This document shows positions 1 through 64,000 of a stretch of DNA of 64,000 nt, piece by piece. This stretch comes from Acidimicrobiales bacterium. Its GTDB lineage: Bacteria > Actinomycetota > Acidimicrobiia > Acidimicrobiales > Aldehydirespiratoraceae. Below the pieces are notes generated by a model. It worked only from the letters and a program-made list of their open reading frames with translations, did no database searches and was not told the origin of the DNA. Both the position numbers and the translations under genes were made by a program. Within the stretch, counting starts at the first letter, position 1. Each line of letters opens with the position of its first letter. The DNA is taken from positions 62,001 through 126,000 of the forward strand of contig JAQWLJ010000033.1 of the NCBI GenBank assembly GCA_029247365.1, in the 5' to 3' direction.

Positions 1-98
1 AGTCGGTTGTCCGGCCAGGTGCGATCGAGGAGTTCCACAGCCGGGTAGGGCCGGTACTTCTCGAACGGCATTGCGCTGTTGGAAGGCGCTGGCGTCAT
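1..98 (-). CDS. leuA: 2-isopropylmalate synthase, N-terminal part (runs off window start)
   Basis: Reverse strand from 98 reads MTPAPSNSAMPFEKYRPYPAVELLDRTWPDNR, the conserved LeuA N-terminus (KYRPF..V.L.DRTWP.NR). Not in the supplied ORF track. Confidence 0.9.
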   Translation of the reverse strand, partial: MTPAPSNSAMPFEKYRPYPAVELLDRTWPDNR

Positions 99-108
99 GG
101 ATCTCTCC

Positions 109-159
109 CTCGGGGGGTTGGCTGGCAAAAGGGTACTGAAAAGCGCAGAACCCCCCGAG
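109..159 (-). promoter_or_regulatory. leuA attenuator/sequestor hairpin
   Basis: Perfect 11-bp inverted repeat CTCGGGGGGTT (RNA 5' arm, 159-149) / AACCCCCCGAG (119-109), immediately overlapping the GAGGGAGAG Shine-Dalgarno of leuA. Confidence 0.7.
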
Positions 160-180
160 CCACGAGGGCACGAGGGGTTT

Positions 181-206
181 GGCGGGCGCCGTTATGGGCG
201 CTCGCC
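181..206 (-). promoter_or_regulatory. Hairpin following the leader peptide
   Basis: GGCGAGCGCC / GGCGCCCGCC arms (one mismatch) with 6-nt loop; the stem begins at the leuL stop codon. Confidence 0.5.
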
Positions 207-244
207 TACACGAGAAGAAGCAGGAACGAACGATGGTGCTCCAC
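206..244 (-). CDS. leuL: Leucine leader peptide MEHHRSFLLLLV (leuA attenuator peptide)
   Basis: GTG GAG CAC CAT CGT TCG TTC CTG CTT CTT CTC GTG TAG: four consecutive Leu codons just before the stop, about 110 nt upstream of leuA. Confidence 0.85.
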   Translation of the reverse strand: MEHHRSFLLLLV

Positions 245-252
245 GAGGTAAC

Positions 253-280
253 ACGCTAATCCCACCCTGGCGATTGTCAA
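253..280 (-). promoter_or_regulatory. Sigma70-like promoter for leuL-leuA
   Basis: Reverse strand TTGACA (280-275), 16-nt spacer, TAGCGT (258-253); leuL start codon 8 nt downstream. Confidence 0.75.
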
Positions 281-539
281 CCGCGGCACGACATCGACCC
301 TCCGGCGACGTCGCCGCCGCTCAAGGCTCGACGACGAGTCCGTCGGCGAGCAACGCCGAAGTCCCGTCGGGATTCGTCACCACCACGTCCCAGCGTCGAA
401 CCTTCCCAAGCCCGCCGGCCTTGACCCGTATGGCAGCCGTGCTCATCTCACCGTGACACCAGATCCGGTCAGAGTCATCGACCCAGCCACGCTCCGAGGC
501 GGACATCGTCGGGCTGGGCGCGAACAGGCTCGAGACGTC

Positions 540-1388
540 TTAGTTGAGGCCAGCCAAGAAGTCGGTGACGGCGGCACGGAAAACGTCATTCTTGTCGCCC
601 GCCACCATGTGAGCGGCGTCGGCAACATCGACGTAGCTCACATCGGGAACCTGGGCAAGGAAGCGACGCGCCCCCTCTTCGGAGACGACGTCACTCATGC
701 GGCCGCGTACCAGGAGCTTGGGCACGTCAATCCGGTGCATGCATTCGGTCAACATGACTGGGTCGAACATTTTCGCCGGGTCGCCTTGAGGATCCGGCAT
801 CAGAAAGGCCGGATCCCAGTGCCAATACCAGCGGCCGTTTCGCTCTCGCAGGTTCTTTCGCAGCCCGGCAGGGTCGATGGCGCGGTCGGCGCGCGGGGCG
901 TACGCCGCCACCACTTCAGCAGCCTCTTCCAGGGATCCGAAACCCGTCTCGACGTGGGCCCGGAGGAAGTCGCCGATGCGATTGGTTCCAGTGCGTTCCA
1001 TTTCTGGAACGATGTCGACCAAAATCAGCCCACGGCCGCTGCCCGGCCGCAGGCCACCCATGGCGCGGATGGCGGTGAGTCCACCGAGTGATGCTCCGAC
1101 CACTACCGGGTCGTGCCCGAGTTGATCGAACACCGCAACCAGGTCACCGGCGTAGTCATCGAGACCGTAGGAACCCGTCGGGTCCCAGGCACTTTCACCG
1201 TGACCCCGTAGGTCGACTGTGATCGCACACCAGCCGGTCTCGGCGACGACAGCGGCGGCCCGACCCCACGAATGCCGGGTCTGGCCGCCACCATGCAGGA
1301 ACACCACCGGCGGATCTGTCGAGTCGCCGTACCGGTCGGCCGTCAACGACAGCGCACCCGCGGAGAAGGTGATCGTCTCCGATTCCAT
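540..1388 (-). CDS. alpha/beta hydrolase
   Basis: VVFLHGGGQTRHSWG, DLRGHGES, VVGASLGG motifs; start at MESETITF preferred over the longer ORF (to 1421). Confidence 0.85.
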   Translation of the reverse strand: MESETITFSAGALSLTADRYGDSTDPPVVFLHGGGQTRHSWGRAAAVVAETGWCAITVDLRGHGESAWDPTGSYGLDDYAGDLVAVFDQLGHDPVVVGASLGGLTAIRAMGGLRPGSGRGLILVDIVPEMERTGTNRIGDFLRAHVETGFGSLEEAAEVVAAYAPRADRAIDPAGLRKNLRERNGRWYWHWDPAFLMPDPQGDPAKMFDPVMLTECMHRIDVPKLLVRGRMSDVVSEEGARRFLAQVPDVSYVDVADAAHMVAGDKNDVFRAAVTDFLAGLN

Positions 1389-1447
1389 GCAGGCCGACCG
1401 TACCGGTGACGATATGGTCACCCACCACTGGGCTCCAGGGAGGATCT

Positions 1448-2371
1448 ATGGCCTTTCCCGAAGACATCGGCGTCATCGACACGATGATGGGCACGACCGC
1501 CGGAACCACCGGCAAGAACCGCTACGCGTTCCTCGACCGGGCCCTGAAGGACGCAGAGTCGGCGAACATGAACTTCCCGGCGCAGTACATGTTCAAGGAT
1601 GTTCCGTTCTCCGACCAGGCCCGCGATACCGATGGAAACCTCCAGGAGCCGCCCCAGGGACCCGACCTGCTCCTGCCGTTCATGGACCGCAGCAATGTCG
1701 AGCTCGCCATGGTGGGCCTCAGAGCCGATGGCACAGGCGAGGGTGTTCGGTGCGTGACCGAGCACCCTGACCGATTCATTCCTTGCTTCGAGCCCGACCC
1801 CAACGATGGCGTCGAGGCGATCCGTCAGATCCGGCGCCTTCACGACGAGTTCGGGCTGAAAGCCATTACTGCGTTTCCCTCGGGGCGCATGCCGCAGGTC
1901 CCGATCGATGCGCCGCTGATGTACCCGCTCTACGCATTGTGCTGTGAGCTCGACATCCCAATCTTCTGCTGCGCCGGAATTCCCGGCCCGCGAGTGCCGG
2001 CCGCGCCGCAGCATGTCGAGCGCATCGATCAGGTCATGTACGACTTCCCGGAGTTGACCTTTGTGACCCGCCATGGCTGCGAGCCATGGGAGGACCTGGC
2101 AGTCAAGCTGATGCTCAAGTGGCCCGGCTTGCACTACTCCACATCTGCCTTCGCACCAAAGCACTACCCCACCGCGATCATCGACTACGCCAACACCCGA
2201 GGCGCCGACAAGATCATCTACGCGGGGTACTTCCCGATGGGGCTCTCGCTCGACCGAATTTTTGAACAGCTGCATCACGTCCCCTTCAAGCAGCATGTGT
2301 GGCCAAAGTTCCTTCGGGACAACGCTCGACGGGTCCTGCGCCTCGACGATGGCCCCGTGCCAGTCGAGTAA
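1448..2371 (+). CDS. amidohydrolase (amidohydrolase_2 family)
   Basis: ORF MAFPEDIGVIDTMMGTT..., FGLKAITAFPSG; GGAGG RBS upstream of 1448. Confidence 0.75.
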   Translation: MAFPEDIGVIDTMMGTTAGTTGKNRYAFLDRALKDAESANMNFPAQYMFKDVPFSDQARDTDGNLQEPPQGPDLLLPFMDRSNVELAMVGLRADGTGEGVRCVTEHPDRFIPCFEPDPNDGVEAIRQIRRLHDEFGLKAITAFPSGRMPQVPIDAPLMYPLYALCCELDIPIFCCAGIPGPRVPAAPQHVERIDQVMYDFPELTFVTRHGCEPWEDLAVKLMLKWPGLHYSTSAFAPKHYPTAIIDYANTRGADKIIYAGYFPMGLSLDRIFEQLHHVPFKQHVWPKFLRDNARRVLRLDDGPVPVE

Positions 2372-2457
2372 GTCTGCGACCAGCAGGCCCCCCTCGACCC
2401 GAAGTTGACCGCCGAAACGAACGAGTTCCATGGTCGGAACCAGTCGGGCTGGCAGGC

Positions 2458-3330
2458 ATGCTTGAGCCCGTGGACGAACTTCGCTGGTCGGCACCCGAAC
2501 TCGACCTTCGAGCCCCCCTTCTCGTGACCGCGTTCGAGGGGCTGTTTGACGTCGGTGGTGCAGCGACGGGCGCAGTGCAGTCGCTGCGGAACGGCCCTAC
2601 GGTCGCGCTCGGCGAGATCGACGCCGACCCCTTCTTCGACTTCACGGAACGACGCCCGATGGTCCGGGTAGCCGACGACGGCCGTCAGGTCATCGACTGG
2701 CCCGAGAACCGGATCGATGCGCTTCCGCTGCCCGAGGACAGCCGCGACCTCGTGCTACTCGAAGGTGTCGAACCCCATCTCCTGTGGCGCACCTTCAGCA
2801 GCGCGGTCGCGTCGGTAGCCGAACGGGTCGGTGCGGCGATGGTCGTCACCCTCGGCGCAATGATCGCCGAGATCCCCCACACCCGACCCCCGACGATCAC
2901 AGGCTCCACCACCGATCCCGACCTGGCCCGGGCCATGCGCCTCGACCAGCCCTCCTACCAGGGCCCAACAGGGGTGATCGGCGTGTTGCACCAGCATCTC
3001 GAGGAAGTCGGGATCCCGGCGGTTTCGCTACGGGCCTCGGTCCCTCACTACGTCTCAGGTTCACCCAACCCCAAAGCGTCGCGGGCGCTGCTCGAACGCT
3101 TCGAACGCATCACAGGCGTCCGGACCCGATGGTCCGATCTCGATGCCGAGGCTCGGGAGTGGGAGGCCCGGGTCAATGAGGCAATGGCGGACGACGGGGA
3201 CATCGTCCACTACGTGCGGCGTCTCGAAGAGCGCTTCGACCAGCGTGCCCAGGCCGACATGCCTGACGCCGACGACCTCGCCGCCGAATTCGAACGCTTC
3301 CTCCGACACCAAGACGACACCGACGACTGA
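2458..3330 (+). CDS. PAC2 family protein
   Basis: LLVTAFEGLFDVGGAATGAVQSL..., GVIGVLHQHLEEVGIPAVSLRASVPHYVSGSPNPKASRALL, typical of PAC2 proteins. Confidence 0.8.
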   Translation: MLEPVDELRWSAPELDLRAPLLVTAFEGLFDVGGAATGAVQSLRNGPTVALGEIDADPFFDFTERRPMVRVADDGRQVIDWPENRIDALPLPEDSRDLVLLEGVEPHLLWRTFSSAVASVAERVGAAMVVTLGAMIAEIPHTRPPTITGSTTDPDLARAMRLDQPSYQGPTGVIGVLHQHLEEVGIPAVSLRASVPHYVSGSPNPKASRALLERFERITGVRTRWSDLDAEAREWEARVNEAMADDGDIVHYVRRLEERFDQRAQADMPDADDLAAEFERFLRHQDDTDD

Positions 3331-3331
3331 C

Positions 3332-4105
3332 GTGCACCATCTCGTCGTCCTTCCCGCCGGCGAGGATCGCGAACTACTTGCCGACGCACTCTGGATGGCC
3401 GGCGCAGTCGGGGTCGAAGATCTCAGCGCTGCCGTCCGAGGGGCCTTCACCGACTCCGGCATCGCCAAGACGGTCGCCACCCAACTGGGAGGCACGGTCG
3501 AAGTCGTGGCCGACCCCGACGGCCTCGACGCGTGGCGCGCCCATGCAACGGTTCATCAGGCGGGACCATTCACCGTCCGACCCCCTTGGCTCGACTCCCA
3601 CCCCGAAGCCGTCGATCTCGTGATCGACCCCCGGCACGCGTTTGGAAGCGGAAGCCATCCGTCGACCCGGCTCGCCCTCGAAATCCTTGCGTCGGCCGTC
3701 ACCACCGGGGATCACGTCCTCGATGTAGGAACAGGCAGTGGCATCCTCGCAATCGGCGCAGCCCGATTGGGCGCGGGCTACGTGGTTGCCGTCGACACCG
3801 ACCCGAACGCCGAGACCGCAGTGCGGGCCAACGCTGAAGCGAACGGTGTCGGTTCGCTCGTCGCCTTTACCCGCGCCGACGGCGTAACCCTTCGTGGCAC
3901 TCACGATCTCGGCGTCTGCAACATGACGATCGACCTGCACGAGGAGATCGGGCCCACCGTCGCCGAGCGAACCACCATTGGCCGTATGGTCGTGGCCGGC
4001 ATCCTCGTCGGCGACCAGGAGAAGCGTGCCGTTGCCGCCCACGCTCGCACCGAGATCCTCGACCGCCGTGCCGACGGCGACTGGGCAGCCCTCTTGTTGG
4101 GGTGA
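3332..4105 (+). CDS. ribosomal protein L11 methyltransferase-like (PrmA family)
   Basis: IDPRHAFGSGSHPSTRLALEIL...VLDVGTGSGILAIGAARLGA; GTG start adjacent to previous stop. Confidence 0.85.
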   Translation: MHHLVVLPAGEDRELLADALWMAGAVGVEDLSAAVRGAFTDSGIAKTVATQLGGTVEVVADPDGLDAWRAHATVHQAGPFTVRPPWLDSHPEAVDLVIDPRHAFGSGSHPSTRLALEILASAVTTGDHVLDVGTGSGILAIGAARLGAGYVVAVDTDPNAETAVRANAEANGVGSLVAFTRADGVTLRGTHDLGVCNMTIDLHEEIGPTVAERTTIGRMVVAGILVGDQEKRAVAAHARTEILDRRADGDWAALLLG

Positions 4106-4161
4106 ACCGACCCTGACCGCCGACTCGCGCACCTCGGCATGGGCCTCCTAGAGTCACCGCA

Positions 4162-4689
4162 ATGGCACGAATCGATGTCCCCACCGGGCCTGGCCTTGAG
4201 CGCGAGCGCCTGCTCGCGATGCACCTCGACGTCGCCATGGGCATGGCCGCATACGCCGAGGCCGTCTACACGAAGACGTCCCTCCCTCCGAGGGTTCGCG
4301 AGGTCGCTCGGTTCCGGATCGCACGAGCCAACAGCTGCCCCGTCTGCCTCAACACCAGGTCTCCGCTCGCCACGGCCGACGGGTTTGACGAGTCGACCGT
4401 TGACAACGTCGTCACGTGCGACGTCGGTGCCCTTGACATGCTTGGCGAGCTCGATGAGCGGGAACAACTCGCAGGCGATTTCGCCGACCGATTCGCCGGA
4501 GACCATCACTCGATTGACGACACCTTGATGGTCCGGCTCCAGCAACACTTCTCTGACATCGAGATCATTGAGCTGACCGCCCTGTGCGCCATGACGCTCG
4601 GCAACGGGCGCCTCCTTACGGTGCTCGGGGTTGAGGCCGACGACGAGGGGCATTACCTCCTGACCGAAACAGCGCAGACCACCCCGTGA
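4162..4689 (+). CDS. carboxymuconolactone decarboxylase / AhpD-like protein
   Basis: LPPRVREVARFRIARANSCPVCLNTR, with the CxxC of CMD/AhpD domains. Confidence 0.8.
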   Translation: MARIDVPTGPGLERERLLAMHLDVAMGMAAYAEAVYTKTSLPPRVREVARFRIARANSCPVCLNTRSPLATADGFDESTVDNVVTCDVGALDMLGELDEREQLAGDFADRFAGDHHSIDDTLMVRLQQHFSDIEIIELTALCAMTLGNGRLLTVLGVEADDEGHYLLTETAQTTP

Positions 4690-5504
4690 CCGTGACCATC
4701 ACCTCGACCGACGGTGTCCACGTCGCACTCCACGACCTGGGTGGGGATGGTCTACCCCTGCTGTTCGTGCACGCCACCGGCTTCCACGGCAACTGCTACC
4801 GGCAGATTGCCCGCCGCCTCCATGACGTCCGCCACTGTTGGGCCCCGGACCTCCGCGGCCATGGCGACACCAACGTCCCCAACGACGACCGGTTCGACTG
4901 GGCTGGGATGGCCGAGGATCTGTGTGCCGTTCTCGACCAAATGGGGCTCGATGAGCCGATCGACTTCGTCGGCCATTCGATGGGCGGCGCCACGATCCTC
5001 GCTGCTGAGCTGATGCGACCCGGGTCGATTCGCGCCGCGTGGCTTTTCGAGCCGATCGTGTTCCCCGACGCACCTGTCGCCGCCGACAGCACCCTGGCCG
5101 CCGGCGCTCGTCGGCGACGGGCGATCTTCCCTGATCAGGAGGCTGCCATCGAGCGCTACCGCTCGCGGCCACCGTTCGACGCGATCGATCCAGAGGTGCT
5201 CAACGACTACGTCCGCTACGGCTTTGGGCCGCACCCCGATGGTGTCATCCTGAAATGCCTTCCGAATAGCGAGGCAGCGACCTTCGAAAACACCGACCGC
5301 ACCCTGTACCCACGGGTCCAAGCCGTCAACGCAACCGTCACCGTGATCGGGTCGACCGATGGCGGACCGCCAGCCCGGTTTGCCGCCGGCGTGGCCGACG
5401 CAGTACCCGGCGCCCAGCTCGTCGTGTGGGAGGGCGAGACTCACTTCGGCCCCTTCACCAACCCCGAACGAGCAGCGACAGAGATCCGATCACTCATCTT
5501 GTGA
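4686..5504 (+). CDS. alpha/beta hydrolase
   Basis: LLFVHATGFHGNCY, DLRGHGDT, FVGHSMGGAT. Confidence 0.9.
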   Translation: MTVTITSTDGVHVALHDLGGDGLPLLFVHATGFHGNCYRQIARRLHDVRHCWAPDLRGHGDTNVPNDDRFDWAGMAEDLCAVLDQMGLDEPIDFVGHSMGGATILAAELMRPGSIRAAWLFEPIVFPDAPVAADSTLAAGARRRRAIFPDQEAAIERYRSRPPFDAIDPEVLNDYVRYGFGPHPDGVILKCLPNSEAATFENTDRTLYPRVQAVNATVTVIGSTDGGPPARFAAGVADAVPGAQLVVWEGETHFGPFTNPERAATEIRSLIL

Positions 5505-5650
5505 GCGGAATCACCTCCACGAGTGACTTGGGCTCGAGGCCACCCGAAACCCGCATCGTTGGTACCTCCCGGTCACCCGCCGGATCAGCTCGCAGAGCAA
5601 GTTCCCACTCGTCGGCGCTGGACTTGCGGCAACGGTGACCGCTGTCGAGG

Positions 5651-5674
5651 AGACCACTGGCCGACCAGTGGTCT
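5651..5674. terminator. Hairpin between convergent genes, possible bidirectional terminator
   Basis: AGACCACTGG-CCGA-CCAGTGGTCT: perfect 10-bp arms, 4-nt loop; no clear U-tract. Confidence 0.4.
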
Positions 5675-5742
5675 GGGCCACGAGCCACCTCCAAACTATC
5701 GCCAGCCAGAGCGTCGTCGTCCGCGACCGCCGCTGAGCCCGC

Positions 5743-6546
5743 TCACATCCGGAAGGTCCCGTCGAGCGTCACTTTCCATGCCGCGCCGGCGGTCGTTCCC
5801 CCGTCGACGGGCACGCTCACCCCAGTGACGAAGCTGGCCATATCCGATGCCAGAAACGCGACCACCGCCGCACACTCCTCAGGTGACCCCATTCTGCGAA
5901 GCGGCGTGGGGTGATGGTCTACCGACATGGCACCGCTCGTCGCTGCGAGGTCGGAGTCACCAGTCGTGGGGATCATGTCGGGCGCGACCGCATTAACCCG
6001 CACACCTCGGTCCGAGAGCTCGAGTGCAAGAGTCTTTGTGAACTGCTCGACCGCCGCCTTCATCGCCCCGTAGATCCCAAACCCAGGGGCCGCATGGTGC
6101 GCCTCGACAGAGGTGACATTGACGATCGCCGCGCCGTCGCTAAGTCGGTCCATCGCAGCGCGCACACAGTTGGTGACTGTCCCAAAGTTCTCTGCGATCA
6201 GTGCTGCCTCGCCCTTTGCGGTCACATCGGCAAATTCGGCATGGAAGCCACCGCCGACATTATTGACAAGCACGTCGACCGGGCCAAGCGAGTCGGCCAC
6301 CGCAGCGAAAAAACTCTCAACGGCATCAGCATTACGAACGTCGAACACACCAGTGTGGACACGTCGCCCTGTCGCCTCGATTGCGGCGGCAGTCGCTGCC
6401 AGCCCTTCAGCGTCGCGATCACACACGGCGAGGTGCGCGCCGAAACGGGCGAGCGTCCGTGCAGTAGCGGCGCCGATACCCCAGGCCGCGCCGGTGACCA
6501 CGGCGACTCGGTCGGTCATCAGGATCCGCTCGGGATTGAGCTCCAC
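5743..6546 (-). CDS. SDR family oxidoreductase
   Basis: VAVVTGAAWGIGAATA, NNVGGG, YGAMKAA, SFVTGVSVPVDGG. Confidence 0.9.
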   Translation of the reverse strand: MELNPERILMTDRVAVVTGAAWGIGAATARTLARFGAHLAVCDRDAEGLAATAAAIEATGRRVHTGVFDVRNADAVESFFAAVADSLGPVDVLVNNVGGGFHAEFADVTAKGEAALIAENFGTVTNCVRAAMDRLSDGAAIVNVTSVEAHHAAPGFGIYGAMKAAVEQFTKTLALELSDRGVRVNAVAPDMIPTTGDSDLAATSGAMSVDHHPTPLRRMGSPEECAAVVAFLASDMASFVTGVSVPVDGGTTAGAAWKVTLDGTFRM

Positions 6547-6584
6547 AGTGCCTCCCTCGGTCGAGTCGCCCTACCCTACGCCGC

Positions 6585-8039
6585 ATGCCCGTTGACCCCC
6601 GAACGCCAGTGGTTGTCGGTCGGGCCCAAATCGTGGGCCCCACACCCGACGTCGATGCCCCAACCGACGCCGTGTCGCTGATGCGACAGGCGACCGAAGT
6701 AGCCCTCGCTGACGCCGGGGCCCACGGCACCGACGTCGACACCGTCGGCGTGGTCGGCGGGCTGTTCGGCGACCCGAATCCGGCCGCCACCATTGCGGCC
6801 GAGATCGGAGCGGCACGAGCCCACACCATCCTCACCACCTGGGGTGGCAACACACCGGTGGCGTTGCTCGGCGAACTGGGCCAGCGCATCGTCGACGGTC
6901 ACGTCGACCTCGCAGTCTTTGTCGGGGGGGAGGCCAATCACACCCGCGACGCGCTCCGTCGGGCCGGTCGAGAGATACCCAAACGCGAACCGATCGACAC
7001 ACCGGCGCCAGAGGTCTGGGGCAAACAGCTCCAGATGGGAAACGCAGAGACGGTCGAACGAGGCGGCGAGATGCCCCGGAACACGTACGCCGTGTTCCAG
7101 AGCGCGCTCCGCGCGGCTGCGGGCACCTCGCTCGACGAAGCCCGAGACTCCATCGCAGCACTGTGGGCGGGTTACAGCGATGTAGCAGCGGCGAACCCCG
7201 ACCTCAACGTCAAGGCGATGGATGCCGAAGCCATCCGCAACCCGTTTCCGAGCAACCGAATGGTGTCATGGCCGTACACCAAAGCTATGTGTGCCAACAA
7301 CCGAGTCGACCATGCGGCCGCCCTCGTGGTTTGCAGCGCCGGCACCGCCGACAAATTGGGGTTTCCTCGTGACCAGCAGGTGTACCTCCACGAGACAATC
7401 ATTGCGACTGACACCAACACTTTCATCGATCGCGAGCGGATCGATATCATCCCCGGGATAGACGCAGCGGCCGTCGCACTAACCGAGCGGTGGGGCCCGC
7501 TCGACCGGTTCGGCCACGTCGATCTCTACGGCTGTTTCCCATCAATTGTGCAGTACACCGCCAACGCCCTCGGCCTGCGCCCCGGGCGCCCGCTGACCGT
7601 CACCGGCGGCCTTGGATTCATGGGGGCTCCCCTCAACTTTGCCGCTGGCCAGTCGCTGGTCGCCATGGTGCGTGCCCTCCGGGCTGACCCCGGTAGCTAC
7701 GGCCTTGTGCAGGGAAACGGTGGCCACGCCGCAAAGCACGCATTCGCGGTGCTTTCGACCGACCCACCCGAGGTGCTGCCAACGGTCACAACCCTCGACC
7801 TCGACAAACCCTTGGTCCCCATAGCACCGCCCGACGCTAGCGGTAACGCCACGATCGAGGGCCTCACCGTTGAGTTTGACCACGCTGGACCGTCCCGGGC
7901 CGTGGCCGTCTGTCGCCTTCATAGCGGTGAGGGGCGCCTGTGGGTGACCTCGACGGATGCCACCGTCATGGACGCTGCCATCACCCGCGAACTAGTCGGA
8001 GCTCCGGCTGTCATCGCCGCCGGGGAGTTCCGCTTCTAA
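6585..8039 (+). CDS. thiolase superfamily / acetyl-CoA acetyltransferase-like protein
   Basis: RTPVVVGRAQI..., DVDTVGVVGG..., C-terminal GGLGFMGAPLNFAAGQSLVAMV...GLVQGNGGHAAKHA. Confidence 0.85.
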   Translation: MPVDPRTPVVVGRAQIVGPTPDVDAPTDAVSLMRQATEVALADAGAHGTDVDTVGVVGGLFGDPNPAATIAAEIGAARAHTILTTWGGNTPVALLGELGQRIVDGHVDLAVFVGGEANHTRDALRRAGREIPKREPIDTPAPEVWGKQLQMGNAETVERGGEMPRNTYAVFQSALRAAAGTSLDEARDSIAALWAGYSDVAAANPDLNVKAMDAEAIRNPFPSNRMVSWPYTKAMCANNRVDHAAALVVCSAGTADKLGFPRDQQVYLHETIIATDTNTFIDRERIDIIPGIDAAAVALTERWGPLDRFGHVDLYGCFPSIVQYTANALGLRPGRPLTVTGGLGFMGAPLNFAAGQSLVAMVRALRADPGSYGLVQGNGGHAAKHAFAVLSTDPPEVLPTVTTLDLDKPLVPIAPPDASGNATIEGLTVEFDHAGPSRAVAVCRLHSGEGRLWVTSTDATVMDAAITRELVGAPAVIAAGEFRF

Positions 8040-8406
8040 GTAAGGGTTCGGACCGGCTGGCTGCGTCGCTAACCATCAGGCGATCGCGCACCTCAACTGC
8101 CGGCACAGAGGGGCCGAAGAAGTAGCCCGAGGGGCGGACACAGCTGAGCCAAACGAGTCTGTCGGCCCGGGCCTGGTTCTTTACCCGTTCGACCACGAGG
8201 ATGAGGTCCAGTGCATCGACGAGGGAGACGACCGACCGGACGAAGGTGCCCTCGACGCTGAGAATTTCTCCGACCTAAGCGAGGGCTATCTGGGTCGCTT
8301 CGCCACAGCTAGTAAGACGACCCGATGGGAGCGCCGCGCCGATCCGCCACACGGCTTGATGGCGCTCTTCCCGGTCGACGCTTCTTTGAGGCATCGCCGT
8401 TCCAAT
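8011..8406 (-). pseudogene. Degraded GGDEF-EAL protein remnant
   Basis: One frame reads AMPQRSVDREERHQAVWRIGAAL...(TAG)VGEILSVEGTFVRSVVSLVDALDLILVVERVKNQARADRLVWLSCVRPSGYFFGPSVPAVEVR: GGDEF-EAL linker plus EAL C-terminus, with an in-frame stop and most of the EAL domain missing. Confidence 0.6.
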
Positions 8407-8451
8407 AGCCAAATCTGCCACTGTTCTTGACAGTTGGTAGATTGCCAAGCC

Positions 8452-9234
8452 ATGGGAGAAAACGTCCACCTCGAACGCGATGCCGCTGCGGGTGTCGCTG
8501 TCATTCGCCTCGATCGTCCGAAGGTCAACGCGCTCAGCTCACCGATGATGCACGACCTGGGTGACATCTGCGCGGAGCTGGCCAATGATCTCGCCGTGCG
8601 TGCCGTCGTTGTCACTGGCGGCCGCAAGAACTTCGCTGCGGGCGCCGACATCTCTGAGTTTCCGTCGTACGACCAGTCCGCCGCGACGGCGTTCTCGAAC
8701 ATGTTCAACGACGTACTCTTGGCGGTGGAGAACCTCCCGCAGGTGACGATCTCGGCAATCAACGGCTTCGCTCTGGGTGGTGGCCTTGAGGTCGCCGTCT
8801 CGACCGACTTCCGAATGATGGCCGAAGACGCCCGCATCGGGGTCCCTGAGATCCAACTCGGGCTGATCCCCGGCGGCGGCGGAACGCAGCGCCTGGCGCG
8901 CCTCGCCGGCGTCACGATGGCCAAGGACATGGTGTATAGCGGTCGTCACGTCGGTTCCGAGGAGGCGCTTGCGAACCGGATCGCTTCGTCGATCCACGAC
9001 CCTGACGCGCTGATGGACGACGCCATCGCCAAGGCCGCCGAGTACGCCGCCGGTCCTGCTGCGCTGCGCATGGCGAAGCGGGCGATCCTCGACGGGCTCG
9101 CGCTGCCCCTGGCCGATGCGGTGCGGGTCGAGGCGGACCAGTTCGGCGCGTGCTTTGCGACTGAGGACAACCGCATCGGCGTGCAGAGCTTCCTCGAGAA
9201 CGGTCCCGGCAAAGCCACGTTCACGGGACACTGA
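8452..9234 (+). CDS. enoyl-CoA hydratase/isomerase family protein
   Basis: RPKVNALSSPM, GRKNFAAGADISEF, ALGGGLEVAVSTDFRMMAEDARIGVPEIQLGLIPGGGGTQRL. Confidence 0.95.
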   Translation: MGENVHLERDAAAGVAVIRLDRPKVNALSSPMMHDLGDICAELANDLAVRAVVVTGGRKNFAAGADISEFPSYDQSAATAFSNMFNDVLLAVENLPQVTISAINGFALGGGLEVAVSTDFRMMAEDARIGVPEIQLGLIPGGGGTQRLARLAGVTMAKDMVYSGRHVGSEEALANRIASSIHDPDALMDDAIAKAAEYAAGPAALRMAKRAILDGLALPLADAVRVEADQFGACFATEDNRIGVQSFLENGPGKATFTGH

Positions 9235-9269
9235 CAAGAACGTCCGGCCCACCTGGAGTTACTCGACGC

Positions 9270-10007
9270 TCAGTCGATCTCCATCGCGCCCAGACGGACT
9301 ACGGCCAAGACGAGTGCGGTCATGGTGATGATTAGCGCACCCGCTATGCCGGACATGAGCGAAAGTTCGCCCAGATTGAGTTCGACGTCGGTGATCGAGG
9401 CAAGGATCGAGCGTGTGTAGCCGCGGATCGCAGCTCTGGCCGTCGCAGCTCCAAACTGGGCGATCAGTCCTTCCCACATGAGGACATAGCCGACTCCCCA
9501 AATCACTGCGTTGCGCACGAGGAGACCGAGCAGCACAAAAACGGCCGTGTAGGCGACCACGCCGACGCAAGTGGCGGCTGCGGCAGCGACGACCACGTCG
9601 GAACCGGCATCGAGGAGCACCCCCGAAAGCACCAGCGCCGGCAGCGTGAAGGGCAAGCTAATGATGATCGACCCGAGCCACGCTCCAATGACGACTGGGG
9701 CGCGTCCGATGGGTCGGAGCCACAGGTAGACGAGCGTGCGATCCTCGCGGAGGTCACCGAGCGAAGCTGCGGCGAACACCAGTGCGACGACTGGCACTAG
9801 CAGCGTGAAGCCGGCGAGATCGAGCAGCCGGACGCCGTCCTCGATCGGATCCTCGACCCTGTCGGAGGAACCAACCGCGAAGGACAGCAAGGCCAGAAAC
9901 GCGCCCAACACGACCAGCGCGAGCGCGCGACCTCGGGTGAGTAGTTGGCGCACCACGACGCGCAGCGTCAGGCGGACCGCTCCGACAAACCCGACTGAGC
10001 CGCTCAT
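9270..10007 (-). CDS. ABC transporter permease (ABC-2 type)
   Basis: About six hydrophobic segments; overlaps the ATPase gene by 4 nt. Confidence 0.75.
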   Translation of the reverse strand: MSGSVGFVGAVRLTLRVVVRQLLTRGRALALVVLGAFLALLSFAVGSSDRVEDPIEDGVRLLDLAGFTLLVPVVALVFAAASLGDLREDRTLVYLWLRPIGRAPVVIGAWLGSIIISLPFTLPALVLSGVLLDAGSDVVVAAAAATCVGVVAYTAVFVLLGLLVRNAVIWGVGYVLMWEGLIAQFGAATARAAIRGYTRSILASITDVELNLGELSLMSGIAGALIITMTALVLAVVRLGAMEID

Positions 10008-11029
10008 CGGCGTCGCTCCACCAGATAACGGAACACCGACTCAAGGTCGTCGTCGAGGGGGACCAACTCGTTGAGCTGCGCTCCGTGTTCGACGGCAATC
10101 GGGGCGGCCTCGCGCCCGAACCGGTCGACGTCGACGGTGCTGGCGACGACCGCAGTGGATGCCACCTCGACGCTATCGGCCACACCGCGTTCGATCAGCG
10201 CGGCTGCAACTCGTCGCGGCTCGTCGGTTCGCAAACGGATCCGATGGGGGCGGTCGTCCATCAGTTCCCGCAGGGCGCGGTAGTCCCCTGATGCTGCGAG
10301 GCGGCCCTGGGAGATGACCAGTACGTTCGATCCGAGCCGAGCGACCTCGTCGAGCACATGGCTCGAGACGAGGATGCACTTGCCCCGCTCAGCCAGGTCG
10401 TGAAAGAGGTCGATCATCCGGTTGCGCTGGACGGGATCGAGGCCGGTAAGGGGCTCGTCGAGAATCAAAACATCAGGGTCGTTGACAAGTGCGGCGGCAA
10501 GCTTGACTCGCTGCCGCATGCCCTTCGAGAACGAGCCGACGATCTTCGTTGTCTGGTCGACGAGTTCGACATGGGAGAGTGACTCGGCGACCGCAGCGTC
10601 GAGCGCAGCGCCGCTGAGGGCGTGTGTCTCGCCGGCAAACCGGACAAACTCGTGGGCAGTAAGCCTATCGAAGAGCGCGTCCTGCTGGGGGGCGAGGCCG
10701 ATGCGGCCTCGCACGACCTTTTCGCGTCGGGCATCCCGGCCGAGAACGCGCACCGTGCCGCGGGTCGGGGGCGTCAGGCCACACAGCATCCGGAACAATG
10801 TCGACTTCCCAGCTCCGTTCGGTCCGAGCAGAGCGGTGACCCCTGCGCCAACCTGGAACGTGACATCGGAGACCGCAACGACATTGCCGAACGACTTCGT
10901 GACCCCCGCAGCCTCGACCATGACCGGGCCCTCGATGGGCTTCGCGATACCCGCAACCGCGACAGCATCGGCGGTGGGGGGTGGGGGCTGTGATGCTGGT
11001 GATGACGGCGGGGGCGGCAGGTTCGACAT
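10004..11029 (-). CDS. ABC transporter ATP-binding protein
   Basis: ALLGPNGAGKSTLFRML, SFSKGMRQRVKLAAALVNDPDVLILDEPLTGLDP. Confidence 0.95.
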   Translation of the reverse strand: MSNLPPPPSSPASQPPPPTADAVAVAGIAKPIEGPVMVEAAGVTKSFGNVVAVSDVTFQVGAGVTALLGPNGAGKSTLFRMLCGLTPPTRGTVRVLGRDARREKVVRGRIGLAPQQDALFDRLTAHEFVRFAGETHALSGAALDAAVAESLSHVELVDQTTKIVGSFSKGMRQRVKLAAALVNDPDVLILDEPLTGLDPVQRNRMIDLFHDLAERGKCILVSSHVLDEVARLGSNVLVISQGRLAASGDYRALRELMDDRPHRIRLRTDEPRRVAAALIERGVADSVEVASTAVVASTVDVDRFGREAAPIAVEHGAQLNELVPLDDDLESVFRYLVERRR

Positions 11030-11910
11030 CAGATCACCGACAGCTTTCGATAGCGGCCGACGAGGACACCGAAGCCGGCGAGGATCCATCCGATGACGCC
11101 GACGGTCACCGACAGGTCGGACACCGCACCGGCGGGCCCGTTGCTCGTGTCACCGAACAGCCGGATCGCAGACTCGAAGGGCGACCCGAGCGGATCGAAC
11201 ACCAGGTACTTCGAGCTCATCTCGAGTTCCTCGACGAGGGTCCCCGCCACGATCGAGCCACCGAGGAGCACGAGCAGGACCGCCACACTTGCAAAAGCCC
11301 GACGGTCGGTGAGACTCGAGATACCGAGGCTCACCCCACAGTAAGTAATCACGATGATGAGGCCGCCGAGGAGCAGCTTGGCGAAGACCAAAAACCAGTC
11401 GCCGAAGCCGTCGGGCCCCTGACCCTGGATGGTGTACCCAAGCAGAAGCAGAAGGGCTGGGCCGAGCACGACGATCGCCATCGTGCCCGCGACTGCGACA
11501 GTCTTGGCAATCAGGTAGGTCCAGCGGGTGAGCGGAGTCGACATGTAGAGCGCAACCATGCCGTCGCGTCGGTCGCGAACGATCGCCTCGGGCGCGACGG
11601 CGACGGCGTAGAGGAAGTGAGCGAAAATCAGGAACCCAAACGACTCGGATGGTCCGAGGAACTCGTAGTAGTCCGGACGGATACCGTTAGAGACATCGCC
11701 GAATAGCGCCACGATGCCGAAAATGATCACGGTCGGCAGGAACGCGATCATCGCAATGATGACCGGAAACACCTTGTGCCGACCCTTGCGGCCGATGCCG
11801 AGCATGCTCTTCGTCGTGTACCAGACAACCGAGCGAACCGAGCTGACGATGCCCGCCCGCTCGCCGTCGAACCTGCGATAGCCCTGATCGAAGATCTCGG
11901 CGGCGGTCAT
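11029..11910 (-). CDS. ABC transporter permease
   Basis: Multi-pass hydrophobic protein; ATGA-type overlap with the downstream ATPase gene. Confidence 0.8.
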   Translation of the reverse strand: MTAAEIFDQGYRRFDGERAGIVSSVRSVVWYTTKSMLGIGRKGRHKVFPVIIAMIAFLPTVIIFGIVALFGDVSNGIRPDYYEFLGPSESFGFLIFAHFLYAVAVAPEAIVRDRRDGMVALYMSTPLTRWTYLIAKTVAVAGTMAIVVLGPALLLLLGYTIQGQGPDGFGDWFLVFAKLLLGGLIIVITYCGVSLGISSLTDRRAFASVAVLLVLLGGSIVAGTLVEELEMSSKYLVFDPLGSPFESAIRLFGDTSNGPAGAVSDLSVTVGVIGWILAGFGVLVGRYRKLSVI

Positions 11911-12848
11911 GCGGGAACCTCGATGAACAGGTCTTCAAGCGATCGCCGACCCACCTCGATCCGGCGAAGCCGGGCCCGCTCAGCAGCGACGGCATCACGG
12001 ATCGTGTCAAGCGTGGTCCGCCGGTCGTCACCGGTGACGCGAAGTTGGCTGAGTTCACGCCGCACGTTGAGTCCGGCAGCACTTAGCCGGGCCTCGACGG
12101 CATCGACCGAGCCGGGGCGGTCGTCGATCTCCACCAACTCGACGACCACGGTTTGGGTGTCACCGACGAGCGTCTCGAGTGGCCCTTGGACGACTAGTCG
12201 GCCTGCATCGAGTGCCACGATGCTGTCGCAGACGCGCTCGACCTCCTCGAGCAGATGCGACGAGAGCAACACGTCAATCTGGTAATCGCGGCTGATCTGC
12301 TTAATTAGGGCGAGCATCTCGTCCCGCTGGACCGGATCGAGTCCATCGGTGGGCTCGTCGAGCAGGACAAGACTCGGGTCGGCGGCGATTGCTTGGGCAA
12401 GCTTGACCCGCTGGCGCTGTCCGGTGGACATAGTGCCGATCGGCCGAAAGCGTTCCTCGCCCAGCCCGACCAACCACAGAACGTCGCTCGCCCGACCCCG
12501 GGCTTCAGCCCGAGGCATGCCTCGCACCTCGGCCAGATGTTTCACGAAGTCGAACGCAGGCATGTCCTCAGGAAGCACGTTGCGTTCGGGCCCGTAGCCG
12601 ACCCTGGCTCGCAACTCGCGAGCGTCGCGACCCGGATCGAGACCCAGCACCGTCACAGTGCCGGTCGTCGGGGCCCGGAGGCCAAGTGCAACAGACATCA
12701 GCGTTGTCTTCCCCGCACCGTTGGCGCCGACCAGCCCAGTCACGCCGTTGGGGACCTCGATGCTGACGGTATCGAGGGCACGCTGGCTCCCAAACTGCAT
12801 TGTGAGCCCGGTGGTCGTGAGGATCGTCACGCTGCGAATCCTAGACAT
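11907..12848 (-). CDS. ABC transporter ATP-binding protein
   Basis: GLVGANGAGKTTLMSV, STGQRQRVKLAQAIAADPSLVLLDEPTDGLDP. Confidence 0.95.
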   Translation of the reverse strand: MSRIRSVTILTTTGLTMQFGSQRALDTVSIEVPNGVTGLVGANGAGKTTLMSVALGLRAPTTGTVTVLGLDPGRDARELRARVGYGPERNVLPEDMPAFDFVKHLAEVRGMPRAEARGRASDVLWLVGLGEERFRPIGTMSTGQRQRVKLAQAIAADPSLVLLDEPTDGLDPVQRDEMLALIKQISRDYQIDVLLSSHLLEEVERVCDSIVALDAGRLVVQGPLETLVGDTQTVVVELVEIDDRPGSVDAVEARLSAAGLNVRRELSQLRVTGDDRRTTLDTIRDAVAAERARLRRIEVGRRSLEDLFIEVPA

Positions 12849-12942
12849 AGGTGTTGCCCACCCATGGTTCAGTTAACCGGCAACGCATAGGCGATGATCC
12901 CGGCCAGGAGGAGCCAGTCGCTGACACGACTATCGAGGACGA

Positions 12943-15900
12943 CTAGGGGTCGACTCGCCCGACACCGGCGGCGGCCTCGAACGCCACCCACCAACCTGAT
13001 TCGGGAATTCCCATTGCGGTGAGGACTTCGATCGCGGTGGCCCGCAGACTGGCGGCGTCGCTCGAGCCGAGACGGGTCGCCACCACCGCCGCAGCGGTGG
13101 AGACGATCGCAGGGAAAAGCATGTCGCCCCCCGACGGGAGTGCGGCGCGCGCCCGTTCGAGTGCTGTCTCGGCTGCAGCTGCGTCGTCGGACCGGGCCGC
13201 CGCAAGCGCCACTGCAATGCGCGCGATGACCCGGTCGGAGTACGTGGCCCTCGAGCTTGCCTCGACCGCGTCGATTAGCTCGTCAGTCGGAAGGTCAAGC
13301 GCGGTACGACCGATCGCCATCACCGCCCACGCCCATACCGATTCGTTCTCGTTGCCGGGCAGTGGCGAATCGGCGAGCAAGTCGACAGCGTTTTGAGGAT
13401 CGCCGGTCTGCAAGTAGGCAACGGCGCGGCTGACCCGGCGCTCGGCCTCGCCGAGGACTTCGGGGTCGGTGGTGACGAGCGCTTCGAATCCCTCGAACCG
13501 GGCGACATCGCCTACCGTGGCTGCAGCGGCGATTGTGGCGGAGTGCAGTAGGTCGGCCCCGGGCCCAGCCGAGTGATCGTGCGAGGCGTTTTCGAGCAAC
13601 TGGAACCCGAGGCCGAGCCGCCCTCGCCGGACCAGCGCCCGGCCGCGGACCGCCAATGCCTGTGAGACACCGAGGCTGTCGGCTCCTTCGGGGAAATGCG
13701 TGACTGCCGCCTCAGAGTGCTCGAGCGCGTCATCGACGCGTCCTGACCAGAGCGCTGAGTTTGCGAGGGCAACGTTCATCATCCCCTGACCCCACTTGTC
13801 ACCCTGTTCGCGCGCGTCGAGCAGCGCTGTGCGAGCGAGCTCGTCGGCCTCAGCAAAGCGGCCCTCGTAGATCCGAACATATGCCAGCAGTCCGGTACTC
13901 CATGCTTGGCCGGCGAGGTCGCCGGCGCGTTCGAACGCGTCGGCGGCGGCATGGAGGCGATCCTCCGCTTCACCCATTCGACCCTCCGAGAATGAGATCC
14001 AGGCAAGGTTCTGGCGGGCCCACGCCATTCCTACCTCATCACCGAGGCGCTCATAGAAGGTAAACGACGCCAAGATCGACTCCTCAGCGGCGTCACTGGC
14101 GCCCTGGAACAGCTCGGCCATGCCGCGACGCCGGAGGGCGGCGGCGCGAAGGCGGTCATCACCGGACTCGACGGCAAGGTCAAGAGCGACATGCGCGTGT
14201 TGGACCGCTGGGCCGTATTCGTCGGCCCACTGGGCGAGCTCACTGGCGACCAGCTCGCTCCGCGCTTTCGTTTCGATCGGCGTGGTGTTGTCGATCAACG
14301 ACATCGCCTCGTCGAGATCCGCACGAGCCGCGGCCGGCTCGAGGCTCCGCGCTTGGGTCTCGGATCGACGCAGCAAGACGTCGACCCGGCGAACATCTTC
14401 GGGGGGCAGCAAGTCGAGTGAAATCGTCTGCAACTCGATCATCTGGTCATTCGATGACCGAACGCTGAGCTCGTCGAGCGCCTTGATCGTCCACTCAACG
14501 GCCTTATCGGCGAGGTCGTCCTCAATCCCCTCGACCCCACCGACCTCGTCGACGAGCGCAGCCGCCTGGCGATAATGGCGGGCAATCGTGTCGATATCGG
14601 AGGGCCTGTGCGTCTCGAGCCACCGGGCAACGCCGCCATGGCGAAACGCACGCTGGGTCTTCGTGAGTCGGTCGTAGACCACGTCGCGAACCACATTGGA
14701 GAGGAATGCCCATGCGTTCGTGGTCACGTCGAGCAGATCGGCGCGCTGAAGCGTGACGATGGCATCCTGGATATCGGACTCGCCTTGGGTGAATGCCGTC
14801 ATTCGTTGAAGGTTTTTGCGTTCGCCCCGAAGGCCCAGCACCGCTGCGTCGCCAATGAGGTTGCGGGCCGGTTCGTCGAGGGCGTCTAGCCGGGCCCCAA
14901 TCACGCTGCGGACGTTTGCGGGAAGGCTGCCGGCCTCAGCCGCCTCCGAGCCGGTGGCCGCAACCATGCGGGCCATCTCCTCGAGGAATAACGGGTTGCC
15001 ACCGGCACGCTCGACGAGCGCAATGCGAGTGGGAACATCGAGATCGGGGGCAACTTCAGCTGCGAGCAGGTTCATCGAGACGTCGTCGAGCCCGTCGAGC
15101 ACGAGTGAGACGGAGTTGAACAAGCTCGACCGCGGTGTCCACCGCTCGTGCAACGCGGCCGTGCCCGACACGAGTACGACGACCGGCCGGCGACCGAGTC
15201 GGTCGAGGAGATCGTCGAGCAAGCGGAGGACCTCGTCGTCAGCCCAGTGCAGGTCAGAAAGCCACAGCAGCAACGGCGACCGCCGGGTGAGGACACCGAG
15301 GATGATCCGCGTGCTGCGGGTGACCTCGGCCGAGGACCGTTCAGTGGCGAGCTTGGCTAGGGGCGTTTCGTAGCCAAGAAGGTGAAGGATGCCGTCGGCA
15401 ACGCGGCCGGCGTCGAGGGCTGCCGACCGCTCGCGCAAGATACCGCTGACCATGTCGTCGATAACCCCACGGGCCGTGTCGTACGTTGCATCGATGTCGA
15501 GGCCCGTCGCCGACCGGACAAGTTCTGCGATGGGCCACCAGATGTTCGTCTCCCCGTAGGGCAGGCACCGGCCGTGGAGCTCGATTGCATCGTGATCAAA
15601 GCGCGCCAGCTCGGCGAGTTCCGCCGCCAGGCGAGTCTTCCCTTGGCCGGGCTCGCCTGTGATAGTCAGCAGTAAGCCGCGTCGGTCGCCGTAGGCCTGC
15701 TCCATTGCCACTCGCGATGTGCCGAGTTCGCGGTCACGTCCAACAAACGGCAACTCGGGACTCGTTCGCCGCTCACCTGGGCGCCCGTACGGCGCTAGCG
15801 CGCGGTACGCCGTGACCGGCGACTCTCGTCCTCGGGCATGAAGCTGCCCTATGGAGCGGTAGCGGATCAGCTCCTGGGTGGCGGCGTAGGTGTCGCTGCT

Positions 15901-16509
15901 GACCACCACAGTGCCGGGTTCGGCGGTGGTCTGCAGCCGCGACGCTGTGTTCACAACGTCGCCCATTGCGGTGTAGTCGTCGCCGGCCTGCATCGCACCG
16001 ACGAGGACTTCGCCAGTATTGATGCCGATGCGGAGACGGATGCCGACGCCGGTCTCGTCGTCAAACCGGGTGACGGTCTCTTGCATGCGCAGCGCAGCTC
16101 GAACCGCACGCTCGGCGTCGTCTTCGTGCGCGATGGGCGCACCGAAGAGGGCGACGATCGCATCACCAACGACCTTGTCAACACGGCCACCGAATGCCGT
16201 GATGTCGTCGGCGAGCAGCGCGAAGCAGCGATCAACGAAGTTTTTTACCTGCTCGGGATCCTTGTATTCTGACAGTCCGGTGAAACCAACGATGTCGGCG
16301 AATAGGACCGTCACGACCCGTCTCTCATCGGCTCGACGGGTCAGCTCTTGACCGCACGAGCTGCAGAACCGAGCGTCATCCACAACTGGCGAACCACATG
16401 CCGGACACTTCACGCTGCTCAATCTACGTCGACTCATCGCGGGGGACGCGAGCAGTCCGTCAGAGAGGAGACTGCGGTTGTGGGAACGCTTTCCCATCGT
16501 TGGGTCCAA
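12943..16509 (-). CDS. class III adenylate/guanylate cyclase-AAA ATPase-TPR multidomain regulator
   Basis: Zinc-ribbon CPACGSPVVDDARFCSSCGQEL; cyclase VTVLFADIVGFTGLSE...GDAIVALFGAP; Walker A GEPGQGKTRLAAELAE; long helical TPR-like C-terminus. Start may be the internal MSRRRLSS. Confidence 0.9.
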   Translation of the reverse strand: MDPTMGKRSHNRSLLSDGLLASPAMSRRRLSSVKCPACGSPVVDDARFCSSCGQELTRRADERRVVTVLFADIVGFTGLSEYKDPEQVKNFVDRCFALLADDITAFGGRVDKVVGDAIVALFGAPIAHEDDAERAVRAALRMQETVTRFDDETGVGIRLRIGINTGEVLVGAMQAGDDYTAMGDVVNTASRLQTTAEPGTVVVSSDTYAATQELIRYRSIGQLHARGRESPVTAYRALAPYGRPGERRTSPELPFVGRDRELGTSRVAMEQAYGDRRGLLLTITGEPGQGKTRLAAELAELARFDHDAIELHGRCLPYGETNIWWPIAELVRSATGLDIDATYDTARGVIDDMVSGILRERSAALDAGRVADGILHLLGYETPLAKLATERSSAEVTRSTRIILGVLTRRSPLLLWLSDLHWADDEVLRLLDDLLDRLGRRPVVVLVSGTAALHERWTPRSSLFNSVSLVLDGLDDVSMNLLAAEVAPDLDVPTRIALVERAGGNPLFLEEMARMVAATGSEAAEAGSLPANVRSVIGARLDALDEPARNLIGDAAVLGLRGERKNLQRMTAFTQGESDIQDAIVTLQRADLLDVTTNAWAFLSNVVRDVVYDRLTKTQRAFRHGGVARWLETHRPSDIDTIARHYRQAAALVDEVGGVEGIEDDLADKAVEWTIKALDELSVRSSNDQMIELQTISLDLLPPEDVRRVDVLLRRSETQARSLEPAAARADLDEAMSLIDNTTPIETKARSELVASELAQWADEYGPAVQHAHVALDLAVESGDDRLRAAALRRRGMAELFQGASDAAEESILASFTFYERLGDEVGMAWARQNLAWISFSEGRMGEAEDRLHAAADAFERAGDLAGQAWSTGLLAYVRIYEGRFAEADELARTALLDAREQGDKWGQGMMNVALANSALWSGRVDDALEHSEAAVTHFPEGADSLGVSQALAVRGRALVRRGRLGLGFQLLENASHDHSAGPGADLLHSATIAAAATVGDVARFEGFEALVTTDPEVLGEAERRVSRAVAYLQTGDPQNAVDLLADSPLPGNENESVWAWAVMAIGRTALDLPTDELIDAVEASSRATYSDRVIARIAVALAAARSDDAAAAETALERARAALPSGGDMLFPAIVSTAAAVVATRLGSSDAASLRATAIEVLTAMGIPESGWWVAFEAAAGVGRVDP

Positions 16510-16644
16510 CAGCAGTCGAGAACCGAACCGTCTCGGCTAAAAGCGAATCTGTTCGCTACCGACGGATTACCAGCGTCTGTCGCAATGTCCGCCCGTTAGC
16601 GTGAGCAGAACAAGCGAGTGCAATCCCCCACCTGGAGTCCTGTG

Positions 16645-17397
16645 ATGACCGACGCCCCGCCCCCCGCCAGCGCCGCAGCTGCCGCCCGAGCCGAAGGCGC
16701 CACCAAAATCTACGGCTCGGGTGACACCGAAGTCCGTGCCCTTGACGGCGTCGACGTGTCGTTCAACCTCGGCGAATTCACCGCCATCATGGGACCGTCG
16801 GGCTCTGGCAAGTCCACCCTCATGCATTGCATGGCCGGACTCGACACCCTCACCAGCGGCGAGGTCTACATCGGCGCCACGCCGCTGTCGGTCCAGTCCG
16901 AAAAAGATCTCACACTCCTTCGCCGCGACAACGTCGGTTTCGTCTTCCAGGCGTTCAATCTCATTCCGACGCTTACCGCAATGGAGAACATCACGCTTCC
17001 AGCCGACCTTGCTGGCCGGCCCGCCGATGCCGAGTGGGTCGACAAAGTCATTTCGACCGTGGGTCTCACCAACCGCATCACCCACCGGCCCAACGAGCTC
17101 TCTGGCGGCCAGCAGCAGCGGGTCGCGGTTAGTCGTGCCCTCGCCAGCCAGCCCGAGATCATCTTCGCCGATGAGCCCACCGGCAACCTCGACTCCACCA
17201 CCGGCGGCGAGATCCTCGCCTTCATGCGCAGCGCCGTCGACGAATACGGCCAGACCATTGCGATGGTCACCCACGACCCAACAGCTGCGTCGTACGCCGA
17301 TCGCGTCATCTTTCTCGTCGACGGGAAAATTGTCGACGAGCTTTCTGACCCGACACCCGACACCGTTCTTGACATGATGAAGAGCCTTGGCGACTGA
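16645..17397 (+). CDS. ABC transporter ATP-binding protein (LolD/MacB-like)
   Basis: IMGPSGSGKSTLMHCMAGLD, ELSGGQQQRVAVSRALASQPEIIFADEPTGNLD. Confidence 0.95.
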   Translation: MTDAPPPASAAAAARAEGATKIYGSGDTEVRALDGVDVSFNLGEFTAIMGPSGSGKSTLMHCMAGLDTLTSGEVYIGATPLSVQSEKDLTLLRRDNVGFVFQAFNLIPTLTAMENITLPADLAGRPADAEWVDKVISTVGLTNRITHRPNELSGGQQQRVAVSRALASQPEIIFADEPTGNLDSTTGGEILAFMRSAVDEYGQTIAMVTHDPTAASYADRVIFLVDGKIVDELSDPTPDTVLDMMKSLGD

Positions 17398-17400
17398 TCG

Positions 17401-19986
17401 ATGCTTCGCCTCACGATCAAAAACCTGCTCGACAAGAAGATCCGCTTCGCGCTCACCACGCTCGCCGTCATCGTCAGCGTGGCGTCAGTGGTCGGCGTGT
17501 TCGTTCTGACCGACAGTCTTCGCGCCAGCTTCAGCGGTCTGGCCGGCGACATAGCCGGCGGCAGCGACCTGACCGTGCGCGTCGCACAAGACCTCGGCCA
17601 GGAATTCGACCGGCCTCCGTTCGACGAAGCGTTCGCCGATGGCATCGACGTCGTTGACGGCGTCGACGACGTCATTCCTGGCGTTTTCTCGTTCAACGAC
17701 ACGGTAATCATCGATGACGACGGCGAGGCGATCCGGCCGCAAGGCCCCCCTACTCTCGGATTCAGTTGGGACCCGACCACCTTCTTCATCGCTGCAGGTG
17801 ACGCCCCCGACGCGCTGGGCGAATTCGCAACTGACGTCTCAACCGCAGCCGACAACGGCCTGATCATCGGTCAGACCTACGCGATCGACGGCCCAACCCG
17901 ACAAGAGGACTTCAGACTGGTTGGCACGTTCCGCTTCGGTTCGCCTGACGAACACACCAGTCTCGGACAGACAATGGCGGCGTTTGAACTTGAACAGGCA
18001 CAGGACTTTCTCAACCGGCCCGGTCAGTACGATGCCATCGCCGTCGTTGTCGAGCAGGGTGAAGACGTTGCGACAGTGCAGGCGGCGATTCAAGCTGCGG
18101 TCGGGCAAGAGCTTGAGGTCGTGACCTCCGAAGTGATCGAGGATGAGAACGCCGAAGGGTTCGATGAGTTCATCTCGATCTTCAACAACATTTTGTTGGC
18201 GTTTGCGTTCATCATCGTGTTCGTCTCCACCTTCATAATCAACAACACGTTCCAAATCGTGGTGAGCCAGCGGATCCGTGAACTCGGCCTGCTCCGAGCG
18301 ATCGGCGCGACCGGTAATCAGGTCGCCCGCTCGGTCTATTTCGAGGCGCTCCTCGTGGGGTTGTTCAGCACCGTCGTCGGCATTCTCTTCGGTTTGTTGC
18401 TCGGCCAGGGACTGCGCGGTGCGCTGAACAGCCTTGGCTTCTCGCTGCCGGCCGGGCCGATCGAACTCCAGACCCGAACGATCGTGTGGGCTGCTGCGAT
18501 CGGGGTCGGGGTGACGATGCTGTCTGCAATCGTGCCGGCGCGACGGAGCCGAACCATCTCCCCGATCGCAGCAATCCAGAACGATCAGCGACTCGCGGGC
18601 GCCAGCCTCACCCGCCGACTCTGGGTGGGTGGTGTCATGACCCTGATCGGTGGCGCATTGCTCGTCGTCGGTTTGTTCGTGGCCTCGACGACGACGAACG
18701 TGCTCACCAATGTTGCGATCGGTGCGGTGCTGATTTTCATTGGGGTCAACACCTTGTCGCCGTCCTTTGCCCGTCCTGTGGCCACTGCGCTGGGCGCGCC
18801 GATCGCTCGCCTGTTCGGAACCACTGGCGAAATCGCTCGGGGCAACGCCGCTCGCAGCCCCCGCCGGACCGCATCGACAGCCGGCGCGCTGATGATCGGA
18901 CTCGCTCTGGTCGGCATGGCCGGTGTCGTCGGGTCGTCGCTCACCAAAACCTTCCTGAACACGCTCGACAACGCGGTCGAGGCCGACTACTTCGTCCAGT
19001 CATCCAGTGGCGGGTTCGACCCCTCGGTGACGTTTGCCGAAGAAATCGCGACCGAAATCGACTCGCTTCCCGAATTCGATTCGGTCGTCCGGTACCGCTT
19101 CGCTCAGAGCTCGATGCGGATCGGTGGGGTCGACAAGGACGTGTTCGCCGCTGATTTTGATCTTGTCGAACGTCACCTCGATGCCGACATCATCACCGGT
19201 GGACTGACCGACGCCGACCCCCGCGGCAGCATCGCGCTACATCAGGATCCTGCTGAAGATCTGGGCGTCGGTGTGGGCGACACACTCACAGCGACGTTCC
19301 CTGATGGCGAGACCGACGAGTTGACTGTCGTAGCAGTCTTCACCGATTCGTCGATCTTCGGAAACTGGTTGGTCGACAACGACGTTTGGGAAGCCCACTT
19401 TGTGCGCACCGGTCTCGCCTTTGCGAGTGCGACCGTGACCGGTTTCTCTGACGACCTGCCGCAAGCAGAACAGGATGCCTTGCTCGAGCAGGCCGCTGCC
19501 GCCATCGCTCCGGTCGCCGAACAGTTCCCAACGATTGTCGCCGAAAGCCGGGTCGAGTTCCGTCAGAGCCAGCAGGACCAGCTCAATTCGTTCCTCGCAG
19601 TCATCTTCGTGCTGCTTGCGCTGTCGTTGGTAATCGCGCTGATCGGGATCGCCAACACCTTGGCGCTTTCGGTGTTCGAACGGACCCGCGAGATCGGGCT
19701 GCTACGAGCGGTCGGGATGACCCGGCGCCAGTTGCGCCGAGCGATTCGATGGGAAGCGGTCATCATCGCAGTGTTCGGCGCCATTCTCGGCTTGATCCTC
19801 GGCGTGATCTTCGGTGTCGCAGCCGTCATCGCGATTCCCGACACGTTCATTAGCATCGTGTCGGTGCCCTACGGGCAGCTCGTCGTGTACGTGCTGATCG
19901 CGGCGATCGCCGGCATCCTCGCTGCGATCCTTCCGGCTCGCCGGGCTGCTCGCCTCAACGTGTTGGACGCGATCAGTCACGAGTAG
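17401..19986 (+). CDS. FtsX-like ABC transporter permease
   Basis: Two FtsX-like domains (RIRELGLLRAIGATGNQVARSV and RTREIGLLRAVGMTRRQLRRAI), large extracellular regions. Confidence 0.95.
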   Translation: MLRLTIKNLLDKKIRFALTTLAVIVSVASVVGVFVLTDSLRASFSGLAGDIAGGSDLTVRVAQDLGQEFDRPPFDEAFADGIDVVDGVDDVIPGVFSFNDTVIIDDDGEAIRPQGPPTLGFSWDPTTFFIAAGDAPDALGEFATDVSTAADNGLIIGQTYAIDGPTRQEDFRLVGTFRFGSPDEHTSLGQTMAAFELEQAQDFLNRPGQYDAIAVVVEQGEDVATVQAAIQAAVGQELEVVTSEVIEDENAEGFDEFISIFNNILLAFAFIIVFVSTFIINNTFQIVVSQRIRELGLLRAIGATGNQVARSVYFEALLVGLFSTVVGILFGLLLGQGLRGALNSLGFSLPAGPIELQTRTIVWAAAIGVGVTMLSAIVPARRSRTISPIAAIQNDQRLAGASLTRRLWVGGVMTLIGGALLVVGLFVASTTTNVLTNVAIGAVLIFIGVNTLSPSFARPVATALGAPIARLFGTTGEIARGNAARSPRRTASTAGALMIGLALVGMAGVVGSSLTKTFLNTLDNAVEADYFVQSSSGGFDPSVTFAEEIATEIDSLPEFDSVVRYRFAQSSMRIGGVDKDVFAADFDLVERHLDADIITGGLTDADPRGSIALHQDPAEDLGVGVGDTLTATFPDGETDELTVVAVFTDSSIFGNWLVDNDVWEAHFVRTGLAFASATVTGFSDDLPQAEQDALLEQAAAAIAPVAEQFPTIVAESRVEFRQSQQDQLNSFLAVIFVLLALSLVIALIGIANTLALSVFERTREIGLLRAVGMTRRQLRRAIRWEAVIIAVFGAILGLILGVIFGVAAVIAIPDTFISIVSVPYGQLVVYVLIAAIAGILAAILPARRAARLNVLDAISHE

Positions 19987-20037
19987 TGCGTCACCGGCGG
20001 CGTCGAGTAGGCGAAGTGGGCTGAGCCCGACCTCCGG

Positions 20038-20796
20038 TCAGCTCTGACAGGTCGGGCACCACCAGGTGCGGCGTCCGATGACACCGTGCTCGACGGTGCG
20101 GATCTGGTGGAGGCAGCGGTGACAGCCCTGCCCGGCCCGGTTGTAGACCGCCAGACCTTTGGGATGGGTTTGGCGTTTCCACCGGCCGAGGTTGGCCTGG
20201 AGCTGCGCAGCGGCGGTTTCGTACAGGTGGCGTCGGGTTGGTTCGTCGACATCGGCCAGCGGACGGAACGGGCTTGTTTCGCAAGCCCACAGCACCTCGT
20301 TTTTGTAGACGTTGCCGATGCCGGCGGCGAGGCGCTGGTCGAGCAACACCTCGGCGATCTGGACGGTCTGGTCTGAGCTCGCGACCCGCTTGAGCACCGC
20401 ATCGAAGTCGACGTCGGGGAGGCACAGGTCGGGGCCGAGATGTGCGAGCCGATCGTCAGCTTCTGGTCCGATCTCGACGGTGGGGGCTGCGAAACAGACG
20501 GCGACGTGTGACTCCGTCTCGAGCACGGCGCGGGCGAGATGACGGGGCCGGCGCCACCGTTCGCCCTGTTCGTAGAGATGCCAGACGCCGGTCATGTGCA
20601 GATGGGTTCGCAGCGCGAGCCCCCGCTCCACGACGATCTCGAGGAACTTGCCAACCGCCTCGACCGACCTCACCGTGTCGCCGACCCGGAGCCGGTATAT
20701 CCCTCGGGCCCGGACGTTGATAGCGGTCAACGACTCGCCCAGTAGCGCCGGACGAAGGGTGAGGGCTGTGTTGAAGAGGGTGTCGCCTTCGGGCAT
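20038..20796 (-). CDS. Fpg/Nei family DNA glycosylase (endonuclease VIII-like)
   Basis: [12 protein letters not shown]-terminus, LHMTGVWHLY, GIGNVYKNE, C-terminal zinc finger CHRC...CPTC. Confidence 0.9.
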   Translation of the reverse strand: MPEGDTLFNTALTLRPALLGESLTAINVRARGIYRLRVGDTVRSVEAVGKFLEIVVERGLALRTHLHMTGVWHLYEQGERWRRPRHLARAVLETESHVAVCFAAPTVEIGPEADDRLAHLGPDLCLPDVDFDAVLKRVASSDQTVQIAEVLLDQRLAAGIGNVYKNEVLWACETSPFRPLADVDEPTRRHLYETAAAQLQANLGRWKRQTHPKGLAVYNRAGQGCHRCLHQIRTVEHGVIGRRTWWCPTCQS

Positions 20797-21845
20797 CAGG
20801 CGTCGGCCAGCAGCGCAGCAGCGTCGCTTGCGATCCGCTCGGTAGCTTTCTGGGCCGCCTTGGAGACTGCGCCCATGACGGTGAACGAGTGGGTGAGCTC
20901 GCCCTCACAGCGGTGCACGACGCTGACGTTCGCGTCCTGCAACGCCGCCGCATAGGCGTCGCCCTCCGAGCGCAGCGGGTCAAAGCCAGCGGTGACGATC
21001 AGCGCAGGCGGCTGCCCGGTGAGGTTCGTCTCCAAGCCCGGACTTGCCCGACGATCGTCGGCGTTGTTGTCGGTGATGCCGCCCATGAGGGCGAAGAACT
21101 GCAGCGTCGCCTCGCTCAACGGCCACGCCTCGGCCATCGTGTCCCGCGAGCCGCCCTGCCACGTGGCGTCGAGGCCCGGATACAGCAGGATCTGCGCGAC
21201 CGGTGCGGCGAGACCCTCCCGTCGACGTTCCTGACACACCACCGCCGAGAGTTTGCCCCCCTGCGACGTGCCTGCGACCGCAACGCGAGCGGGGTCGATC
21301 CCGAGGCCATCGGCATGGTCGATCACCCACTGGTAGGCGGCGAGCGAATCGACAACGTCGGCGGGGAACGGATGCTCCGGGGCGAGCCGGTAGTCGACCG
21401 AGATCACGACGGCCTGGCAGGCGTCGGAGAGCATCGTGCAAAGGGTGTGGTCGGTGTCGAGGCCACCGATCACGCCGCCGCCCTGGTGGTACCAGACGAT
21501 CGCGGCGGATCGACCCGAGGTTCGGGGCGGGTGGTAGAGGCGGACGGGGATGTCGCGCGCTGGGCCCGGGATCGTCCGGTCGTGGACCGAGACCTCGGCG
21601 ACGGGATCGCCCGAGCCGATCGCGACCATTGTGTCGAAGCCGTCTCGGATCGTCTGCGGCCTGACCTCAGTGCCCGCGTTGCGGGCCCTGGCGGCCTGGA
21701 TGAGCGAGGCGTAGGCGTAAATCTGAAGATCGAGGGTGTGGCTATCGATCGTGGGCGGCTCGCCATGACGGCGTTTCAGCGCGGCCTTCGGGAGACGGCG
21801 TTGCCCGCGAGCGAGGGCCTTTCCTATGCGGTCTTGGACGCTCAT
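20796..21845 (-). CDS. alpha/beta hydrolase (lipase/esterase, HSL-like)
   Basis: [38 protein letters not shown]. Confidence 0.85.
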
Positions 21846-23290
21846 TCGTCGCGTAGGACGGTGATGTCGTGGGGATGACTCTCGCGAAGACCGGCGCCCG
21901 TGATGCGGGTCAGCCGGGTGCGATGGCGTAGGTCGTCGAGGTCGGCGGCGCCGGCGTAGCCCATGCCCGACCGAAGACCACCGACGATCTGGCTGATGAG
22001 CTCCGACATCGGACCGGCGTACCGGACTCGGCCCTCGACGCCTTCGGCGACGTGCTTGCCGGGAGCCTGGCCGGTGCCGTAGCGATCTTTCGCCCGTCCC
22101 CGCATTGCACCAGAGGAGCCCATACCCCGGTAGGTCTTCCACATCGCACCGTCGACGAGTTCGAGCTCGCCCGGTGCCTCGTCGACACCGGCGAGAAGAT
22201 TGCCGAGCATGACCGCGTCGGCGCCGGCTACAAACGCCTTGACGATGTCGCCGGACGTGACGATGCCACCGTCGGCGATGATCGGGACGCCGAGCTCACG
22301 GGATGTCTGGACGCATTCGTGAATTGCGGTCATCTGGGGCATGCCGGCCCCGGCGACGATGCGGGTGGTGCAGATGCTGCCGGCACCCACGCCGACCTTA
22401 ATGACATCGGCGCCGGCTTCGACGAGAGCCTCGACGCCTTCTCGCGTGACGACGTTGCCGCCGACGACCGGGAGGTCAGGCCAACCCTTCTTGATGGTGC
22501 GGACCGCATCGACAACACCCTGGGTGTGGCCGTGGGCGGTGTCGATCACGATCATGTCGACGCCGGCGGCCTCGAGGGCTTCGGTGCGCTCGGCGACATC
22601 AGTGACACCGACTGCCGCTGCGACCCGGAGCCGCCCGTTCGTATCGAGGGTGGCGTTCGGGTGCTCGATGCGCTTGTCGATGTCCTTGACCGTGATGAGG
22701 CCCTGAAGCACTCCGGCGTCGTCGACCAGCGGCAGCTTCTCGATGCGGTGCTCGTGGAGTATCTCGACGGCTTCCTCGAGGCTGGTGCCGACCGGTGCGG
22801 TGACCAGACCGTCGGCGGTCATGAAGTCGGTGACGGTCTGGGAGTACTGCTCGGGTGTGCAGAACCGGACATCGCGGTTGGTGAGGATGCCGACGAGACG
22901 ACCGTCGGGGTCACAGATCGGCACGCCGCTGATCTTGTGCCGGGCCATCAGTGCCTCGGCGTCGTCGAGGGTGGAGGTCGGTGGGAGGCTGATCGGTGAG
23001 GAGATCATGCCGGCTTGGGCCCGCTTGACCCGGTCGACTTCCTCGGCCTGCTGCTCGATAGTGAGGTTGCGGTGCAGCACCCCGATGCCACCGGCTCGCG
23101 CGATGGCGATGGCCAACGGGGATTCGGTGACGGTGTCCATCGCCGCCGACATCAACGGCACGGCCAACTCAATGCCCGCGAGTGACGTGGAGGTGTCGAC
23201 CTCGGTGGGCAGGACTTCGCTCCAACCAGGGACGACCAGCACATCGTCGAAGGTGAGCGCCTCGGAACCAGAGAGAACCTCGTCGTTCAT
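21842..23290 (-). CDS. guaB: IMP dehydrogenase
   Basis: [20 protein letters not shown] pair, [29 protein letters not shown]. Confidence 0.97.
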
Positions 23291-23296
23291 TGCCTC

Positions 23297-23324
23297 AAGA
23301 TAGGGGAAATTGCGCCGATGACAA
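23297..23324 (-). promoter_or_regulatory. Sigma70-like promoter of guaB
   Basis: Reverse strand TTGTCA-N16-TATCTT, then 6 nt to the guaB ATG (leaderless geometry). Confidence 0.6.
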
Positions 23325-23510
23325 GGACCCAAGATCGGGACTGATTCTGGTTGCGAGTGGGGCGGTAGATGCCACCACCAGGGTCCCTCGCAGCCACACC
23401 TTCGAATGTGGCGCCGCTCGCCTTTACGATTGATTCGTCGTAGCGCCAACTATCACCAGCCGTAACGTCGTCTCGCCCGGCGTGCGCAACCGCAAGAAAG
23501 ACTCTTCGCC

Positions 23511-24110
23511 CTATTCGAGCAATCCGAGCTCGCCGCCGACGAGGCAATACCGCTCACCCGTCTCCGGGCACACGAAGTCATCACCATCGGGATCGAGACG
23601 AAGGCCGGCTCTACCGACCCACGCAACATGCTTTGCCGGGTTACCGAGCACCATCGAGTGCGCAGCGACGTCCTTCACGACGACGGCTCCGGCCCCGACC
23701 AGCGCCCACGCGCCGACCGTCACACCAGCGCGCACCACGCTGCGGGCACCAATCGCTGCGCCATCGCCGATCGTGACCCCATCGGCCTCCCAACCGTCCG
23801 CCGACTTCAACGACCCGTCGGGATCCACCGCTCGCGGATAGACATCGTTGGTAAGAATTGCAGCCGGGCCGATGAACACGCCCTCCCCTAGGATAGCCGG
23901 ATCGTAGACGAGGGCGAGGTTCTGCACCTTGCAGTTGTCGCCCATCACCACGCCCGGACCGACATAGGCGCCCCGACCGATCACACAGTTGCGACCGATG
24001 TCGGCGTGTTCCCGGATCTGCACGAGATGCCACACAGAGGTGCCGTCACCGATTGAGGCACACTCGTCGATGTCAGCGGAACCTCCGGAGCGGTCCGACC
24101 ATCCGCTCAT
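23511..24110 (-). CDS. left-handed beta-helix acetyltransferase, WbpD/WlbB-like (UDP-GlcNAc3NA N-acetyltransferase)
   Basis: Hexapeptide repeats IGDGTSVWHLVQIREHADIGRNCVIGRGAYVGPGV...LTNDVYPRA...VVKDVAAHSMVLGNPAK. Confidence 0.8.
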   Translation of the reverse strand: MSGWSDRSGGSADIDECASIGDGTSVWHLVQIREHADIGRNCVIGRGAYVGPGVVMGDNCKVQNLALVYDPAILGEGVFIGPAAILTNDVYPRAVDPDGSLKSADGWEADGVTIGDGAAIGARSVVRAGVTVGAWALVGAGAVVVKDVAAHSMVLGNPAKHVAWVGRAGLRLDPDGDDFVCPETGERYCLVGGELGLLE

Positions 24111-25471
24111 GCCGTGCTCCCGACGGATCCCGCCGCATCGACATCGGAGCCGGCCCGCTCGCCCCGGCCGATGGTGACTCGACGAACACCGGGCGGCAGA
24201 TCTTTCACCCAGTTTCGACCGTCGACGACCGCAGAAGCACCGCCGAGCAGTGCAGGTTTGAGCGACCGGTACTCATCGTGGTCTGCCTGCACGATCGCGC
24301 CGCGCGGCGTGTCGGTACTGGGCGCGTAAGCGACCAGCCCGAAGCCGCGAAGCTCATCGTCGGTGTAGAGCGGGTCGTGCACGACCGCCCGTGCCCCCCT
24401 CACCTCAAGTTCGGTGACTAGGCCGAACACCCCAGAGAACGCAGTTTCCTGCACGCCTCCCCGGTAGGCCGCACCGAGCACGAGTACGTCAGATCCAGCA
24501 AGGTCGCCCACTGCTGCCTGTAGCAGATCGACTGCGTACCCCGGCATGCCCAGATTGGCGTCGCGCGCCGCCTGGACGATAGTCGCCGCCGGGTCGTTAA
24601 ATAGGTAGAAGCGCGGATAGACGGGAATGCAGTGACCGCCGACCGCTACGCCCGGGCGGTGAATGTGGGAGTACGGCTGTGTGTTACACGCCTCGATCAC
24701 CGCCGTCACATCGACGCCGATCGAGTCCGCGAAGCGGGCGAATTGGTTGGCAAGACCAATGTTGACATCGCGGTAAGTCGTCTCCGCTAGCTTGGCCAGC
24801 TCGGCAGCCTCCGCCGACCCGAGGTCCCAGACTCCGTTGGCCTTCGGAAGTTCGGGACGATCGTCGAAGTCGAGCGCGGCCTCGTAGAACTCCACGGCCC
24901 GGCGGGTCGATTCGTCGTCGAGCCCACCGACGAGCTTGGGGTAAGCCCGGAGGTCAGCGAAGATCCGGCCGCTGAATACTCGCTCTGGACTGTGGCAGAC
25001 GAAGAAGTCCTCGCCACACGTGAGCCCAGAGGCCTCGGCCAGCGCAGGAGCGAACCGTTCACGGGTGGTGTGGACGGGGATCGTCGTCTCGTACGAAACA
25101 AGGGTTCCCGGCCGGAGCCCGCGCGCCACGTCGGCGGTGGCGGCATCCATGGCCCAGTAGTCCGGCTGCGCGTCGGCATCGACGATGAGCGGGACGACGA
25201 GCACGACCACCGACGATGCAGCGACCGCTGCCGCTGTGTCGGTAGTCGCTCGAAACGAACCATCCGCGACGACCTGCTGGAGGTACTCGTCGAGGTTCGT
25301 CTCACCGGGGAACGGCGGGACGCCCGCATTGATCGAGTCGACCGAGTCGGCGTCGATGTCGGCACCGGTGACCCGATGGCCAGCGCGCGCGAATTGAACG
25401 GCCAGAGGCAGCCCGATCTTTCCAAGCGCCACCACACAAACGTCCACAGCCACCTCCGGGAGCGGAATCAA
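24107..25471 (-). CDS. UDP-N-acetylglucosamine 6-dehydrogenase-like (WbpA/WecC family)
   Basis: VCVVALGKIGLPLAVQFARAGHRVTGADID, CHSPERVFSGR, YRDVNIGLANQFA, HRPGVAVGGHCIPVYP. Confidence 0.85.
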   Translation of the reverse strand: MIPLPEVAVDVCVVALGKIGLPLAVQFARAGHRVTGADIDADSVDSINAGVPPFPGETNLDEYLQQVVADGSFRATTDTAAAVAASSVVVLVVPLIVDADAQPDYWAMDAATADVARGLRPGTLVSYETTIPVHTTRERFAPALAEASGLTCGEDFFVCHSPERVFSGRIFADLRAYPKLVGGLDDESTRRAVEFYEAALDFDDRPELPKANGVWDLGSAEAAELAKLAETTYRDVNIGLANQFARFADSIGVDVTAVIEACNTQPYSHIHRPGVAVGGHCIPVYPRFYLFNDPAATIVQAARDANLGMPGYAVDLLQAAVGDLAGSDVLVLGAAYRGGVQETAFSGVFGLVTELEVRGARAVVHDPLYTDDELRGFGLVAYAPSTDTPRGAIVQADHDEYRSLKPALLGGASAVVDGRNWVKDLPPGVRRVTIGRGERAGSDVDAAGSVGSTA

Positions 25472-25563
25472 GACTCAAATCCTACCCAGCCGCCGGGATC
25501 CCCAGCACCCACCGAGCTAGCCGGAGCCCGGACATGAAAGCCCAACCGAGGCTCCCGTAGCGA

Positions 25564-26532
25564 TCAGTCAACCACCGACGGCTGAGAGCGGGAGGAACCG
25601 AGCCCAGCGAATGGATCGAGCAACTGGCCAACCAACGGCCGCTGTGGCGCTGGTGGTACGTTCCCGACGGACTCGTTGACGACGTTACCCTCGTACCACG
25701 TGCCGAAAATCCGATCCCAAACCGGCATGATGTCGCCGTAGTTCTTGTCCCAATGCTCTTCGAGTTGCGAGTGGTGGATGCGGTGACCGATCGGGGAGAA
25801 AACAATCCACCGTCCAAACCAGCCAAAGGTCCAGGGCACCATCGAGTGCTGCCATTGATCTACGACGAGGCGGATGAGCCACAGCGCCGTGAACTGTACG
25901 GGTGTCACGCCGAGGAGGATCATCGGGATGCCGACGAAGAGGACCGACAAAACACTCTCGATCGGGTGGACCCGACTACCTGTTAGGACCGTGAACGACT
26001 CGGCGTCGTGATGGAGCCGGTGAAAGCGCCAGAGGAGGTCCGACTCGTGCATCCATCGGTGCCACCAATAGCGGAAAAAGTCGAAGATGATCCAGTACAC
26101 GAGGAACTGAAGCGCTACAACTTCGATCGATGGGAATTCGGGCAGCCAACTCAGCGAATCGCCACGACGGTCGCGAACCCAGCGCGGGACAAGACCAATC
26201 GTCCCCAGACTAAAAAGAAGAGGCAACGTCGACGCCAACCCGAAGAATCTTATAGCGAAAAAGAACAGGTCTGTGCGTTCACTCCAGCCCGGACGGGCGA
26301 GCTTCGCCAGTGCCGAGTCCGACCCGAGCACGACACCGTCAACGACAAGCACACCAACCACGCATAAGAGGTAGAGCTCCCACTGCCCGACAAAGAAGCT
26401 CCTGTGCACAACGCTGCGATAGCTGCGCCAGTAGAGAGGCAAAGCTTCTGGAAGTAAAGTCGTGATTGCAATATTCGCCGCAGCAACGACACCAACGACC
26501 GAGAGTGCCCCTTTCGTCGAGATGCGCTTCAC
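25564..26532 (-). CDS. sterol desaturase / fatty acid hydroxylase family membrane protein
   Basis: His clusters: YWWHRWMHESDLLWRFHRLHHDAE, GHRIHHSQLEEHWDKNYG. Confidence 0.85.
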   Translation of the reverse strand: MKRISTKGALSVVGVVAAANIAITTLLPEALPLYWRSYRSVVHRSFFVGQWELYLLCVVGVLVVDGVVLGSDSALAKLARPGWSERTDLFFFAIRFFGLASTLPLLFSLGTIGLVPRWVRDRRGDSLSWLPEFPSIEVVALQFLVYWIIFDFFRYWWHRWMHESDLLWRFHRLHHDAESFTVLTGSRVHPIESVLSVLFVGIPMILLGVTPVQFTALWLIRLVVDQWQHSMVPWTFGWFGRWIVFSPIGHRIHHSQLEEHWDKNYGDIMPVWDRIFGTWYEGNVVNESVGNVPPAPQRPLVGQLLDPFAGLGSSRSQPSVVD

Positions 26533-26574
26533 CGAAAGCCTCCCCTAGCCGCGAATCCGTTAGCTTACTATTCG

Positions 26575-27624
26575 ATGCGAGTCATCAGCGTTGTTGGCGC
26601 CCGTCCCCAGTTCGTGAAACTCGCTCCAGTTGTAAAGGCCGCCCGGTCGGCTGGGATCGACCACGCCACCGTGCACACGGGGCAGCACTACGACCACGGA
26701 ATGTCCCAGGTCTTCTTCGAGGAACTTGGGATCGGGGAGCCCGAGTGGAACCTCGAGGTCGGCTCCGGTAGCCACGGTGCCCAGACCGGCGCCATGCTCG
26801 CGAAGCTCGACGAGTTGTTCGCCCGTGAACAGCCGGACTGGGTTCTCGTCTACGGCGACACCAACTCCACGCTTGCCGGGGCGCTGGCTGCGGTGAAGCT
26901 GCATCTGCGCGTCGCTCACCTTGAGGCGGGGCTCCGCTCGTTCAACCGGGCGATGCCCGAGGAGCACAACCGCGTCCTCACCGATCACGCCGCAGACCTC
27001 CTCCTTGCGCCCACGGATGTGGCGGCGGGCCATCTTGCTGATGAGGGGTTGGCTGACCGCACCAGGGTGGTCGGAGATGTGATGGTCGATGCCTTGCTCG
27101 ATGTCGCCCACCGGCCGGAGGATCCACTCCTGAGAGCGCAACTCCCGTCCACCCCGTATGTCCTGGCGACTATCCATCGGGCCGAGAACACCGACGACCC
27201 GACCCGCCTCGCTTCGGTCATCAAGGCACTCGCGTCCATCAATGCGCCCGTGGTCCTCTCCCTTCACCCGCGGCTTCGCGACCGATGCGCAGTGGCAGGC
27301 ATCTCGCTTGAAGGCGGCAACCTCCACCCGATCGAGCCGCTCGGCTACGCCGAGATGGTCCGGGCGATCCAAGGGTCGATCGCTGTCGCAACCGACTCGG
27401 GCGGCTTGCAGAAGGAAGCATTCGTTCTCGGCCGCCCTGTCACCACCCTTCGGACCGAGACGGAATGGGTCGAGACCCTTGAAGGCGGGTGGAACGTACT
27501 CTTGCCCGAACTCGAAGACATCAGCGCGACGGTGCTTCGCCCTACCCCGGTTGCGCCGAGCGGCACACCGTTCGGTGCCGGCAATGCCGCGGAGCGTTCG
27601 ATGGCCGCACTCACCGACTTCTGA
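26575..27624 (+). CDS. UDP-N-acetylglucosamine 2-epimerase family (WecB/WbpI-like)
   Basis: GARPQFVKLAPVVKA, HTGQHYDHGMS, VYGDTNSTLAGALAA, HLEAGLRSFNRAMPEEHNRVLTDHAADLL. Confidence 0.93.
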   Translation: MRVISVVGARPQFVKLAPVVKAARSAGIDHATVHTGQHYDHGMSQVFFEELGIGEPEWNLEVGSGSHGAQTGAMLAKLDELFAREQPDWVLVYGDTNSTLAGALAAVKLHLRVAHLEAGLRSFNRAMPEEHNRVLTDHAADLLLAPTDVAAGHLADEGLADRTRVVGDVMVDALLDVAHRPEDPLLRAQLPSTPYVLATIHRAENTDDPTRLASVIKALASINAPVVLSLHPRLRDRCAVAGISLEGGNLHPIEPLGYAEMVRAIQGSIAVATDSGGLQKEAFVLGRPVTTLRTETEWVETLEGGWNVLLPELEDISATVLRPTPVAPSGTPFGAGNAAERSMAALTDF

Positions 27625-27658
27625 CCCGACTCCGGGTGCGGCCCTAGCGACGGCAGAC

Positions 27659-28630
27659 TCAGATCCGAGCCGACGCAAGAACCTGTTCGGCGACGTCGAC
27701 GACGCGGACGCCTTCGGCCATCGTGACGACATCAGATCGCTCACCGAGGACCGCATCACGGAACGCCTCGTGCTCGACACGCAGGGGTTCGGGCTTGGGG
27801 TAGGCATATCGGATCATGTCGCCCTCAGCGACCCCGCGCATGACGCTCATCGCGCTCCACTCGGTCGGTACATCGGCGTTGGCGAACCACGTAAGGTCGC
27901 CGGAGATGGTGTCGGCCAGGAACGCTCCGTGTGTGCCGGTCACCATCACCAGACGTTCCTTGACCGGACTCAGCCAGTTCACGAGATGGTTCGTGATAGT
28001 GCCGTCCTCAAGCTGTCCGGTGACGGCGACGAGATCTTCGTGCTCGCGCCCTGTCTTGGACGCGGTCCGTGCCGAGACGGTCGCATAGGCGGAGTCTGCG
28101 ATCCACGCAGTGAGATCGAGGTCATGGGTGGCGAGGTCCTTCACGACACCGACATCCTTGATCCGTGCCGGGAACGGGCCGATCCGTCGGGTGGCAATCT
28201 GGAAGACGTTTCCGGCCTGACCTTCCTCCAAGCGTCGCTTCAGCTGCTGGAGCGACGGGTTGTACCGCTCGATGTGACCGACGCAGCCGACAAGCCCGGC
28301 CGCAGCGAAGCCGTTGCGCAGAGCGACGGCCGCCTCCACCGAGTCGGCGAGCGGCTTCTCGACGAGGGCATGGACCCCGGCCTCGCACAACAGCATTCCG
28401 ACATCGAGGTGGTCGCTGGTCGGGGCAGCGACGACCGCCATGTCGAGGCCGAGATCGATCAGCCGGCGAGGATCGTCGAACACGAGCGCTCCACGGGCGG
28501 CGCCCATCGGGTCTCCCATCGGGTCGGCGACGCCAACGAGCTCGATCCCATCGACCTCGGTGACCACACGGGCGTGATTCCGGCCCATCTGCCCGAGCCC
28601 GATGACGCCAACCCGCAACACCTCGCTCAT
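27659..28630 (-). CDS. Gfo/Idh/MocA oxidoreductase, candidate WbpB/WlbA-type 3-dehydrogenase
   Basis: RVGVIGLGQMGRNHARV, HALVEKPLADSVEAA, VKDLATHDLDLTAWI. Confidence 0.85.
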   Translation of the reverse strand: MSEVLRVGVIGLGQMGRNHARVVTEVDGIELVGVADPMGDPMGAARGALVFDDPRRLIDLGLDMAVVAAPTSDHLDVGMLLCEAGVHALVEKPLADSVEAAVALRNGFAAAGLVGCVGHIERYNPSLQQLKRRLEEGQAGNVFQIATRRIGPFPARIKDVGVVKDLATHDLDLTAWIADSAYATVSARTASKTGREHEDLVAVTGQLEDGTITNHLVNWLSPVKERLVMVTGTHGAFLADTISGDLTWFANADVPTEWSAMSVMRGVAEGDMIRYAYPKPEPLRVEHEAFRDAVLGERSDVVTMAEGVRVVDVAEQVLASARI

Positions 28631-29676
28631 GAAATCGACTCCGCGATCGTCGCCAAGTCCTCGTCGGACAGCGCCGGGTGTACCGGAAGCGACAGAACCT
28701 CCGCCGCTGCCCTGGCCGTCTCGGGGAGGTCGAGGTCGAGGTCAAAGCTCGGGAGCCGGTGGGTCGGGATCGGGTAGTACACACCAGACCCGATCCCCTT
28801 GTCGGCAAGCTGTTGCATCAACTCGTCGCGTCGCTCGCTGCGAACCGTGTACTGGTGATAGACGTGCACCGCCCCCTCGGCGACCGGCGGGACGACCACA
28901 CCGTTGAGCTTGGCGTCGAGATAGGCCGCGTTGGCCTGGCGTTGGGCGGTCCAGCCAGACAGCTTTGCGAGTTGTACCCGTCCAATCGCGGCGTGGAGGT
29001 CCGTCATCCGGGCGTTGAAGCCGACCAGTTCATTTTCGTAGCGCCGTTCCATGCCCTGGTTCCGGAGGAGACGGGCGGCCCGCTCGATGGCGGGGTCGGC
29101 GGTGACGATCATCCCGCCCTCACCCGACGTCATGTTCTTCGTCGGATAGAAGCTAAAGGCGGCGACGGTTCCCGCTGCGCCGACGGGAACCCCGTGGAGT
29201 GACGCGGCGTGAGCCTGCGCAGCGTCCTCGATCACACCGAGACCATGACGCTCAGCGATCGGACGGAGCCGGTCCATCGCGGCGGGATGACCATAGAGGT
29301 GGACGGGCATGATGGCGGCGGTGCGTTCGGTGACCGCAGCCTCTACCGCAGCCGGATCAATGCAGAACGAGTCCACTTCGATGTCGACGAACACCGGCGT
29401 CGCCCCGGTGAGCGCGACCGAGTTACCGGTCGCTGCGAACGTGAACGAAGGCACGATCACTTCGTCACCCGGGCCGATGCCTGCGGCGATCATCCCAAGA
29501 TGGAGAGCGGAGGTGCCGCTATTGACGGCAATGCAGCGTCGGCCCCCCACGATCGCGGAGAACTCTTCCTCGAAGGCCGCTACTTCGGGACCCTGGGCGA
29601 TCATCCCGGAGCGCATCACGCGCATCACTGCCTCTTCCTCCTCGGCGCCGATCAGCGGCTTGGCGGCAGAGATCAT
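28627..29676 (-). CDS. DegT/DnrJ/EryC1 aminotransferase, candidate WbpE-type
   Basis: GTSALHLGMIAAGIGPGDEVIVPSFTFAAT, IEDAAQAH, FSFYPTKNMTSGEGGMI. Confidence 0.93.
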   Translation of the reverse strand: MISAAKPLIGAEEEEAVMRVMRSGMIAQGPEVAAFEEEFSAIVGGRRCIAVNSGTSALHLGMIAAGIGPGDEVIVPSFTFAATGNSVALTGATPVFVDIEVDSFCIDPAAVEAAVTERTAAIMPVHLYGHPAAMDRLRPIAERHGLGVIEDAAQAHAASLHGVPVGAAGTVAAFSFYPTKNMTSGEGGMIVTADPAIERAARLLRNQGMERRYENELVGFNARMTDLHAAIGRVQLAKLSGWTAQRQANAAYLDAKLNGVVVPPVAEGAVHVYHQYTVRSERRDELMQQLADKGIGSGVYYPIPTHRLPSFDLDLDLPETARAAAEVLSLPVHPALSDEDLATIAESIS

Positions 29677-29726
29677 GGAAGCTCCTTGGAAAACCGAGAG
29701 ACGCCAGGGGATTCGGTTACTTATCC

Positions 29727-29788
29727 AGGCTGACTACCTCAGCCTATCCACCATGAGGGCGCAGGCGGAGCAAAAACAGTCAGCCTGG
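29727..29788. repeat. Nested inverted repeats (alternative hairpins)
   Basis: CCAGGCTGAC (29727-29736) pairs perfectly with GTCAGCCTGG (29779-29788), or its AGGCTGA pairs locally with TCAGCCT (29741-29747). Confidence 0.5.
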
Positions 29789-30889
29789 CTCGGCCAACTC
29801 GCGGTAGAGCCTTAGGAGCGCCTGCACCTCGACTCGCCAGTTGTGCGTGGTCTCCACGAGGCGTCGACCCGACGTTCCCATCGCCGTCGCTCGGTCATGG
29901 TCGGCGGCGAGATCATTGATCGCAGCGGCGATCGCGACCGGGTCCATCGGGTCGACACAGACGCCGCTCCCGGTTTCCTCCACGGCTTGGCGCCAAGCCG
30001 GGAAGTTCGATGCAATCACTGCCACCCCGGCCGACATGTACTCGAACATCTTGTTCGGCTGAGCCTCCAGGTGGTTCGGGGCCGGGTGGAAGGTCACCAA
30101 CCCTGCAAAGGACTGCCCGAGGAGTTCACGAACTGCGTCTCGCGGCTGAAACCCGTGAGCCCGGACCCGAACCCAACCGGGCATCGCCTCAACCTCGGCC
30201 TGTAGTCGAGTGTTCTCGAACGTGCCGACGAGCAACAGGTCGATCCCAGGCTCGACGTACTCCATCGCCTGCACCAACTCTCGAATACCGCGAATCGCGC
30301 TGATTTCACCGACGTAGCACACCGAGGCGCGGTCGGAGCCCGCTGCCGGTCCCCAGCTCAACTCGTCGACCACCGGATAGTTATTGACGATGACCGTCTT
30401 CGGGTTGATGGCGGCGAACTTACAGCCGATCGCCGGGGTCGCAGCGATAACCGCGTCGAGGCGACCGCAGACCGACCGCTCGAGCCGCAACATTGCGAAT
30501 GCCAGCGCACGCCGGCGACGAGGGCCGAGATAGGGCTTGCTGATCAACTGTGCGGGCAGGTCCTCGTGGGCATCAAAGACCACGGTCCGGCCGCCGCGCC
30601 GTAGCACCCACCCGAGCGGAAGGAGTTCGGGGTCGTGGAGGTGAAAGACGGCCGCATCGAGCTGCCGCGCGGCGCGCAATATCCGGATGGAGGCGCCCAA
30701 CCGGCCGCGAACGCCCGAACCTCGTCCAACGTCCTGGACCCGCACGCCGTCGACTCGATCGTCGCCGCGCCCATCGGCCACCAGGAGGACCACGTCGTAG
30801 CCGGCCTCGGCCAGGCTCCGACACTCCTTCAGGAAGACTCGAGTGTCGTTTCTCCGGTGCACGGAGGTGAGGTGAGCGATAGTGGTCAT
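29780..30889 (-). CDS. glycosyltransferase (GT4/GT-B family)
   Basis: AHLTSVHRRNDTRVFLKECRSLAEAGYDV..., FNPxx-like PAPNHLEAQPNKMFEYMSAGVAVIASNFPAWR. Confidence 0.85.
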   Translation of the reverse strand: MTTIAHLTSVHRRNDTRVFLKECRSLAEAGYDVVLLVADGRGDDRVDGVRVQDVGRGSGVRGRLGASIRILRAARQLDAAVFHLHDPELLPLGWVLRRGGRTVVFDAHEDLPAQLISKPYLGPRRRRALAFAMLRLERSVCGRLDAVIAATPAIGCKFAAINPKTVIVNNYPVVDELSWGPAAGSDRASVCYVGEISAIRGIRELVQAMEYVEPGIDLLLVGTFENTRLQAEVEAMPGWVRVRAHGFQPRDAVRELLGQSFAGLVTFHPAPNHLEAQPNKMFEYMSAGVAVIASNFPAWRQAVEETGSGVCVDPMDPVAIAAAINDLAADHDRATAMGTSGRRLVETTHNWRVEVQALLRLYRELAEPG

Positions 30890-31009
30890 GATCAGCGCAT
30901 CCAGCCGGCGGGAAGGACCCTACCGGTCATGCGGCGTCTCGATGGACCGCCGCTCTTGCGGCCTGGTGCCGTAGGGTTCGTATCTCGGCTCCCCTACCCG
31001 GAAAGCACC

Positions 31010-31963
31010 ATGCTCAGCGAACGTTTCTCTACCGCCCTGGTGACCGGCGGTGCTGGTCTCGTCGGATCTAACCTAGTCGAGGACCTGCTCAGCCAGGGGC
31101 TCAAAGTCGTCAGCCTCGACGACCTGAGCGCGGGGTCGCCCCAGAACCTGGATCATGTGCGGGCCGACCCAAACCTGACCGAGATCGTGGGTGACATCTC
31201 CGACAAGGACGTCGTGAACGACGCCATGCTGGGGACCGACGTCGTCTTCCACCAGGCCGTGTCCAAGAACACGGTGTGCATGGAGAACCCGAACCGGGAT
31301 CTCGAGGTGAACGCCGGCGGCACTCTCAACCTGCTGCTGGCCGCCGTCGACCACAGCGTCGAGAAGTTCGTTCATGCGTCGACCGGGTCGGTCTATGGCC
31401 GTACCGAGGTCTTTCCGACAACCGAGGACGCACCGGTCGCACCGGTGTCGTACTACGGCGTGAGCAAGCTTGCGGCTGAACGCTACGTCCACGCGTTCCA
31501 CGTCCTGCACGAGCTCGACGTCTCGATCCTGCGCTACTACCACGTGTACGGCCCCGGGCAGGACAACAGCGACGTGGGCGGCGTCATCCCGATCTTCATC
31601 CGCCGTGCCCTGCAGGGCCTGCCGTTGAAGATCTTCGGCGACGGCACCCAACTCCGTGCCTTCACCTACGTGAAAGACGTCACTGCGATCAACATGGCCA
31701 GTGCGATCGAGCCCGCCGCCGTCGATCAGGTCTACAACTGTGCCTCCGACGTGCGGGTCACGATCACCCAACTGGCGGAGACCATCTTGGGGCTCCTGGA
31801 CCGCGACACGGGCGATATCGAGCACCACGACTGGAAGCCAGGCGACATCAAGCACTTCGACATCTCGAACACCAAGGTGAAGGAGCAGCTCGGGTTCGAG
31901 TTCGGCTACACGTTCGAGCAAGGGCTCGATCTCACGATCGACGCCGTTCGCAAGGTGATCTGA
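31010..31963 (+). CDS. NAD-dependent epimerase/dehydratase
   Basis: ALVTGGAGLVGSNLVEDLL, YYGVSKLAAERY, RYYHVYGPGQ. Confidence 0.9.
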   Translation: MLSERFSTALVTGGAGLVGSNLVEDLLSQGLKVVSLDDLSAGSPQNLDHVRADPNLTEIVGDISDKDVVNDAMLGTDVVFHQAVSKNTVCMENPNRDLEVNAGGTLNLLLAAVDHSVEKFVHASTGSVYGRTEVFPTTEDAPVAPVSYYGVSKLAAERYVHAFHVLHELDVSILRYYHVYGPGQDNSDVGGVIPIFIRRALQGLPLKIFGDGTQLRAFTYVKDVTAINMASAIEPAAVDQVYNCASDVRVTITQLAETILGLLDRDTGDIEHHDWKPGDIKHFDISNTKVKEQLGFEFGYTFEQGLDLTIDAVRKVI

Positions 31964-31967
31964 GTCG

Positions 31968-32951
31968 ATGCTCGACGGCAAGACGATCGCGGTCTCGGTT
32001 CCAGCCTTCAAGGAGGAACGATTCATCGTCGAGGTCATCGACACGATGCCTGACTTCGTCGACAAGATCATCGTGGTCAACGACGGTAGTCCCGACCGCA
32101 CCGGCGCCCTGATTGACGAGGCAGCCACGAACAACCCGAGGGTCCACCCGGTCCATCACGAGGTCAACAAGGGACTCGGCCAATCGCTCATCGACGGGTA
32201 CCTCGAAGCCCGCGAACTCGGGATGGATGTCGTCGCGGTGATGGCTGGCGACGGCCAGATGGCGCCGGCCGACCTCGAATCGGTGGTCCGCCCGATCATC
32301 GATGGCAAAGCCGACTACGTGAAGGGCAACCGACTTCTTCGCGACGAGGTGATCGACCGGATGCCGCGCTACCGGCTGATCGGCAACGCCTTCCTCTCAC
32401 TGTTGTCCAAGTTCGCTACCGGCTACTGGAAATCCATGGACCCACAGTGCGGGTACACCGCCATCTCCGGCCGCGCACTCGGGCGGATACCGATCGAGCG
32501 GATGATAAAGGGCTACGGCTACAACGCTCACATCCTCAACATGCTCAACCTTGCAAACCTTCGCGTGGCCGAGGTCGAGGTCGAGCCGGTCTACCGAGAC
32601 GAGACGAGCTACATCAAGCTCCGCAAGTACATCCCGACGGTCAGCCGGTTGCTCACCCGATTGTTCTTCCGACGCCTCTTGCGCAAGTACGTCGTCCGCG
32701 ACTTCCATCCGCTCGCGCTGATGTACCTCTTCAGCATGTTCCTGTGGTTTATCGCGATTCCACCGCTGTTCGTGTGGTTTGTGTATCACTGGATCAATGA
32801 GAGCCTCGTTCCTACCACGAGCTTTCTGACGCTCTCGTTCAGCTCAATCTTCGCAACGTTCTCGTTGTTCTTCGCGATGTGGCTGGACATGGAGGACAAC
32901 CAGCAGCTCTGGCTTCCGGATCCCGTGACCGGCGATGAGCCAGGAACCTAA
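31968..32951 (+). CDS. glycosyltransferase family 2 with C-terminal membrane segments
   Basis: TIAVSVPAFKEERFIVEVIDTMPDFVDKIIVVNDGSPDRT, DGQM, two C-terminal hydrophobic helices. Confidence 0.9.
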   Translation: MLDGKTIAVSVPAFKEERFIVEVIDTMPDFVDKIIVVNDGSPDRTGALIDEAATNNPRVHPVHHEVNKGLGQSLIDGYLEARELGMDVVAVMAGDGQMAPADLESVVRPIIDGKADYVKGNRLLRDEVIDRMPRYRLIGNAFLSLLSKFATGYWKSMDPQCGYTAISGRALGRIPIERMIKGYGYNAHILNMLNLANLRVAEVEVEPVYRDETSYIKLRKYIPTVSRLLTRLFFRRLLRKYVVRDFHPLALMYLFSMFLWFIAIPPLFVWFVYHWINESLVPTTSFLTLSFSSIFATFSLFFAMWLDMEDNQQLWLPDPVTGDEPGT

Positions 32952-34206
32952 CGACCTCAAGAACGTCGGCGGCGGTCTCGCAGCGAACTATGTGGCGATG
33001 GCGGTGGCCGGTGCCTCTGGCCTGATACTCAACATCGTCGTTGCGTCGGCCGAGGGCGCCGACGGGCTCGGACTCTTCAGTCAGCTCTACGTTGCTTTCG
33101 TTATTGCGGCTCAACCGGCCACGGCCGGTCTGCACTACGCGACGCTGCGTTGGGTGGCGATCTCGAAACCAGAAGCGAGCCACGCCATCACCGGCCAAGC
33201 TCTCCGGGCAGTGATCCCGATCGCAAGTGCGGTAACCATAACCTTCGCGTTCGTTGCGCCCGTGCTGGCAACTCTGGCCAACAGTGACGGCCTTGAGACC
33301 GCTCTTCGCCTAGCCGCCGCCGGTCTGGTTTTCCACGCTGTAAACAAGGTGCTCATGGCCCACGCGAATGGGCGACAACACATGACAACATTCGCGGTCA
33401 TGCAGGCGCTGCGAGTCGTCTTTCTCGTCGCTGCTGTCGCCGCGATCCTCCTCTTTGCCGAGGACCCCGCCCGGCTTGGACTTGCGTTCCCGCTCGCCGA
33501 GGGTGCGCTGACCCTCGTACTTGGAGCGACCACCGTCCGGGCACGGGGGGTGGACCAAACGCGAAACGGGGTTCCAGCAATCAAGACGCTGCTTGCGTTC
33601 GGGCTACGAAGTTTAGGAGGCGGGCTGGTGCAGGAACTCAACGCCCGTGTCGACGTCGTCGTCTTGTCGGTACTTGTGTCAGACACGGAAGTGGGGATCT
33701 ACACCCTCGCAGCCACTGCGATCGAAGGCGCCTTCCAGTTGCTGATCGTGTTGCGCAACAACATTAACCCCGCGCTCGCAAATGCTCTGAGCACCGGTGA
33801 CCTACCCACCGTTGAAGAACTCGCCCATCGGTACCGGCGCCGCATCCTCGTCGTCACCATTGCGCTGTGGTTGGCCGTGGCCCTCGCGTTCCGACCCCTC
33901 GTCGGTGCCGTCGGTCTGAGCAGCGACTTTGAAGCGGCATGGGGGCCGCTCCTCATCCTCGCTACCGGCCTCGGTGCGGTGTCGTTGCTCCTCCCATTCG
34001 ATCAGATTTTCCTGCTCGGCGGGCACCCGACCCTGCAGACGATGGTGGTCTTCGGTGTCGTCGTCGCCAACATCGGCCTAAACGTGATCCTGGTCCCGTG
34101 GATCGGCGTCGAGGGCGCAGCCCTCAGCACAGCAGCCGCATTCCTGCTGACGGGCGCTGCGATCTGGGTGTTTGCGCGCCGCACCTTTGGTATCCGTCTT
34201 CTCTAA
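32935..34206 (+). CDS. polysaccharide flippase (Wzx/MATE-like)
   Basis: 12+ hydrophobic segments, GGGLAANYVAMAVAGASGLILNIV... GLFSQLYVAF; overlaps GT2 gene. Confidence 0.8.
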   Translation: MSQEPNDLKNVGGGLAANYVAMAVAGASGLILNIVVASAEGADGLGLFSQLYVAFVIAAQPATAGLHYATLRWVAISKPEASHAITGQALRAVIPIASAVTITFAFVAPVLATLANSDGLETALRLAAAGLVFHAVNKVLMAHANGRQHMTTFAVMQALRVVFLVAAVAAILLFAEDPARLGLAFPLAEGALTLVLGATTVRARGVDQTRNGVPAIKTLLAFGLRSLGGGLVQELNARVDVVVLSVLVSDTEVGIYTLAATAIEGAFQLLIVLRNNINPALANALSTGDLPTVEELAHRYRRRILVVTIALWLAVALAFRPLVGAVGLSSDFEAAWGPLLILATGLGAVSLLLPFDQIFLLGGHPTLQTMVVFGVVVANIGLNVILVPWIGVEGAALSTAAAFLLTGAAIWVFARRTFGIRLL

Positions 34207-34278
34207 GCTGCAGTCCGACGAAGAACGCCATCTGGTCCGTACGATGAGGCCTTGATCATCTCAAGAACAGCAATGTGA

Positions 34279-35052
34279 ATGTCCGACGAACCCCGACACG
34301 CGCACCTCGACGCCCAAGCAGACCGATTCAACGCTCAGGCTGCCACCTACAGCGATCACCACGGCAATCCCCTCGCTCAGCATTATCGCGACGAGTTCAT
34401 CCGAGCCCATGCGTTCCGCGGCGGACTCGACGGACTCGACGTTCTCGACGCCATGTGTGGCAGCGGGGAAGAGACAGGCTTCCTCATCGCCCAAGGGGCG
34501 AACGTGCAGGGTGTGGACATCTCCAGCGCGTTCGCAGAGCGCTATGCAGAGCGTTGGGGAAGGCCCTGCGCCATGGCGAGCATCACCGAGACGGGCTTTC
34601 CGGACGAGAGTTTCGATCTTGTGTACGTGTGTGGTGGGTTGCACCACATCCGCCCACTACTGCGCGAGGCAGTCGACGAGATCCACCGGGTGCTCCGTCC
34701 CGGGGGCCACTTCGTCTTCGTCGAGCCCAACCACGACAGCTGGAGTGATCGGCTACGTCGGATCTGGTACCGCGTCGACAAGCGGTTCGGCGATGACGAG
34801 GCAGCAGTCAGTGTCGACGAGGACCTTCGACCGATCTTCGGTGACCGTTTCGAGCAGGAAGTGGTGCGCGAGGGTGGCAACGTTGCGTACATCCTTCTCG
34901 CCCAGTCGTTCATCGTCCGGACCCCCGAGCGCGTGCGACGCCGCCTCGTACCCACCCTTACCTGGATTGAGCGCGCCGTGCACGGCACGCCACTCGACCC
35001 AAAGTTCTTCGTATGCGGACGGTTCCGCAAGACAGCGATCCCAGAGGCCTGA
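34279..35052 (+). CDS. class I SAM-dependent methyltransferase
   Basis: LDVLDAMCGSGEETGFLIAQGANVQGVDIS, VCGGLHHIRPLLREAVDEIHRVLRPGGHFVFVEPN. Confidence 0.9.
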   Translation: MSDEPRHAHLDAQADRFNAQAATYSDHHGNPLAQHYRDEFIRAHAFRGGLDGLDVLDAMCGSGEETGFLIAQGANVQGVDISSAFAERYAERWGRPCAMASITETGFPDESFDLVYVCGGLHHIRPLLREAVDEIHRVLRPGGHFVFVEPNHDSWSDRLRRIWYRVDKRFGDDEAAVSVDEDLRPIFGDRFEQEVVREGGNVAYILLAQSFIVRTPERVRRRLVPTLTWIERAVHGTPLDPKFFVCGRFRKTAIPEA

Positions 35053-35053
35053 G

Positions 35054-36985
35054 ATGTGCGGAATCGTCGGAACGGTCGCTGGTGCAGTACCCGATGGACA
35101 CAATCTCGGTCCGCAGCTCCGTGCGCTTCTCCAGCTGTCTGAGACTCGCGGCAGCGAGGCAGCTGGCCTCGCCGTCCTCACCTCATCGGCGATGCAGGTC
35201 GTCAAGTCGGCGCAGAGCGCTTCGTCGTTTACCCGCTCCGAGCCGTTCCGCTCCGCTCTCGCCGTGCCCCCTTCGGATCGGTTCCGAGCCGCGATCGGCC
35301 ACACGCGGCTCGTCACCAACGGTTCCGCGATCTATGCCGACAACAACCAGCCGGTCGAGCAGCCCGGTTATGCCATGGTTCATAACGGCATCATCACCAA
35401 TCCCGAGGTCTTGTGGGACAAAGCCGGAACCGCGGAGGACGAACGGGCCGAAGTAGATAGCGCCGCCCTGCTTGCGTTCATCGCCGCGTCGGTAACCAAG
35501 CCCGGTGCGACGCTTGAGGACGGCGTTGCAGCCGCCTTCGCAAACTTGAACGGCGCTGCGTCCATTGCGCTGGCATGCGCCGAGGCCGAGCAGCTCGTTC
35601 TCGCAACCAATGTTGGTTCGCTCTACATCGGAGTCGATGCCGATGGCCGCTTGGTTGTCTTCGGGTCCGAACGACACATCGTTGCCGAGTTCGCAAAGGA
35701 CAGGCGGGCAGCGGCGCTTCCGCCAATCACGGAAGTCTTCCACCTGGCGGCGGGAGAGGCGATGTCGGTCGACATGACGACTGCCGAGATTCGTCCATTT
35801 GCGCTGCCGCCATACCAGTCGCGAGCCGATGGCCATCCGTCTTCGGCGCCGAGGGTTGCGCAAGCCGCCGGTGACGACGGAACAGAGCCCTCTTGGCGGC
35901 GCCCGTTGCGACGCTGCAGCCGTTGCATTCTCCCCGAGACCTTCCCGTTCATCACCTTCGACCACAACGGGGTCTGTCGAGAGTGCACCCACTACGAGCC
36001 CGTCTCCGTGGAGGGTGACGAGGCGCTCGAACGTGCACTCGCGCCGTACCGCTCGACCGACGGCTCTCCGGACTGCATCCTCGCCTTTTCGGGTGGGCGG
36101 GACTCCGCATACGGCATGCATCGCCTCGTCAAGGACTTTGGGATGACCCCTCTTGCGCTCACGTACGACTGGGGCATGGTGACCGACCTGGCCCGCCGGA
36201 ACCAGGCCCGGATGTGCGGCGCGCTTGGAGTTGAGCACATCTTGATCTCAGCGAACCTGGCGGCCAAGCGGCGAAACATCGCCCTGAACCTCAAGGCCTG
36301 GCTCCGTAAACCTGATCTCGGTCTCGTGCCGCTATTGATGGCCGGCGACAAACACTTCTTCATCCACAGTCAACAACTCGCGAAACGGGTTGGCGTGAAG
36401 TTGGTTGTCTTCTGCACAAATCCGCTGGAGATGACGTACTTTAAGACCGGCTTCGCCGGAGTTCGCGATCAGCGGTACTACACCGGTGGACTGGGCAACA
36501 AGTTGCGGCTCGCGGCGCACTACGGCAAGGGGTTCGCAAAGAACCCCGGATACCTGAACCGGTCGCTACTCGACACCGCCGGGGCTTTCCGCGCCTCGTA
36601 TTTCACGCGGCACGACTACGTGCAGCTCTTCGAGCATCTCGATTGGCAAGAGGACAAGATCAACGAGCTCTTGCTCGAACGGTACGCATGGGAGACCGAC
36701 CCGAGCACCCCCACGACGTGGCGAATTGGTGATGGTACTGCACCTTTCTACAACTGGGTGTACTACGAGGCCGTCGGATTCACCGAGAACGACACGTTCC
36801 GCTCGAATCAAATCCGTGAGGGCGAGATCACACGGGAACGAGCGCTTGAGCTCGTCGCCGCCGAGAACTCGTCCCGATGGGACCGCATCCAGGAGTACCT
36901 GGACCTATTGGAGGTCCCAATTGCCGACGCTCGGGATGGTGTCGCCCGACTAGTTGCATCGCTCGAGAACAGCCAGCTGCCGTGA
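35054..36985 (+). CDS. class II glutamine amidotransferase fused to WbpG/PseA-type N-acetyl sugar amidotransferase
   Basis: N-terminus MCGIVGTVAG...SETRGSEAAGLAV...GHTRLVTNG...MVHNGIITN (Ntn GATase II); C-terminal part has CSRCILPETFPFITFDHNGVCRECTHY Cys4 motif and PP-loop AFSGGRDSAYGMHRL. Confidence 0.9.
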   Translation: MCGIVGTVAGAVPDGHNLGPQLRALLQLSETRGSEAAGLAVLTSSAMQVVKSAQSASSFTRSEPFRSALAVPPSDRFRAAIGHTRLVTNGSAIYADNNQPVEQPGYAMVHNGIITNPEVLWDKAGTAEDERAEVDSAALLAFIAASVTKPGATLEDGVAAAFANLNGAASIALACAEAEQLVLATNVGSLYIGVDADGRLVVFGSERHIVAEFAKDRRAAALPPITEVFHLAAGEAMSVDMTTAEIRPFALPPYQSRADGHPSSAPRVAQAAGDDGTEPSWRRPLRRCSRCILPETFPFITFDHNGVCRECTHYEPVSVEGDEALERALAPYRSTDGSPDCILAFSGGRDSAYGMHRLVKDFGMTPLALTYDWGMVTDLARRNQARMCGALGVEHILISANLAAKRRNIALNLKAWLRKPDLGLVPLLMAGDKHFFIHSQQLAKRVGVKLVVFCTNPLEMTYFKTGFAGVRDQRYYTGGLGNKLRLAAHYGKGFAKNPGYLNRSLLDTAGAFRASYFTRHDYVQLFEHLDWQEDKINELLLERYAWETDPSTPTTWRIGDGTAPFYNWVYYEAVGFTENDTFRSNQIREGEITRERALELVAAENSSRWDRIQEYLDLLEVPIADARDGVARLVASLENSQLP

Positions 36986-37677
36986 GAGCGCCAACTGGCG
37001 CCCGCACCCCCATCCGCCGGATTGGGGCGACTGCGCTAATTACGCTGTGGGGGTTGATCATCGCGTTCGCAGTCCATTCCTCACCGGAAGCTGGGGCGAG
37101 GTTAGGCAGCGCCGTTGACCAGATTGAGACCGTCGGTATCGGTAAGTACCTGCTGATTTCGATCCTCGTGCTGTGTGCTTCGGTATTCCCGTCGCTCGTT
37201 CGGCGACGAGGTCAGGCAGCGATAGCACCCCTCGCCATTGCCGCTCTAGCGGCCGCCAGTTTTCTGGGCGTGTCTCGGTCGGGCTACGACAACAGCCGGG
37301 TGGCCTACCCGACATCGACTCAAGGACCTTCGCCCCTCATCGAACTCGCTACCAGTAGCCCGAACGGCACTATCGCTACCCAGTGGGCCACGTTCATTGC
37401 GGCAGAGGAAATCATCGGCGGAGACGAAGTCGTCATGCCAGCCGGAACTGCCGACGTCGCAGGAGCTTTCGAGATTTACTTCACCGCCATGTCCGGCGCC
37501 TCCGTAGTAGAGCAGACGTACGAATTCAACATCAGTCCAAGCAACCCTGCGGTCTCGGGCACGCCAGTGCTTGATCAAGACATCAACGCCGATTGGCGGC
37601 TGACGATCCTCGGCGAAACAGAACGCTACGTCGTGTTCGAAGCACCCGGCAGGATCTTCCTGGTGGCCACACCATGA
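36982..37677 (+). CDS. hypothetical membrane protein
   Basis: GTG start overlapping previous stop; N-terminal hydrophobic helices then soluble domain; no recognised family. Confidence 0.65.
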   Translation: MRAPTGARTPIRRIGATALITLWGLIIAFAVHSSPEAGARLGSAVDQIETVGIGKYLLISILVLCASVFPSLVRRRGQAAIAPLAIAALAAASFLGVSRSGYDNSRVAYPTSTQGPSPLIELATSSPNGTIATQWATFIAAEEIIGGDEVVMPAGTADVAGAFEIYFTAMSGASVVEQTYEFNISPSNPAVSGTPVLDQDINADWRLTILGETERYVVFEAPGRIFLVATP

Positions 37678-39095
37678 TTCCCGAACTCGTGCTCGTAACC
37701 GCCTGGTCTGTCACCGGCTGGAGCGCCGTATCTTTGGCCGGACTCAACCGTGATCACCGGGTTATCGCAATCCTTATTGCGCCTCTCATAGGCCTAGCCA
37801 TCACAACCGTCACTGGCGGACTCACCTTGGCGATCGGCGTTGACGGCCAAGTCGAAGTTATTGCCGCAGTAGTAATAGCAGTCTCTGTCGCAGCCGCCTT
37901 TCGCACTCCGCCTGGACGTAGAATTGACTGCACCCTGGGCGTGGCTGCGTCGATGGGCATAGCCGGGACAGTCGCGGCCGCAGTCCGCCTCATTGCATCG
38001 CCAATTCTCACGTTTGACTCATACAAGTTCATAAAACTCGGCCGAACGTTAGAGTCCAACGATCTCCCGATTTCCAGTGCTTCGTTGGCGGATTACCCCA
38101 TTGTGGGTCTCGAGATCCAAGCATTCGGACGAGCACTTGGTGCCGAGTTCGTAATCGCTGCACCAGCCACCGCTGGGCTGCTGGGAATAGTGGGCGCTGG
38201 AAGCTTTATCGTTCAAGCGGTTAACGGCCGTGTTCAGCTGAGTGCAACCAGCATCGCAGCTACTCTCGTCTCAGGGACTGTCCTGGCCCTGAGCTCGTAC
38301 ATGCTCCGTCTTCAGTTCAGCCTGCTGAACTCTCACTTGGTTGTGGCGGGACTCCTGTCGGTGGGGGCAGCAGCCGCTCTGGCAACGGCAAACACCGAAT
38401 CCCATCGTCATATGGTGCCTGTCTCAGCAATGGCACTCTCAGCGCTGGCAATGACGCGTGCCGAAGGCCCTCTCGTCGTAGCTCTCGTAATGATCGCCCT
38501 CGTCGCTGACCAAGAGCTCCCGCGTCGCACTTGGCGGCAACTCGGCACGATGGGGGTGCTACCAGCTGCCGTCTGGTACTGGCGCCTTGCGACGGCTGGC
38601 GCCAGCGGCGACATCTTGTCGCCAACCCGATCGGCGTTCATGATCGGGGTCCTTGCGGCGCCCGTTGCCGTGCTGGCGATTCCCCAACTCGACTTCATCC
38701 GGAGATGGCTCGTACCGATCGCATTTGGCGCTCTCACGTGCGCCATCTCCGGCCTCGCTGTTGCAGAACCTGAAGGCTTTGGAACAAGCGCTGCCACAAC
38801 CGCTGGAAACCTGCTGACAACGGGAAGCTGGGGGGCGGTCTGGTGGCTGCTGGTTCCGGCAATAGCGATGGGGATTATGACCGGGCCGACTCTGGAACGT
38901 GAAGACTCCTGGTTACTTATTCTGCTCGGATTTGGTGGACTAGTGATGATCCTTGGTGGTATCCGAGATTTCCCATTCCGAGCGGGATTCGGCGACTCCG
39001 GAAATCGAATGATGATCCACATCGTTCCGCTCGCGTTTCTATTCGTGATCGTCAAGACGCTCGTAGCTTCGCGGCGCCGCAGCATCCCAATCTGA
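37674..39095 (+). CDS. multi-pass membrane protein (possible GT-C or polymerase-like)
   Basis: MIPELVLVTAWSVTGWSAVSLAGL...; 10+ hydrophobic segments, overlaps preceding gene; function not assignable from sequence. Confidence 0.65.
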   Translation: MIPELVLVTAWSVTGWSAVSLAGLNRDHRVIAILIAPLIGLAITTVTGGLTLAIGVDGQVEVIAAVVIAVSVAAAFRTPPGRRIDCTLGVAASMGIAGTVAAAVRLIASPILTFDSYKFIKLGRTLESNDLPISSASLADYPIVGLEIQAFGRALGAEFVIAAPATAGLLGIVGAGSFIVQAVNGRVQLSATSIAATLVSGTVLALSSYMLRLQFSLLNSHLVVAGLLSVGAAAALATANTESHRHMVPVSAMALSALAMTRAEGPLVVALVMIALVADQELPRRTWRQLGTMGVLPAAVWYWRLATAGASGDILSPTRSAFMIGVLAAPVAVLAIPQLDFIRRWLVPIAFGALTCAISGLAVAEPEGFGTSAATTAGNLLTTGSWGAVWWLLVPAIAMGIMTGPTLEREDSWLLILLGFGGLVMILGGIRDFPFRAGFGDSGNRMMIHIVPLAFLFVIVKTLVASRRRSIPI

Positions 39096-39103
39096 GCGCA
39101 CAA

Positions 39104-40435
39104 TCATGCACTGACGAGGGCCTCAACCTCCTTGACGATACAGCTGACCGCAAGTTCCCTTTTCAGATGCGCCGCCCACGCCCGCGTTGCGGCGACATCG
39201 TCAGCGCGCCAACTGCCGGCGAGTTCCGCTGCCCTGAGAAAGCCCTCAGCGACCGAGGCCGAATCAGGCTCGGCGAACACGGCCCCCGGATGTCCGTCCA
39301 ACACCTGACGGGCGCCACCGCCCTCGCCCTGGATGCAGAGCACTGGTACGCCGATCGCTGCGGCCTCGAAGACCTTGCCGCTGGTGACAAACGCTCCACC
39401 CGGCGCAGGCACGACCACAACCCGAGTCTTCGCATAGAAGCTTGCAACCGCACGCTTCTCGATCGGACCGTGATAGCGGAACCCCTCGCTCTCCGACGGC
39501 AGCTCACGTTGAAGAACAGCAGCGCTGCGACCGAAGTAGCCGAGGTGGCCAGCAAAGTCGAACGTCGCATCTCCGAGGTCGGGGCGAGCTGCCCGCCAAC
39601 CGTCGAACATCGCAGCCAACGGCCACTGAGCGTTCAAGGTCCCAATCAGGCCAAATGAGATCGCACCCTCAGCGCACGCGTTGGATGGAATCGAGTTTCT
39701 GTCGAAGCCATTGCTGGCAACGTGCTGGCGCTCAGCCACCCTCGGGTATCGCTCGGCATACGCATCGGCCAGCGCCTGGTTAACGTGGAAAGCAGCGGCC
39801 GCTTCCTCAATGATCTCCGCCTCCAGTCGACGAGTCGGCATGCTGAGTACCTCGTCACCCGAGAACACGTCAATCGTCCATGGATCTCGATAGTCCAGCG
39901 AAAACGAAACGCCGAGATCGGCGCTGAGTCGGCGCGCCGCCTCGAACGCGGCATACGGATTTCCAGTGGCAAGAACATGATCCACAGGTGTACGCCGGTG
40001 GAGTTCCTGCCCCTCCGCAACAACGGGCTCAATCCAGCGGAGGTACCTCTCGTCTACGCCGGCCAATCGACCACCACCCGGAAGTCGACTGCGCATTCGA
40101 TCGACCCGCCGAGCCAGTCGACGGTCGAGGAGATTCCACAAAAGCGGGACGTTGGCGCGGATTCTCCCGATTGCGTCGATGGGAACGACGGCCGACGGCC
40201 GACGGGTCGTGAAAGGCACCCGTCGGATCTCGACACCGTCGGGCACTTCAGCGAGCAACGACAGATCGACCGACCCAACCTCTTCTTCAAGAAAGCGCTC
40301 GTCGACCGTGACGACGGCAACCTCCCACCCAGCATCAACGAACGCTCGACTAATTGCGAGGGCGCGGTGCACGCCCGAGGCCCGGGAGGGCGGATACCAG
40401 AATGCAAGGAAGAGCAGCCGCCGCGGGCGGCTCAT
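39104..40435 (-). CDS. glycosyltransferase (GT-B family)
   Basis: LFLAFWYPPSRASGVHRALAISRAFVDAGWEV; DYRDPW; VFEAAAIGVPVLCIQGEGGGAR. Confidence 0.8.
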   Translation of the reverse strand: MSRPRRLLFLAFWYPPSRASGVHRALAISRAFVDAGWEVAVVTVDERFLEEEVGSVDLSLLAEVPDGVEIRRVPFTTRRPSAVVPIDAIGRIRANVPLLWNLLDRRLARRVDRMRSRLPGGGRLAGVDERYLRWIEPVVAEGQELHRRTPVDHVLATGNPYAAFEAARRLSADLGVSFSLDYRDPWTIDVFSGDEVLSMPTRRLEAEIIEEAAAAFHVNQALADAYAERYPRVAERQHVASNGFDRNSIPSNACAEGAISFGLIGTLNAQWPLAAMFDGWRAARPDLGDATFDFAGHLGYFGRSAAVLQRELPSESEGFRYHGPIEKRAVASFYAKTRVVVVPAPGGAFVTSGKVFEAAAIGVPVLCIQGEGGGARQVLDGHPGAVFAEPDSASVAEGFLRAAELAGSWRADDVAATRAWAAHLKRELAVSCIVKEVEALVSA

Positions 40436-41214
40436 CGATCGGCGATCGTTCGGTCGAGTTGAGCGGTTTCGGTCCCCTCGGCCTGGAACTTCAGATACGC
40501 CTCGGAGACTTCGTCGATATCGCCCTGCATCCGCACATGGCCTTGATGAAGCCACACTCCCTCAGTCGCCATCTCTGAGACAAGCGCGGTCGAGTGGGAG
40601 ACGACGATGATCGTTCGCGCTGCGCTGCACATCTCTTGCACCCGATTGACCGCCCGCTCCTTGAACGCAGCGTCACCAGCGCTAAGCGCTTCGTCGATCA
40701 GAAGGATGTCAGGATCGACGTGAGTCGCTACGGCGAACGCGAGACGGCCGAACATGCCCGACGAATACGTGGTGGTCGGCATCTCGATGAAGCCACCAAT
40801 ATCGGCGAAATCGATGATCGACTCGGCCTTGTCCTTGACCTCCTCAAGCGTCATTCCCGCAGCCAAGCCGCCAAGAATGACGTTCTCTCGGCCGGACAGC
40901 TTCCGATTGAAGCCAAGGCCGGGAGCGAGTAGGTGAGGCCGACCCCACAGGTCAATGCGTCCCGCCGAAGGCTTCAGTGCCCCGATGATCGTCTTCATCA
41001 GGGTCGACTTACCGGCGCCGTTACCACCCAACAGTGCGACCGCCTTGCCGGCACCCACACTGAAGTTCACGTTGTCCAGGGCCTGGATCTCGCGCTTCTT
41101 GGTTCGGCGGGACCACGGGAACGGTCGTTCATCGCGGGGTACCTCGACCACTGCGGAGTACGCAAGCGACAAGTTCTCAATCCGCATCGCATCAGTTCCG
41201 GACTGCAAACTCAT
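40432..41214 (-). CDS. polysaccharide ABC transporter ATP-binding protein (Wzt-like)
   Basis: VALLGGNGAGKSTLMKTIIGALKPSAGRI, YSSGMFGRLAFAVATHVDPDILLIDEALSAGD. Confidence 0.93.
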   Translation of the reverse strand: MSLQSGTDAMRIENLSLAYSAVVEVPRDERPFPWSRRTKKREIQALDNVNFSVGAGKAVALLGGNGAGKSTLMKTIIGALKPSAGRIDLWGRPHLLAPGLGFNRKLSGRENVILGGLAAGMTLEEVKDKAESIIDFADIGGFIEMPTTTYSSGMFGRLAFAVATHVDPDILLIDEALSAGDAAFKERAVNRVQEMCSAARTIIVVSHSTALVSEMATEGVWLHQGHVRMQGDIDEVSEAYLKFQAEGTETAQLDRTIADR

Positions 41215-42058
41215 CCTCCCGTGAAGCGAACGTAATGAAACCGACCACGATCACGACGAACGCGAACAGTGTGAACCACAACAGCGAGCCCAGCATCGAC
41301 GGCCCATCCGGGTCGAGTGTTCCACCGAACGCGACCGTCCACGCCGTGTATGCGGGGTACATCGGGTTCAGCTGCGCAAACTCGGCGTTGTCGAGCACAC
41401 GGGTGTACTCCCAGATGACCGGCGACAGATACAGCCACAGCCGCAGGCCGTGGGGCAGGAGTCGGGAGATGTCTCGGAAGTAGACATTCAGCACCGCCAT
41501 GACCAACGCGATCCCGAACCCGACCAGCATGGTCAGGACCGTAAGATAGGGGATCCAGAGCATCTCGATGTGCAGGCCTCGGCCGGCGAGGACGTGCAGC
41601 GGCACATACGCCAGCAACGAGCGGAAGAATAGGTTGGCGGCGGTGATGGCCGAGGCCATCGGCAGCACCATGCGAGGAATCGACGACTGGGTGAGGATGC
41701 CTCCGGCACCGCTCTGGATCGCGCTGGCGCTGGTCGTGACGATCGTGGAGAAGAACAGCCAGGCGTAAAGGTTGCCCACGATCAGAGCGAGCCGTTCGGT
41801 GTCGTCGAAGCCACCACCGCCGATGATGCCGACGAACACGAAGTAGATCAGACCGAACAGGAACGGATTGATGACGTGCCAGACCCGGCCGAAGAACGTG
41901 TCGAAGTTCCGGGCCTTGACGTCGGCCCTGGACCAGTAGAGCGCGAACGTGCGGTAGCGCCACGCGTTAGCGAGGTAGTTCCGCATCGGCGGGAGACCCG
42001 TCCGGGTCGACCGACGGGTGTAGAGGGCGGGAGCCTCCGTCTCAGCTGAGCTTTCCAC
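41192..42058 (-). CDS. polysaccharide ABC transporter permease (Wzm-like)
   Basis: ABC-2 type protein; AWRYRTFALYWSRADVKARNFDTFFGRVWHVINPFLFGLIYFVFV. Confidence 0.9.
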   Translation of the reverse strand: MESSAETEAPALYTRRSTRTGLPPMRNYLANAWRYRTFALYWSRADVKARNFDTFFGRVWHVINPFLFGLIYFVFVGIIGGGGFDDTERLALIVGNLYAWLFFSTIVTTSASAIQSGAGGILTQSSIPRMVLPMASAITAANLFFRSLLAYVPLHVLAGRGLHIEMLWIPYLTVLTMLVGFGIALVMAVLNVYFRDISRLLPHGLRLWLYLSPVIWEYTRVLDNAEFAQLNPMYPAYTAWTVAFGGTLDPDGPSMLGSLLWFTLFAFVVIVVGFITFASREDEFAVRN

Positions 42059-42433
42059 TTCTTCTCCAGACTCCGAGCGATCAGCTTATCGGTTGGGGCC
42101 GACCCCTCTTGTGCACCAGTGGAGACTCGCTAGTCTGCACCAATCGAGCCGATACCTGACTCTTCATATCCTCCCCGGGAGCCCGGGAGCTGGGTCCCCG
42201 AGCAGCCCTGGATTCTGATTCTTGGCGGTTGCTCTTCTCGAGGGTTGCGCTGGAGCCAGCGAGTCGAGCGGGGGGCGCAACGCAGCGGCTTGACATGTCG
42301 CTGGATCGCCGGGGTCGAGGATGAAATCCCCGGGGAACACCCGGCGCAGGGCGCATCAATCCTCAAACCGGACCCGAAGGCAGAAGCTGCCCGGCCGATC
42401 CGCCGGTTCAGCTCAGGCGTCCGCCACCGATCC

Positions 42434-42649
42434 GTGTCCACTTCGAGATTGATCGGACGACTGGCTCGGCTCGGGACCGCAATAAGGCAGTGGCGCCACT
42501 GGCGGCCGATGCTCACGGAAGTTCCCGCGCAACGACGCCCGGTGGCGGTCGTGTGGTTCGACGACGACTTCCTCACGACGGCTTGGCATCTGCGCCGACT
42601 CTGGCCCTCCACGCCGGTCGTTCGCGAGTACGAGGACACTGAGTCGTGA
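42434..42649 (+). CDS. short hypothetical ORF, possibly a truncated gene
   Basis: VSTSRLIGRLARLGTAIRQWRHWRPMLTEVPAQRRPVAVVWFDDDFLTTAWHLRRLWPSTPVVREYEDTES; stop overlaps next gene's GTG. Confidence 0.35.
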   Translation: MSTSRLIGRLARLGTAIRQWRHWRPMLTEVPAQRRPVAVVWFDDDFLTTAWHLRRLWPSTPVVREYEDTES

Positions 42650-43827
42650 GAATCGACGTAGTGACGCCCTGGTACCCAGACCATGCCTCTGTCTTCCTGG
42701 GAGTATTCGTCCAGCAGCAGGTGACCGCCCTACGCAGCAAGGGCCACAACGTAAACGTGGAGGTAGCCCAGATCTTCCCGGGCCCGCCAGGCCCGATACC
42801 GCCTGCGGTCTACGAAGCGATGCACCGACACGCTGCGCAGGACGTGGACGCCGTGTACCCGACCGTCGATGGCGCAACCTGGATTCCATGCCCCGTTCCA
42901 GCCCGATCAGGATTCGCAGGTCGAGCCGACGCGTTCGCGACCGGCATCGCTGCGAAGCGGCGCTTTCTCCCCACTGAAGGCGAGATCACACATGCCCATC
43001 TCGGCGTCCCGACCGCCGCAGCCGTCCTGGAACTGGGGGATCACCCCGTGGTCGTGACAGAGCATCAATCGACTCTGGATTTCGTGCTTGACGAACCACC
43101 GGCGCGCGACCGGTACCGGGAGGCGATCGAACAAGCGGCTGGCTTCTACGTCGTGGCCGGACACCTGAGAGATCGACTCATCGCCGCGTTCGGGCCCGAG
43201 GTCACCGATCGCATCGACGTGATACCCAATATCGTCGACCTTACAGACATCGCCTTCCGAGAACGCGACCACGAACGACTCGACCGGTGGATCTATGTGG
43301 GGGCCATCGCCGCCCACAAAGGGACGAAACTCCTCATCGAGGCGTTCCTCCACCATCGGGCAAACCACAACCCTCATGCGACACTCACGATCGTCGGAGA
43401 CGGAGCCGAGGGGCGGTGGTTGTGGAACCGAGCCACCGAAGCTGGAGCCGGTGATGCCATCCGACTCCTCGGTCCGCTCCCCCATCACGAGATCGGCCCG
43501 CACCTGAGCGACGCCGACCTGATGGTGCACCTCAGTCCAGCCGAGACGTTCGGAATCGCCAGCCTCGAGGGACTCGGTGCCGGACTCCCGGTGATCTCGT
43601 TGCGAAATGGTGGTGCCGAACACACCTGGGGTTCCATCGAGTCGATCGCAGGCGTTCTTCTCGACGTCGGGTCCGACGCGCCTGCGGTGTCCGACTCAGT
43701 CGCCGAACTCGCCGACGCCCCTCAGCGACTCGACCTGGCGTCGGCCCGACGCTACGTCGAAGTCACCTACTCAGCGTCTGCGGTGGCCGATCGCCTGCTG
43801 GCCGCGTACACGAAGGCGATATCATGA
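42646..43827 (+). CDS. glycosyltransferase family 4
   Basis: RIDVVTPWYPDHASVFLGVFVQQQVTAL, VGAIAAHKGTKLLIEAF, SPAETFGIASLEGLGAGLPVIS. Confidence 0.9.
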   Translation: MRIDVVTPWYPDHASVFLGVFVQQQVTALRSKGHNVNVEVAQIFPGPPGPIPPAVYEAMHRHAAQDVDAVYPTVDGATWIPCPVPARSGFAGRADAFATGIAAKRRFLPTEGEITHAHLGVPTAAAVLELGDHPVVVTEHQSTLDFVLDEPPARDRYREAIEQAAGFYVVAGHLRDRLIAAFGPEVTDRIDVIPNIVDLTDIAFRERDHERLDRWIYVGAIAAHKGTKLLIEAFLHHRANHNPHATLTIVGDGAEGRWLWNRATEAGAGDAIRLLGPLPHHEIGPHLSDADLMVHLSPAETFGIASLEGLGAGLPVISLRNGGAEHTWGSIESIAGVLLDVGSDAPAVSDSVAELADAPQRLDLASARRYVEVTYSASAVADRLLAAYTKAIS

Positions 43828-44297
43828 TCGTCGGCGTTATGACCCAACCGTTGAGGGTCAAGTACGCCGTGGCCCACTTGAGCGATCGGCCGGTTTCGGC
43901 TCGGCTCATCACCGTGCAGGCCGCAAAGGTGAGCCAATCCGAACTGGGCGACTCAATCGAGCTTGTCCACGTCGACGCACCATCGACGACATCGGTGACC
44001 AACCGACTCGTGCGAGGATCGGCTACTCGACGAGTCCTTGGCTGGACGAGATCAGGCTCGCACGTGGGACGCCGGCTGGAGCGGTTGATCCGCCGGACCC
44101 TATGGCGAGTTCGGCAGGCCGCACCACCCTCGACGCCTGACGCGTATACACCTGCGCCGGCAGTCGTCGCAGCGATCCGATCAACTCTCGAGGACCACGA
44201 CGTGACCGAGATCATCTGCTTCGATGTGTTCGACCTCGTCACCGTCGAGCATGCGCTCGCAAACCACGGCGACCCGCCGCCGGTTCGGGTTCGCTGA
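43824..44297 (+). CDS. hypothetical protein in glycosyltransferase operon
   Basis: 157-aa ORF overlapping the preceding stop codon; no recognised motif. Confidence 0.5.
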   Translation: MIVGVMTQPLRVKYAVAHLSDRPVSARLITVQAAKVSQSELGDSIELVHVDAPSTTSVTNRLVRGSATRRVLGWTRSGSHVGRRLERLIRRTLWRVRQAAPPSTPDAYTPAPAVVAAIRSTLEDHDVTEIICFDVFDLVTVEHALANHGDPPPVRVR

Positions 44298-44302
44298 CTA
44301 GG

Positions 44303-46015
44303 GTGCAAGAAGTGAACCCCACCCCGAACGAACGGCTACTGGTGGCCGCAATGGCGGGTGGCGACCCTGGGATCAAGGCACTGTCCGCCGGGCGAGAGGT
44401 CGACTTCGTCGAGCGCGTCCCCCACGAGGTCGGCCTGACGATCCGTCATGAGAAGTGGGTCGATGGCGTGTGTCGGTCGGAACGATCCGTTCGCCATCAG
44501 GTCGCCGATCCTGCTCTGTTCACCGCAGCCGCCATCCGACTCGTCGACGAGACCGCACCGACGACGATGCGGTCGCTCCCGTGCCTCATCCACCAACCCG
44601 AAGCAGCCCCAACCCTTGTCGAGACACTCGTCGGCGCCCTCGCGTCAAGGGTCGTATTGGTCTTCGAGGACACGCCCTACAACGGCAGCATCCTGCGCCT
44701 CGAGAACCTCGCCGATCGCTGCTTCGTTCCCGATCAGACTGCTGCCCACCGATGGTCGGGACAGCACGTCGTGACCGCCGACATCGCGCGGATCGATGAG
44801 CCGGAGCCGCTTGCAGTCCTAATGGCAGGGGATGCAGCCGCAGACCCCCCGGCCACCCCCGAGGCCCACCGTGTGCTCATCGTGAGCTACTTCGGCCCCC
44901 CTTCGACTCTGGTTTCGGTGCAGCGACTGAGCTACTGGCATGAGCACCTTGCTCCCCTCGCCGCAGAGCAGGGCACAAACCTCCACGTCGAGTGGCTCAC
45001 TGCCACCGCTGCAGGCCGGCATCACGACCGCGTGCGCACGGTGATGGACCGGTCCGACAATCTCACCGATAGCCGGCGAGCACAGCTCGCCGAGATGCAC
45101 TCGATGAAGCTGCCGACCATTGGCGTCTCTTGGCTCGACGCCGCCGCCGCCGAACTCGACCGGTGGACTGACCCGTTCGACACGGTCATCATCTCGGTAG
45201 GCCCGTTCGGGTACGTCGACCTCGGGCTAGCGGTCAAGGAGCGGTGGGATGCCCGGGTCATCATCGACTTCCGCGATCCGTACGGCGGCGACGCGCGGAT
45301 GGGATTCACGCTCGAGCGCCGTACCTGGGCTAACACCCACGAGCGCGCCGCGATCGAGGCAGCCGACGCGATCGTGTCGGTGAACGACCGATGCCTCGAC
45401 GTGATCGGCCGAGGGATCGACATCGAGCGCCGGATCGTCAACAATGGCTTTGACGATGTATCGATCGACGAGGCTCGCGAGGGGTTCGTGAACGAACGCA
45501 ACGACGGGCTTATCCGACTTGCCTACTGCGGAACGATCTTCCGCCACCTCCCGCTCGACGATGTGCTCGACGCGTTGCACGCCACCCGACACCGGCTCCT
45601 ACATGCCGGGCGAGACCAGTCGCTGTCACAGGCCCTCGCGCACACCGTCGTCGGGCGGGGTCTAGGGTTCATCACCGACGGTGTCGAGCTCAACCGCATC
45701 CTCCTAGGCTGCGATGCAGGCATCATTCGGGTCGGCGGCGAAGCCACCACCGCAACCACCAAGGTGTTCGACTACATCGGCTGCGACCTCGACATCATCG
45801 TCGTCACCGATGGCGCACCTCGAAGTGGTGCTCTCCACCAGATGACGGACGGCCTCGAGGGAGTCTTCTGGGTTCGCAACGACCCTGACGAACTCGCCGA
45901 GTTTTTCGCCACCTACGTTCCCACGCAGGCCCCCCGACCCGAACGGGTGTCGTTCAGTCGTCGGGCGCAAACGCAGAACCTGCTCGACCTCATCCTCACG
46001 GACAGGAGCCGATGA
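44303..46015 (+). CDS. two-part glycosyltransferase-like protein
   Basis: C-terminal ~380 aa GT-B-like (VLIVSYFGPPSTLVSVQRLSYWHEHL, IDFRDPYGG, TTKVFDYIGCDLDIIVV); N-terminal ~190 aa of unknown type. Confidence 0.7.
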   Translation: MQEVNPTPNERLLVAAMAGGDPGIKALSAGREVDFVERVPHEVGLTIRHEKWVDGVCRSERSVRHQVADPALFTAAAIRLVDETAPTTMRSLPCLIHQPEAAPTLVETLVGALASRVVLVFEDTPYNGSILRLENLADRCFVPDQTAAHRWSGQHVVTADIARIDEPEPLAVLMAGDAAADPPATPEAHRVLIVSYFGPPSTLVSVQRLSYWHEHLAPLAAEQGTNLHVEWLTATAAGRHHDRVRTVMDRSDNLTDSRRAQLAEMHSMKLPTIGVSWLDAAAAELDRWTDPFDTVIISVGPFGYVDLGLAVKERWDARVIIDFRDPYGGDARMGFTLERRTWANTHERAAIEAADAIVSVNDRCLDVIGRGIDIERRIVNNGFDDVSIDEAREGFVNERNDGLIRLAYCGTIFRHLPLDDVLDALHATRHRLLHAGRDQSLSQALAHTVVGRGLGFITDGVELNRILLGCDAGIIRVGGEATTATTKVFDYIGCDLDIIVVTDGAPRSGALHQMTDGLEGVFWVRNDPDELAEFFATYVPTQAPRPERVSFSRRAQTQNLLDLILTDRSR

Positions 46016-47466
46016 TGACCGCTGACGACGAACTTTCCGCAGAAGCAACGGAGCAGCTCCTGCTTGGCGAGGCCATCGCCCGGCTCAGCCGCGAGATCCA
46101 GGACATTCGTCGCGACTTTGACGAGCGGATCGAGTACAACGCCCGCCAAGCCAGAAGCCTGCGGAAGTTGGTCGAGCGGATGCGTCTCGATCGTCAGCTC
46201 CGGCGGATTCCCCACGCGACCCGCCAAGCGATTAAGCGATCGACTGGGAAGCGGGCACCCGATGGCACGATCGGGGAGGACCAAGCGAAGCCGGTGATCC
46301 CATACGTGGCTTCGTCGAAGTCGACCCTGCTTGCGGTGGCCCACGCGTACCCCATCGACGAGTCGGTCTACGGCGGTCAGCCCCTCGCCCGCCGGGCAAA
46401 GTACTACCGGGACGCCGGTCACGACTTCGCCGTGTTCGTACCCAGTCGTGACGGCACCTCCCGCAAGACGACCGCGGCCGATGGGACTGAGGTCGTGATC
46501 AGCACGCTCGACTCGCTCAACGAGTACGGCCGATCCCGCGGAGCGACCCAGCTGCTGATTCACTCACCGACACCGGAGATCTGGTCGCACGCTGCCTATC
46601 TCGCGGAGTTGATGCCGACCCACGTTTGGATGCACGGGTTCGAATCCCGCAGTTGGCGCGAACTCGGCTTTGATTTCACGGCGGCACAAATCCGTGACAG
46701 AGGACCACGGCTCGACGCCTACGACACCGAGAAGGCCAAGGTCCTCAGGACGATCATGGCCGACCCCCGTGTGAACACCGTCTTTGTGTCCGCGTTCATG
46801 CAATCAATCTCCGAGGCCTTCGCCGGCACGGCCGCGGCGACACCGCACGTCATCCACAACGTCATCGACCTCGAGGCGTTCCCCTACCGCCGCCGAACCG
46901 CGGCGGATCGGATGAAGGTCGCCGTCATCCGGAGCTTCGACAAACGGAACTACGGCACTGACTTGGCCACCATGGCGATCCTCGAGTTGCGCAAGAAGCC
47001 GTGGTTCGACGAGCTCGCCATTCGTGTGATCGGCGATGGCTGCTATTTAGAGCAGGACACCGAGCCGCTTCGAGGCCTAGCGAACGTATCGCTCGAACAG
47101 GGATTTCTCGGTCCGAGTGACCTCAGCGTAGTTCTGTCCCAGTCCGGGGTCGCGCTGCTTCCCACCCGGTGGGACAGTCAGGGCATGATGATAGGGGAGG
47201 CGATGGCCGCCGGCGTCGTTCCCGTGACTAATGCCGTTGCCGCCATCCCCGAGTTCGTCGATGCAGATTGCGCGATGTTGGCCGACGACGAGGATTACCG
47301 AGGGCTCGCCGCCGGGGTCGCCGAGCTCGTTGAACATCCCGACCGATACGAGCATCTCTCTCTGGCCGCTCACCATCGGGCACGAACACAGTGTGGGGCC
47401 GCCTACACGGTCGAGCGGGAGCTTAAGCTGATCGCCGAGGCAAAGGCCGCATCAGTTGATGGCTAG
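46012..47466 (+). CDS. glycosyltransferase with N-terminal coiled-coil-like segment
   Basis: N-terminal EAIARLSREIQDIRRDFDERIEYNARQARSLRKLVERM; C-terminal LPTRWDSQGMMIGEAMAAGVVPVTNAVAAIPEFVD. Confidence 0.8.
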   Translation: MMTADDELSAEATEQLLLGEAIARLSREIQDIRRDFDERIEYNARQARSLRKLVERMRLDRQLRRIPHATRQAIKRSTGKRAPDGTIGEDQAKPVIPYVASSKSTLLAVAHAYPIDESVYGGQPLARRAKYYRDAGHDFAVFVPSRDGTSRKTTAADGTEVVISTLDSLNEYGRSRGATQLLIHSPTPEIWSHAAYLAELMPTHVWMHGFESRSWRELGFDFTAAQIRDRGPRLDAYDTEKAKVLRTIMADPRVNTVFVSAFMQSISEAFAGTAAATPHVIHNVIDLEAFPYRRRTAADRMKVAVIRSFDKRNYGTDLATMAILELRKKPWFDELAIRVIGDGCYLEQDTEPLRGLANVSLEQGFLGPSDLSVVLSQSGVALLPTRWDSQGMMIGEAMAAGVVPVTNAVAAIPEFVDADCAMLADDEDYRGLAAGVAELVEHPDRYEHLSLAAHHRARTQCGAAYTVERELKLIAEAKAASVDG

Positions 47467-47589
47467 CGAAAGTCTGCGACCGACCGGCTCCGGTCGTTCA
47501 GAAGAGACAGCTGGCTCATCCGAGCGAATGGCCAATGCTTCTGCACTCGGAGGTGGCAGTCCTGACCGCTGCGGACCAGTTGGGCGACG

Positions 47590-48144
47590 ATGGAACTCCT
47601 GAACGAGCCAGTCCCAGGTGTGCTTGAGCTTCGGGCGCAGGTCTTTGAGGATTCGCGCGGCTCATTCTCCGAGACGTTCAGCCGCCGCACAATGTCAGGT
47701 TTCGGGATCGACCAGGAGTTCGTGCAGGACAACGAGTCGTTCTCTGCGGTTACCGGCACGGTGCGCGGACTGCACCTGCAGGCCGAGCCGCACGCCCAAG
47801 GCAAGTTGGTGCGTGTTCTGCACGGTGCGATCCTTGACGTCGCAGTCGACCTCCGACCCGACTCACCGACTTTCCGTCAGCACGCAACCATCGAGTTGCG
47901 CGGAGGCGACAACCGGGCGTGCTGGATTCCACCCGGGTTTGCCCATGGTTTCTGCACCCTCGCTGACAACACCGTGGTGGGCTACAAGGTCACGGCGTTC
48001 TTCGAGCCTCACGCTGAGCGGAGCATCCGGTTCGACGACCCCAACCTTGGGATCGACTGGCCGGTCGATCAGGCTGCCGCGGTGCTGTCGGATAAGGATG
48101 CCGCTGCGGTGTCCTTCGCTGCGTTCCTCGAGGAGGTGTCCTAA
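47590..48144 (+). CDS. rfbC: dTDP-4-dehydrorhamnose 3,5-epimerase
   Basis: DSRGSFSETFSRRT, DNESFSAVTGTVRGLHLQ, WIPPGFAHGFCTL. Confidence 0.95.
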   Translation: MELLNEPVPGVLELRAQVFEDSRGSFSETFSRRTMSGFGIDQEFVQDNESFSAVTGTVRGLHLQAEPHAQGKLVRVLHGAILDVAVDLRPDSPTFRQHATIELRGGDNRACWIPPGFAHGFCTLADNTVVGYKVTAFFEPHAERSIRFDDPNLGIDWPVDQAAAVLSDKDAAAVSFAAFLEEVS

Positions 48145-49196
48145 TGCGCATTCTCGTCACCGGCGGCTGCGGCTTCATCGGCTCGGCCGTTGTTCGTCAC
48201 CTGATTAACGACACCGGACACGACGTCATCAATGTCGACAAGATGACCTACGCCGCGACCGAGGGAAGTGTCGACGAAGTAGCTGTCAACAAGCGCTACC
48301 GCCACCTCGAGATCGATATCTGCGACGGCCCTGCGGTCGATACAGCGTTCGTCGATTACCAGCCCGACGCAGTGATGCATCTCGCCGCTGAGAGCCATGT
48401 CGACCGATCAATCGACGGCCCCGAGCAGTTCCTGCAGACGAACGTCGTCGGCACAATGCATCTGCTGCAGGCGGCCCGGAACCTCGTGGCCAGCCGGCCC
48501 GACGGAGGCGCCGATTTCAGGTTCCTTCTCGTCTCGACGGACGAGGTATTCGGCGCTCTAGCCGATGACGACGACCCGTTCACCGAATCGACGCTCTACT
48601 CCCCTCGCTCGCCATACTCGGCTTCTAAGGCATCGGCCGACCATCTCGCCCGGGCGTGGGCGGAGACCTACGGCCTCCCAGTGATCATCACCAACTGCTC
48701 AAACAACTACGGGCCGTTCCACTTCCCCGAGAAGCTGATCCCACTCATCACGCTGAAGGCGATCGCCGAGCAGCCGGTACCGGTGTACGGAACCGGGAAG
48801 AACGTCCGCGACTGGCTGTTCGTTGAAGACCACGCCACCGCGCTGACCACGGTCCTCACCACCGGCGTCGTGGGCGAGACCTACTTGGTCGGCAGCAACG
48901 CCGAACGCACCAACCTCGAAGTCGTGCAGGCGATCTGCGATCTGGTCGACGATCGACTCGGTGTCCCCGAGGCCGGACCCCGACGCCGCCTGATCGAGTT
49001 CGTCGCCGATCGGCCCGGACACGACCGTCGCTATGCCATTGACTCGTCCAAGCTCCAGTCAGAACTGGGCTGGCGACCCACCGTCACCTTCGAAGAAGGA
49101 CTCGCTCGAACGGTCGACTGGTATCTGACCAACGAGTCGTGGTGGGGCCCCATTCAAGACGGCACCTACGCAGGCGGCAGGTTGGGGCTGCCGTGA
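48144..49196 (+). CDS. rfbB: dTDP-glucose 4,6-dehydratase
   Basis: MRILVTGGCGFIGSAVVRHL, STDEVFGAL, YSASKASADHLARAW, NCSNNYGPFHFPEKLIPL. Confidence 0.97.
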   Translation: MRILVTGGCGFIGSAVVRHLINDTGHDVINVDKMTYAATEGSVDEVAVNKRYRHLEIDICDGPAVDTAFVDYQPDAVMHLAAESHVDRSIDGPEQFLQTNVVGTMHLLQAARNLVASRPDGGADFRFLLVSTDEVFGALADDDDPFTESTLYSPRSPYSASKASADHLARAWAETYGLPVIITNCSNNYGPFHFPEKLIPLITLKAIAEQPVPVYGTGKNVRDWLFVEDHATALTTVLTTGVVGETYLVGSNAERTNLEVVQAICDLVDDRLGVPEAGPRRRLIEFVADRPGHDRRYAIDSSKLQSELGWRPTVTFEEGLARTVDWYLTNESWWGPIQDGTYAGGRLGLP

Positions 49197-50065
49197 CCCG
49201 AGTCCTCGTCACCGGTGGCAACGGCCAAGTCGGCCGGTCGATCGCCAACCTGACCACTGATGAACAGTTCAGCTTTCTCGACGTCACCGTGACCGGTCGC
49301 AGCTCGGTCGACATCACCGACCGAGCCGGGCTCACCGCTGCGTTCGATGACTTGCGGCCTGAAGTCGTGATCAACACGGCCGCGTACACAGCAGTCGACG
49401 CGGCCGAGACCGACGAAGCGTCGGCGATGGCCAGTAACGCAGACGGGGTCGCCTCGCTCGCCAACCTCTGTGCCAACCGAAGTGCTCGGCTCCTCCACCT
49501 GTCGACCGACTATGTGTTCGACGGAACGAAGGACGGCTGGTACGTCGAGTCCGACCCGATCGCACCGCTCGGGGTCTACGGCCGTACCAAGGCGGCCGGT
49601 GAGGCCGCAGCACGAGTGTGCCCGAACCACCTCATCCTGCGAACTGCGTGGGTGTACGCGGCGCACGGCAACAACTTTGTGCGGGCAATGCTTCGGGTCG
49701 GCGCCGAACGACCCGGAATCGAGGTGGTTGACGATCAGGTCGGCTGTCCGACAAGCGCCCACGATATCGCTGAAGCGCTCCTTCAACTGGTCTCACTGGA
49801 GGCGACCGGCACGTACCACTTGGCCGGCGCCGAGGAGACCAGCAGGCACAAGTTTGCCGAGGCGATTTTCGCCGCCGCTGATCTCACGCCGACCATCACT
49901 GCGATCGGCACCGCCCACTATCCGACACCTGCTCCGCGCCCGGCCAACAGTCGGCTCGATAGCACCGCTCTCGCCGACGTCACCGGCGTGCATCTGCCCG
50001 GTTGGCGTGATTCGCTCTCCGGTGTCGTGGCTGCAATCCTCTCCTCTGACCGATTCAGGACCTGA
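49193..50065 (+). CDS. rfbD: dTDP-4-dehydrorhamnose reductase
   Basis: [44 protein letters not shown]. Confidence 0.95.
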
Positions 50066-50067
50066 TC

Positions 50068-50955
50068 ATGACCAAAGGCATCATCCTCGCCGGCGGCACC
50101 GGCACCCGACTCCATCCACTGACGTTGGCGGCATCGAAGCAACTGCTTCCGGTCTATGACAAGCCGATGATCTACTACCCACTGTCGGTGCTGCTGCTGG
50201 CGGGGATCCGAGACATCTTGATCATCACCACACCGGTCGACCGCCCTGCCTTCGAACGTCTGCTCGGCGACGGCTCGCAGTGGGGCATCGAGCTCTCGTA
50301 CGCCACCCAGGCCGAACCGAACGGCATTGCAGAGGCGTTCTTGATCGGCGAGTCCTTCCTCAACGGTGATGGCTGCGCCCTGATTCTGGGCGACAACCTT
50401 TTCTACGGCGGCGGCCTCCACGAGCAGTTAATCGAGGCGGCAGGTAGCGCGTCGGGCGCGACCATCTTCGCTAAAGAGGTACCCGACCCGGAGCGCTACG
50501 GCGTGGTGGCCTTCGATGGCGACGGCCGGGCGACGAGCATCGTCGAGAAACCCGTCGAGCCGGAGAGCACTTGGGCGGTCACGGGTCTGTACTTCTACGA
50601 CGCCGGAGTCATCGACATCGCGAAATCGATCTCGCCATCAGCGCGCGGGGAGCTCGAGATCACCGCTGTAAATCAGGCCTACCTTGAGCGCGGCGACCTC
50701 CGGGTCGTGCCGATGGGGCGCGGGCTCGCATGGCTCGACACCGGCACCTTCGCTTCACTGGTCGAGGCCTCGGAGCTCGTTCGGGTGCTCGAGACTCGTC
50801 AACGACTAAAGATCGGTTCGCCCGAAGATGTCGCGTACGAGATGGGCTTCATCTCGGCCGTCGAGCTCAAGGCCCTGGCTGAGCCGCTCGTGAAATCCGG
50901 CTATGGCCAGGCGTTGCTGGAGCGGGCCGAGCGAGGCATCGCCGAGGGCCGCTAG
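50068..50955 (+). CDS. rfbA: glucose-1-phosphate thymidylyltransferase
   Basis: [42 protein letters not shown]. Confidence 0.98.
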
Positions 50956-53900
50956 CCCCGGAAGGTCATCCCTCGATAGCCGGCAGCGAAACCGGCCGCC
51001 TCGAACCGGGAGCCGTACGGAGTCTCGCGGACAGGTTCGCCGTCGACCTTGCCGATCTCTAAGCGACGCAGGCGACCGTCCTTGACCAGGCCCTGGACCG
51101 CCTCGATCCAGGCGTCGGTCTCGGCGGCACCTTCGAAGGTGATGAGCGACTTGCCGCCCCGTTCGACGAGGACGACCGGAGTGCCGTCGATCAGCACGAC
51201 GTGGGCGCCGGCGCTGCGGGCCGGCCGACCGGGTGACTCGGGCCAGGCCACGGCGGCGCCAAACGGTTGGGCCGGATCGGTGGCAGCGAGCACCACCGGG
51301 TCCTCAGCTTGCTCCACCTCACGCACGGCCCGCAGCCGATCGACGGCACCGGGCAAGGCGAACTGGGCTGCGCCGAGCCCAGCGACGAAGTACCCCCGAC
51401 GGACCTCGCCGCGCTCCTCGAGCGCCTTGAGCACGGGATAGACGCCGGCGAAGCCACCCTCAAGCCCCTCGGCAAGGGCGGTCTCCCGGGTGAGTACGCC
51501 GTAGCGGTCGAGTAGTTGGTGGGCCTGAGCAAGCGAGCGTTCGGTCGGCGAGGGAAGGGATCGGCGCAGCGGTTCGACGAGAGACCAGCGCCCGACTGCG
51601 CTGGGCGGACCCTGGGAGGTGAGACCCCCGACCCGGGGCCGGGCGCGTCGTCCCTGAGCTCGATCGGGCTTGGGGGCCGACGCTGACTTCGACCCTCTGA
51701 TGAGGGTTCGCACCGGGGCGAGCGAATCATTGGTGACCTCGCCGGCCCACACCAGATCCCACAGCGCGGTGTGCACCGCATCGGTGCCGTACGGCAGGTC
51801 GACGGCCTGCACGGCGGCCACGAGCTCGGGCCAGAATGACGCGCCCCGCTCACGCAGGTGGGCGCGGATCGCCTCGTGGGTCGGGTCGTCAGATGGCTCG
51901 TCGATGTCAGGGATCAAGAGGCCGACCTGATCGCGATAGACGAGGCGGATGCGGCCATCGGTTGCACCGAGGGAACCGGCCCCGACCCACACCACCTCAC
52001 CGCTGGTGCACAGCTCGTCGAGGTCGCTGCTGCGATAGCTGTTGACCCGCGCGGCCAGAACATCACGTTCGATCACCGAAGCTGCGATCGCCGCCCCCTG
52101 CATCTGGGCTACCGATTCGGCTACGGCATCGATGCCTCGACGCCGAGAGCCGACCCCTTGCCAGTTCGGTAAGAATCGGGCGAGTGCGTCGCCCTCGACC
52201 GGTTCGATCTCGCGGCGCAGCGACGCGAGTGAGCGGCGCCGCAGCTGGCGAAGCACGTCGTCGTCGCAGAACTCGCGCTCAGTCCCGCCGGGCCGGAACT
52301 CACCCCGGAGGAGATCGCCATCCGAGACGAGACGGTCGAGCGCACCGGCGGAACGGGTCTCCGCAATACCCAACCAGCGGGCAACATCGCAGGCGTGGAA
52401 CGGGCCGTGGGTCCGGGCGTAGCGACGACACAGATCACCCAGTGGATCATCCACCGGGTCGGTGAACACCGCCGGCAAACCGACCGGGAGCGCCACCCCC
52501 ACGGCATCGCGCAGGCGGGCCGCATCGTCGCTCGCAGCGACCCGGTCGTCGTCGGCGATACGGACCTCGATCGCTCGGCGCTCTTCGAGCAGCGAACGCA
52601 CCCAGTCGTCGACCGGTGCGCCGTCGACCGAACGAGCCTCGAGATCGAGGCGGTTCAGAGGTCCGAGACGTCGCAGCACGTCATGGAGTTCATCGGCGTT
52701 GCGTGCCCGGCGGCCATCGGCCAGCAGCTGGAGCTCGAGTTCGAGGTCAGCCAGCACCTCGGCGTCGAGCAACTCACGGAGCTCCTCCGCGCCGAGCACG
52801 TCGCGCAGCAACTCCCGATCAAGAGCCAACGCAGCCGCCCTGCGCTCAGCGATCGGCGCGTCACCTTCGTACATGTAGACCGCGATCCACGAGAAGAGCA
52901 GGGATTGCGCAAACGGTGAGGCGGTGTCGGTGTCGACCGCCACCATCCGCAGCTTGCGGCTCCGAAGATCCGACATCACCGACCGCAGCGCCGGCAGATC
53001 GAACACATCGTTGACGCACTCGCGGGTCGCTTCGAGCAGCATCGGAAAGGTCGGGTATTTGGCGGCGACCGACAGCAGGTCGGCTGCTCGCTGGCGTTGC
53101 TGCCAAAGCGGGGTTCGCTGGCCAGGGCGGCGTCGAGGGAGCAACAGGGCTCGGGCTGAACATTCCCGGAACCGAGACACGAACATCGCTGAGTTGGGCA
53201 GACGGGAGATGATGATGTCGTCAATCTCGTCGGGGTCGAACAGCAGCTCGTCGAGCGGTAGCCGGTCGAGCGCTTCGGGGAGCCGCAGCACGATGCCGTC
53301 GTCGCTCCACATCAGGTCAAGTTCACTCCCCCATTCCTCACCGAGACGAGCCTGAAGCGCCATCCCCCAAGGGGCGTGCACCTGTGCACCGAACGGCGTG
53401 AGGACACACACCCGCCAGTCGCCGATCTCGTCGCGGAAACGTTCGACCACGATCGTGCGGTCGTCGGGGACGACCCCGGTGGCCTCGGCCTGGTCCTTAA
53501 GGTAGGTGAGGAGGTTCTCGGCCGCGAGATCGTCGAGACCGTGTCGCGACTGAAGCCGCTCGATCGCAGCGTCGTCGTCGAGCTGGCGAACTTCACGAAC
53601 GAACGCACCGATCGCTCGCCCGAGCTCGAGCGGTCGACCCGGGCCGTCACCATGCCAGAACGGCATCTTGCCCGGCACTCCGGGTGCCGGGGTGACGACG
53701 ACCCGTTCGAAGGTGATGTCCTCGATCCGCCACGTGGAGGCGCCGAGTAGGAACGTCTCGCCGACCCGGCTCTCGTAGACCATCTCTTCGTCGAGTTCGC
53801 CGACGCGGGTGCCGTCCGGCAAGAACACACCAAACAAGCCCCGATCAGGGATCGTGCCGGCATTTGTGACGGCGAGACGTTGAGATCCCGCCCGGCCTCG

Positions 53901-55502
53901 AAGCTGACTGGTGATCCGGTCCCACACGATGCGGGGGCGGAGTTGTGAGAACTCTTCGCTCGGGTACGTGCCCGACAGCAGGTCGAGGACGTTGGCGAGT
54001 ACCTCATCGGACAGGTCGCCGAAGTTCGCGCATCGGCGGATCAGCGCTTTGAGTTCGGTGAGATCCCAGTCGTCCATTGCACACATCGCCACGATCTGCT
54101 GAGCGAGTACGTCGAGCGGGTTGCGTGGAAAGTGCGTCTCTTCGATTAGTCCCTGATGCATCCGGTCGACGACGACTGCCGCTTCGAGGAGGTCAGCCCG
54201 GTGCTTGGGAAAGATCTTGCCGACGCTGGGCTGATCCACCTGATGGCCGGCCCGGCCGATGCGTTGTAGGCCCGACGCGACCGAGCCGGGCGATGCGACC
54301 TGCACGACGAGATCGACGGCACCCATGTCGATCCCGAGTTCGAGCGACGACGTAGCGACGAGGCCTTTCAGGTCGCCGCGTTTCAACTCGTCCTCGATCA
54401 GCAGACGGCGCTCGCGGCTGAGCGACCCGTGGTGGGCTTTGACCAGCTCTTCGCCCTCGACTGCACCTCGCCCGATCTGCTCGTCACCCGCACCCAACGC
54501 GGGGGGTGGGGTAACACTCCCATCGGTGCCGTCGGCCACCTTCTCCAACGACAGTTCGTTGAGGCGCGTCGCTAAGCGCTCCGAGAGTCGACGGGCGTTT
54601 GAGAAGATGAGCGTTGAGTGGTGCTGCTCGATCAACTCCAAAAGTCGCGGGTGTATCGATGGCCAAATCGAGCGTCGAGCGTTCGACGACACCGGTGCTG
54701 GTCCATCCGGATTCGGTTCGATGCGCTCGCCCAGCTTCGCCATGTCCTCGATCGGGACGATGACTTCGATCTGCAGCTCTTTGCGAGTCCCAGCATCCAC
54801 GACCGTGACCGGGCGAGGGACTACCGCCCCGTCTTCGCTGACGTCGTTACCTCCGAGAAAACGAGCGATCTCGTCGAGTGGGCGCTGGGTGGCCGATAAC
54901 GCGATTCGCTGCGGTGGGCGTTCGGTCAGCTCCTCGAGCCGTTCCAACGACACCATCAGGTGAGCGCCTCGCTTGGTGCCAGCCATCGCGTGGATCTCAT
55001 CGATGATCACTGCCTCGACGTTGACCAACGTCTCTCGCGCTTTCGAGGTCAACATCAAGAACAACGACTCGGGCGTCGTGATCAAGATGTCTGGTGGTGT
55101 ACGGACGAGCTGGCGCCGATCCGCTGCAGACGTGTCACCGGTTCGAACACCGACGGTCGGCGTGTGCACGTCGGCTCCTAGCCGCTCGGCAGCAAATCCA
55201 ACGCCCTGCAACGGGGCCCGCAAATTTTTCTCCACATCGACCGCCAACGCCCGGAGCGGTGAGACGTACACCACCCTCGTTCGGGCCTGCGGATCCGCCG
55301 GAACCTCGTTGACCGCTAGCCGGTTCAACGCCCACAAGAACGCTGACAGGGTCTTGCCGGTGCCCGTCGGTGCCAGAACCAGGGTGTGGTCACCGTTGGC
55401 GATCGCCGGCCAGCCTTCGCGTTGGGGCGGCGTCGCCTCGCGAAAGGTGGACGTGAACCAGGCACGCACCGGCTCGGCGAATGCCGCCAGCGGATCGCTC
55501 AT
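50952..55502 (-). CDS. lhr: Lhr-type ATP-dependent helicase
   Basis: 1516 aa; [79 protein letters not shown]. Confidence 0.95.
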
Positions 55503-55587
55503 ACCCGCAACCTACCGATCGGTCGCGCTGCGCGCCTTGGCGGCCGAGACGTGGTGGGGTCTGCGCCGCGCGTGCGAACATGCATAC

Positions 55588-57225
55588 ATGACCGAGCTGA
55601 CCGTCTTTACGGCGAAGCGGATCATCACCATGGACGATTCGCTCCCCAACGCGACCGCAATCGCTGTGCGAGGTGAACGGATCGTCGAAGTTGGCACGAT
55701 CGAGACACTGCAGCCCTGGCTTCGTCACCACGAGCACGTCATCGACGATCGCTTCGCCGGCCAAGTGATGATCGCCGGTCTGATCGACCCGCACATCCAT
55801 CCGAGCCTCATGGCGATCCTGCTCAACTGCGAATGGCTTCCGTCGGAACCGTGGGATCTGCCGGCAGGTCGCATCGAAGCGCCCGAAGGCAGCGACGAGT
55901 TCCTCGCCGGAGTGGCCCAACTCCACGCGGCGAAGCCACCCGGTGAACCACTCGTGATCTTCGGCTACCACGCCCAATACCACGGCTCGGTTGAGCGTTC
56001 CGATCTCGACACCATCTCCACCGAGCGACCGATTGCGCTTTGGCAGCGCTCGTTTCATGAGGTACGGGCCAACAGTGCCGCACTCTCCTGGTTCGACGCT
56101 GAGGAGGGGGCGGCGTGGGATCCACACATCGAGCTCAGCTCCGGCCGCATGTACGAAAGCGGCATGGTGTGGGCGCTGCGCACCCTCACCCCGCACCTCC
56201 TCGGCGACGGCAAGTACGAGCGTGCGCTCGCCGACGTGAGCACGCTCATTCACCGCGGCGGGATCACCGCCATGTGCGATGCCGGATTCGGGATCGGTGG
56301 CTACGACCAGGACTACGACACCTACGACGCTGTCCTCGGCCGCCCCGAGACACCGTTCCGCACCTACCTGATGCCACAGATCGCTGGAGCGAAATCCCGT
56401 TGGAAGTCCGACACGATCGCGCAGCTTGAGGCGTGGGAGGCCGAACGCGGCAACGACCGGATCTCGTTCATCAAGGCCGCGAAACTCCTCGCCGACGGCG
56501 CGTTCATTGCCCAGCTGATGGTGCTCGGCGAGCCGGGCTACATCGACGGCCACGAAGGGGCGTGGCTGACCGAACCCGACCGACTTGCGTACCAAATGTC
56601 GACGTTCTGGGAAGCCGGCTACGACCTCCACATCCACTGCAACGGCGACGTTGGTGTGAGCGCGAGCCTCGACGCAGTAGAGGCGCTTTTGCACGCGCAC
56701 CCCCGCTTCGACCACCGCACCACGCTGCATCACTTCGGGATCTCGACCCAGGCCCAAATGCGCCGGATCAAAGCACTCGGGGTCGAAATCAGTGCCAACG
56801 GCTACTACCTGTACCAATTTGGCGATCGCTTCGTCGACGAGTGGCTCGGTACCGAGCGGGCGTCGCAGATGACCCGGCTCGGCGCCGCGGAACGCGCCGG
56901 CGTCTCGGTGTCGCTTCACTCCGACCTCCCAATGGGGCCCGCCGCACCGCTGCTCGCCGCCCAGGCGTGCGCCACCCGGCGCACCCGGGGTGGCGCCGTA
57001 ATGGGTGAGACCGAACGGCTCTCGCTCGACGCCGCCCTGCGGTCGATCACCATCGACGCGGCTTACCAACTGCGACTCGACCACGAGATCGGCTCGCTTG
57101 TCGCGGGCAAGCTTGCCGACGTGACCGTGCTCGAAGCCGACCCCTTCGATGTCGGCGCCGACGGGCTCGCCGACATCGCCATCGTCGCCACGATCGTCGG
57201 CGGCGAGGTCTACCCGCTTGCCTGA
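55588..57225 (+). CDS. YtcJ-like amidohydrolase (amidohydrolase_3)
   Basis: MTELTVFTAKRIITMDDSLPNATAIAVRGERIVEVG..., GLIDPHIHPS, HCNGDVGVSASLDAVEALL. Confidence 0.9.
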   Translation: MTELTVFTAKRIITMDDSLPNATAIAVRGERIVEVGTIETLQPWLRHHEHVIDDRFAGQVMIAGLIDPHIHPSLMAILLNCEWLPSEPWDLPAGRIEAPEGSDEFLAGVAQLHAAKPPGEPLVIFGYHAQYHGSVERSDLDTISTERPIALWQRSFHEVRANSAALSWFDAEEGAAWDPHIELSSGRMYESGMVWALRTLTPHLLGDGKYERALADVSTLIHRGGITAMCDAGFGIGGYDQDYDTYDAVLGRPETPFRTYLMPQIAGAKSRWKSDTIAQLEAWEAERGNDRISFIKAAKLLADGAFIAQLMVLGEPGYIDGHEGAWLTEPDRLAYQMSTFWEAGYDLHIHCNGDVGVSASLDAVEALLHAHPRFDHRTTLHHFGISTQAQMRRIKALGVEISANGYYLYQFGDRFVDEWLGTERASQMTRLGAAERAGVSVSLHSDLPMGPAAPLLAAQACATRRTRGGAVMGETERLSLDAALRSITIDAAYQLRLDHEIGSLVAGKLADVTVLEADPFDVGADGLADIAIVATIVGGEVYPLA

Positions 57226-58114
57226 CCGTCCACCGATCCCGATGACCGTGCTCGGCGGCTGGCTCGGCGCAGGAAAGACCACGCTGCTGAACCGCATGCT
57301 CGCGCACGCCGATCAGCGGATCGCCGTCGTCGTCAACGACATCGGCGAGATCAACGTCGACGCCGCGCTGATCGCCGCAGCCGACGACCAGATCGTCGAG
57401 CTCACGAACGGCTGTGTCTGCTGCTCGATCGGGGACAGTCTCGGCCTCACCCTCCGCGACCTGACGCTTCGCAACCCTCCTCCGGAGCGGATCGTGATCG
57501 AGGCAAGCGGGGTCGCCGACCCGAGGCAGGTCGCTGCCTACGGCGATCGCCGGCGGGTTCCTCTCGACGCAGTCATTACCCTCGTTGACGTTGAGACCTT
57601 CCAACGTCGTGCTGGCCTCGATCCGTACGGCTCGCTCATGAAGGCGCAGGTCACAGGCGCCGATCTGGTCGTCGCCACCAAACTTGACCTTCTCGACTCA
57701 GATTGCGCCGCGGCCGGTCTGGCGTCGGTGAACGCCGTTACCGCAGCGCCAGTGATCGAGACAAGCAACGACCCCGCCTGGATACGGCACCTCATTCTCG
57801 GCTCGCACCAACCAGCCGAACGCGCTGCGTACACGCCAGCGCCACCGATCCAAGGGCTCGCCACCCACACGTGGCGAGCGACTGGCCCGGTCGATGTCGA
57901 TGGCCTGACCGAGGTGCTCGAACGTTCCGGCCTCCTCCGGGCGAAGGGCACGCTCACCACGCCCACCGGCACGATGCTTGTGCACCTCGCCGGCGAGCGA
58001 GTCGAGGTCACGACCAGCAACGACCCTTCACTCGACGCGCTCGTGCTGATCGGCGGGTCCGAGGCCGTCGTGTCGACCGCCGTCGAGGCCCTCGACCGCG
58101 TCAGGTGGGCCTGA
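57218..58114 (+). CDS. CobW/COG0523 GTPase (metallochaperone-like)
   Basis: VLGGWLGAGKTTLLNRML, ELTNGCVCCSIGDSL (GCVCC motif). Start could be 57242. Confidence 0.9.
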   Translation: MPDRPPIPMTVLGGWLGAGKTTLLNRMLAHADQRIAVVVNDIGEINVDAALIAAADDQIVELTNGCVCCSIGDSLGLTLRDLTLRNPPPERIVIEASGVADPRQVAAYGDRRRVPLDAVITLVDVETFQRRAGLDPYGSLMKAQVTGADLVVATKLDLLDSDCAAAGLASVNAVTAAPVIETSNDPAWIRHLILGSHQPAERAAYTPAPPIQGLATHTWRATGPVDVDGLTEVLERSGLLRAKGTLTTPTGTMLVHLAGERVEVTTSNDPSLDALVLIGGSEAVVSTAVEALDRVRWA

Positions 58115-59027
58115 CGCGGTCGGCGACTTCGCCCTCTTCGGCGACCAGGTGGCCGGGCGCAACCTCGCGCATGACAACCCGCTCGGGGGAACTGCCCGAA
58201 GGCCACACCGGCGACGGGATCTCGTCGGTCAGCAGCGGCCGATCGCGCCGGATCCGAGGATCGGCGATCGGCACCGCATCAAGAAGCCGCTGCGTGTAGG
58301 AGTGTTGTGGGCTCTCGAAGATGGCCCGGCGGGGGCCGAGTTCGACGATCTGGCCGAGGTACATGACCGCCACCCGATGGCTCATCCGTTCGACAACGGC
58401 GAGATCGTGGCTGATGAACAGGTAGCTGAGCCCCAACTCTTCCTGCAGACCCATCATCAAGTTGATGACCTGGGCCTGGATCGACACGTCGAGTGCCGAC
58501 ACGGCCTCGTCAGCAATAACCAACTGGGGGTTGGTGGCGAGGGCTCGAGCAATACAAATTCGCTGGCGCTGACCGCCCGAGAACTGATGAGGGAATTGCC
58601 GCATCATGCCGGCTTCAAGCCCAACCTTGACGAACAAATCGGCCACCATCTCGTCGGCCTCAACGCCCTTCGCCTTGCCATGGATCAGCAACGGTTCGGC
58701 AACAGCCCGACCCACCGGCCGACGCGGGTCGAGGCTCGCGAACGGATCCTGGAAGATAATCTGCATTTTCTGGCGATGGCTACGCAACGCCCGGTTTCCG
58801 AGGGTGGAAATGTCTTCGCCATCGAGGATGACCTGCCCACTGGTGGGGTTGTGCAGCCGGATCATCGTGTGGGCAAGGGTCGACTTCCCGCACCCGCTCT
58901 CGCCGACAACCGCAAGCGTCTCGCCTCGTCCAACTTCAAGCGACACACCCTCGACCGCATGCACCATGGCCCCGTCACCGACCGGGAACTGCTTGCAAAG
59001 ATCTCGCACCTCAACCAGCGGACTCAC
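58101..59027 (-). CDS. oligopeptide/dipeptide ABC transporter ATP-binding protein (DppF/OppF-like)
   Basis: VVGESGCGKSTLAHTMIRLHNPTSGQVILDG, HQFSGGQRQRICIARAL. Confidence 0.95.
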   Translation of the reverse strand: MSPLVEVRDLCKQFPVGDGAMVHAVEGVSLEVGRGETLAVVGESGCGKSTLAHTMIRLHNPTSGQVILDGEDISTLGNRALRSHRQKMQIIFQDPFASLDPRRPVGRAVAEPLLIHGKAKGVEADEMVADLFVKVGLEAGMMRQFPHQFSGGQRQRICIARALATNPQLVIADEAVSALDVSIQAQVINLMMGLQEELGLSYLFISHDLAVVERMSHRVAVMYLGQIVELGPRRAIFESPQHSYTQRLLDAVPIADPRIRRDRPLLTDEIPSPVWPSGSSPERVVMREVAPGHLVAEEGEVADRVRPT

Positions 59028-59875
59028 GGCTGGTACTCCACAAGTTCAAACGGCGCAGGCTTGTCGAGTCCGGTCATGGAACCGAGCCGCGGCACCGAGG
59101 CCAGCAGCGCCTGCGTATAGGGCTCGGTGGCCGACTCGAAGATCTGCGTGACCGGACCGCGCTCAACGACCTTGGCCCGATTCATCACGACGACATCGTC
59201 GGCGACCTCGGCAACGACACCCATGTCGTGGGTGATGATCAAAACCGCAGCGCCAGTTTGCTCACGCAGGTCGCGCATCAGACCGAGAATCTGCGCCTGG
59301 ATGGTGACATCGAGCGCCGTAGTGGGCTCATCTGCGATGAGGACCTTCGGATCGCACGACAACGCCATAGCGATCATCACCCGCTGGCGCATGCCACCCG
59401 ACATCTCATGCGGGAACTGGGCCATACGCTCCTCGGGCTCAGGGATACGGACGAGGCGGAACATGTCGAGTACACGTTCGTTCGCCGCTTCTTTGTCGAG
59501 TCCCTGGTGCAGTATCACCGCCTCAGCGACCTGGTCACCCACCGAATAGACCGGGTTGAGGCTGGTGAGCGGCTCCTGAAAGATCATCGAGATCTGGTTG
59601 CCGCGGATCTCACGCATCTGGTCCTCGCGTTGGCGGACCAGATCGATCACCTCGCCATCGGAATTCCGAAAAAGGATCTCCCCGGCTTCGATCTTGCCGC
59701 GAGTACCGAGTTCGACAAGCCGCATGATCGACAACGCCGTCACCGACTTGCCCGAGCCCGACTCGCCGACGACAGCGAGCGTCTGTCCGGCATGGATATC
59801 GAACGACACGTCTTCGACCGCAGTAAACGAACCGAACGTGACCGTCAGGCCACGAACGCTGAGCAATGGGTCCAT
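59024..59875 (-). CDS. oligopeptide/dipeptide ABC transporter ATP-binding protein (DppD/OppD-like)
   Basis: [58 protein letters not shown]. Confidence 0.95.
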
Positions 59876-60750
59876 TAGCGCCCCCGCAGCTTCGGGTTGA
59901 ACGCGTCCTGCAAGCCATCACCGATCAGGCTGAAGCTGAGCACCGTGGCAAAGATTGCAAGGCCGGGGAAGGTAACCGTCCACCAACCGTTGAGGAACGT
60001 CTGCCGGCTCAGCCCGATCATCAGACCCCAACTTTGGGATTGGGGGTCGCCCAGACCAAGGAAGGCGAGACCCGACTCGAACAAGATGGCAGCACCCATG
60101 ATCAGCGTGATCGACACGATCAGCGGCGGCAGCGCGTTGGGGAAGATGACCTGCCAGATGATCCGGAAATCGCTGGCACCGATGGCGCGCGCAGCCTTCA
60201 CGAACTCGAGGTTCTTCAGCCGCAGAAACTCGGCTCTGGTCAGCCGCGCGGTTTGGGGCCACGACGCCAGACCGATCGCAATGGCGACACTGCGCGTGCT
60301 CGGCGAGAACAAGGCGACGATGACCATCGCGAAGAGCAATGCGGGCAGAACCTGGAAGAGCTCAGTGAAGCGCATGAACGCGACATCGATCCAGCCGCCG
60401 TAGTACCCCGAGATCGCTCCGATCGTGACGCCGATGACAATGACGAGCAGCACCGCAACCAGCGCCACGGTGAGGCTGGTCGACCCGCCATTCACCACTC
60501 CAGCGAGCACGTCGCGGCCGAGGTAATCGGTGCCAAGCGCAGGGGCGTCGCCTTCGCCTGGACCCTGGAGGGGACGGGCAATGATCCGACTCGGATCCTG
60601 ATCGTAGAAGAACGAGCCGAAGAGGGTCATGAAGACGATGGCCGTAAGCAGCAAAGCGCCGAAAACAGCCGCCTTGTTGCGAACGAACAAGCGGAGGGCT
60701 TGGCGGCCGGGAGGCCCAAGATCACCCTGCTCGGGTGAAACGGCAGTCAC
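59875..60750 (-). CDS. peptide ABC transporter permease (DppC/OppC-like)
   Basis: LGTDYLGRDVLAGVVNGGSTSLTVALVAVLLVIVIGVTIGAISGYYGG. Confidence 0.95.
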   Translation of the reverse strand: MTAVSPEQGDLGPPGRQALRLFVRNKAAVFGALLLTAIVFMTLFGSFFYDQDPSRIIARPLQGPGEGDAPALGTDYLGRDVLAGVVNGGSTSLTVALVAVLLVIVIGVTIGAISGYYGGWIDVAFMRFTELFQVLPALLFAMVIVALFSPSTRSVAIAIGLASWPQTARLTRAEFLRLKNLEFVKAARAIGASDFRIIWQVIFPNALPPLIVSITLIMGAAILFESGLAFLGLGDPQSQSWGLMIGLSRQTFLNGWWTVTFPGLAIFATVLSFSLIGDGLQDAFNPKLRGR

Positions 60751-61724
60751 TAGGAAGCACCTCCCACTCGGATGCGCGGATCGATAAGTCGATAGACAAG
60801 GTCAGTGAGGATGTTGATGATCACCACGAGCGACGCCGAACAGATGAGAATGCCAAGCAGCACCGGCGCATCGCGCTGGAACACGGAGTCGGACGCGAGT
60901 CGCCCGAGGCCAGGCCAGTTGAAGACCGTCTCAACCAGCAACGCTCCCGACAGCATCTGGCCAAACTGCAGGCCGGCGACGGTGACAACCGGGATGACGG
61001 CATTGCGCAAGGCGTGCTTATAGACCACCCGGCGCTCCGCGAGGCCCTTGGCACGCGCCGTGCGGACGTAGTCGGACTGCAGCACCTCAAGCATCGAAGC
61101 TCGGGATAGACGCGAGTACTGGGCGAGATAGATCACACCGAGCGTGATCGACGGCAACACGAGGTGATGCGCGATGTCGATCCACTCTTCGAGCCAGTTG
61201 CCGTCGAGTCGGACATCGCGCATGCCGGAGACGGGGAACCACCGGACGTTCGACGCGAACATGATGACCAGCATCAGGCCGGTCCAGAAGACAGGCATCG
61301 AGTAGCCGGTGAGTGAGAACACGGTGACGCCGTGGCTGATCGGGTTCTCGGGGCGCCGGGCCGTGAACACTCCCACCAGCACCCCAAGGACGATCGCAAA
61401 GCTCACGGCGGTGCCGACCAGCAGGAAGGTCGGCCAGAGCCGCGTCGTGATCAGATCGGTGACGGGCTCGTTGAACCGGTATGAGGTTCCGAGGTCACCC
61501 TGGGCAACATCGCCGACGTAGCCGCCCAACTGGACCACGAACGGTTGGTCGAGGCCGAGGTCTTCGCGGATCTCCGCGATGACTTCGGGGTCGCCAGCTC
61601 CACTGTCACCGGCGATAACGATCGCCACATCGCCGGGGGCGAGGTGGATCAGCGTAAAGCACATGACGATCACGGCCAGGATCAGCCCGAGACTCCAGGC
61701 GATCCTGGCCGTGATCTGTTTCAT
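60750..61724 (-). CDS. peptide ABC transporter permease (DppB/OppB-like)
   Basis: FTLIHLAPGDVA, SLTGYSMPVFWTGLML, RTARAKGLAERRVVYKHALRNAVIPVVTVAG. Confidence 0.95.
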   Translation of the reverse strand: MKQITARIAWSLGLILAVIVMCFTLIHLAPGDVAIVIAGDSGAGDPEVIAEIREDLGLDQPFVVQLGGYVGDVAQGDLGTSYRFNEPVTDLITTRLWPTFLLVGTAVSFAIVLGVLVGVFTARRPENPISHGVTVFSLTGYSMPVFWTGLMLVIMFASNVRWFPVSGMRDVRLDGNWLEEWIDIAHHLVLPSITLGVIYLAQYSRLSRASMLEVLQSDYVRTARAKGLAERRVVYKHALRNAVIPVVTVAGLQFGQMLSGALLVETVFNWPGLGRLASDSVFQRDAPVLLGILICSASLVVIINILTDLVYRLIDPRIRVGGAS

Positions 61725-61747
61725 GTTCGTTTAACTAGCAGCACCAG

Positions 61748-63493
61748 CTACTCGGCAGCCAGCCACACGTCGTGCATCGGGCCGAGCTGGCCCCAAATGC
61801 CGATCGGTGGGTTCTGGACTCGCGGCTGGAAGGCCTGCCAGAACGGCGGCGTGTTGAGATACACCATCGGGACGTCCTGGTTGATGGTCTCCTGGGCCTG
61901 ACCGTAGAGGTCGACACGGGTGTCGAAGTCGAACTCGGCACCGGCCGAAGCCAGCAGCGCGTCGACATCGGGGTTGTTGTAGCCCGTGTTATTGGTCCAG
62001 ATGACACCGACGTTGTTGGTGCTCAGGTAGGTGCGGTGCACACCGATCACCGGGTCGCCCCAGTTCCAGACGTTGTTGATCGTCATCTGGTGCTCACCGG
62101 CAGCAACACGACCAGCCCATGACGGGAAGTCGGGGGTGGTGTTGACCTCGGCGTCAAAGCCGACATCTTGGAGCTGCTGCACGATGTACTCGGCGTAGGC
62201 AAGCTGTGAGCCCGAGACCGGGATGTAGTCGATGGCGAGCGAGATGCTGCTCGGATCGATGCCGGCATCGGCGAGGCGAGCCTGAGCTGCCTCGATGCCG
62301 GCGCCGTAATGCTCGGTGTCGGGGTTGTGGAAGGGGCTGCCGGGGTGGATGCCCGTGGTGGCCGGGAACGTCGTGCCCAGATCAAGAACATCGCTGATGA
62401 ACTCGCGATCGATCGCATCGGCGATCGCCTGACGAACGACAACGTCCGACAGGGCGGGATCGGCCAGGTTGAACTCGAGCCACTGGACCGGACCAACGGC
62501 TGCGTGGCCGTCGGCGGTGACGATCACGTCGTCGTTCTCCTGGAGGCGCACCACGTTGGCTGCACCGCCGAGGGTGGCTGACAGGTCGGTGTCGCCATTC
62601 TCGAGGCCGATGACGATCGAAGCTGCGTCGGGCACGATCTCGATGATGATCTCGTCGAGATACGGACGCTCGGGGATGAAGAAGTCCTCGAAAGCCTGCA
62701 TGCGGATGATCGAGCCAGCTTCGTACTCCACCAGCGTGAACGGACCCGAACCGACAAAGCAGTCGGTACCGGAGTTGCACGGGTGCTCCTTGATCGGCTG
62801 GCCGTCGTTGTAGACGTGCTCGGGGATAACCGGGAGAAGACCCGGCGACATGGCAAGCAGGATCGCCGGATGCGGTTCGCTCAGGTTGATCACAACCGTG
62901 TGGTCGTCGGGGGTGTCGACGCTGGCCACCGCCGCAAACATCGTTTTGAACGGGTGGTTGGCCTGCGAGGTCTCGAGTGAGAACTTCACATCGGCGGAGG
63001 TGATTGCTTCACCATCGTGGAAGACGGCGTCCTGCACGAGGTTAAGGGTCACGGTGAGACCGTCGTCGGAGATGTCCCAGCTCTCGGCCAGGTACGGCTG
63101 CGGCTGAAAGTTCTCGTCGAACAACAACGGCGAGGCGTTCAGCTGCGTGCCGGGTACCGCAGTCGCGTAGCCCGACTGAACGGTGCCATTGAGATGACGC
63201 GGCACCTGCGTGCTCTGGATCAACAGCGTGCCACCAGCCACCGGGCCGGAGTCAACTGCGCCTGAGTCACCGGCGTCGCTGTCTTCGGCTTCTTCGGCAA
63301 CGTCGGACATGTCGGCGGTCGACTCGTCGTCGTCCTCGGCAGGTTCGTCGTCGTCGGCCATGTCGTCGCCGGAGTCGTCCTCCGTCGCTGTGTCGTCGCC
63401 GGCGTCGCCGGCGCTGTCGTCGTCACCGCACGCGGCAGCGAGCATTGCGAAGCTGAGCAGGATCGCCAGCAGCGCGAGTAGTCGTTTCCTCAC
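61748..63493 (-). CDS. peptide ABC transporter substrate-binding lipoprotein (SBP_bac_5)
   Basis: GTG start with GGAGGGG RBS: VRKRLLALLAILLSFAMLAAACGDDDS lipobox; LNASPLLFDENFQPQPYLAESWDISDDGLTVTLNL. Confidence 0.93.
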   Translation of the reverse strand: MRKRLLALLAILLSFAMLAAACGDDDSAGDAGDDTATEDDSGDDMADDDEPAEDDDESTADMSDVAEEAEDSDAGDSGAVDSGPVAGGTLLIQSTQVPRHLNGTVQSGYATAVPGTQLNASPLLFDENFQPQPYLAESWDISDDGLTVTLNLVQDAVFHDGEAITSADVKFSLETSQANHPFKTMFAAVASVDTPDDHTVVINLSEPHPAILLAMSPGLLPVIPEHVYNDGQPIKEHPCNSGTDCFVGSGPFTLVEYEAGSIIRMQAFEDFFIPERPYLDEIIIEIVPDAASIVIGLENGDTDLSATLGGAANVVRLQENDDVIVTADGHAAVGPVQWLEFNLADPALSDVVVRQAIADAIDREFISDVLDLGTTFPATTGIHPGSPFHNPDTEHYGAGIEAAQARLADAGIDPSSISLAIDYIPVSGSQLAYAEYIVQQLQDVGFDAEVNTTPDFPSWAGRVAAGEHQMTINNVWNWGDPVIGVHRTYLSTNNVGVIWTNNTGYNNPDVDALLASAGAEFDFDTRVDLYGQAQETINQDVPMVYLNTPPFWQAFQPRVQNPPIGIWGQLGPMHDVWLAAE

Positions 63494-63549
63494 AGAGGTC
63501 CCCTCCTGTAGTTCAAGATGGCGGCGCCATCTCCACTGGTTATGGACCC

Positions 63550-63563
63550 TAACAAATTTGTTA
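63550..63563. promoter_or_regulatory. Operator-like palindrome between divergent dpp and amidohydrolase genes
   Basis: TAACAAATTTGTTA, perfect 14-bp palindrome in an AT-rich patch. Confidence 0.5.
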
Positions 63564-63624
63564 AGGTGTTTACCAGAGGATTCTGATCGTACTTCCCTAA
63601 CTGGCCGAGCGTCCAAGGACCACT

Positions 63625-64000
63625 GTGAGCGACACCGTCATCTATCTTGCCCGTCGGATCATCACCATGAATCCCGGACTTCCCTTCGCGGAAGCTGTCG
63701 CCGTGCAAGGCGACCGCATCCTCGGCGTTGGTGATCTTGCCGAACTGCGGTCATGGGGCCCACACACCATCGACGAGACATTCGTCGACCACGTGATCAC
63801 ACCGGGCTTCATCGAGGCCCACAGTCACAACATGACCGGCGGCATGTGGGCAAACACGTACCTCGGCTTCTTCGATCGCCGCGATCCCAACGGCAAGGTG
63901 TGGGCCGGCTGCAAGACGATCGAGGCCGTACAGGAACGCCTGCGCGAGGCCGAGATGGAAGTGGACGACCCGAGCGAGACGCTCATCGGCTGGGGGCTCG
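63625..64000 (+). CDS. YtcJ-like amidohydrolase, N-terminal part (runs off window end)
   Basis: GTG start: MSDTVIYLARRIITMNPGLPFAEAVAVQGDRILGVGDLAELRSW...HVITPGFIEAHSHN; paralogue of 55588-57225. Not in the supplied ORF track. Confidence 0.88.
   Translation, partial: MSDTVIYLARRIITMNPGLPFAEAVAVQGDRILGVGDLAELRSWGPHTIDETFVDHVITPGFIEAHSHNMTGGMWANTYLGFFDRRDPNGKVWAGCKTIEAVQERLREAEMEVDDPSETLIGWGL

Follow-up and report, generated by a model that had tools for sequence, protein, structure and literature searches.

The window, the 64,000-nucleotide stretch of DNA analysed here, opens within leuA on the minus strand; the encoded protein matches TIGR00970 at 800 bits and NF002991 at 850 bits. Judged by its named LeuA relatives, the window genome groups with MAGs of the Acidimicrobiaceae/Acidimicrobiales. 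The leuA ATG lies at 98-96, 107 nt 3' of the stop codon of a 12-codon open reading frame (ORF) at 244-206. On the same strand this ORF is preceded by TTGACA (280-275), a spacer of 16 nt, TAGCGT (258-253) and a further 8 nt (252-245), and its codons are GTG GAG CAC CAT CGT TCG TTC CTG CTT CTT CTC GTG TAG. A run of four consecutive Leu codons has a probability of ~9e-5 at a given site, with Leu making up 9.7% of codons in the long ORFs of the window. The sequence-only reading had proposed this promoter and ORF on the minus strand, and the string is present base for base. Its interpretation as a leader peptide is also supported, but was incomplete, as two hairpins that separate the leader from leuA were missed. 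The features of the region are as follows.

1 to 98, minus strand: 5' end of leuA (2-isopropylmalate synthase), 572 codons (G000:C40), extending beyond the window
103 to 111, minus strand: purine-rich region GAGGGAGAG, candidate leuA ribosome-binding site, from the sequence
139 to 148, minus strand: U-tract CTGCGCTTTT, interrupted, 3' of the terminator hairpin, from the sequence
149 to 179, minus strand: predicted terminator hairpin AACCCCTCGTGCC...GGCTCGGGGGGTT, from folding and covariation in 42, 87 and 20 sequences
181 to 206, minus strand: hairpin 1, GGCGAGCGCC / GGCGCCCGCC, from folding and covariation in 42, 87 and 20 sequences
206 to 244, minus strand: leader peptide ORF MEHHRSFLLLLV, GTG start, 12 codons, TAG stop, from the sequence and 45/49 leuA genes, with no Shine-Dalgarno signal
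212 to 223, minus strand: putative control codons CTG CTT CTT CTC (four Leu), codons -5 to -2 from the stop, from synonymous variation with Leu kept and identity that tracks the downstream gene
about 246-244, minus strand: predicted +1, from the promoter position
253 to 258, minus strand: -10 hexamer TAGCGT (TANNNT), 8 nt before the start codon, from the sequence and the over-represented 7-8 nt spacing in relatives
275 to 280, minus strand: -35 hexamer TTGACA, from the sequence and enrichment of T/TTG at -38 to -35 from the start codons of 97 leaders

Conservation of the leucine codon run

We picked leuA by its protein in the window genome and 60 relatives, and read the upstream DNA for 49 of them (this genome and 48 relatives). 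The Leu run is present upstream of 45 of these 49 protein-selected genes, and the leader ends one codon after the run. The sequence-only reading had staked its proposal on conservation of the run in relatives, which this count bears out. Among 86 leaders of leuA and leuS, codons -2, -3 and -4 are Leu in 86/86, 84/86 and 84/86 cases, with four to five different Leu codons in use; this larger set comes from a model that contains the Leu run, and 45/49 is the unbiased count. At the Leu positions C and T are constant at codon positions 1 and 2, while all four bases occur at position 3, as selection on the amino acid predicts.

At leuA of two order-level relatives (L005 and L035) the scaffold is absent, and another short ORF (MSFLLDLRLLSPAA, VRIELLALRLMHPAS) overlaps a GC-rich hairpin; these ORFs possibly represent a different leader type. 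Both genomes of genus g4 in the same family (L044 and L047) lack the leader at leuA, where it has apparently been lost.

Two covarying hairpins between the leader and leuA

Hairpin 1 takes its first base, a G, from the UAG stop codon, and its stem carries one A-C mismatch in the window genome. Both hairpins covary. The MAFFT alignment of 42 sequences contains 33 double-changed cells against 6.4 in shuffles, with 9 of the 16 pairs of the two hairpins changed on both sides. The excess is seen again with 87 sequences (141 double-changed cells against 37 in shuffles) and with 20 sequences from other loci, mostly ilvB and leuB (47 against 13.5). The hairpin at 179-149, which is conserved, shows compensatory changes and has a U-rich tail, is a predicted intrinsic terminator; order-level relatives have better U-tracts at the corresponding place.

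Six relatives (L009, L020, L022, L023, L026 and L028) have an extra small hairpin, CGTGC-TTTT-N-GCACG, around the U-tract, which is absent from the window genome. The minimum free energy fold of the whole leader pairs the 3' arm of the terminator with CCCCCCGAG before leuA: this element (109-117, minus strand), situated ahead of the leuA ribosome-binding site, is able to pair with the arm CTCGGGGGG (151-159). Inspection by eye showed the pairing only for the window genome and the two relatives closest to it (L010, in part, and L011), and because of this limited occurrence we rejected it as a general mechanism.

A probable leaderless start

The position of the promoter was examined in 97 non-redundant leaders, whose start codons were picked without reference to it. 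TANNNT occurs exactly 7 nt before the start codon in 28 of the 97 and 8 nt before it in 13, where 0.72 would be expected at each spacing. No excess of Shine-Dalgarno sequences was found before these 97 starts; pairing with the anti-Shine-Dalgarno sequence is -3.0 in both the real and the shuffled sequences, compared with -5.8 for the main genes. Since throughout the class the -10 element keeps a distance of 7-8 nt from the start codon, and there is no Shine-Dalgarno excess, the leader is very probably translated from a leaderless mRNA, and the suggestion of a leaderless transcript in the sequence-only reading gains class-wide support, the transcription start itself being a prediction. The predicted 5' end would fall at the start codon or within about two bases of it.

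Sibling leaders with exchanged codons

The same genome carries related leaders at other branched-chain genes, which the sequence-only reading of a leucine leader, though supported, had missed. The operon leuB-ilvE-cimA, headed by leuB, is preceded by a leader (L255 from 365; G000:C44:34664) that ends ATC ATC ATC ATT TCG TAG; after these four Ile codons come a hairpin that starts from the stop codon and then a terminator. The leader before ilvB (L216 about 1313-1360; G000:C43, ilvB at 139936) ends CTC GTA GGA GTA ATC AGC TAG, again with a hairpin from the stop codon, followed by the terminator GACCTCCCAGCCGGGAGGTCGTTTGTGTTTT.

To escape the bias of a model containing the Leu run we repeated the search with protein-selected genes; for ilvB and leuB a leader was accepted with at least three Ile, Leu or Val codons out of four, and their identity was left free. 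A short ORF with branched-chain codons before its stop and a hairpin directly after it precedes 27 of 31 ilvB genes of the window genome and its relatives, and 23 of 30 leuB genes. The control codons of these protein-selected sets comprise 175 Leu, 1 Val and 1 Ile at leuA, 20 Leu, 58 Val and 10 Ile at ilvB, and 1 Leu, 17 Val and 62 Ile at leuB (chi-square 390 for codon identity against gene, uncorrected for kinship). They also lean towards uncommon codons: CTT makes up 12% of Leu codons, and the prevailing codon in the ilvB leaders is GTA, which accounts for 4% of Val codons. Because codon identity tracks the downstream gene both in the same genome and in relatives, we regard it as the best evidence that the control codons would act as the sensor. 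We take leuB-ilvE-cimA to be the citramalate route to isoleucine, and the four Ile codons before it suggest that this operon is marked as that route and is under isoleucine control.

Distribution of the element

A covariance model, R1, was built from the 42-sequence leuA alignment. In the window genome it scores the element at 91 bits, with the next match at 16.6, and it has matches in at least 118 of 198 genomes of the class and at least 57 of 298 genomes of a phylum sample that includes the class. R1 did not recover the ilvB sibling in the window genome, so these counts are lower bounds. Outside the training set its leuA matches are biased towards the Leu run, and it is therefore the protein-selected sets that carry the argument. 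Twenty further matches are second copies within a genome and lie before ilvB, leuB, leuA of the TIGR00973 type, cimA and leuS. Among the families of Rfam 15, searched at both thresholds, none scored above gathering in the element; the best was gyrA, at 19.9 bits on the other strand (gathering score 45). The leuA leader appears as a putative attenuator that is conserved across the class and whose scaffold is absent from Rfam.

In other classes of the phylum, R1 picks out four loci (L091, L095, L100 and L128) that have leaders with Leu codons and the same layout of hairpin and terminator before leuS, the leucyl-tRNA synthetase gene.

Proposed mechanism and alternatives

We consider it likely that the leuA leader is a ribosome-mediated transcription attenuator, because the coding run, both hairpins, the geometry of promoter and start, and the gene-matched codons are all supported by comparative sequence; the transcription start, the termination and the response to leucine are what we infer from them. 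Transcription would start at the GTG or within about two bases of it, and the leader would be translated from this leaderless end, with the run of four Leu codons near the end of the ORF gauging charged leucyl-tRNA. When leucine is ample the ribosome would leave at the UAG, hairpin 1 and then the terminator would fold, and transcription would end ahead of leuA. Under leucine shortage the ribosome would wait in the last codons and mask the 5' arm of hairpin 1, whose first base belongs to the stop codon. This would leave the 3' arm (GGYGC) free, and it may then capture the terminator's 5' arm (GYGCC) and allow transcription into leuA.

The last of these steps is tentative. The GGYGC:GYGCC helix can pair in 86% of cells and its covariation is no better than that of shuffles (218/500), and we treat it as a candidate antiterminator only. 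A scan of all column pairs returned, besides the two hairpins, a GGCGC:GTGCC helix that does not covary and a pairing of the Leu run with a G-run. Pairing of the Leu run with the 3' arm of the terminator fits 92% of cells with zero double changes, and was rejected; by eye it is absent from the ilvB and leuB leaders, and for that reason it seems to be a side effect of CU-rich Leu codons facing a G-rich arm. When static folds were computed for a ribosome moved codon by codon along the leader, the terminator was dominant at every position (P about 0.93), and hairpin 1 opened only with the ribosome at the last control codons or the stop. The switch step may possibly lie in a kinetic preference for an early antiterminator, or in coupling between ribosome and polymerase.

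A further reading, which we hold to be rather unlikely, is that the class has a modular leaderless scaffold whose control codons are exchanged from operon to operon, with hairpin 1 starting inside the stop codon, and which switches through the position of the ribosome at the stop codon or through ribosome-polymerase coupling, without a conventional antiterminator helix.

More generally, a stalled ribosome could act without an alternative fold on the terminator, by coupling to RNA polymerase, by protecting the RNA, or through Rho or leuA translation. This is consistent with the missing covarying antiterminator, with a terminator that is favoured at all modelled ribosome positions, and with the near-fixed distance (2-4 nt) at which hairpin 1 abuts the stop codon. 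However, the intrinsic terminator hairpin is kept with compensatory changes and a U-rich tail, and the comparable ilvBNC leaders of Corynebacterium use a choice between terminator and antiterminator (PMC11857589); we judge this alternative to be improbable beside attenuation by a terminator.

The nearest named thing is the LEU element, described upstream of leuA in Actinobacteria by Seliverstov et al. 2005 (PMC1262725). Both have a Leu-rich leader peptide upstream of leuA. The LEU element has a base stem that joins the Leu run to the Shine-Dalgarno region of leuA, has a pseudoknot, and lacks a typical terminator (PMC1262725), and control would act through a regulatory protein or translation initiation. 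That the present leader is such an element draws on the shared gene and Leu run (PMC1262725), and on a possible duplex in the window (-9.5 kcal/mol) between the Leu run and the purine-rich region ahead of leuA. In 81 leuA leaders, however, the Leu run pairs with the ribosome-binding region of its own gene (-7.1) no more strongly than with those of other genomes (-7.8; permutation p 1.0). Since this pairing is not conserved, our leader does not fit the element as described. It differs further in that a single codon separates the run from the stop, with a hairpin and a conserved predicted intrinsic terminator downstream. In Frankia and the other actinomycete-type genomes examined, the leuA leader is built on another scaffold, in which the Leu run lies inside the ORF and is followed by SCRGEGL-like codons and a CCGCGGCGAGG helix, without a U-tract. 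Identity with the LEU element is thus very improbable.

Weakest of all is the notion that the short ORF is a chance frame and the hairpins only terminate transcription from the upstream hydrolase gene (540-1421): although short GC-rich ORFs are common and that gene has the same orientation, its probability is close to nil given Leu identity kept with synonymous change over the class, a promoter at fixed spacing between the hydrolase gene and the leader, and gene-matched codons in the sibling leaders.

Relation to described leaders

Streptomyces lividans has the leaderless Leu leaders leuL1, before leuA, and leuL2, before leuS (PMC8079986), which the sequence-only reading had missed. They resemble the attenuator proposed here in being short, leaderless and Leu-rich, and a hairpin and a stretch of U lie 3' of leuL2; leuL1, in contrast, has no typical terminator, continues from the Leu run into SCRGEGL before the stop, and has other hairpin sequences (PMC8079986). 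In Corynebacterium, attenuation by the ilvBNC attenuator, or ilvB-II motif, has been shown by reporters and mutations (PMC10272879, PMC11857589), and the C. diphtheriae ilvB leader is leaderless (PMC5784534). There too a leaderless peptide rich in branched-chain codons is followed by a first hairpin and then a terminator. The Corynebacterium leader has an identified antiterminator that overlaps the terminator, and its upstream ORF spans the first hairpin (PMC10272879, PMC11857589). Here, by contrast, the ORF ends where hairpin 1 begins and the antiterminator is only a candidate.

The C. glutamicum ilvBNC leader peptide was reportedly found by Morbach et al. in 2000 to be formed without a ribosome-binding site. 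Mycobacteria are likewise said, in work of Canestrari et al. from 2020, to have polycysteine leaderless short ORFs; these would be similar in that codons of a leaderless short ORF sense the amino acid that the genes behind it produce, and different in concerning cysteine and other genes. No account of such leaders in the present bacterial class was found in the literature searched. Switches of this type are well known, but the version found here, like its siblings with isoleucine and valine codons, appears to be undescribed in the class.

Our analysis broadens the range of leader-peptide attenuation, here with leaders that are apparently leaderless, to include a largely uncultured class of actinobacteria. 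Closely similar scaffolds, whose codons are Leu, Ile or mixed depending on the downstream gene, amount to natural codon-swap evidence, and they yield a functional prediction, namely that leuB-ilvE-cimA serves as a citramalate isoleucine route under isoleucine control. Standard annotation passes over peptides this short and Rfam has no family for them, so a covariance model would annotate many regulatory regions that are at present unlabelled.
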